Origin: a virus
DNA length: 32,207 nt
Virus record (IMG/VR): IMGVR_UViG_3300044636_000070
Location: 1 to 32,207 of that record
Direction: 5' to 3' (one strand)
Within the stretch, counting starts at the first letter, position 1; every line of letters starts with the position of its first letter. Under the pieces are notes generated by a model. The model was given only the letters and a program-made list of their open reading frames with translations. It was not told where the DNA came from and did not search any database. Below, one piece after another: positions 1 to 32,207 of this stretch. A program made the position numbers and the translations under genes.

Positions 1-14
1 AGAAACACCCCCCC

Positions 15-37
15 GGTAGGAGTCCCAACCTCCTCCC
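15..37. other. Imperfect hairpin near left edge
   Basis: Arms 15-22 (GGTAGGAG) and 30-37 (CTCCTCCC) pair over 8 positions with one mismatch around a 7-base loop. No T-run follows on either strand, so a terminator is not well supported. It could be the remnant of an upstream transcript end or chance. Confidence 0.25.
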
Positions 38-51
38 AAAATGCCGGTATA

Positions 52-81
52 TTTACATTTCTATTTAATTAGTCTTATACT
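52..81 (+). promoter_or_regulatory. Candidate sigma70-type promoter ahead of the packaging genes
   Basis: TTTACA at 52-57 and TATACT at 76-81 each differ by one base from the -35 and -10 consensus and are 18 bases apart. A start near 88 would give a short leader to the ATG at 109. There is no clear Shine-Dalgarno sequence before that ATG. The site is well placed to drive the head gene run, but one promoter-like match in AT-rich DNA is modest evidence. Confidence 0.45.
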
Positions 82-108
82 GGCCCCCACCACTTATATA
101 TCAACCAC

Positions 109-681
109 ATGATTACGTTGATTCCCCCGATCGAGGAGAACATCCCGCTCCCGTCGAACGCAGCCGAGGCAATGCCAAAACTGACGCCGACTGAAGAATT
201 GAATATGCGGGCCAACGTGGTGAAGCTGATGTCGGACCTGACCGGCCAGCCCCTTTCTCCCACGCAGAGTAATATTGAGGAGGCCACTGCCTTAGCTCAG
301 CAGATGGCCAAAGACCCCCAATTACGCCCTAACTTTACTAATTACCCCAACGAAACGCTCGCATATCTGGCCGGTATGGTGGCCCAGATGAATCAGTCTA
401 TTGTCCACGACCTCGCTGAATTGAAGATGTACGTGGTCAATAAGCTTGTGGCAGAGATTGAACATGCTAAGGATCCGAAGATCCGCGTCGCGGCACTATC
501 AAAACTTGGAGAAGTGGATGGTGTTGACGCCTTCAAGCGCAGAACTGAATCGACCATCAAGGTTCAGACGCTTGAAGAGGTGGAAAGAGAGCTTGCTCGG
601 ACTCTGGAGAGCCTTGAGAACAAGATAATTGACGTGGAAGCCAACGAAATCGTACGCTCCGAGCCCGAAATCGATGAGTGA
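109..681 (+). CDS. Putative terminase small subunit
   Basis: A 190-aa, largely helical, acidic protein directly upstream of the large terminase, with its last 8 bases overlapping that gene. A small terminase normally recognises the packaging site and loads DNA onto the large subunit. The segment around residues 130-145 (KLGEVDGVDAFKRRTE) followed by a charged helix (LEEVERELARTLESLE) resembles small-terminase-like proteins that precede terL in aquatic phages, but no canonical helix-turn-helix is obvious. The start is the first ATG after the promoter-like site and lacks a clear ribosome binding site. The call rests mainly on position, size and remembered similarity; a different head-associated helical protein is possible. 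Confidence 0.55.
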   Translation: MITLIPPIEENIPLPSNAAEAMPKLTPTEELNMRANVVKLMSDLTGQPLSPTQSNIEEATALAQQMAKDPQLRPNFTNYPNETLAYLAGMVAQMNQSIVHDLAELKMYVVNKLVAEIEHAKDPKIRVAALSKLGEVDGVDAFKRRTESTIKVQTLEEVERELARTLESLENKIIDVEANEIVRSEPEIDE

Positions 682-2194
682 AGCGTTAAAAATCAGTCCA
701 GAGCAGATATTTAAGCTCAAAAAACTCGCCCCAAACCTGCCACTGAACGAGAAAAAGCGGGTTTTAGACCTTTTAAAGACCTACGAGACCCAAGTTACAC
801 AGCAACTTGGGCGAACTTCCTTCTTGGATTTCGTCAGGCACGTCTATCCCGGCTATAAAGTAGGCCCGCATCACTTCAAACTTGCCCAAATCTTCGAAGA
901 TATTGCCTCTGGCAAGAAAAAACGGGTGATTGTTAATATCGCCCCCCGTCATGGCAAGTCTGAATTGATCTCTTATCTCGCGCCAGCGTGGTATTTGGGT
1001 AAATTTCCCCAGAATAAGGTCATTATGGCCTCGCATACAGCGAGTTTGGCCGAGACTTTTGGTCGTAGAGTCCGAAATCTAGTGGATTCCGACTCATACA
1101 AGGACATTTTCCCGCAAATCAGCCTGCAACAAGATTCAAAATCAGCTTCTAGATGGGGGACGAACTTTGGTGGCGAATACTTTGCATCAGGCGTTGGGGG
1201 TGCTCTCGCTGGCCGGGGGGCTCACCTATTTATTATCGATGATCCACATTCTGAGCAGGAAGCCAAGACCGGACGACCCGAAGTTTTTCTACCTGCATGG
1301 GAGTGGTTTCAATCTGGGCCTATCCAGCGTCTTATGCCTAATGGGGCTATTATCGTTGTGATGACAAGATGGTCAAAACTGGACCTCACAGGCCAGATTT
1401 TGAACCAAATGCAGCGAGAAACCGGGGTAGATCAGTGGGAAGTGATCGATTTTCCGGCAATTAAGGACGACGGCGAGCCACTTTGGCCTGAATTCTGGTC
1501 ACTACAAGAGCTTTTAGCCAAGAAAGCAGCCCTTGATATCCGGTACTGGCAAGCCCAGTACATGCAGAACCCCACTTCCGAAGAAGGCGCACTGATTAAG
1601 CGTGAGTGGTGGAAGATTTGGGATAAAGAAGAGCCACCAGACTGTGAATTTACGATCATGAGTCTGGATGCGGCGCAAGAAACCAACACACGTGCAGACT
1701 ATAACGCGCTGACGACGTGGGGCGTCTTCTTTAATGAAGAGGTCAACAACTACAACATCATCCTGCTCAACTCGATTAAGCGGCGCTTGGAGTTCCCGGA
1801 CTTAAAGAAGCTCGTGATCGAGCAGTATAAGGAGTGGGAGCCTGATGCGTTCATGGTTGAGAAGAAGTCCAACGGCGCAGCGTTGTATCAGGAGCTTCGT
1901 CGCATGGGTGTGCCCGTGGGCGAGTTTACGCCGGGTAAAGGTCAGGATAAGATCAGTCGCGTGAATGCTGTCTCGGATTTATTTGCATCCGGTATTGTGT
2001 GGGCACCCGACCGCAGGTGGGCTAAAGAAGTAATCGAGGAATGTAATGATTTCCCAAGCGGGGCTAACGACGACCTCGTTGATTCAACTACACTAGCATT
2101 GATGCGGTTCCGGCAAGGGGGGTTCATTCGCCTGCCCAACGATGAGCCTGAAGAGCCGCGTGGGTTCCGTCGCCGACGTGGCGCGTACTACTGA
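674..2194 (+). CDS. terL: Terminase large subunit (packaging ATPase and nuclease)
   Basis: A 506-aa protein that powers DNA packaging through the portal and cuts concatemers. The N-terminal ATPase has a Walker A motif APRHGKS (residues 90-96) and a Walker B motif LFIIDDP (D189, D190). The C-terminal RNase H-like nuclease begins with a conserved Asp in SLDAA (D332) and ends with GANDDLVDS (463-471), supplying the acidic metal ligands. Length is normal for the family and the basic C-terminus (RRRRGAYY) is intact. I chose the ATG at 674, which overlaps the preceding stop, rather than an in-frame TTG at 629 lying deep in the upstream gene. Translation is probably coupled to that gene. Confidence 0.95.
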   Translation: MSEALKISPEQIFKLKKLAPNLPLNEKKRVLDLLKTYETQVTQQLGRTSFLDFVRHVYPGYKVGPHHFKLAQIFEDIASGKKKRVIVNIAPRHGKSELISYLAPAWYLGKFPQNKVIMASHTASLAETFGRRVRNLVDSDSYKDIFPQISLQQDSKSASRWGTNFGGEYFASGVGGALAGRGAHLFIIDDPHSEQEAKTGRPEVFLPAWEWFQSGPIQRLMPNGAIIVVMTRWSKLDLTGQILNQMQRETGVDQWEVIDFPAIKDDGEPLWPEFWSLQELLAKKAALDIRYWQAQYMQNPTSEEGALIKREWWKIWDKEEPPDCEFTIMSLDAAQETNTRADYNALTTWGVFFNEEVNNYNIILLNSIKRRLEFPDLKKLVIEQYKEWEPDAFMVEKKSNGAALYQELRRMGVPVGEFTPGKGQDKISRVNAVSDLFASGIVWAPDRRWAKEVIEECNDFPSGANDDLVDSTTLALMRFRQGGFIRLPNDEPEEPRGFRRRRGAYY

Positions 2195-2207
2195 TTAGGA
2201 AATGGTC

Positions 2208-4727
2208 ATGGCAACGAACATGATTGATAAAAGCGTCTATCAGGCTCCGACCGGTATGCCGCTAAATGGCGAGACTCTTGATATTGAGATCGTAAACCCG
2301 GAGATGGTGACGCTCGACGACGGCAGTGTGGAAATCACACTCATGCCGGAAGCCGAAGCCGGAGAAGAAGATGAGTTCAACTCAAACCTTGCTGAAAAAC
2401 TTGACGAGCGCATTCTTACTAACCTTTCTTCTGAACTCACCGAGCTGGTTGAAGCCGACATTACTTCCCGCAAGGATTGGTCTGATACATATGTCAAGGG
2501 ACTTGAGGTTCTAGGCTTCAAGTACGAGGAGCGGACGGACCCGTGGGAGGACGCGTGTGGTGTGTATTCCACTGTCTTGTCTGAAGCTGCGATCCGGTTC
2601 CAAGCCGAGACAATGAGCGAGACGTTCCCGGCTGCGGGTCCGGTCAAGGCCAAGATTCTGGGGGAAGTAACGAAAGAGAAGGAAGCTGCCGCTGAACGCG
2701 TTCGCGCGGACATGAATTATCAGTTGACTGAGCGGATGGTGGAGTACCGCTCAGAGCATGAGCGGATGTTGTTTAGCTTGAGTCTGGCTGGGTCTGCGTT
2801 CAAGAAGGTCTACTACGACCCCCGCTTGCGTCGGCAGGTCTCTGTTTATATAGCAGCAGAAGAAGTCATCGTCCCATACGGGGCGTCTCACATCGAGATG
2901 GCTGAGCGGGTCACGCATACGATGCGTAAGACCAAGAACGAGATGGCTTTCATGCAGTCAAGCGGGTTCTACCGCGACGTTGAGCTTGGCGAGCCGGTGT
3001 CGTTCTTCTCTGATATTGAGAAGCGCAAGGCAGAAGAAAACGGCTATACCCTGACCTCTGATGATCGGTACATGCTCTATGAGATCCACGCGGATCTGAT
3101 TATTGAAGGCGTCGATGATGAGGACGGGCTTGCCAAGCCCTATATCGTGACGATTGAGAAGGGTACCGGTACTGTCTTGGCGATCCGCCGCAACTGGGAA
3201 CCCGATGATGATCTACAACTTAAACGGCAGTTCTTCGTACACTATGGATACATTCCCGGATTTGGTTTCTACCATCTCGGCCTCATTCACATTGTGGGTG
3301 GATACGCTAGAGCAGGTACTTCTATCCTTCGCCAACTCGTTGACGCTGGCACTCTTTCAAATCTTCCGGGAGGTCTTAAATCTCGTGGACTGAGGATCAA
3401 GGGCGACGAGACCCCCGTCGCACCGGGCGAGTTCCGAGATGTGGATGTGCCCAGTGGCACGATCCGAGACAACATCCTGCCGCTGCCGTACAAAGAGCCG
3501 AGTCAAGTGTTGGCCGCACTTCTCGAAAAGATCACGCAAGAAGGTCGTAGGCTCGCAGCCATCAGTGATTTAAATATCTCTGATATGAGTGCGCAGGCAC
3601 CGGTCGGTACCACGCTGGCGATTCTGGAGCGGACTCTCAAGCCGATGGCTGCGGTCCAAGCGCGTGTTCACTTCGCGATGAAGCAGGAGTTCAAGCTCCT
3701 GAAGGCGATCATTGCTGAGTACGCGGACGAGCCATATGACTACATCCCCGAGGGGGTGGACCGTCGGGCGCGGGCTGCGGACTACGCACAGGTTGAAGTC
3801 ATTCCGGTCAGTGATCCCAATAGTGCCACGATGGCGCAGCGCGTTGTCCAGTACCAAGCCGCGATGATGATGGCGAAGGACGCGCCGCAGATTTATGACC
3901 TCCAGTATTTACACCGACAGATGCTGGAAGTGCTTGGGATCAAGAACGCGGACAAGATTGTCCCGATGCAGGAAGACCAGAAGCCGCGTGATCCGATCAG
4001 TGAGAACATGTCTGTACTAGTCGGCAAGCCTCTCAAGGCATTCATCTACCAAGATCACGAGGCTCACATCGCAACACATATGAGCTTCATGCAAGATCCA
4101 ATGATCATGCAGACGATTGGTCAGAACCCGCAGGCCCAGCAGATTATGGCTGCGCTGCAAGCTCACATCGCAGAGCACCTTGGGTTCAACTATCGCAAAC
4201 AGATCGAAGAGCGGCTTGGCGCTGACCTTACTGTGCCGGATGCAGAGTTGCCAGAAAGCATTGAGGTCGAGTTGTCCCGCCTCGTCGCACAAGCGGCTCG
4301 TCAGCTTACACAGCAGCACACGCAGCAGGCTCAGCAACAACAAGCTCAGCAGCAAGCACAAGATCCGCTCTTCCAGATCGAGCAGCAGAAACTTCAGACG
4401 CAGCAGCAAGAAGTCCAGCGCAAGGCTCAGAAGGATCAGGCGGACATCCAGCTTGCGAAGGGCAAGCTTGAGCTTGAGGCTCGCAAACTTGTTATCGAGG
4501 CGCAGAAATCAAAAGCCGACATGGATAACAAGCAGCAGGAGTCGCAGAGCAAGCAACGCATGGAGCTTCTGACTAAAGCGATTGAGATGCAAAACGGCGC
4601 TACTGCGCGTACAGATAAACAGAATGAAGCAAGAGGAAACCGCCGAGCGGCGGTGTTGGACAAGTTAATGGCAAGTAAATCGGCAGAAGCCCCGAAGACT
4701 AAGGCTCCGAAGAAACCCAAGGAGTAA
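2208..4727 (+). CDS. Portal protein
   Basis: An 839-aa protein expected to form the dodecameric portal at one head vertex, through which DNA is packaged and which binds TerL and the adaptors. Size, position straight after terL and the mixed alpha/beta core (for example TDPWEDACGVYS near residue 105 and SDLNISDMSAQAPVG near residue 455) fit portals of aquatic podovirus-like phages. The last ~140 residues are unusual: a Gln-rich run (QQAQQQQAQQQAQ, about residues 700-720) leads into a long charged helix and a Lys/Pro-rich end. AGGA at 2197-2200 lies 7 bases before the ATG at 2208 but only 1 base before an ATG at 2202, so 2208 is preferred. Confidence 0.9.
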   Translation: MATNMIDKSVYQAPTGMPLNGETLDIEIVNPEMVTLDDGSVEITLMPEAEAGEEDEFNSNLAEKLDERILTNLSSELTELVEADITSRKDWSDTYVKGLEVLGFKYEERTDPWEDACGVYSTVLSEAAIRFQAETMSETFPAAGPVKAKILGEVTKEKEAAAERVRADMNYQLTERMVEYRSEHERMLFSLSLAGSAFKKVYYDPRLRRQVSVYIAAEEVIVPYGASHIEMAERVTHTMRKTKNEMAFMQSSGFYRDVELGEPVSFFSDIEKRKAEENGYTLTSDDRYMLYEIHADLIIEGVDDEDGLAKPYIVTIEKGTGTVLAIRRNWEPDDDLQLKRQFFVHYGYIPGFGFYHLGLIHIVGGYARAGTSILRQLVDAGTLSNLPGGLKSRGLRIKGDETPVAPGEFRDVDVPSGTIRDNILPLPYKEPSQVLAALLEKITQEGRRLAAISDLNISDMSAQAPVGTTLAILERTLKPMAAVQARVHFAMKQEFKLLKAIIAEYADEPYDYIPEGVDRRARAADYAQVEVIPVSDPNSATMAQRVVQYQAAMMMAKDAPQIYDLQYLHRQMLEVLGIKNADKIVPMQEDQKPRDPISENMSVLVGKPLKAFIYQDHEAHIATHMSFMQDPMIMQTIGQNPQAQQIMAALQAHIAEHLGFNYRKQIEERLGADLTVPDAELPESIEVELSRLVAQAARQLTQQHTQQAQQQQAQQQAQDPLFQIEQQKLQTQQQEVQRKAQKDQADIQLAKGKLELEARKLVIEAQKSKADMDNKQQESQSKQRMELLTKAIEMQNGATARTDKQNEARGNRRAAVLDKLMASKSAEAPKTKAPKKPKE

Positions 4728-4730
4728 TAC

Positions 4731-4928
4731 GTGGCTAAGACCGTCTATGACGTGCTGAAAGAAAAAATCGAAGAGCATCGCTCTTCTGCTATCGAGATGC
4801 TTAGCGCGGGTTCCGCAACGGACTACGCTAAGTACCGCGAACTGTGCGGCTTGATCCGGGGTCTAGAGACCGCACTGCGTGAAGTGTATGACCTTGCGAA
4901 ACATCAAATGGAACTTGATGATGACTGA
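4731..4928 (+). CDS. Small conserved phage protein, unknown function
   Basis: A 65-aa helical, charged protein starting at GTG. The start is decided by a strong Shine-Dalgarno sequence, AAGGAG at 4719-4724, placed 6 bases upstream inside the end of the portal gene. The sequence (AKTVYDVLKEKIEEH and later LCGLIRGLETALREV) predicts two or three helices and no membrane segment. Small proteins of this kind commonly sit between portal and scaffold genes in aquatic phages. A role in head assembly is inferred only from position. Confidence 0.75.
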   Translation: MAKTVYDVLKEKIEEHRSSAIEMLSAGSATDYAKYRELCGLIRGLETALREVYDLAKHQMELDDD

Positions 4929-5295
4929 TACTACTGAAGTCCCGATGACCGACGAGGAGCTTGAAAGTAATATTCCACGACCGGTCGGCTACAAGCTGTT
5001 AATTGCTCTACCTCAGATCGAAGAAACGTACGAGTCTGGGCTGATTAAGGCCGATAAGACGATGTACTACGAACATGTCCTTAGTATGGTTGGACTTGTT
5101 CTAGATATGGGCGAGCAAGCGTACAAAGACCCCGAGCGATATCCCACGGGTCCGTGGTGCAAAGTTGGTCAGTATGTATTGTTTAGGGCCAACACAGGCA
5201 CTCGGTTCAAGGTTGGTGGGGTCGAGTATCGGCTTATGAACGACGACGGCATCGAGGCTGTTGTTGATGATCCGCGTGGCATCACGCGTGCATGA
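4921..5295 (+). CDS. GroES-like (Cpn10) co-chaperonin
   Basis: A 124-aa protein whose core matches the chaperonin-10 pattern: PVGYKLLIALP (residues 21-31), a flexible stretch with ETYESGLI in the place of the GroES mobile loop, VGLVLDMGEQAYKD (57-70), GPWCKVGQYVLF (77-88), a Gly-containing turn and a final YRLMNDDGIEAVV (103-115). Cellular GroES has about 97 residues; this one has an extra acidic N-terminus of about 20. Viral co-chaperonins are known to cap host GroEL so that it can fold the capsid protein, and the location among head genes agrees. ATGs at 4918 and 4921 are both possible; both overlap the upstream gene. No GroEL partner is present in the window. Confidence 0.75.
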   Translation: MTDTTEVPMTDEELESNIPRPVGYKLLIALPQIEETYESGLIKADKTMYYEHVLSMVGLVLDMGEQAYKDPERYPTGPWCKVGQYVLFRANTGTRFKVGGVEYRLMNDDGIEAVVDDPRGITRA

Positions 5296-5303
5296 GGTGA
5301 ACT

Positions 5304-6377
5304 ATGCCATTCGAAAAAGTTGAATTTAAGTTTCCGGACGAGATCGCCAAAGATCAGAAGCCTGACGAGATCGAAGTTAAGGCGTCAGAGGTTCTGCTTG
5401 ATGTCGAGGATAAGCCGGAGGCTAAACCCAAGCCGGAAGCCAAACCACGACCCGAAGTTGCGGTTAAGGACGATCCGAAGGACGAGATTGAGATTGAGGT
5501 GGTTGATGACACACCCGCCAAAGATCGAAACCGCAAACCGTCCACTCCCCCTGATGAGGTAACTGACGACGAGCTTGCTGAGTATTCCGAGAAAGTCAAG
5601 AAGCGGATCCAGCATTTCTCCAAGGGTTACCACGACCAGCGTCGCGCAGCAGAAGCTGCGATGCGGGAAAAAGAAGAGGCTATCCGATACGCGCAGAAAC
5701 TCATCGATGAGAATAATGCGCTAAAACAACGCGCCACCAAGACGCAGGAAATGGTGGTCCAACAGGCGAAAGTTCGGGTTACTGCTGAGCTTGAGAAAGC
5801 GAAGAAAGAATTCAAAGAGGCGTATGACTCGGGTGAAGCGGAGAAACTAACCGCTGCGCAAGAAGCTATCGCTGATGCGAAAATCAAGCTCGATAAGCTG
5901 GCTAATTACAAGCCGCCTAAAACAGCCCCTTTACAAACGCCAAAAACTGATGTAAAACAAGAAACACAATCCGCCCCAGCAGTCGCTCCGGATCCAAAAG
6001 CGGAAGCGTGGCAACGCGCTAATACGTGGTTTGGACAGGACGATGAGATGACCAGCCTCGCGCTGGGGTTGCATCAAAAGTTGGTCCGCGAGGGTGTAGA
6101 CACTCGCAGCGACGATTATTACCAACGCATCGATACTCGGATGCGGCAGCTCTTCCCGGATAAGTTCGAGGACTCGAACTTAGACGACGAAGAAGATGAA
6201 AAACCGGCCCCCAAGCCGCGCCAAAAGAGTAATCCTGTCGCTCCCGCGAGCCGCAGCGTTGCGCCCAAGAAAATCACGCTGACCAGTACACAGGTAGCTC
6301 TGGCTAAGAAGCTTGGAGTTCCGCTGGAAGAGTACGCCAAACAGGTTGCATTAGAACTGAGGAAACAAAATGGCTGA
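5304..6377 (+). CDS. Putative capsid scaffolding protein
   Basis: A 357-aa, highly charged protein. Residues 1-85 are acidic and Pro/Lys/Glu-rich with short repeats of the KPEAKP type. Residues ~95-200 form a long coiled-coil (REKEEAIRYAQKL, LEKAKKEFKEAYDSG). The tail carries a Lys/Arg-rich stretch and a short helical end (LAKKLGVPLEEYAKQV). This build and the place before the capsid genes fit an internal scaffold that binds the capsid protein through its C-terminus and leaves the head on maturation. GAGG at 5294-5297 lies 6 bases before the ATG. No protease domain was seen. The role is inferred from composition and order. Confidence 0.72.
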   Translation: MPFEKVEFKFPDEIAKDQKPDEIEVKASEVLLDVEDKPEAKPKPEAKPRPEVAVKDDPKDEIEIEVVDDTPAKDRNRKPSTPPDEVTDDELAEYSEKVKKRIQHFSKGYHDQRRAAEAAMREKEEAIRYAQKLIDENNALKQRATKTQEMVVQQAKVRVTAELEKAKKEFKEAYDSGEAEKLTAAQEAIADAKIKLDKLANYKPPKTAPLQTPKTDVKQETQSAPAVAPDPKAEAWQRANTWFGQDDEMTSLALGLHQKLVREGVDTRSDDYYQRIDTRMRQLFPDKFEDSNLDDEEDEKPAPKPRQKSNPVAPASRSVAPKKITLTSTQVALAKKLGVPLEEYAKQVALELRKQNG

Positions 6378-6828
6378 GACTAGAGAAAACCGCACGAATC
6401 GTGAACAAGATACCCGCAATAACTTTGTCCGCCGTCAAAAGTGGCAGAGTGCTGATGGGCTACCTATTCCGAATCAAGAACCGGGCTGGGCGTATCGCTG
6501 GGTTCGTCTAAGTATGGGTGGACAAGTCGATGCCAAGAATGTGTCCTCAAAGTTCCGTGAGGGATGGGAACCTGTACGAGCTTCAGATCACCCCGAGATT
6601 TTCACTCTACCCGGCGAAAATGACCGGTTCAAAGACAATATCGTGGTTGGTGGCCTGATGTTGTGCAAGACTCCCGTCGAGTTTGTTAAAGACCGAAACG
6701 CGCATTTCAAGGGGATTACTGATTCTCAGATGCAGGCGGTCGATAACAGTCTGATGCGTGAGAATGACCCCCGTATGCCGCTTTTCAATGAGCGTAAATC
6801 GAAGGTTGTTTTCGGCAAAGGCGAATAA
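6370..6828 (+). CDS. Conserved head-region protein, unknown function
   Basis: A 152-aa soluble protein starting 8 bases inside the scaffold gene, with GAGG 7 bases upstream. It has a basic N-terminus (RENRTNREQDTRNNFVRRQKW) and a compact centre with FREGWEPVRASDHPEI (residues 58-73) and GGLMLCKTPVEFVKDR. The 'GWEPVRA-DHPE' motif is one I associate with a conserved protein beside the capsid genes of aquatic tailed phages. It may be a minor head or assembly protein; no enzymatic motif is visible. Confidence 0.72.
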   Translation: MAETRENRTNREQDTRNNFVRRQKWQSADGLPIPNQEPGWAYRWVRLSMGGQVDAKNVSSKFREGWEPVRASDHPEIFTLPGENDRFKDNIVVGGLMLCKTPVEFVKDRNAHFKGITDSQMQAVDNSLMRENDPRMPLFNERKSKVVFGKGE

Positions 6829-6852
6829 CTTTCATCAATTTTGGAGCTAACT

Positions 6853-7614
6853 ATGGCTTACCCTCAGGTAACTAAGCCGTACGGTTTCCGGCCCATCAAT
6901 CTAATTGGTGGTCAACCGTACGCTGGTAGCACCCGCATGTTCAAGATCGCAAGCGGGTACAACACCAATATCTTCTACGGCGATCCGGTCAAGATCCTTC
7001 GTGACAGCGGCAGCATGTTGCCTATTGACGGCACTGTGGTTGTCCAAGGTATGTCTTGGTTTGGCGCGAGCGTCACAGGACCAGAGCAGGCTTTACCCCC
7101 GTACACCATTGGCGTGTTCATGGGTTGCTCGTTCACGAACCCGTACACCAAGCAGAAGATGTTCTCGCAATACTACCCCGCAGGTACGGTTGCTGATGAC
7201 ATCCAAGCTTACGTTGTGGATGATCCGGACGCGCTGTTCAAGGTTGTGTTCGTAGAGAACGTACCTTCGTACTACGAAGATCCGTACAACGCTGCTGGTA
7301 CGACTCCGGCGTATGCGAACGCATATTACGTTGGGCGCAATCTTCTGGTTGCGGTTAACGCAGGCGATACCACGACTGGCAACAGTCTGTATGGCGTGGC
7401 GGACGTAGCCAACCCGCTCTATATTGTTCAACAGCCGCTTATGCCTGTCCGTGTTGTCGATGTGGTTCCTGAGACCGCCACTTCGGCAGGCTTTGTGGAG
7501 CTGATCGTCAAGTGGAACATGCCCGGGTACTCGGCAACCGGGTACAGCGGCCAGCAGTGGGGCGGCGGTCACGAGTATTACTGGCCCGGTTCGACCGGCA
7601 GTATTATCCTCTAA
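6853..7614 (+). CDS. Beta-rich virion structural protein, possibly capsid decoration
   Basis: A 253-aa protein rich in Gly, Tyr, Val and Pro, with predicted short beta strands and aromatic residues toward the end (GGGHEYYWPGS). The N-terminus, MAYPQVTKPYGFRPINLIGG, and the following ASGYNTNIFYGDPV are typical of a structural protein found beside the major capsid gene in aquatic phages. A head decoration or capsid-associated role is the simplest reading; it is less likely to be the shell protein because the next gene matches a known capsid family. GGAG at 6842-6845 precedes the ATG by 7 bases; a TTG at 6841 would overlap that site and is rejected. Confidence 0.75.
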   Translation: MAYPQVTKPYGFRPINLIGGQPYAGSTRMFKIASGYNTNIFYGDPVKILRDSGSMLPIDGTVVVQGMSWFGASVTGPEQALPPYTIGVFMGCSFTNPYTKQKMFSQYYPAGTVADDIQAYVVDDPDALFKVVFVENVPSYYEDPYNAAGTTPAYANAYYVGRNLLVAVNAGDTTTGNSLYGVADVANPLYIVQQPLMPVRVVDVVPETATSAGFVELIVKWNMPGYSATGYSGQQWGGGHEYYWPGSTGSIIL

Positions 7615-7627
7615 GGAGTTCTAAAAA

Positions 7628-8554
7628 ATGGCTATTTCACGCGCACAACTACTGAAAGAACTCCTCCCGGGACTTAATGCCCTGTTTGGTATGGAGTACA
7701 AGCGGTACGGCGAAGAGCATAAAGAAATCTTTGCCACCGAGACCTCTGAGCGTTCGTTCGAAGAGGAAACCAAGCTGTCGGGCTTCTCGGCTGCGCCGGT
7801 CAAGAGCGAGGGTGCTGCCATCGCTTACGACAACGCACAAGAGGCATGGACCGCTCGGTACAACCACGAGACGATCGCTATGGGCTTCTCCCTCACCGAA
7901 GAGGCGATGGAGGACAACCTGTACGACACGCTCTCGTCGCGTTATACCAAAGCGCTCGCTCGCGCGATGGCGTACACCAAGCAAGTTAAAGCCGCTGCGA
8001 TTCTGAACAATGGCTTTGATCCTGCTGTGGTGTACGGCGACGGTCAGTCGCTCTTCTCGGCTAATCACCCGCTGGTCAATGGTGGTGTTAACAGCAACGT
8101 CCCGGCCGTTGCCACGGATCTGAATGAGACTGCGCTTGAAGATGCGGTTATTCAGATCGCTGCGTGGACTGACGAACGTGGTCTGCTGATCGCTGCTAAG
8201 CCCCGGAAACTGATCATCCCGCCGTCGCTTCAGTTCGTTGCAACTCGTATTCTTGAGACCGAGCTTCGTGTCGGTACGACGGATAACGACATCAACGCCC
8301 TGAAGAACAACGGGTCGATCCCCGAGGGTTACACGATTAACCACTTCTTGACTGATAACAACGCGTGGTTCCTGACCACCGACGTGCCCAACGGTCTGAA
8401 GCACTTCATTCGTACCCCGATGCAAACGGGTATGGACGCAGACTTCGACACCGGCAATGCTCGGTACAAGGCCCGTGAGCGTTATTCGTTCGGTGTTTCG
8501 GATCCGCTGGGCGTCTATGGCTCGGCTGGTGCAGCGCCGACTCCCCCGGCCTAA
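7628..8554 (+). CDS. Major capsid protein, Mu gpT-like
   Basis: A 308-aa protein, close to the 305 residues of Mu gpT, which it resembles: N-terminal FFE-like region (LLPGLNALFGMEYKRYGEEHKEIF), a conserved central GFSLTEEAMEDNLYD (about residues 80-94), LFSANHPL (about 141-148), KPRKLIIPPSL and a C-terminal FDTGNARYKARERYSFG. These fit the HK97-fold shell protein that assembles the icosahedral head. AAGGAG lies 8-9 bases before the ATG, and a strong terminator follows 12 bases after the stop, as expected for a very highly expressed gene at the end of a transcript. No N-terminal prohead extension beyond the family is evident. Confidence 0.87.
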   Translation: MAISRAQLLKELLPGLNALFGMEYKRYGEEHKEIFATETSERSFEEETKLSGFSAAPVKSEGAAIAYDNAQEAWTARYNHETIAMGFSLTEEAMEDNLYDTLSSRYTKALARAMAYTKQVKAAAILNNGFDPAVVYGDGQSLFSANHPLVNGGVNSNVPAVATDLNETALEDAVIQIAAWTDERGLLIAAKPRKLIIPPSLQFVATRILETELRVGTTDNDINALKNNGSIPEGYTINHFLTDNNAWFLTTDVPNGLKHFIRTPMQTGMDADFDTGNARYKARERYSFGVSDPLGVYGSAGAAPTPPA

Positions 8555-8566
8555 TCGGGGTGTAGG

Positions 8567-8596
8567 GAAGGGGGGCTTCGGCCCCCTTTCTTTTTT
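8567..8596 (+). terminator. Intrinsic terminator after the capsid gene
   Basis: A 10-bp stem (67-76 pairing with 81-90 of the 8500 block; GAAGGGGGGC with GCCCCCTTTC, one G-T wobble) closes a TTCG tetraloop and is followed by six T residues at 8591-8596. This is a textbook rho-independent terminator and the only strong one seen in the window. Confidence 0.93.
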
Positions 8597-8641
8597 ATAT
8601 ATTATGTGATAAAACTCTGCCATCCGGGGTATTCAAGCCCA

Positions 8642-8682
8642 GCGTATCAGACGACCCGGCGACGACATGCAGACTGATACGC
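8642..8682. promoter_or_regulatory. 9-bp perfect inverted repeat in the leader of the accessory cassette
   Basis: GCGTATCAG at 8642-8650 is the exact reverse complement of CTGATACGC at 8674-8682, with a 23-base spacer. It lies in the only sizeable non-coding gap (8555-8704), after the terminator and just before the tagged-protein gene at 8705. It could be an operator or an RNA hairpin in a 5' leader. No convincing -35/-10 pair was found nearby, although AT-rich DNA at 8591-8614 could hold a phage or weak host promoter. Confidence 0.45.
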
Positions 8683-8704
8683 GACTCGCATGTGAGGTTT
8701 CAAA

Positions 8705-9265
8705 ATGGGTACTTCAACGGTATCCGGGCCTTTTAGGTCTCAGAACGGTTTCCAAGAATTAGTTAATGGCGAATGGGTGCCCGTAAGCGGGGGCGGTAGT
8801 CCCCTGTCTCTTACCACCACTGGCACTTCAGGCCCTGCTACCCTTGTTGGTAGCAATCTAAATATTCCGAACTACGCCACCGGCGGCGGTGGCGGCGGGG
8901 GTAATACGACTATTATTCCGTGGGTCGGCGGTAATTCCCCAACTATTTATACACTCCCGGCGTTTACAGCACCCGGACAAACTGCTAGTTTTGCTTGGGA
9001 GTTTCATAATTCTAGTGGGTCAGGCGATTACCTAGAAGTAACAATGGCGCCCATGCCCGGGGTAGATGTAATATTCTTTTTTGCTATTACTTCTGATTCT
9101 TTCAATAACATTTCTCAAAACACAGGCATGAACTCAGTCGGGGTTGCAAACCCGACGATGGCTACGTCTCTTTTTACCGCTACTTTTGTAAGCACAATTG
9201 TATACTCAGGCGATACATACGCGATCATTGGCATAACTGCGGCCAATTTAATTGGCGGGGGTTAA
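8705..9265 (+). CDS. Tagged tail-fibre-like protein A
   Basis: A 186-aa protein with three parts. Residues 1-22 are the tag beginning MGTSTVSGPFRSQNGF, shared with the genes at 9421 and 11162. Then comes a Ser/Gly/Thr-rich linker containing SLTTTGTSGPATLVGSNLN, a motif common in phage tail-fibre proteins, ending in seven glycines. The C-terminal beta-rich domain (about residues 75-186) starts TIIPWVGG, contains YTLPAFTAPGQTASFAWEFH and resembles protein C at 11162 along its length. The design suggests an anchored particle appendage with an exposed head domain; this is inference. The start has GAGG 9 bases upstream. Confidence 0.75.
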   Translation: MGTSTVSGPFRSQNGFQELVNGEWVPVSGGGSPLSLTTTGTSGPATLVGSNLNIPNYATGGGGGGGNTTIIPWVGGNSPTIYTLPAFTAPGQTASFAWEFHNSSGSGDYLEVTMAPMPGVDVIFFFAITSDSFNNISQNTGMNSVGVANPTMATSLFTATFVSTIVYSGDTYAIIGITAANLIGGG

Positions 9266-9270
9266 TAATT

Positions 9271-9411
9271 ATGAACAACATGAAAGAAGTTTTTGAGAGC
9301 TACTCAAAAGAAAAGCAAGAACGGATCAAGGCAAACGTAGAAAAGCTGTTCGGTAAGCTTTCTACCCCCACCGTTCCTCCTGCCACAACGCAACCCCAAC
9401 AACCGACTTAA
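9271..9411 (+). CDS. 46-aa MNNMKE-family mini-protein, copy 1
   Basis: ATG at 9271 five bases after the preceding stop. Residues 1-30 form a charged helix (MNNMKEVFESYSKEKQERIK, then a KLFGKL end); residues 31-46 are Pro/Thr/Gln-rich and end QPQQPT. A close paralogue at 11617 also follows a tagged protein. Two copies with the same ends and the same partner order support a real gene despite its size. Function unknown; a small partner or chaperone for the tagged protein upstream is one possibility. Confidence 0.7.
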   Translation: MNNMKEVFESYSKEKQERIKANVEKLFGKLSTPTVPPATTQPQQPT

Positions 9412-9420
9412 GGATAAATC

Positions 9421-9876
9421 ATGGGTACTTCAACGGTATCCGGCCCGTTCCGGTCACAAAACGGCTTCCAAGAATTAGTTAATGGCGTCTGGACCCCCAT
9501 CGGTGGCGGTGGCGGTGGCGGTGGTGGCGCTGTTGTAACTATTAATACCGCAGATTTCCCCGGCACGTACCAGCTACCGGCTAGCGCCGCTGTTGGCGAT
9601 AGAATTACGGTGCAAATTGTCAGCCCGACAAACGCCGATGCCGAAGGCGGTTTTATTATTTCCGCTGAAGATGGCAGCTTGTTAAAACGATTTAACTCAA
9701 TTACCCCGTCGTTCATTTTTTATGGGGATAATGATGACGGAAGCTTGCCCGGTATTGCGTTAATGGTGAATTGTACGTTTGTTCGTATTAACAGTACGCC
9801 TTACGGCATGTCGTCTAGCATTAACTGGATGGCAGTCATTGATGTCATCAACGGTTCTGTTACCACTCCTCCTTGA
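9421..9876 (+). CDS. Tagged tail-fibre-like protein B
   Basis: A 151-aa protein with the same first 22 residues as proteins A and C (MGTSTVSGPFRSQNGF and six more), then GVWTPI and a run of nine glycines. The C-terminal domain differs from A and C: it opens AVVTINTADFPGTYQLPASA and continues as a beta-rich fold (GDRITVQIVSP, GSLLKRFNSITPSF, INWMAVIDVI) resembling generic beta-sandwich modules of phage fibres. It is thus a domain swap behind a constant tag. AGGAT at 9411-9415 provides a ribosome binding site. It is followed 7 bases later by the first glycosyltransferase. Confidence 0.75.
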   Translation: MGTSTVSGPFRSQNGFQELVNGVWTPIGGGGGGGGGAVVTINTADFPGTYQLPASAAVGDRITVQIVSPTNADAEGGFIISAEDGSLLKRFNSITPSFIFYGDNDDGSLPGIALMVNCTFVRINSTPYGMSSSINWMAVIDVINGSVTTPP

Positions 9877-9883
9877 TTAAACC

Positions 9884-10687
9884 ATGATCCCGAAACAGAT
9901 CCATCAGACATTCTTCAAACGGACGGGATTACACCCGAAAATTGAAGAGAACATCGCCTCGCTTGTAGCTAAAAATCCGGGGTGGACGCACAACTTCTAT
10001 ACCGACGATGACTGCGTGGAGTTTATCAAGCAGCACTACGGTCAGGAGATGTTGGACACGTACAACCTGATTAATCCTAGCTACGGCGCGGCGAGATCGG
10101 ATCTGTTTCGGTATCTGCTGATCTACGCAGTGGGCGGCGTATATCTGGACATCAAGAGTTCGGTAATCATGCCGCTTGATAAGCTCACTGCAAACAGTGA
10201 GTACATCCTGTCCCATTGGGCAGATGTACCAAAAGGTATGTTTGATGGGGATGCACCAGAGCACGGTGAGTTCCAGCAGTGGCACGTGATCGCAGCGCCT
10301 AAGCATCCGTTCCTAGAGGCAGTCATCGAGCGCGTGGTGCGTAACATCCACGACCCGGCAAACCGTGAACTCAGTGGGAAGCTAGGCGTGATCCGCCTCA
10401 CTGGCCCTGTGCCATACACGCGGGCAATCATGCCGATCCTGCACAAGCATCCGTACACCCGGTACCGCACAGACAACGACGCTGGGCTGGTCTACACCAT
10501 CATGCCCGGCGGGCACACGGGGCACTTCTTTTTGTATAACAATAAAGACAACGTGCATTACTCGCGGTTCTCGCATCCTATTATTGGTAATGCAGAACCA
10601 GTGCGGAAACAGCATTGGATTTTAGATACCGCGTACGCAATTCACGAAAACGCACTTCGAAGAAAACAGGTAGCTGCCAGTGCATAA
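9884..10687 (+). CDS. GT32-family glycosyltransferase
   Basis: A 267-aa protein matching bacterial GT32 (OCH1-like, Gly_transf_sug) enzymes, which transfer a sugar from a nucleotide-sugar donor onto a glycan or protein. It starts IPKQIHQTFF (residues 2-11), has NPGWTHNFYTDDDC (31-44) and the donor-site block ARSDLFRYLLIYAVGGVYLDIKS (70-92), where D89 stands in the DxD-type motif but its partner position is K91, a variant I associate with this family. H-rich stretches near the C-terminus (GGHTGHFF, NKDNVHYSRFSHP) fit the family. No signal peptide or membrane segment. It overlaps the acyltransferase by 8 bases. The acceptor is unknown: host surface glycan or a virion protein. Confidence 0.88.
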   Translation: MIPKQIHQTFFKRTGLHPKIEENIASLVAKNPGWTHNFYTDDDCVEFIKQHYGQEMLDTYNLINPSYGAARSDLFRYLLIYAVGGVYLDIKSSVIMPLDKLTANSEYILSHWADVPKGMFDGDAPEHGEFQQWHVIAAPKHPFLEAVIERVVRNIHDPANRELSGKLGVIRLTGPVPYTRAIMPILHKHPYTRYRTDNDAGLVYTIMPGGHTGHFFLYNNKDNVHYSRFSHPIIGNAEPVRKQHWILDTAYAIHENALRRKQVAASA

Positions 10688-11159
10688 CACGATTGCCCAA
10701 TTGTTGGAGCAGGTGTTTAACTTTTTATGGAAGTACCCGCGCGTTCAAGATCATCATAAGGCAAACAGATTTGATAGAGATTGGCGCAACCACCCTCGGA
10801 TCAATGTCCACGAAACAGTAGATTGCGACGGTGAGGCGGTGCTGAATGTAGCGTCGGGCAGTATTACGATGGGCGAGTACAGCTTTCTTGGGCAGCGGTG
10901 TATGTTAATCGCAGGTACGCATGACATCGCCAAGAAAGGTAAGCTGCGCAAAGATGGTGTTATAGAAACGGGCTACGACATCACAATCGGTAAAGGCGTG
11001 TTCATCGGGGCGGGGTCGATAGTTTTAGGCCCATGCAGGATTGGTGATCACGCAGTAATTGGAGCTGGGTCTGTTGTACCGGCGGGCGAGTACGAAGGCG
11101 GATGTATATACGCTGGCAACCCAGCGGTGTTTAAGAAACGAATTACCTTTACGGAGTAA
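10680..11159 (+). CDS. Left-handed beta-helix (hexapeptide) acyltransferase
   Basis: A 159-aa protein of the WcaF/NodL/maa type, usually acetyl-CoA-dependent sugar O-acetyltransferases. It shows hexapeptide-repeat strands (ITIGKGVFIGAGSIVLG, residues 101-117; CRIGDHAVIGAGSVV, 119-133) and the typical end YAGNPAVFKKRI. A likely catalytic His is H81 in AGTHD. The start is GTG at 10680, inside the end of the glycosyltransferase gene, so the two are probably made together. The pair could build an acetylated sugar on a common acceptor. Substrate unknown. Confidence 0.87.
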   Translation: MHNTIAQLLEQVFNFLWKYPRVQDHHKANRFDRDWRNHPRINVHETVDCDGEAVLNVASGSITMGEYSFLGQRCMLIAGTHDIAKKGKLRKDGVIETGYDITIGKGVFIGAGSIVLGPCRIGDHAVIGAGSVVPAGEYEGGCIYAGNPAVFKKRITFTE

Positions 11160-11161
11160 TC

Positions 11162-11611
11162 ATGGGTACTTCAACGGTATCAGGACCGTTTCGGTCACAG
11201 AATGGCTTTCAAGAACTAGTTAATGGAGTCTGGACGCCTGTAGGTGGTGGCGGTGGCGGGGGCAGTTCGCCTACTATCATCCCGGTTACGCCCGGAGGTA
11301 CTACTTACACATTACCGGCGTTTACAGAAGTTGGTCAAACTGCGACGTTTCTTTGGGAATTTCATTACCCAGATGGCAACCTTACTCTAACAATTGCGCC
11401 GATGGCGGGTTTTGATGCGGTAATTTTTACTGGGGTCGAAATTAATTTTAATAGCAATTCTAATATCCAAGATTTAAATATTGCAACTGTCACAGGCACT
11501 AGTACATCCGCTAGTTATATTGTTGCGTCTTTTTCTGGCATTTGGGAATACGGCGGCAACGTATATGCAATAATTAACTTGAACGTGATTAACACCATTC
11601 TTGCGGGGTAA
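11162..11611 (+). CDS. Tagged tail-fibre-like protein C
   Basis: A 149-aa protein with the shared 22-residue tag, GVWTPV, seven glycines and a beta-rich domain paralogous to protein A (SPTIIPVTPGGTTYTLPAF, then GQTATFLWEFH and APMAGFDAVIF). A short ending NTILAG mirrors NLIGGG in A. GGAG at 11153-11156 lies 5 bases before the ATG. With the next mini-gene it forms a two-gene unit that duplicates the one at 8705-9411. Probably a surface-exposed particle protein; not proven. Confidence 0.75.
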   Translation: MGTSTVSGPFRSQNGFQELVNGVWTPVGGGGGGGSSPTIIPVTPGGTTYTLPAFTEVGQTATFLWEFHYPDGNLTLTIAPMAGFDAVIFTGVEINFNSNSNIQDLNIATVTGTSTSASYIVASFSGIWEYGGNVYAIINLNVINTILAG

Positions 11612-11616
11612 TTATT

Positions 11617-11754
11617 ATGAACAATATGAAAGAAATATTTGATAGCTACCCAAAAGAAAAGCAAGAGCAAATTAAAGCAGCGTTTGCTAAATTGTTGAAC
11701 AAACCTGCGCCCCCACCCGCGCAACCCCAACAACCCACGGGTAACCAGCCATGA
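11617..11754 (+). CDS. 45-aa MNNMKE-family mini-protein, copy 2
   Basis: A paralogue of the 9271 gene: MNNMKEIFDSYPKEKQEQIK, then a helical KLLNKP end and a Pro-rich tail with QPQQPTGNQP. The ATG is 5 bases after the stop of protein C, the same spacing as copy 1, and its TGA overlaps the next ATG (ATGA). Conserved helix, conserved Pro/Gln tail and conserved gene order argue for selection. Function unknown. Confidence 0.7.
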   Translation: MNNMKEIFDSYPKEKQEQIKAAFAKLLNKPAPPPAQPQQPTGNQP

Positions 11755-12020
11755 AAACTGACGTTAAATCCGCTTACGTCTCAGCTACCGGAGTTGTCTA
11801 TGGGGCGCGGACGCGGCTTCGTGGTGCTCTGATTGTGCCCGGCGATACCGCTGGGTTAATCGTCTTCACCAATGGCGATGGTGGCGCTACGATCCTGTCG
11901 GTCACTACGCTTGCGAACGGCACCCCGTTTTCGGTCGTAATTCCTGAAGACGGCGTTCTTGTATCGAGCTTGCTGTACGCGACCGTCAGTAACGCTACGG
12001 CTACCGTCTTCTACGGATGA
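11751..12020 (+). CDS. Small beta-rich protein, unknown function
   Basis: An 89-aa protein with alternating hydrophobic and small residues typical of a beta sandwich (TRLRGALIVPGDTAGLIVFTN, split around residue 30; GVLVSSLLYATVSNATATVFYG at the end). Start and stop both overlap neighbours by 4 bases. Proteins like this occur in phage structural clusters as minor or decoration proteins. The context, between a tagged-protein unit and a glycosyltransferase, leaves its role open. Confidence 0.7.
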   Translation: MKTDVKSAYVSATGVVYGARTRLRGALIVPGDTAGLIVFTNGDGGATILSVTTLANGTPFSVVIPEDGVLVSSLLYATVSNATATVFYG

Positions 12021-12763
12021 ACGTTTTTCAGATATTCCTGTGCGACCCGGATAAGCTTCAGATCAACCTGACGCAGTGTGCGGGTGTTTTCGCTGCTAAG
12101 AAAAAAGCTGTCCTAGACGTATACGGCGACTGTAACTATCAGCTTTATACGAACCCGGAAGCACAGGAATTCTTGAAGAAGTTTGGTCGAGAAACTCTGA
12201 CGGCGTTTAACTCGTTAGCCTCATATGCGTTCCGCGCCGATCTACTACGCTACTGCTTGTTGTATGAGTATGGGGGATGGTACTTTGATCAGTCCATCAT
12301 CCCCGTTGTTAAAGTTGAGCCTACTACCAAAAACATCGTGTTTCTAAGTAGGCCGGGGAAATATTTTGAAAACATGAATTTGTATTCATGTGGACGCGAA
12401 CCATTCTACGAAAAAGTGATTAACGCGGTTGTTGCAAATATTAAGAAGCGTAGTTACGGCGATCCATTAAGATATAGGGGTCAAGCCAGCTTGAACATTA
12501 CTGGCCCATTGTTCGTACGTAACGTGTATATCAAGTATTTGACTCAAGACGCCCCTAGACAAGCCACGGAAATACGCAATAGATTTGCCTTTGGCGAATA
12601 TTATCGCCCAGATAACTTAAAAGGGCACTTGACCCTTGGCGGCAAGCTGGTCGCTATATACGGTAAAGACGACACGCAATTTGGACGTATCGACTACATG
12701 GGGTTTGTAGGCACAAACGACTACAATAAACTTTGTCTTTCTAAAGCTGTATATATTAATTAG
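12017..12763 (+). CDS. GT32-like glycosyltransferase, divergent
   Basis: A 248-aa protein weakly like the GT32 enzyme at 9884. It keeps the donor-site block SYAFRADLLRYCLLYEYGG (residues 69-87) followed by WYFDQS with D91, but has no N-terminal IPKxIHQ motif; residues 1-45 are instead MNVFQIFLCDP and a variable region. Later motifs (FLSRPG, RYRGQASLNITGPLFVRNVY) fit the family's acceptor half. Start overlaps the upstream stop (ATGA). A second transferase in one cassette suggests two sequential glycosylation steps or two acceptors. Catalytic activity is plausible but less sure than for the first enzyme. Confidence 0.75.
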   Translation: MNVFQIFLCDPDKLQINLTQCAGVFAAKKKAVLDVYGDCNYQLYTNPEAQEFLKKFGRETLTAFNSLASYAFRADLLRYCLLYEYGGWYFDQSIIPVVKVEPTTKNIVFLSRPGKYFENMNLYSCGREPFYEKVINAVVANIKKRSYGDPLRYRGQASLNITGPLFVRNVYIKYLTQDAPRQATEIRNRFAFGEYYRPDNLKGHLTLGGKLVAIYGKDDTQFGRIDYMGFVGTNDYNKLCLSKAVYIN

Positions 12764-12765
12764 AT

Positions 12766-13194
12766 ATGGGGTCCGCCGTGAGAAACGAGATCCGGATGTT
12801 AAAGGCGCAAGCCAATGCCGAGCTTCAACGGCTGGAGGCAGAGTCCTCGGCTAAAGAAGTCGCTGGTAAGGCAATTGGCAAGCACGGTCTCTTCTACATC
12901 ACGCTCATCGTTGTAGTGGGCGTAGGTGCCAGTCTAATGCTTGAAGAGTCCAAGATCGCTGCGGTCATTGGTCTTGTGTCGGCTGCGCTGACTGCGCTAA
13001 TCGCCATGCTGAACGGTATCGCCGGGGCAAATCCAAAACAGGAGAAGCCTGAGTTTGAGGTCATCAAGTCGCTCATTGAACGCCTCGACAAGCTTGACCG
13101 GAAAGAGCCGTCCATGAAAGTTGATGTTACAGACGGACGCGTGACCGTGACCAAGGGCGAAGACACCATCTCAACCAGCCGAGACAAAGCATGA
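12766..13194 (+). CDS. Two-segment membrane protein, lysis-region candidate
   Basis: A 142-aa protein. Residues 1-40 are a charged helix, 41-59 (GLFYITLIVVVGVGASLML) and 63-87 are membrane segments with a short EES turn, and the rest is soluble with a helix (VIKSLIERLDKLDRKEPS) and a beta-like end. This hairpin topology is compatible with a holin or holin-associated protein, and it sits directly before a holin-like gene and a lysozyme. An in-frame GTG at 12778 has GGGG 6 bases upstream, whereas the ATG at 12766 has no ribosome site, so the true start may be 12778. It overlaps the next gene by 4 bases. Confidence 0.72.
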   Translation: MGSAVRNEIRMLKAQANAELQRLEAESSAKEVAGKAIGKHGLFYITLIVVVGVGASLMLEESKIAAVIGLVSAALTALIAMLNGIAGANPKQEKPEFEVIKSLIERLDKLDRKEPSMKVDVTDGRVTVTKGEDTISTSRDKA

Positions 13195-13697
13195 TCACAC
13201 TACTGACTACCCTGCTCTCGTTCCTCGCTGGCGGCTTGCCTAAGCTGCTGGGGTTCTTCCAAGACCGTGCAGACAAGGCCCATGAGATTGCGCTGGCCCG
13301 GATGCAGATTGAGCGGGAGCTTGAGCTGCGCAAGGCTGGATTTGAGGCCCAAGCCAAGGTAGAAGAGATTCGGACGGATCAGCTTCAGATCAACGCCGAT
13401 GTCTCGATGACGCAAGCCGCACTACAAGAAAAGCAAGCCCTCTACGCACACGATATCGCTATTGGGCAAGGTGCAAGCACTTGGGTCATTAATGCTCGGG
13501 CAATGGTCCGTCCTGCGATCACGTACGGCATGTTCGCCCTGCTGTGCTTCATCAACATCTTCGGCGCTTTCTACGCATGGAAGCTCGGTACCCCGTTCGC
13601 AGAAGTGATTGCTACTTTGTGGGATGCTGATACTCAGATCATCTGGGCGTCGGTTATCAGCTTCTGGTTTGGTAGTCAGGCTTTCAGCAAGAAATGA
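13191..13697 (+). CDS. Holin candidate resembling GTA_holin_3TM
   Basis: A 168-aa protein with a hydrophobic N-terminal helix (residues 4-23), a long charged coiled helix (about 25-88), a membrane segment at 110-130 preceded by NARAMVRPAITYG, and a third at about 149-163 ending FWFGSQAFSKK. The 'RP...' lead-in and 'FWFGS-A' ending are features I associate with the three-segment holin family first described in gene transfer agents. Holins open the inner membrane for the endolysin, and the lysozyme gene follows with an ATGA overlap. Family assignment is from memory of the pattern. Confidence 0.75.
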   Translation: MITLLTTLLSFLAGGLPKLLGFFQDRADKAHEIALARMQIERELELRKAGFEAQAKVEEIRTDQLQINADVSMTQAALQEKQALYAHDIAIGQGASTWVINARAMVRPAITYGMFALLCFINIFGAFYAWKLGTPFAEVIATLWDADTQIIWASVISFWFGSQAFSKK

Positions 13698-14173
13698 AGG
13701 TCCTGATCGACATGCTCAGGCATCACGAGGGGGTACGTCATGCTCCTTACCGCTGTCCTGCTCGTCTGTGGACTATTGGTGTGGGCCACGTTATCGACCC
13801 TAATCACATCCGTGTCCCGTTTGATCGACGACTTGAGCTGTCTATACCAGAAGGTTGGAATCGGAGACTGACCGATGAAGAAGTTAACAGCCTTCTCCAG
13901 CAAGATCTTTCACGGTTTCTGGCGGGGGTACTCAGACTATGTTCTGTGGATCCTCTTGGGCCTCGCCATCTGGCACTCGCTTCGTTCGCTTTCAATGTTG
14001 GGCTAGGTAATCTTCAGAACTCAACCTTGCGCATGAAACATAACCGCGAGGATTATTCTGGTGCCGCAGACGAGTTCTTGAAGTGGAATCTGTCTGCTGG
14101 TAAAGTATTAGCTGGCCTCGAAGTTCGTCGCAAGGACGAACGTGCTCTCTACCTTGGAGCTGTAAATGGCTAA
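13694..14173 (+). CDS. Endolysin, GH24 phage lysozyme
   Basis: A 159-aa muramidase-type enzyme that cuts the peptidoglycan glycan chain at lysis. The catalytic arrangement E-x8-(D/C)-x5-T is present as E12 (HHEG), C21 (YRCPA) and T27 (WTIGVGH, residues 26-32). The C-terminal lobe has FAFNVGLGNLQNSTL, the W in EFLKWN and GLEVRRKDERALY, all typical of GH24. There is no signal peptide or N-terminal anchor segment, so export likely depends on a holin. The Cys in the second catalytic position occurs in known relatives. Two out-of-frame ORFs with membrane segments lie inside this gene (13740-14006). It overlaps both neighbours. Confidence 0.93.
   Translation: MKVLIDMLRHHEGVRHAPYRCPARLWTIGVGHVIDPNHIRVPFDRRLELSIPEGWNRRLTDEEVNSLLQQDLSRFLAGVLRLCSVDPLGPRHLALASFAFNVGLGNLQNSTLRMKHNREDYSGAADEFLKWNLSAGKVLAGLEVRRKDERALYLGAVNG
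13740..13871 (+). CDS. Possible overprinted membrane mini-protein 1 inside the lysozyme gene
   Basis: A 43-codon ORF in another frame of the lysozyme gene. It starts at ATG 13740 with GAGGGGG at 13727-13733, 6 bases upstream, and encodes a hydrophobic segment (LLTAVLLVCGLLVWATLSTL, residues 2-21) followed by a short polar tail ending QKVGIGD. Topology would suit a small membrane or lysis-regulating protein. ORFs of this length arise often by chance, so only the ribosome site, hydrophobicity and position make it worth listing. Confidence 0.28.
   Translation: MLLTAVLLVCGLLVWATLSTLITSVSRLIDDLSCLYQKVGIGD
13875..14006 (+). CDS. Possible overprinted membrane mini-protein 2 inside the lysozyme gene
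   Basis: A 43-codon ORF in the same alternative frame, starting 3 bases after the stop of the previous one. GGAG at 13863-13866 lies 8 bases before ATG 13875. The peptide has a basic start (MKKLTAFSSKIFHGFWRG) and one membrane-like segment (YVLWILLGLAIWHSL, residues 22-36). Basic N-terminus plus a single membrane helix resembles small phage lysis or spanin-like peptides, but no family is recognised. The enclosing lysozyme frame is certain; this one is not. Confidence 0.3.
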   Translation: MKKLTAFSSKIFHGFWRGYSDYVLWILLGLAIWHSLRSLSMLG

Positions 14174-14420
14174 GTCACCCGCGTGGCAGCGCAAAGAAGG
14201 CAAGAACCCTGAAGGCGGTCTCAACGCCAAAGGTCGCGCTAGCTACAACAAAGCAAACCCCGGCAAGCCCGGACTCAAAGCTCCCCAACCTGAAGGCGGT
14301 CCCCGACGGGACTCATTCTGCGCCCGCATGAAGGGGATGAAGAAAAAGCTGACTTCAGCTAAGACTGCGAGCGACCCAAACAGTCGGATTAACAAATCTC
14401 TGCGGGCGTGGAATTGCTGA
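14166..14420 (+). CDS. Lys/Gly/Pro-rich small protein, DUF6321-like
   Basis: An 84-aa basic protein: AKSPAWQRKEGKNPEGGLNA at the start, KGRASYNKANPGKPGLKAP, a central RRDSFCARMKGMKKKL and an end INKSLRAWNC. This pattern (W-RKEGKNP-GGLN-KGRASY, SFCARM-GM, LR-W-C) matches a conserved aquatic-phage and marine-bacterial family that I recall as DUF6321; the name is from memory. Predicted disordered and positively charged, so nucleic-acid binding is conceivable. Its start overlaps the lysozyme stop. Confidence 0.78.
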   Translation: MAKSPAWQRKEGKNPEGGLNAKGRASYNKANPGKPGLKAPQPEGGPRRDSFCARMKGMKKKLTSAKTASDPNSRINKSLRAWNC

Positions 14421-14421
14421 C

Positions 14422-14643
14422 ATGAGAGATGCAGAAGTCGGAAAGACAATTCTAGATGGCTTGTCTGTTATCACAGTTATCGGTACTCTTGTTGATATGT
14501 TGCCATCTATCGCGGCTGTGTTTACTATCCTGTGGACCGGTATCCGTATTTGGGAAACCGACACGGTGCAGCGGATGTTAGGACGGAAAAAAGATGCCGA
14601 GCAAGAGCAAAGCTCAACACAATCTGATGGCGATGGTCGCTAA
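14422..14643 (+). CDS. Small membrane protein, second holin candidate
   Basis: A 73-aa protein with two hydrophobic stretches (residues 11-25 and 27-45; LSVITVIGTLVDMLPSI and AAVFTILWTGIRIW) and a charged Gln/Ser/Asp-rich tail. Small size, membrane hairpin and polar tail fit class II holins, and related small proteins occur in aquatic podoviruses. It lies just after the lysozyme. Its last 50 bases overlap the next gene in another frame. Confidence 0.7.
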   Translation: MRDAEVGKTILDGLSVITVIGTLVDMLPSIAAVFTILWTGIRIWETDTVQRMLGRKKDAEQEQSSTQSDGDGR

Positions 14644-14971
14644 CGACCCCGCTGCCGCTAAACGTGTTGGTATTCCGCAAAAAGTAGGTCGTGATTACGT
14701 CGAGGCTGATAAAGGCCGCAAATTTAACCAAGGTGGTGACATGAAAGAATCTAAAGCTATGATGGGCAAAGAAGTAGCCTTCATGAAGAAAAAGGGCGCT
14801 CCGAAGTCGATGGTCAAGCATGAAATGGCTGAGATGAAGGGCATGAAGAAAGGTGGCAAAGCTTATGCGGGTGGTGGGCTTGCTTCTGGTCACAAAGCCG
14901 CAGACGGTATTGCTAAACAAGGCAAGACCAAAACTAAGATGGTCAAAATGAATTACGGCGGCAAGTGCTGA
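14594..14971 (+). CDS. Basic Met/Lys/Gly-rich protein with C-terminal tag, copy 1
   Basis: A 125-aa protein. The start MPSKSKAQHNLMAMVAND resembles the DUF3008-like MPSKSxAQ proteins seen in phages and bacteria, followed by GIPQKVGRDYVEADKG. The middle is Met/Lys-rich (MMGKEVAFMKKKGAPKSM) and the end contains HKAADGIAKQGKTKTKMV, a variant of the tag ending the next two proteins. Highly basic and probably disordered. Starts 50 bases inside the upstream gene. Function unknown. Confidence 0.75.
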   Translation: MPSKSKAQHNLMAMVANDPAAAKRVGIPQKVGRDYVEADKGRKFNQGGDMKESKAMMGKEVAFMKKKGAPKSMVKHEMAEMKGMKKGGKAYAGGGLASGHKAADGIAKQGKTKTKMVKMNYGGKC

Positions 14972-14972
14972 G

Positions 14973-15353
14973 ATGGACCGTCCTAATAAACAGGAGTCGA
15001 AGAAAATGCAGCCCGCTAAGATGATGCCCAAGCGTATGAAGCCGAAGACGCTGGGTCCGATGCAAGCCGCGACCCCGCCTGATACGTCGCAAGATGACGC
15101 TCAAGTGCAGGCCAATATCAACCGACTGATGGAATCGCGTCGGGCGGACCAAAACATGATTCCTACGCTCGAACAGCAAGAGCGTATGCGTCGCCAGAAA
15201 GAAGAGTCCGACATGGACACCGCGACTGATAAAGCAGCACAAGATGCTCCGCGTCGGTCGATGGGCCTAGCTAAAGGTGGCTCGGTGAGTTCCGCTTCCA
15301 GTCGCGCTGACGGTTGCGCTCAACGCGGCAAGACTAAAGGACGGTTCGTATGA
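14973..15353 (+). CDS. Basic protein with C-terminal tag, copy 2
   Basis: A 126-aa, Met/Gln/Lys-rich protein without a globular-looking core, ending KGGSVSSASSRADG, CAQ, RGKTKGRFV. A strong AGGAG at 14992-14996 sits 9 bases before an in-frame ATG at 15006, so the real start may be there (115 aa) rather than at 14973. The ATGA overlap with the next gene implies coupled translation. The tag is nearly the same as that of the next gene while the rest of the two proteins is unrelated. Confidence 0.72.
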   Translation: MDRPNKQESKKMQPAKMMPKRMKPKTLGPMQAATPPDTSQDDAQVQANINRLMESRRADQNMIPTLEQQERMRRQKEESDMDTATDKAAQDAPRRSMGLAKGGSVSSASSRADGCAQRGKTKGRFV

Positions 15354-16036
15354 AAAAGCGTAAATTCTCCGACGGTGGTCGGTTCGAAGAAGATACTTAC
15401 GAGCGGGCAAAACGCTTCTTGCAACAGTCTGGTGCCGAGGGCGAGACCCCCGCGCTAGATGAAATTCTTGCGAGTAAACGTGCTGCGCGTTCTGTCTCGC
15501 GTCCCCCGATTAAGACTGTCGAGGGTGATGAAGGCCCGGCCATTACTCGTACGGTAGATACGAGTGGAGCGGAAGCTGACGATCGTCGTGCTGCCGCAGA
15601 GAGTCAAGCTGCGCGGTCGCGAGCGATGGCTCCCGCTGCACCCGCCCCTCGCGCTGCTGCTCCCACGCCCCGCGCTGCCGCACCGGCCCCCGCTGATGTG
15701 CCGCCCCTTGTCTCCCCGCCGCAGCCTGAGCCTGATCGGCTTGTCTCTAACCGGAACCGGATGGGTGAGCGGGCTGCGGAGCAGATGGAGAAGAAGGGCT
15801 CGATCTACAGCCGTGATTATGGTAAGCCTCGTGCTGAGCGTGAAGCCGCAGCCGCTGCCCGGCAGTTGCCGACGCCTCGGTCACAGCGCATGTTCCAGTC
15901 TCGTAGGCGGACTCCATATCAAGCTGCTGCGGTAGCGGGGAGCCCCGGTTATGCGAAGGGCGGCTCTGTCAGTTCGGCGTCGAGTCGTGCAGACGGGATC
16001 GCTAAACGTGGTAAGACCAAGGGACGTGTACTGTGA
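15350..16036 (+). CDS. Pro/Ala/Arg-rich basic protein with C-terminal tag, copy 3
   Basis: A 228-aa protein, mostly low complexity. Residues ~85-125 are an Ala/Pro run (APAAPAPRAAAPTPRAAAP), flanked by Arg-rich segments (SQRMFQSRRRTPYQ). It ends YAKGGSVSSASSRADG, IAKRGKTKGRVL. Predicted disordered and strongly basic. It may be a DNA-contacting or packaged protein, but only composition suggests that. The stop shares bases with the next ATG (TGATG). Confidence 0.75.
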   Translation: MKKRKFSDGGRFEEDTYERAKRFLQQSGAEGETPALDEILASKRAARSVSRPPIKTVEGDEGPAITRTVDTSGAEADDRRAAAESQAARSRAMAPAAPAPRAAAPTPRAAAPAPADVPPLVSPPQPEPDRLVSNRNRMGERAAEQMEKKGSIYSRDYGKPRAEREAAAAARQLPTPRSQRMFQSRRRTPYQAAAVAGSPGYAKGGSVSSASSRADGIAKRGKTKGRVL

Positions 16037-16275
16037 TGGCGTCGAGGGGGATGGGCATCATCTCCCCTCGCAAGATGCCCAAGCGCAAGCATCGTAAAGA
16101 CGGTGATGAATTCAACATGTACGCAGAGGGTGGCCCTGTTGGTCTCTACGCCAACATCCATGCTAAGCGTAACCGAATCAAAGCCGGTTCCGGGGAAAAG
16201 ATGCGTAAACCGGGTAGTCCCGGTGCTCCTACTGCCAAAGCATTCCGAGAGTCTGCTAAGACGGCAAAGAGGTAA
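16036..16275 (+). CDS. Small basic conserved aquatic-phage protein
   Basis: A 79-aa protein beginning at the ATG within TGATG; a GTG one codon earlier is possible. It contains NMYAEGGPVGLYANIHAKRN and KAGSGEKMRKPGSPGAPTAK, a motif I have seen repeatedly in phage genomes from aquatic samples. It is Lys/Arg/Gly-rich and probably unstructured. Function unknown. It immediately precedes the first adaptor gene. Confidence 0.8.
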   Translation: MASRGMGIISPRKMPKRKHRKDGDEFNMYAEGGPVGLYANIHAKRNRIKAGSGEKMRKPGSPGAPTAKAFRESAKTAKR

Positions 16276-16281
16276 TCTGTA

Positions 16282-16977
16282 ATGGCTACCACTGGTGTTG
16301 CCGATTTTAATCTCGACTTCAACGAGATTGCAGAAGACGCGTGGGAACGTGCGGGTCGCGAGATGCGGTCTGGCTATGACCTGCGTACGGCTCGCCGGTC
16401 GATGAATCTGTTGACGATTGAGTTTGCCAATCGTGGCATCAACATGTGGACGATCGAGCCGGGGACGATCAACTTGACTCCCGGCGTCTCTACATACCCA
16501 CTGCCCGCAGATACGATTGATATTCTTGAACACACGATTCGTACCGGTGCGGGCAACCCCACTACACAGTCTGATCTAACAATTTCTCGTATCAGTGTTT
16601 CTACCTATTCAGCCATCCCTGCGAAATTAGCACAGGGGCGGCCTATCCAGATTTTTGTGCGTCGTCTTCGTGATGCCCCTGAAATCGTTCTTTGGCCTGT
16701 ACCGGACTCGTCTACTCCATATGTTCTCGCATATTACCGCTTACGTCGTATTCAGAATGCAGGGTCTGGGGCTTATACACAGGATGCTCCGTTCCGGTTC
16801 TTACCCGCAATTGTTGCAGGGCTTGCGTACCACATTGCAATGAAAGTGCCCGAGCTTGCCGAGCGCGTTCCGATGCTGAAAGAGGCGTATGACGAGCAGT
16901 TCAACTTGGCTGCTGGGGAAGACCGCGAGAAAGCGTCTGTCCGGTTTGTCCCGCGTATGTATGGGATCCGGTCATGA
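16282..16977 (+). CDS. Head-tail adaptor-like protein 1
   Basis: A 231-aa protein with the features of podovirus/siphovirus adaptor proteins that ring the portal (P22 gp4, T7 gp11 type): an N-terminal helical bundle (IAEDAWERAGREMRSGYDLRTARRSMN, residues 12-38, in two helices), a beta-rich insert (TYPLPADTIDILEHTIRTG and similar), DAPEIVLWPVPD, and C-terminal helices (LPAIVAGLAYHIAMKVPE, LKEAYDEQFNLA). It would seal the portal exit after packaging. GAGG lies 9 bases upstream of the ATG. Confidence 0.78.
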   Translation: MATTGVADFNLDFNEIAEDAWERAGREMRSGYDLRTARRSMNLLTIEFANRGINMWTIEPGTINLTPGVSTYPLPADTIDILEHTIRTGAGNPTTQSDLTISRISVSTYSAIPAKLAQGRPIQIFVRRLRDAPEIVLWPVPDSSTPYVLAYYRLRRIQNAGSGAYTQDAPFRFLPAIVAGLAYHIAMKVPELAERVPMLKEAYDEQFNLAAGEDREKASVRFVPRMYGIRS

Positions 16978-17285
16978 GCAGCAAGTTTGCGTCCAGTAAA
17001 CGGGCGATTGCGGAGTGTGATATTTGTGGGTTTCGGTATAAACTGAAGCAGTTGAAAGAACTGATTGTTAAAGATACCCCGACGCAGATTCTGGCATGTA
17101 TGGAGTGCTGGAATCCGAGTCATCCGCAGTTAAAGCTTGGTACGTTCCCGGTTGAGGATCCGCAGGCAATTCGCAATCCTCGTCCTGACTTTACTGGTTA
17201 TCCGCAGAGTCGAGCACAGGTCAGACCGCTATTTGGCTTTGCAACCGTCCCGCGTCTCGGGGTCATCAACGTCTATACTCCTTAG
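16974..17285 (+). CDS. CxxC/CxxC putative metal-binding structural protein
   Basis: A 103-aa protein with CDIC at residues 15-18 and CMEC at 42-45, a likely zinc ribbon or knuckle, then a Pro-rich segment (NPRPDFTGYPQSRAQVRP) and a beta-like end (GVINVYTP). Proteins with this plan sit beside adaptor genes in aquatic phages. It could be a tail or connector component; a regulatory role is less likely given the position. ATGA overlap with the adaptor gene. Confidence 0.75.
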   Translation: MSSKFASSKRAIAECDICGFRYKLKQLKELIVKDTPTQILACMECWNPSHPQLKLGTFPVEDPQAIRNPRPDFTGYPQSRAQVRPLFGFATVPRLGVINVYTP

Positions 17286-17293
17286 AGGTCACC

Positions 17294-17476
17294 ATGAAAG
17301 ATATGTCTGCCAAAACAGCGGTTCACAAACATGAGAAAGCGATGCACCCCGGCAAGCCGATGACTAAGCTTGCTAAAGGCGGTGTCACGAGCGCTAACAT
17401 GAAGAAGTACGGTCGCAACCTTGCTCGTGCTATGAACCAGAAAAAGTCCTCCTTTACGTACAAGAAAGGGGCTTGA
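17294..17476 (+). CDS. 60-aa basic mini-protein with KGGVTSANMKKYGRN motif
   Basis: GAGG precedes the ATG by 5-7 bases. The protein is Lys-rich: KTAVHKHEKAMHPGKPMTKLA, split by Pro/Gly, then KGGVTSANMKKYGRNLARAM and a Lys/Ser end. The motif recurs in small proteins of aquatic phages as far as I recall. The KGG start of the motif echoes the KGGSVSS tag of the 15 kb genes. Function unknown. Confidence 0.78.
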   Translation: MKDMSAKTAVHKHEKAMHPGKPMTKLAKGGVTSANMKKYGRNLARAMNQKKSSFTYKKGA

Positions 17477-17477
17477 G

Positions 17478-17645
17478 ATGGCAACGAAGAAAGAATCGTG
17501 GAAGTCCAGTACGCCTGTGACTATCCAGAATCTTGATACGCTGCTTGCCGCTAAGGAACCCAACCCGACCAAGACAAGCGGGATCAAGGTTCGTGGCGGT
17601 AAAGCACAGACTAAGGGCAAGATGGCCCGTGGACCGATGGCGTAA
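17478..17645 (+). CDS. 55-aa basic mini-protein ending in a KGKMARGPMA motif
   Basis: ATG at 17478 overlaps no gene and follows the previous stop by one base. The 55-residue product is MATKKESWKSSTP..., a middle with NLDTLLAAKEPNP, and the end GIKVRGGKAQTKGKMARGPMA (split as GIKVRGGKAQ and TKGKMARGPMA). 'R-G-GA-TKG...ARGPM' endings are common in mini-proteins of aquatic phages by my recollection. Short, basic, no membrane segment. The next gene starts 3 bases later. Confidence 0.72.
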   Translation: MATKKESWKSSTPVTIQNLDTLLAAKEPNPTKTSGIKVRGGKAQTKGKMARGPMA

Positions 17646-17648
17646 GCT

Positions 17649-18287
17649 ATGAACTACGTAGAGCTTTGTGCAAACATTCAGGAAGTCTGTGAGACGACAT
17701 TTACGTCGTCTCAGCTTGCTATGTTCACGAAGCAAGCTGAACAGAAGATCTACAACACTGTCCAGCTTCCCGTTTTACGTCAGACGACAACTTTGACGTT
17801 TACGCCGGGTAACCCTCTACTGACTCTGCCGCTAGATTTTCTCTACGCGTTTTCGTTCGCTGTTAACACAGGTACGGGCAGCTTTGAGTTTTTGTTGAAC
17901 AAAGATACGGACTTCATGCGGGAAGCGTATCCCTCTGCTTCAACGACCGGGGTGCCGCAATACTACGCGTTTCAAGATGAAATCACGGTCTTCGTCGCCC
18001 CCACCCCGAACATCGCCTATACGTCTACTTTAACCTATGCCGCGTACCCTCTTTCGATCTCTGATCCGTTAAGTGGTGGTACCACGTGGCTTGGAGAGGA
18101 GTTCGACTCCGCGCTATTGAACGGGGCGTTGGTTGAAGCGATCCGGTTCATGAAAGGCGAAGCGGACCTTGTGGCGATGTATCAGCAGTTGTATGTACAA
18201 GCTGTTGGGCTGATCAAAGTGCTGGGTGACGGCAAGCTGCGTCAGGATACGTACCGTTCTGGTCAAGTTCGGATGAAGGTCAGCTAA
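17649..18287 (+). CDS. Head-tail adaptor-like protein 2
   Basis: A 212-aa protein with the same helix - beta insert - helix order as the gene at 16282 but little sequence identity: NYVELCANIQEVCETTFTSS, a helix with AMFTKQAEQKIYN, TFTPGNPLLTLPLDFLYAFS, DEITVFVAPTPN, YAAYPLSISDP, and a C-terminal helical part (GALVEAIRFMKGEADLVAMY). Such pairs form two stacked rings between portal and tail in short-tailed phages. The final RSGQVRMKVS is also family-like. TAATG overlap with the next gene. Confidence 0.78.
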   Translation: MNYVELCANIQEVCETTFTSSQLAMFTKQAEQKIYNTVQLPVLRQTTTLTFTPGNPLLTLPLDFLYAFSFAVNTGTGSFEFLLNKDTDFMREAYPSASTTGVPQYYAFQDEITVFVAPTPNIAYTSTLTYAAYPLSISDPLSGGTTWLGEEFDSALLNGALVEAIRFMKGEADLVAMYQQLYVQAVGLIKVLGDGKLRQDTYRSGQVRMKVS

Positions 18288-18703
18288 TGGCTATCACGAC
18301 TGGGTTGTGCTTTAGTTTCAAGAAAGAACTGTTCGAAGCTATCCACGACTTCAATACAGACACATTCAAGGCTGCGCTATACACAAGCGCGGCTAATATC
18401 GGCCCGAATACGGCGGTATATACCACTGCTGGTGAGCTTCCTGCTGGTGGGGGCTATTCGACGGGCGGGCTTACGTTAACTGGGGCGACGGTTAGTTTAT
18501 CTAACGGCACCGCGTTTGTTGACTTTGCGAATGCGGTGTGGGTGTCCACTAACTTCACTGCTGTTGGCGTTTTAGTCTACAACTTCTCGAAAGCCAATAG
18601 GGCGGTGTTTGTCTATAACTTTGGTTCCACTACTACCTCAGCCGGTAATTTTGTTCTACAGTTCCCGGAAAATAATTCTAGCCAAGCAATCATCAGGATT
18701 TAA
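18287..18703 (+). CDS. Small beta-rich virion protein
   Basis: A 138-aa protein starting FKKELFEAIHDFNTDTFKAA, then LYTSAANIGPNTAVYTTAGE, a Gly-rich beta part and a final FPENNSSQAIIRI. The 'T-D-F-KAALYTS-A' opening is typical of a structural protein found between adaptor and fibre genes in many tailed phages and prophages. Likely a tail-tip or fibre-associated subunit. No enzymatic motif. Confidence 0.75.
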   Translation: MAITTGLCFSFKKELFEAIHDFNTDTFKAALYTSAANIGPNTAVYTTAGELPAGGGYSTGGLTLTGATVSLSNGTAFVDFANAVWVSTNFTAVGVLVYNFSKANRAVFVYNFGSTTTSAGNFVLQFPENNSSQAIIRI

Positions 18704-18705
18704 TC

Positions 18706-20211
18706 ATGCCCAGTTCATACTCCCCGAACCTTAAGATTGAGCTTATCGGTATCGGTGAGCAGACTGATGCTTGGGGTACTACGACCAACGACAACTTCGA
18801 GAACGTCTTTGAGGAAGCCATCACTGGGATGGCAACTGCTACGTTCCCGCTTGATAATGACTATGACTGGGCTGCGGGATACGTGGACTCTGTTGGTTCA
18901 CAGGCCCAACGTAATCTAGTCATTGAAGTTACTGGCACGATTTCGGCGACGCGGAACTTTATTGTCCCAACCATTGAAAAGCAGTACCTCGTTTACAACA
19001 ACACAATCGGTGCGCAGTCGATCGTTGTAAAGACTCTAGCAGGTACTGGTATCACTGTTCCAAATGGGCAGCGAGCGCACTTGTTTGTTAACGGCACTGA
19101 TGTTGTTGCAGTGGTTGACTATTTCCCGACGCTGCGTGCCGGGGTTGCTACGCTTGATACCGCGCTACCTGTCTCAAGTGGGGGTACAGGACAAACTAAC
19201 CTTGCCAGCGTGTCTGTTGGGTCGGCGACTACTGCGACTACTGCGACTACCGCTACTAACGTAGCAGGTGGTACTGCGAATCAGATTCCGTATAACACTG
19301 GTGCGGGTGCTACATCGTTTATCGTTGCTCCTACTGTAGCTAGCACCTTCTTGCAATGGGATGGTACTGCGTTTACATGGGCAGCAGCCGGAGGTGGCGG
19401 AGGTGGAGTTACTTCTTTTTCCGCTGGTACTACTGGATTAACTCCCAATTCCGCCACAACGGGGGTGGTAACTCTTGGGGGCACATTAGCGGTTGCCAAT
19501 GGCGGCACCGGGCAGACCAGTCTTTCTAACGTGTCTGTCGGCTCAGCTTCTAATGTAGCTGGTGGCGCTGCTAATCAGCTCGTCTACAACACGAACCCCG
19601 GCGTTACAGCGTTTTTAGCCGCGCCCACCGTTGCTAGTACATACTTACAATGGAGTGGGTCCGCTTTAGTCTGGGCAGCTTTACCCGCTTCGGTTTCATC
19701 TTTTTCAGCCGGTACAACCGGACTCACCCCATCAGTTTCTACAACTGGCGCAGTTACACTTGCGGGCACTTTAGGTACCGCTAATGGGGGTAGTGGACGG
19801 ACCGATTTAACTTACCCTACTGGCCCGGACACTGTAGCTGGGATTGCTGCGACGCAAACGCTAACGAATAAGAAAATCACAAAACGCGTTTCTTCCGCAG
19901 CTACTATCGCGAGCCCGCTATCTTGGAATAGTAATAATTTTGACCAGTACGTAAGCACTGGGCAGACCACCAATTTAGTAATCGATGTTGATGCTGGTGC
20001 GCCCACAAACGGCCAAGTGATTATTTTCCGTATTAAAGATAACGGTATCAGTCGATCGCTTACATTCACAACTGGGCTTGTTAATAGTTTCCGTGCGGTT
20101 GGCGTAGTTTTGCCGACAACAACCGTTGCTAATAAAGTTTTATATGTTGGGGCTATTTACAACGCTAACGAATCACGTTGGGATGTTGTTGCAGTAGCGC
20201 AAGAGGCTTAA
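18706..20211 (+). CDS. Tail fibre protein with internal repeats
   Basis: A 501-aa fibre. Residues 1-60 (SPNLKIELIGIGEQTDAWGT, NDNFENVFEEAI) are an N-terminal particle-binding module I recognise from many aquatic phage fibres. Residues ~70-150 are beta-rich. Residues ~155-370 hold repeats of GGTGQT, NVAGG-ANQ, APTVASTxLQW and SFSAGTTGLTP units, with a six-glycine run. The C-terminus begins with TLTNKKITKRV and ends in a beta-rich domain (VLYVGAIYNANESRWDVVAV), the probable trimerisation or receptor side. AGGA lies 7 bases before the ATG. A short-tailed phage would use it for host contact. Confidence 0.85.
   Translation: MPSSYSPNLKIELIGIGEQTDAWGTTTNDNFENVFEEAITGMATATFPLDNDYDWAAGYVDSVGSQAQRNLVIEVTGTISATRNFIVPTIEKQYLVYNNTIGAQSIVVKTLAGTGITVPNGQRAHLFVNGTDVVAVVDYFPTLRAGVATLDTALPVSSGGTGQTNLASVSVGSATTATTATTATNVAGGTANQIPYNTGAGATSFIVAPTVASTFLQWDGTAFTWAAAGGGGGGVTSFSAGTTGLTPNSATTGVVTLGGTLAVANGGTGQTSLSNVSVGSASNVAGGAANQLVYNTNPGVTAFLAAPTVASTYLQWSGSALVWAALPASVSSFSAGTTGLTPSVSTTGAVTLAGTLGTANGGSGRTDLTYPTGPDTVAGIAATQTLTNKKITKRVSSAATIASPLSWNSNNFDQYVSTGQTTNLVIDVDAGAPTNGQVIIFRIKDNGISRSLTFTTGLVNSFRAVGVVLPTTTVANKVLYVGAIYNANESRWDVVAVAQEA
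19180..19803 (+). repeat. Tail-fibre internal repeat
   Basis: GGTGQT-type hexapeptides start at 19180, 19501 and 19786 (the last is GGSGRT), giving units of 107 and 95 residues. Each unit carries NVAGG-ANQ, YNT, APTVAST-LQW and a SFSAGTTGLTP block. The first unit is longer because of an ATT-type Ala/Thr expansion (SATTATTATTATN). The units are alike in protein but diverged in DNA, so the duplication is not recent. Confidence 0.85.
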
Positions 20212-21327
20212 ATGGCAACATACTATTGGGTGGGCGGTACGGGTGACGCCACTCTATCTACGAATTGGGCGGCATTTTCGGGCGGCCCCGGTGGTGCGGG
20301 GGTTCCAACTCTTGCAGATGATATTGTAATTGATAGTAATTCTGGGTCTGGGACTATCGACTTTGGGTATACCACTTGTGCGTCTTTAACTGTAACTTCT
20401 ACTACCTCGATTATTGCAGCCACGTCCAAACATTCTATTGATATATCTGCGAATTGTTCGATCCAAAAAGCTGGGTTTTGTGATTACAACCTTGGGCAGA
20501 ATGTATATATAACTTTTACCCCCTCACTGACACCCCGAACGATGGCAACTGTGTCATCAAATACTTTCTCGGGGGTTGCATTGGTTGATGCTGATGTAAC
20601 ATTCCCATATATTGCTCCAACTGTTGTTTGGACAGTGGAATCAGTCATTTGCTTCGGCGCTAGTAAGTTAACAATTAATATTTTTCTTTATACGACTGTA
20701 CTTAGTTGTAATGATACGACACAGTTAGTTTTTGGGAATTCTGGGCGGGTGTATTTTAGGCAGGTTTTTGCAGTAACTAATACCGGTTCAGTTGTCGTTA
20801 GCAGTTATACGATTGCGGGTATTTTCTTTCGTCCGACAGATGCTGATTTACCACAGTATTTAGTCTTTGACGGCGGTGGGCATTCATATCCGGCGTTATA
20901 TTTAAGTACAACAAGTATATCATCTACATACCCAGCGGGTACTAGTGTGTTCTTAGTGTTACTGGGCAATCCAACATTGTATAGATTACAGATGGAGCTG
21001 GGGAATAAAATAGATTTGGGCCTTGAGTTACAGAGTAATATGACAGTTACTGATAATATAGCTTTTACACAGTTAGCCGCTACTACCACATATCAGCAAA
21101 AATTAATTTCGGCCCCCGCTGCTGTTACAAGAAATATCACGGTTAATTCAGCTACAACTTTCGGTACATTATCAGAACCAGTCGCATACCGGCTCTATGT
21201 AAAAGATATAAATGTTGTTAATCCTTCGCGGCGAATTCCGGCGTTTACTAGTAATGGTTGTGTTGATGGAGGTAATAATACGAACTGGGATTTTGGTTCG
21301 ACTGGATTTCCTATCTTACTAAATTAA
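20212..21327 (+). CDS. Putative receptor-binding or adhesin-like tail protein
   Basis: A 371-aa, Thr/Ser/Val-rich, beta-dominated protein with few charged residues. It opens ATYYWVGGTGDATLSTNWAA followed by GGPGGAGVPTLADDIVIDSN, an opening that I associate with phage fibre and bacterial surface proteins of beta-helix or beta-sandwich type. It lacks coiled-coil and membrane segments. The codon mix is more AT-rich than that of the head genes. Position right after the fibre (TAAATG junction) suggests a second adhesin. Assignment to receptor binding is inference. Confidence 0.65.
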   Translation: MATYYWVGGTGDATLSTNWAAFSGGPGGAGVPTLADDIVIDSNSGSGTIDFGYTTCASLTVTSTTSIIAATSKHSIDISANCSIQKAGFCDYNLGQNVYITFTPSLTPRTMATVSSNTFSGVALVDADVTFPYIAPTVVWTVESVICFGASKLTINIFLYTTVLSCNDTTQLVFGNSGRVYFRQVFAVTNTGSVVVSSYTIAGIFFRPTDADLPQYLVFDGGGHSYPALYLSTTSISSTYPAGTSVFLVLLGNPTLYRLQMELGNKIDLGLELQSNMTVTDNIAFTQLAATTTYQQKLISAPAAVTRNITVNSATTFGTLSEPVAYRLYVKDINVVNPSRRIPAFTSNGCVDGGNNTNWDFGSTGFPILLN

Positions 21328-21333
21328 GTAATC

Positions 21334-23247
21334 ATGCCACTCAAGAAAGTTTTACCTAAACCCGGCGTCAACCGGGAAAATACCCGCTACACCAACGAAC
21401 AGGGTTGGTATGTTAGCGATAAGGTGCGCTTTCGTCAGGGTACGCCTGAGAAGATCGGTGGATGGTTGCGTATTAATAACTATACTTTTCTCGGTGTTTG
21501 CCGGGCGCTGTTTAACTGGTTTGATCTTAACCAGAGTAATTGGATCGCGGTTGGGACTAACTTAAAGTATTACTTGACCCGTGGCACGCAGTATTACGAC
21601 ATTACCCCGATCCGATACACAACTGCTGCGGGTGGGGCTACTTTTTCGGCGGTAACTGTTCCGCCGTTTAGCTCTACGATTACAGTTACTTGCCCCGCGC
21701 ATGGCGCGCTAATCAATGACTTTGTGACTTTTAGTGGTGCGGTTAGCCTTGGCGGGAATATCACGGCAGCGGTGCTCAACCAAGAGTATCAGATCGCTTC
21801 CATTATCGATAACAATACATTCGTTATCACTGCTAAAGACCCGGTTACCGGGTTACCGGTCACGTCAAACGCGGCTGATACTGGGAATGGCGGCACGCTT
21901 ACTGTCGCTGCGTTTCAGATTAATACCGGTAACGTAGTAGCTACTACGCCCAGCCCGTCAAGTACAGCTTCGTGGGGGTTAGGCCCGTGGGGCACCGGTC
22001 CGTGGGGCGGTGGGTCAAACACAGTTTTGCCGCTGCGGGTGTGGAGTCAGGGTAACTTCGGTGAGGACTTAGTTTTTGCCCCACGTGGTGGTCGTATTTA
22101 TTACTGGGACGCCACGCTCGGCCCATCTGTTCGCGGGAAAGATCTCGCTACACTCCCCGGTGCTGCTAATGTCCCGATCATCCAGAACTATGTAGTAATT
22201 TCTGACGTTTACCGGTTTGTTTTCGCGTTTGGGGCCAATGATTACGGGTCGCCAACGCAAAACCCAATGCTTATTCGTTGGTCTGATCAAGAAGACGCGC
22301 TAGACTGGACTCCAAGCGCAACAAGCCAAGCTGGGAGTATTTTGTTGTCGCGGGGCTCCGAAATCATAACGGCGCTTCAATCACGGCAAGAGATACTTGT
22401 TTGGACTGATACCGCGCTTTATTCTTTACAGTACCTTGGGGCTCCTGATATTTGGGGGGCGCAGCTCCAAGGCGATAACATCTCTATCGCGGGGCAGAAC
22501 GCGGTTGCTTTCGCAAACGGGGTGTCGTATTGGATGGGTGTGGATAAGTTTTACAAGTACGACGGTCGTACTCAAACGCTTCGCTGCGACCTTCGGCAGT
22601 ATATCTTCCAAGATCTTAACATCCTTCAAAGCCCACAGATTTTTGCTGGTACCAACGAAGGATTTAATGAAGTCTGGTGGTTTTATTGTTCAGCAAACTC
22701 CAACCAGATTGACCGATATGTCATCTATAACTATCTAGAGGACATCTGGTACTACGGGAACTTAGGGCGTACCGCGTGGCTCGACTCTGGGTTACAAGAT
22801 TATCCGATTGCTGCTACGTATAGCTACAACCTTGTTGAGCACGAAAATGGGGTAGATGACGCAGAGACTCCGGCTGTTGCGCCGATTGTGGCGACCATTG
22901 AGTCTTCAGAATTTGACCTAGACGACGGGCACAACTTCATGTTCATCTGGCGGGTGCTGCCAGATTTGACTTTCCGTGGGTCTACCGCGACCAGTCCGAG
23001 CGGGGTCTTGACGTTACAGCCAATGGTTAATTCTGGCTCTGGTTATACGACGCCCGCTTCTGTTGGTGGTAATAACGCAAACACAGTCGTGCGTACTGCA
23101 ACTATACCTATAGAGGCGTTTACCGGCCAAGTCTTCACGCGCGTGCGTGGACGGCAGATGATCATGAAGTTCGAATCAACCGGGCTTGGGGTAAACTGGC
23201 AGCTCGGTTCAATGCGGCTTGACATGCGTAATGATGGACGGCGCTGA
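21334..23247 (+). CDS. Large tail protein, P22 gp10 / tail-nozzle-like
   Basis: A 637-aa beta-rich protein. The N-terminus (KPGVNRENTRYTNEQGWYVSDKVRF, split around residue 18; RQGTPEKIGGWLR) is characteristic of a family related to P22 gp10 packaged-DNA stabilisation and T7 gp12 nozzle proteins. Repeated WSDQEDALDW, YLGAPDIWG, GVSYWMGVDKFYKYDG and IYNYLEDIWYYGNLG segments suggest propeller-like blades. It likely forms part of the short tail tube below the adaptors. An insert at about residues 95-200 is Gly/Thr-rich and may be an exposed loop. Family link is by pattern memory. Confidence 0.78.
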   Translation: MPLKKVLPKPGVNRENTRYTNEQGWYVSDKVRFRQGTPEKIGGWLRINNYTFLGVCRALFNWFDLNQSNWIAVGTNLKYYLTRGTQYYDITPIRYTTAAGGATFSAVTVPPFSSTITVTCPAHGALINDFVTFSGAVSLGGNITAAVLNQEYQIASIIDNNTFVITAKDPVTGLPVTSNAADTGNGGTLTVAAFQINTGNVVATTPSPSSTASWGLGPWGTGPWGGGSNTVLPLRVWSQGNFGEDLVFAPRGGRIYYWDATLGPSVRGKDLATLPGAANVPIIQNYVVISDVYRFVFAFGANDYGSPTQNPMLIRWSDQEDALDWTPSATSQAGSILLSRGSEIITALQSRQEILVWTDTALYSLQYLGAPDIWGAQLQGDNISIAGQNAVAFANGVSYWMGVDKFYKYDGRTQTLRCDLRQYIFQDLNILQSPQIFAGTNEGFNEVWWFYCSANSNQIDRYVIYNYLEDIWYYGNLGRTAWLDSGLQDYPIAATYSYNLVEHENGVDDAETPAVAPIVATIESSEFDLDDGHNFMFIWRVLPDLTFRGSTATSPSGVLTLQPMVNSGSGYTTPASVGGNNANTVVRTATIPIEAFTGQVFTRVRGRQMIMKFESTGLGVNWQLGSMRLDMRNDGRR

Positions 23248-24632
23248 TGTCCCTTATTGTCACCTCAAACTACGAACTTCAGAAAGTAGCGCCACCTGCA
23301 TTACCACAGGCTACCCCGATATACTCGCAGGCGTACCAAGACCAGCTTAATAACGTACTGCGTCTGTACTTCAACCGCCTGAACAGTATTCTGGGGCAGC
23401 TAATGGCTATTGATACGTCGATCCCGGTTTCAATCGGTGGCACTAACGTAGATGCTTTTGGGCGGTTGCGGGTCAGCAACCCCCTGACGTTGTTTGACTC
23501 ATCGCACCGTTACGCGGACAACAACCTGTGGGCCAACAGTATCACTGGGACCGCTGCGGCGACATTTAACGCTAATGAAGGGTTGGTTGACTTGACGGTT
23601 GGCTCGGCCAGCGGCGATCAAATCATCCGCGAGACCATCAAAGTCTTTTCGTACCAGCCGGGTAAAAGTTTGCTGGTGATGAACACGTTCGTTTTTGGCG
23701 ATGCTAAAGCCAACCTTCGCCAACGTGCTGGCTACTACGGTGCGGCCAACGGGATCTACTTCGAACGCGAAGGCTCCATCAACTATATGGTCGAGCGCAG
23801 CAGCGTGACAGGCGCTCCAATCAACACCCGTGTTGCACAAGCAAATTGGAACCAAGACCCGCTGGACGGTACCGGCCCGTCGGGTCTGACGCTGGACTCT
23901 TCCAAGGCGCAGATTCTTTACCTTGACATTGAGTGGCTGGGGCTTGGTACGGTGCGCACCGGGTTCATCATCGACGGGGCTTTCGTCCCTGCTCACAACT
24001 TTGACCACGCCAATTTGGTTACCACCACGTACATCACCACCGCTTCTTTGCCGCTGCGGTATGAGATGACCAACGTGGCCGCAACGACCGGGGCCAGCAC
24101 TCTCAAGCAAGTCTGCTCGACGGTGATCTCTGAGGGCGGGTACGAGTTGCGTGGTGCTCAGTTGTCTGCCGGGAACCCCATCACAAGCCCCAGAACGCTG
24201 ACCACTGCTGGTACGCTCTACCCAGTTGTCTCATTCCGCCTCAAATCAACGCGGTTGGATGGAATCGCCATCCTGACCGCAATATCAATTTTGGGCATCA
24301 CAAACAACGCCAACTATCAATGGTCAGTGGTGGTAAACGGCACCACAACAGGCGGCACTTGGGTCAGTGCAGGTGCAAACTCTTCTGTTGAGTACAATAT
24401 TACTGGCGCATCGTTCTCTGCTACCGGGGGCCGCATCTTGGCAACTGGCTATTTTCAAGGCTCTAACCAAGGGGCGACTAGCGTGGACATTTTGAAGGCT
24501 GCACTGTTCACCACCCAGCTTGAGCGCGACCCCTTCACAGCAACCGCTTATGAGATTACGCTAGCCTGCACGGGGGCGTCCAACGGCAATCAAGTTCTCG
24601 GTTCTTTGGACTGGGAAGAGATCAGCCGGTAA
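23247..24632 (+). CDS. Virion protein with short anchor and DAFGRLRVS domain
   Basis: A 461-aa protein in two parts. Residues 1-75 include PQATPIYSQAYQDQLNNVLR and LYFNRLNSILGQL, a helical leader similar to other aquatic-phage tail proteins. From residue ~70 (DAFGRLRVSNPLTLFDSSHR) a larger beta-rich domain begins, of a type seen in virion proteins of very different phages. The C-terminal third (RLDGIAILTAISIL and TTQLERDPFTATAYEITLAC) looks like a separate beta module. The gene begins in TGATG. A tail or head-surface component is likely; no enzyme motif. Confidence 0.7.
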   Translation: MSLIVTSNYELQKVAPPALPQATPIYSQAYQDQLNNVLRLYFNRLNSILGQLMAIDTSIPVSIGGTNVDAFGRLRVSNPLTLFDSSHRYADNNLWANSITGTAAATFNANEGLVDLTVGSASGDQIIRETIKVFSYQPGKSLLVMNTFVFGDAKANLRQRAGYYGAANGIYFEREGSINYMVERSSVTGAPINTRVAQANWNQDPLDGTGPSGLTLDSSKAQILYLDIEWLGLGTVRTGFIIDGAFVPAHNFDHANLVTTTYITTASLPLRYEMTNVAATTGASTLKQVCSTVISEGGYELRGAQLSAGNPITSPRTLTTAGTLYPVVSFRLKSTRLDGIAILTAISILGITNNANYQWSVVVNGTTTGGTWVSAGANSSVEYNITGASFSATGGRILATGYFQGSNQGATSVDILKAALFTTQLERDPFTATAYEITLACTGASNGNQVLGSLDWEEISR

Positions 24633-24671
24633 TCAGAGATCTGACCCAATAATCTTTGTGAGCACATCCTG

Positions 24672-25088
24672 ATGGACGGACTCGATCCCCAAGAGACTGA
24701 AGAGATTATTCGTATAATTACCGCGTACTTTCGTAAAGTTACGGGGTCAGAAGAAGAGACGCAGAAGATGCTGGCTGCACTCGTGCAGACCATACAAGAA
24801 GATAGCGCCAAGTTAGTCCATCTCGGTGACTACGTTTTCTTAGTCTTGGTGCGTGCTAAGGGGGTAGTTGAGATTCATACGATGGGGGATACAAATAGCC
24901 CCCGTGAGCTTGCGAAAAGCATCAAAATGCTTGCTGCATACTTAAAAGGCATTGATGTAAAAATTGCTTACACCTATGCAGAAGACAAGAAGTTTCTTAA
25001 ACTAGCGAAAATGGTAGATTTAGAAGTTGAACAATATAAATCTACAGCGAATGGCAAACCCATAAACGTCTTCTTGGTAAAACTCTAA
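24672..25088 (+). CDS. Small alpha/beta protein, GNAT-like fold possible
   Basis: A 138-aa protein starting with charged helices (PQETEEIIRIITAYFRKV), then strands and helices: YVFLVLVRAKGVVEIHTMGD (strand pair, residues ~54-73), LAKSIKMLAAYLKGIDVKIAYTY (residues ~80-102) and VEQYKSTANGKPINVFLVKL. The order resembles the late half of a GNAT acyltransferase, but there is no clear acetyl-CoA pyrophosphate loop. Similar small proteins precede the large internal-virion-type gene in aquatic phages as I recall. The TAATG junction couples it to the giant gene. Role unknown. Confidence 0.6.
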   Translation: MDGLDPQETEEIIRIITAYFRKVTGSEEETQKMLAALVQTIQEDSAKLVHLGDYVFLVLVRAKGVVEIHTMGDTNSPRELAKSIKMLAAYLKGIDVKIAYTYAEDKKFLKLAKMVDLEVEQYKSTANGKPINVFLVKL

Positions 25089-28000
25089 TGCCCGCCGCTC
25101 CGCTGATCCTCGCTTATGCTGGTGCCTCTGGCTTTACAGCGGCGATTGGTACAAGTCTTGCGGCAGCTATTGGCGTGAGTTCGATTGGTACGGTCGCCGC
25201 CACGGCGATTGGTACGGCGGCGCTGTCTGGTGGGTTGACCGCTATTCAGGGGGGCAGTGTTAGTAATATCCTGAAGTCGGCGGTGATCGGCGGCGTGACA
25301 TCCTATGCGGGGGGCGCTATTGCGGCCGAGGTGTCGCAGTCAATCTCCTCGGATGTATTTTTCCAAGCCATCGGAAACGATGTCAGTGGCGCTACTGCAA
25401 AAGCCATGAGCGATGTTGCTGGCAATATGGCTGGCGCGATGGCTTCTGGGGCGTTCGTATCTGGTTTCCAAGCTTTAGCAGCGGGTAAAGACCCGATACA
25501 GGCATTACTAAAAGGTGGGCTTACTGCCGGGGTCACAGCGGGAGTCGGCTCTACACTTAACGAGACCCTGAAAGGGCTTGGGATTGATAGTTCGTTTGCG
25601 ACGAACACATTCACCCGCGCTGCATCTGCTGCAATCGCTTCAGAGCTTCTTGGCGGCTCCACAGAAAAAGCATTTCTTGGGTCTTTGACATCTTCTGCGA
25701 TTGACACAGTTGGGCGGTATCTTGGCGGGACTTTTAATTCGGTATTGAAAGACGCTTCTGCTGGTGTAAGTGACGTTGTTACACGGTTTAATGATGTCGA
25801 ATCGGATATCCGCGAAAATATCTATAAGCAGAATTCAGTCGTTGCTCAAGATACAAAAATTAGGGAGTCTCTCCAAAGAGAAGCTGCTTATTTACAGAGA
25901 AGTATCGACTACTACAACGCGAATGAAGCCCCTTATGATTATGATGGGCGTTATGCTGCACGTCTTAGAGTGCGCGCCAATGAGTTACAAGCAGACGTAG
26001 AAGAATATAAGACTACAACAAGACCGGCACTTGAAGCTAAAATCGCAGACTACAAAGATGACTACGATGACCTAACGGAGTCTCTTGGCGGACTACAAAA
26101 AGAATTAACTACCGCTATATCCGAGTTTCAAGTCCAAGAACTTGCTAACGCCGCTAAAGTAAGTGCGGCATTTAATGCGGTCGCGGAGATTAAAGATCTC
26201 TATAAAGAAGCAAAAGGGGTCGATATCCCGGATAGTCTTTTAGCTGAGTATCTACCGGCTATTGATCCCGCTAAAAACGTCGCTAACGACCCGACGAGTA
26301 TTAATGGGCTAGTTCAAGAAATTAATGTTCGTAAAGAAGTACCTGATTTCGACGAAGCCTCATATAAAGCAGCGATGGGGGTATCGTCATGGGATAAATC
26401 ATTTAATCCGTATGCGCATTTTTTAGAGACAGGCAAAGATCTTGATATACCAACTAATGCTGAAGATTTAGCGAAATATAATCAGCTCAAGGAAATCGCG
26501 GCAAAAGAAGGTTATACGTTAAAGCCCGAAGATATCAAGTTGTACCGTGAGTTTGATAATCCGGATAAGGCGGATGTTGCCGCTGATCTAACAGAACAGC
26601 TTGATAAAAAAGTTTTAACGTCTTCCGAATTAAGTCAGATTGAAGCGGAAGAAGGTATTAGACTAACATATGCGGAACGGGATGCGCTCCTTAAAACAGG
26701 TGGGACGGAAGAAGAACTCGCGTCTAAAGTTCGTGGGATTCTTGACCCGCGCTATTTTTCTAAGTCTGAAGCTGAGCAAGCCTTAATTGAGGCTGGAGTT
26801 GACCCCACGTTAGCTAAAGATCAAGCTTGGCGGGCTTCTGGTCAAGACGACAGTAAGTTGGCAGAGGCTGTTGATAATTTAACTTTAGATGCTGACGAAG
26901 TTTTGGCCATCGCCAAACGAGAAGGTTTGACACTTACACGCGAAGAAGCTCAAGAAATCGCTAAATCAGCGGGGTCTTCATCGTCCGAATATAATTTAGA
27001 GAAAAAAGTTACTCCTGTCTTAGATGCACGGGGGGTAACCTATAACGAAGCTTATAACGCCGCAGCCGCTGAAGGATATCGGTTAACTGAGGATGAATTT
27101 AATAAACAATTTGCTGGCAAAGCTGGGTCTGAAACCGACTTATTAGCCCAAGTGCAAGGCTACGCTGACAATAAATATACGACACGAGCCGAGGCCGAAC
27201 AGGCTCTTATTGACGCTGGGTTTGATCCAGAATTCGCTAAGTCGCAAGCTTTTTTTGCTCAAGGCGCGGGTGAAGGCAAAGTCCAAGAAACTGTTAACAA
27301 ATACACCCTTGACGCTGATGAAGTTCTAGCTATCGCGGCTAAGGAAGGTGCGACACTTACTCGTGAGCAGGCTCAAGAAATCGCGAACCGCGCGGGGGTT
27401 GGTTCTGCGTATGATCTTGAGGGCAAAATTACCCCTAATCTCGACGCTCTTGGTTTAACACTTGCTGAGGCTAAGAATGCCGCAGCGGCTGAAGGCTATA
27501 CGTTAACTGATAAAGAATTTCAGCAATTTGCTGGCAAAGCTGGGTCTGAAGCCGATCTGTTAAAACAAGTCCAAGACTATGCAGATCCTCTTTACACTAC
27601 ACGAGCTGAAGCTGAACAAGCCCTTCTTAACGCCGGGTTTGACCCCGAGTTTGCTAAACAACAAGCTCTTTTCGCCCAAGGCGCGGGGGAAGGTCGGGTC
27701 CAACAAACTATTAATCAGTACACTCTCGATGCTGATGAAGTTCTAGCTATCGCAGCCAAGGAAGGCGCGACACTTACCCGCGAACAAGCTCAAGAAATAG
27801 CTGATAAAGCGGGCGTTGGTTATGCCTACGAACTCGAACGTGGGATCACACCAGATTTAGATACTCTTGGTTTAACACTTGCTGAAGCTAAGAACGCCGC
27901 AGCGGCTGAAGGCTATACGTTAACTGATGAGGAATTTAAACAGTTTGCTGGCAAAGCTGGGTCTGAAGCTGACTTGTTAGCCCAAGTTCAAGGCTACGCG

Positions 28001-31000
28001 GACAATAAATATACGACACGAGCCGAAGCCGAACAGGCTCTTATTGATGCTGGATTTGATCCAGAATTCGCTAAGTCGCAGGCTTATTACGCTCAAGGTG
28101 CGGGTGAAGGCAACATCCAAGAAACTGTTAACAAATACACCCTCGACGCTGATGAAGTCCTAGCTATCGCGGCCAAGGAAGGCGCGACACTTACTCGTGA
28201 ACAAGCTCAAGAAATAGCCGATCGAGCGGGCGTCGGTTATGCATATGAACTTGAACGTGGGATCACACCAGATTTAGATGCTCTTGGTTTAACACTCGCT
28301 GAGGCTAAAAATGCCGCAGCGGCTGAAGGTTATACGTTAACTGATGAAGAGTTTAAGCAATTTGCAGGCAAAGCTGGGTCTGAAACCGACTTGTTAGCAC
28401 AGGTTCAAAGTTACGCTGACGATAAATACACGACCGAGGATGAAGCTAAACAACTTCTTTTAGATGCGGGGTTATCAGAGGAACAAGCTGAAGAGGAAGC
28501 TTGGTTTGCATCAGGCGCGGGGGATCGTACTGCTGCGGTTAAACAGACTGTCGATAAATATACAGAAGCGGCGGAATCTGGGCTAGATATTCCAGTGTTA
28601 TCAGACGAAGCGGAAGCAGCCGCGAAAAGATTAGTGGATTTGCAAGCGATCGCTGTTGAAGAAGGCGTTAAACTTTCTGAAGAAAATCTGAATAAATACT
28701 TACAGTCTGATGACAATATTCAGGATATTCAACAAGAATTTGATAAATCAACCGCGTCGCAAGAAGAAATACAGGCCATCGCTGAAAATCAAGGCTATAC
28801 CTTAACTGACGAGGATGCAGCAAAATTCGCTACCCTCGATGAGTCACAGGTCGAGGCACTTGTCGATGACGCTGTAATGACGCCTGACGAGGTGCGGAGC
28901 TATGCAGCTACGCTCGTGCCTGAAGGATTTGAATTATCTGATACCGAGATCCAACAACTAGGCAGTGGAGACGAAGCTACTATCCGCAGTCGCCTCGAAA
29001 GCTATGTCGATCAAAATTACATTGATGAAGCTGAGCTACGCGCAGAAGCTAAGAAATATGGCTATACGTTATCCGATGAGGATATCGAAAATTATGTCGG
29101 GCGTGGGGGCGAGTCTGCGGTACTTGGACAGGCTAGTGCTGATTTTGACCGTCAGACCGTTGACCGTGCTGAACTTGAAGCGCGGGCTAAAGCTGAAGGC
29201 TATACGCTAACTGACGCAGATATCGCTCGGTTTACTGGGCAGCAAGATGAGGTTGACACGCTTGATCTTGCGCAAGACTATTTTGATGACCGATATATCA
29301 CGCGTACTGAACTGCAAGCTCTCGCAAAACAAGAAGGCTATACACTAACTTCGGCTGACTACAGCGCTTTTAGCGGTAAAGTTGATGATCAGGATACGGT
29401 ATTTGAACGGGCTAATGCTAAATTCTCCGACCCGAACATCGTCGATCTTGATGAACTGCAAGCGCTCGCAAAACAAGAAGGTTACACATTAACCCCCGAA
29501 GATATCGCGGCTTATACCGGACGACGTAACGAGGCTGAAACCTTGAAAGGCGTGCAGGGCATGTTCGCCGCAAAAGGTATAACCGATGCCGAATTAAACG
29601 AATTGCGCTGGGACTATAATGACCCAGAGATGACGCGTGAAGAAGCGCAGAATCTTTCCTCGCAATATGCTGACTGGCTTACAAAATTGCCCGACGCCGA
29701 GGCTGTTGATTACAGTGAGGCGAAAGCGGCTGCTGACTCTGTCAGAGCTAGAACTGGCTATGTGCTCTCTGATCAAGAAATCCGTAATTTTATGGGGATG
29801 TCTCCAGAGTCGGGCCTTTTACAAAGGATGATCGACTACACGGATCCGCGCTATATTGATCTTACCGAAGCGCGTGCTGCTGCAAACGCTGAAGGCTGGT
29901 ATCCCACGGATAGCCAACTTCAGTCGATGGGGTTTGTTGGGAAGCAGGACGAGGCTACGTATCTACCGCAGTACAAGGCTGAATTCGATCGACGGGCTTT
30001 ATCGATCCCCGAGGTTAAAGCAGAGGCCGCGAACTACGGTTATACGCTTACCGATACTGATGCGACAAATTTAAAGTCCGCGCTTGAGACTACAACGCCT
30101 GATAAAACTCTTGGCTACGTAGAAAATAATTATTTGCCCGCCGTTCTTGACGCGCAAACTGTTACGGCGGATGAGATTCGGGATGCGTTTAAGTCATACG
30201 GCTACGAGCCGACCGATGATGAAGTGGCGGCTATTCAGAAGAACTTTACCCCGCCTACTATCAGCCAGCTTACAACAGCGGCTAAGAATCCATACGGGAC
30301 TTATAACCTTCTTAATCGCGGCGCGGATTATTACGCGTTAGGTAATGCCCAAGACCCAACCAAGCCTCAGGGCGTATTTGGTTATATTGACTCTACTAGA
30401 ATTGACAGCGATGAAGTCAAGCAGTGGGCGCTAGATCAGGGATATGACGCAGCAACGGCTGCGGCAGTTGCGGCTAGTTTTCAGCCAATCAGTCAGCCCG
30501 GAGTTAATCTTGAAGGAACTGTGGGGGCGCAACTTCAGCAAGAGTTTGACCGCAATGCAGTGTCAAGCTCAGAAGCATACGACGAATTAATAAAGGCGGG
30601 TGTTCCTGTTGACCAAATTTTAAGCGGTGAGACCGCTAAATTTACGGGTGTAGGCGACGAGGCTACTAAACTACAAGCTGCGCGGGATTATGTTGATAAA
30701 GTAATTGTTACACCGGAAGAAGTCCGCGAACAGCTTATCGCACAAGGTGTCCCCGCTTCTGCGATCACCGATGAAATGGTCACGCCGTTCGTTCGTTCTG
30801 ATTATATCCAGCGGACAACTACTACAGACCCCAATACTGGCTACAGCTTTACTAGAGTTTCAAACTCGGCACCGCGTGAAGACGCAATATTTTCTAATAT
30901 CGGTGCGCAGTATGACCCGCTATACACAAACGCCGATGAAGCCGAGCAAGCTTTTAAAGCTGCTGGCTATACCCCGACTCCCGAAGAAATCGCGCAGTTT

Positions 31001-32207
31001 GTTGGCAGTGGCGGGGAAGATATCCGCCTCAACCAACTGAAGAGTTATGTTGACGCAAACACGCTTGATTTGACTGAGCTTCAAGAACTTGCGGGTAAAG
31101 AAAACTACACGATTACCCCAGAAGATATTGCTCGGTTTGTTGGTCAGGGTAAAGAATCAGATCTGACTTCGCAAGCGTCCAGATACTTTGATGACTCTTC
31201 CGTATCAATTGACGAAGCACGAGCTATTTTTTCTGAACTTGGTTATGAACCATCTAACCAAGAACTCGCGGAGTTCGTCGGCCGTGCGGATGAAGCTGGC
31301 TTAGCGGGGCGTATCGAGAGATTTGTTGACCCACTTATGGTTGACGCGGATGAACTCCGCGCTAAAGCAGCGGAATATGGGTACACGTTGACTCCCGAAG
31401 ACATCGCTCGATACTCTGGTGTGGGTAGCGAAGCAGACGTATTGGATCGGGTTGGCGAGATCTTCTATGACGCGACACAAAAGAAGCCGCCCCTTGCAGA
31501 CGTGACCGAGGGTGTCTTTAAACCTGAAGACACAGCACAGCCGCCTCCCCCGCCTGAGGATGAACCTGATCTTCTTGCGGATGTGACTGAGAGCGTCTTC
31601 AAGCCGACAGACACAACGCAGCCGCCTCCCCCGCCTGAGGATGAACCTGATCTTCTTGCGGATGTGACTGAGAGCGTCTTTAAACCTGAAGACACGTCGC
31701 AGCAGCCACCGCCTCCACCTGAGGGGCAACCTGATCTTCTTGCAGATGTGACTGAAAGCATTTTCAAGCCAACAGACACGTCGCAGCAGCCGCCCCCACC
31801 CGAACCTGACTTACCTATCGTTGAAGATCAGCCGCTAGATATTTCACAGGTTGCGCCCGACGTATCGACTGCGGTTAGTAACGCCCCCTCATCCGGTACT
31901 TTGCTGGCGGGTCTCTCTGATTTCGACGTAGATGTTGGTGATCTGTCGGAAGTTCTCGATGACCTTACTTCTACTGTTCCGGGCGGGCTATCAAGTGATG
32001 AGCTTGATGTTGCATTGTCGGATCTGATTGCACCACCACCGCCTCCGCCCCCACCTCCCCCGGTCGAGGAAGAAGAGATTCCGGTCGAGGAAGAAGAGAT
32101 TCCGGTCGAGGAAGAAGAGATTCCGGTCGAGGAAGAAGAGATTCCGGTCGAGGAAGAAGAGATTCCGGTCGAGGAAGAAGAGATTCCGGTCGAGGAAGAA
32201 GAGATTC
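25088..32207 (+). CDS. Giant repeat protein, incomplete at the right edge; putative virion/ejection protein
   Basis: Begins at ATG 25088 (TAATG with the gene before) and stays open to the edge: at least 2373 codons. Residues 1-230 are Gly/Ala-rich with hydrophobic helices (AGASGFTAAIGTSLAAAIG near the start), like membrane-active ejection proteins. Residues ~235-380 form a charged coiled-coil region (DVESDIRENIYKQ, ALEAKIADYKDDYDDL). Residues ~450-2130 are about 35 degenerate copies of a 45-50-residue repeat centred on GYTLT. Then follow four Pro-rich repeats, a linker, ten prolines and PVEEEEI repeats. I followed the frame across the window and found no stop. No catalytic motif is visible. 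Position after the tail genes suggests a packaged virion or tail protein; a host-interacting protein is also possible. Confidence 0.88.
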   Translation, partial: MPAAPLILAYAGASGFTAAIGTSLAAAIGVSSIGTVAATAIGTAALSGGLTAIQGGSVSNILKSAVIGGVTSYAGGAIAAEVSQSISSDVFFQAIGNDVSGATAKAMSDVAGNMAGAMASGAFVSGFQALAAGKDPIQALLKGGLTAGVTAGVGSTLNETLKGLGIDSSFATNTFTRAASAAIASELLGGSTEKAFLGSLTSSAIDTVGRYLGGTFNSVLKDASAGVSDVVTRFNDVESDIRENIYKQNSVVAQDTKIRESLQREAAYLQRSIDYYNANEAPYDYDGRYAARLRVRANELQADVEEYKTTTRPALEAKIADYKDDYDDLTESLGGLQKELTTAISEFQVQELANAAKVSAAFNAVAEIKDLYKEAKGVDIPDSLLAEYLPAIDPAKNVANDPTSINGLVQEINVRKEVPDFDEASYKAAMGVSSWDKSFNPYAHFLETGKDLDIPTNAEDLAKYNQLKEIAAKEGYTLKPEDIKLYREFDNPDKADVAADLTEQLDKKVLTSSELSQIEAEEGIRLTYAERDALLKTGGTEEELASKVRGILDPRYFSKSEAEQALIEAGVDPTLAKDQAWRASGQDDSKLAEAVDNLTLDADEVLAIAKREGLTLTREEAQEIAKSAGSSSSEYNLEKKVTPVLDARGVTYNEAYNAAAAEGYRLTEDEFNKQFAGKAGSETDLLAQVQGYADNKYTTRAEAEQALIDAGFDPEFAKSQAFFAQGAGEGKVQETVNKYTLDADEVLAIAAKEGATLTREQAQEIANRAGVGSAYDLEGKITPNLDALGLTLAEAKNAAAAEGYTLTDKEFQQFAGKAGSEADLLKQVQDYADPLYTTRAEAEQALLNAGFDPEFAKQQALFAQGAGEGRVQQTINQYTLDADEVLAIAAKEGATLTREQAQEIADKAGVGYAYELERGITPDLDTLGLTLAEAKNAAAAEGYTLTDEEFKQFAGKAGSEADLLAQVQGYADNKYTTRAEAEQALIDAGFDPEFAKSQAYYAQGAGEGNIQETVNKYTLDADEVLAIAAKEGATLTREQAQEIADRAGVGYAYELERGITPDLDALGLTLAEAKNAAAAEGYTLTDEEFKQFAGKAGSETDLLAQVQSYADDKYTTEDEAKQLLLDAGLSEEQAEEEAWFASGAGDRTAAVKQTVDKYTEAAESGLDIPVLSDEAEAAAKRLVDLQAIAVEEGVKLSEENLNKYLQSDDNIQDIQQEFDKSTASQEEIQAIAENQGYTLTDEDAAKFATLDESQVEALVDDAVMTPDEVRSYAATLVPEGFELSDTEIQQLGSGDEATIRSRLESYVDQNYIDEAELRAEAKKYGYTLSDEDIENYVGRGGESAVLGQASADFDRQTVDRAELEARAKAEGYTLTDADIARFTGQQDEVDTLDLAQDYFDDRYITRTELQALAKQEGYTLTSADYSAFSGKVDDQDTVFERANAKFSDPNIVDLDELQALAKQEGYTLTPEDIAAYTGRRNEAETLKGVQGMFAAKGITDAELNELRWDYNDPEMTREEAQNLSSQYADWLTKLPDAEAVDYSEAKAAADSVRARTGYVLSDQEIRNFMGMSPESGLLQRMIDYTDPRYIDLTEARAAANAEGWYPTDSQLQSMGFVGKQDEATYLPQYKAEFDRRALSIPEVKAEAANYGYTLTDTDATNLKSALETTTPDKTLGYVENNYLPAVLDAQTVTADEIRDAFKSYGYEPTDDEVAAIQKNFTPPTISQLTTAAKNPYGTYNLLNRGADYYALGNAQDPTKPQGVFGYIDSTRIDSDEVKQWALDQGYDAATAAAVAASFQPISQPGVNLEGTVGAQLQQEFDRNAVSSSEAYDELIKAGVPVDQILSGETAKFTGVGDEATKLQAARDYVDKVIVTPEEVREQLIAQGVPASAITDEMVTPFVRSDYIQRTTTTDPNTGYSFTRVSNSAPREDAIFSNIGAQYDPLYTNADEAEQAFKAAGYTPTPEEIAQFVGSGGEDIRLNQLKSYVDANTLDLTELQELAGKENYTITPEDIARFVGQGKESDLTSQASRYFDDSSVSIDEARAIFSELGYEPSNQELAEFVGRADEAGLAGRIERFVDPLMVDADELRAKAAEYGYTLTPEDIARYSGVGSEADVLDRVGEIFYDATQKKPPLADVTEGVFKPEDTAQPPPPPEDEPDLLADVTESVFKPTDTTQPPPPPEDEPDLLADVTESVFKPEDTSQQPPPPPEGQPDLLADVTESIFKPTDTSQQPPPPEPDLPIVEDQPLDISQVAPDVSTAVSNAPSSGTLLAGLSDFDVDVGDLSEVLDDLTSTVPGGLSSDELDVALSDLIAPPPPPPPPPPVEEEEIPVEEEEIPVEEEEIPVEEEEIPVEEEEIPVEEEEIPVEEEEI
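26440..31470 (+). repeat. Array of ~35 degenerate 'GYTLT' repeats (protein level)
   Basis: Typical unit: D-x-x-x-(V/Y)-x-x-x-E-x-x-x-x-A-x-x-x-G-Y-T-L-T-x-x-(D/E)-I-x-x-(F/Y)-x-G and a spacer of about 15. Clear examples are KEGYTLKPEDI near 26507, KKYGYTLSDEDIENYVGRG near 29046, KAEGYTLTDADIARFTGQQ near 29180, KQEGYTLTSADY near 29330, KQEGYTLTPEDIAAYTGRR near 29468 and AEYGYTLTPEDIARYSGVG near 31372. Some units are shorter or replace GYTLT with AGFDPEF. Predicted mostly helical. Unit count is approximate. Confidence 0.88.
26885..28559 (+). repeat. Higher-order tandem repeat, 4 copies of about 417 bp
   Basis: The block LDADEVLAIA begins at 26885, 27308, 27725 and 28142: spacings of 423, 417 and 417 bases. 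Each copy joins three different monomers (a TREQAQ unit, an AEGYTLTD unit and an AEQAL-AGFDPEFA unit) in the same order. The second to fourth copies are highly similar in DNA; the first copy and the end of the fourth have diverged. This points to recent tandem duplication of a three-monomer block. Confidence 0.9.
31493..31817 (+). repeat. Four tandem 27-28-residue Pro-rich repeats
   Basis: Units start at 31493, 31574, 31655 and 31739 (81, 81 and 84 bases apart). Each reads LADVTE-(G/S)-(V/I)FKP, then (E/T)DT-Q and PPPPPE, and closes DEPDL or a variant. The first three are very similar in DNA and the fourth is shorter at its end. They link the helical array to the Pro/Glu tail. Confidence 0.92.
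32060..32206 (+). repeat. Perfect 21-bp tandem array encoding PVEEEEI, truncated by the edge
   Basis: Seven identical, in-frame copies starting at 32060 and every 21 bases to 32186, with one base of an eighth at 32207. It follows ten consecutive Pro codons (32033-32062; the last Pro is the first residue of the array). Because the copies are identical, the array length is likely to vary between strains and to break short-read assembly. Confidence 0.97.

Follow-up and report, generated by a model that had tools for sequence, protein, structure and literature searches.

A giant tandem-repeat protein encoded shortly downstream of the tail hub of a short-tailed phage, a candidate component of the DNA-ejection module

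Short-tailed phages have ejection proteins about which little is understood and whose sequences have for the most part defied classification. On structural-gene maps of podoviruses the internal virion proteins lie to the right of tubeB (PMC10386132), and ejection proteins are described as variable in size, mosaic and fast-diverging (reviewed in PMC8954989). The large polyvalent proteins, which carry LPD domains and DarB-like regions, are predicted to enter the host together with the DNA (PMC5512222). Here we describe a giant gene from an uncultured, short-tailed phage, the product of which resembles gp14, gp15 and gp16 of T7 and gp7, gp20 and gp16 of P22 in its position after the hub, its very large size, its hydrophobic helical module and its rapid divergence, but differs from them in that there is no sequence match, that the proteins of its family contain from 1 to 30 tandem units and that, in relatives, more ejection-like genes follow it. 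With the large polyvalent proteins it shares the giant size and the placement in the late, virion gene block, and one such protein is encoded downstream of it in a relative; no LPD or enzymatic domain was found in the window protein or in the relatives scanned.

The giant reading frame and its neighbours

The window, i.e. the whole stretch of DNA that was analysed, is an IMG/VR virus record of 32,207 bp with the gene order terminase, portal, capsid block, lysis and small genes, tail genes and, as the last gene, the giant ORF. A family match identifies the gene at 21334..23247 (plus strand) as the tail hub of the P22-gp10/T7-gp12 type (tubeB, “stabilization protein”). It is followed by a gene for a virion structural protein (23247..24632, plus strand; PHROG match to phrog_1645), of which the first approximately 50 residues (PPALPQAT...YQDQLNNVxRL) are kept in relatives while the remainder is an unrelated domain (L003:6911-7585, L014:8114-8788). 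Such a constant N terminus combined with a swapped distal part is expected of a fibre or needle, which is probably what this gene encodes. Immediately 5' of the giant ORF lies a gene of 138 aa (24672..25088, plus strand), present in all close relatives with 56-100% identity, for which neither a family match nor a PDB match was found.

The giant ORF (25088..32206, plus strand) is 2,373 codons long and still open at its 3' end, where the contig stops, in agreement with the original prediction of a frame of at least 2373 codons. Its codon-position GC content is 64/42/41%, and the remaining five frames contain 89-283 stops. Since independent contigs carry the same frame in homologues with 78% and 88% identity, the concern that it might be an assembly artefact could be ruled out. 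The hydrophobic Gly/Ala N terminus and the coiled coil that had been predicted are both present. Residues 1-225 (25088..25762, plus strand) form a moderately hydrophobic helical module, also seen in other phage contigs, with 20% A and 15% G, for which the AlphaFold2 model is poor (pLDDT 49.8). Residues 226-462 (25763..26473, plus strand) form a long helical or coiled-coil stretch according to the AlphaFold2 helices, followed by the motif F-[ND]-x2-Y...Y-x-HFL-x2-G, which occupies the same place in relatives.

A three-helix unit and its resemblances

A profile built from the motif of the original prediction found 26 stretches in the window protein, and iteration over the relatives raised this number to 30 (E <= 0.05). 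The 11 units of an initial alignment had differed too much from one another to be of use in the contig search. The 30 units, each of 46-47 residues and spaced mostly 46-48 residues apart, cover residues ~467 to ~2122 (26486..31453, plus strand). At least two further degenerate units are located in the gaps between them, and the predicted “about 35” was therefore a fair count. The unit scores range from 12.5 to 60.7 bits, to be compared with a maximum of 8.5 bits in 1,000 shuffles of the giant protein, and the family consensus of the unit, taken from the profile over the window protein and its relatives, is DPRYVTADEARAAAAAEGYTLTDEEIAAFVGQGDEADLLSQVE. When four units were modelled with AlphaFold2, each formed three helices of about 10, 7 and 13 residues (pLDDT 81); the pTM of 0.42 leaves the arrangement between the units uncertain. 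A structure search with these four modelled units gave no significant match in PDB or BFVD. The unit had not been recognised as a named domain, and it is indeed absent from the curated families of Pfam, PHROGs and NCBIfam, so that the family appears to be undescribed in the libraries searched.

Automatic annotation would nevertheless name the giant protein a member of the Nif11-like RiPP precursor family, because its whole-protein scores exceed the cut-offs both in Pfam (29.5 versus 23.8 bits) and for TIGR03798 in NCBIfam (49.3 versus 32.3 bits). These scores are sums over weak units. In the NCBIfam scan of the window protein no single stretch exceeded the TIGR03798 cut-off, the units of the relatives reached at most 20.6 bits against the cut-off of 32.3 when scored singly, and an isolated consensus-type unit aligns to the last 21 Nif11 positions only. 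What the unit has in common with Nif11 leaders (PF07862, TIGR03798; nitrile-hydratase-like) is a short helix-G[YF]-x-[LP]-[TS]-helix motif, but such a leader belongs to a short precursor with a core peptide, which the giant protein is not. On account of the half-domain alignment and the low scores of single units we rejected the Nif11/RiPP leader identity, which we find hardly credible. Matches to HTH-type Pfam families (AbiEi_4, Sigma70_r3, RTP) were likewise rejected as summed or short-motif matches of the same kind. That a candidate phage virion protein is scored as a RiPP leader shows how repeat proteins can be given a wrong name when curated cut-offs are applied to whole proteins.

The sole similarity of the unit that survived a reversed-sequence control is to EF-hands. 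Searching PDB sequences with the unit profile gave 274 matches, and the 60 listed were all EF-hand proteins or constructs containing one, the best being calmodulin (E 1.5e-5), with an alignment over the helix-linker-helix, i.e. the F-helix/linker/E-helix stretch. The reversed unit alignment gave 0 matches to PDB sequences, showing that the signal is not due to composition alone. The units thus share the helix-linker-helix similarity with EF-hand proteins (calmodulin, troponin C, centrin), but they are without the 12-residue calcium loop D-x-[DN]-x-[DN]-G-x-[ILV]-x3-E, the one pattern match in the window protein, DYSAFSGKVDDQD, being a loose fit. With the unit model the top Foldseek match was troponin C, which was not significant (E 0.2, probability 0.28). 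Genuine EF-hands (EF-hand_1, 4e-18) are found together with repeat units in the giant protein of one relative (L021:9275-12892), where the calcium loop DINNDGVLTGQE comes close after a unit, roughly at the place where the DPRxVTxxE of the next unit is expected. Judged from these sequence comparisons, homology between the units and EF-hands is possible. One could go further and propose that the units are degenerate EF-hand pairs which have lost calcium binding and were amplified into a solenoid, and that block-wise variation in their number adapts the ejected DNA conduit, in its reach or its stiffness, to the envelope of the host. We regard this proposal as unlikely; if true, it would describe the first adjustable repeat stalk of such a kind in a podoviral ejectosome.

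Change of unit number in blocks of three

A part of the array (27059..28438, plus strand) is organised at a higher level, in that the tandem-repeat period is 417 bp, corresponding to 139 residues and three units, with 3.3 copies present. Each block is composed of the three unit types DADEVLAIA, LTLAEAKNAAAAEGYTLT and YTTRAEAEQALIDAGF, and the window protein has four of these super-repeats of three units each. Counting by the first unit type, there are 4 blocks in the window and 3 and 2 in the close relatives L012 and L017, showing that the zone expands and contracts between relatives. The totals of 30, 27 and 24 units in the same three genomes are accounted for by one and two fewer 417-bp blocks in L012 and L017, respectively. 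As regards the idea that repeat number could determine a length, form a tube or offer a sticky surface, what is observed is that the copy number differs between close relatives, and does so in steps of three units. Blocks of one genome share 59-91% DNA identity. As judged from dN/dS values of 0.11-0.19 (window versus L012 and L017) the array is under purifying selection. Between the window and L012 the synonymous distance declines along the gene, the N terminus giving 1.75 and the distal array 0.37, a pattern suggestive of intragenic recombination.

Block-wise copy-number change at a fixed place could also be read as the signature of a tape-measure-like ruler, where the number of units would set a physical length, either of an internal core or of an ejected tube. 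In line with this, one of the relatives that bear units (L134) has GGEFVVPADVV as its terminal motif, and a gene from the same region of phage DSL-LC04 is similar to tape-measure PHROGs in their C-terminal part. However, short-tailed phages have no long tail tube for such a protein to measure, the unit number of related phages lies anywhere between 1 and 30, the hub belongs to the podoviral type and the giant protein gave no tape-measure PHROG match, and we consider a ruler quite unlikely.

Beyond the array lies a linker (31463..32059, plus strand) that is acidic and rich in Pro and contains an 81-bp repeat (31493-31797). It leads into tandem copies of a perfect 21-bp repeat, (PVEEEEI)7 (32060..32207, plus strand), inside which the contig ends. 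The contigs L012 and L017 end at the equivalent position of the protein, in unrelated repeats of 45 bp and 96 bp. It is likely that assemblers are unable to cross this hypervariable tandem region, which would explain why three contigs end alike, and a search for a relative of this subgroup that reads through the C-terminal tandem repeat found none.

Occurrence of the units and the ejection-module context

The first search was seeded with the neighbouring tail-hub gene and fetched 80 viral loci, in many of which a giant ORF comes after the hub, and 1-7 units were present in eight further proteins. Seeding with the unit yielded 26 new loci with 1-17 units, several of them duplicates of one phage; tubeB is found shortly upstream of the unit-bearing giant ORF in 25 of the 26, and the one remaining contig starts within the ORF itself. 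L152 (17 units) and others, likewise with the hub upstream, came from a third search. The repeat family that had been proposed for this phage is thus real in the sense that it recurs, but it is not confined to the phage analysed, as others carry 1-17 copies. In other uncultured phages the unit-bearing giant ORFs are about 1,450-2,470 aa when complete, and the complete proteins (e.g. L114, L121, L123, L129 and L152) have the C-terminal motif [YF]AxGGQVEDxNDMLLRILG, often preceded by a dockerin-like EF-hand pair. The N-terminal ~460 residues of the window protein are found again, in the same order, in L037, L061, L084 and others, and with them the F-[ND]-x2-Y...Y-x-HFL-x2-G motif; later iterations of the N-module profile may have drifted through Ala-rich or coiled-coil sequence, and only matches with an ordered YxHFLxxG were relied on. 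In L004 a frame change at 10273-10304, either an assembly error or a real mutation, breaks the giant ORF near the distal array.

Among 50,697 phage records tblastn gave no match to the window protein, and the proteins of the relatives gave none, insignificant ones, or N- or C-terminal pieces only. Run on HMO-2011 and on eight further annotated phage regions that match tubeB, nine in all, the unit profile detected no unit. None was found either in 84,980 bacterial and archaeal genomes (two scans) or in plasmids (one scan), where it should be noted that the genome, plasmid and phage-record scans used short peptide patterns or tblastn and may miss distant copies.

Since the giant gene comes after both the hub and a fibre-like gene, its product might be a stalk on the outside of the tail, of the needle or fibre type, which plugs into the hub with its N terminus and projects outward with its repeats and coiled coil. 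The hendecad-like coiled-coil runs of complete relatives (GGKITDVETGL in L114), the dockerin-like EF-hand pair near their C terminus and the acidic, extendable array would all suit such a stalk. On the other hand, the N terminus, hydrophobic and rich in Gly/Ala, does not resemble a needle plug, the short GGQVEDxNDMLLRILG motif is unlike a receptor domain, and the role is already filled by the separate gene at 23247-24632 with its exchanged distal part, which makes an external stalk rather unlikely.

Relatives have genes of ~230, ~290 and ~650 aa after the giant ORF and then one for a protein of >1,000 aa, and one of these products, in one relative, is a large polyvalent protein with LPD39 and a DarB-like region. 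A hydrophobic N-terminal segment related to that of L037 (43% over 89 aa) is found in a 640-aa protein of MW202545, where an SLT transglycosylase is encoded three genes later, and in another phage the gene at the corresponding place is annotated as internal virion protein D. The hub-adjacent position, the ejection-like genes downstream and the SLT context in MW202545 together point to the ejection module. On balance we consider it probable that the giant protein is carried in the virion of a short-tailed phage of the P22/T7 type and belongs to its DNA-ejection module (the internal virion proteins), where the repeats would form a helical stalk that can be expanded. The original suggestion of a packaged or ejected protein is hereby the best-supported reading, the gene being situated where podoviruses keep their internal virion (ejection) proteins, and from this we infer that the protein is present in the virion, that it is ejected and that the repeats act as an adjustable spacer. 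The hydrophobic N-terminal module and the coiled coil would constitute the conserved part, and the middle would be a flexible or solenoid-like stalk of three-helix units, gained and lost in three-unit blocks, which could lengthen the scaffold or conduit that is ejected and so adapt it to the envelope of the host. Being acidic and variable, the array would be less suited to binding DNA or to catalysis than to acting as a spacer or stalk. The block-wise variation in unit number, the purifying selection on the array and the three helices predicted per unit agree with this reading.

Several observations speak against the ejection reading. The giant protein gave no match to T7 gp14-16, to P22 gp7/16/20 or to any ejection-protein family in PHROGs, Pfam or NCBIfam, it has a single weak transmembrane-like stretch, and a very acidic array (pI 4.2, net charge -173) is odd for a protein packed with DNA. 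Furthermore, three or four more ejection-like genes come after the giant ORF in relatives, and the giant protein may accordingly be an additional ejection component rather than the counterpart of a known one. The polyvalent protein adjoining in a relative also raises the alternative of an injected “polyvalent”-type effector, the repeats of which would bind a host target; a target that is itself repeated could be bound by such a series of similar units. With an enzymatic domain in no relative scanned and an array of varying length, we hold this effector to be very unlikely. For the ejection module, the fixed genomic address, the natural variants with 24, 27 and 30 units and the shared N-terminal module provide a handle on the role of the giant protein and on the question whether its length is of consequence.

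Elsewhere in the window, three small genes (8705-9265, 9421-9876 and 11162-11611) have the near-identical N terminus MGTSTVSGPFRSQNGFQELVNGxW and a Gly-rich spacer, while their distal parts differ. They are located among genes judged by eye to be sugar-modification-like (9884-10687, 10680-11159 and 12017-12763), and could possibly encode exchangeable surface proteins on a common anchor. Three adjoining genes (14594-14971, 14973-15353 and 15350-16036) encode small basic proteins with a similar C-terminal motif, approximately GGSVSSASSRADGxAxRGKTKGR, which is also present in a related phage (L014:1-534).
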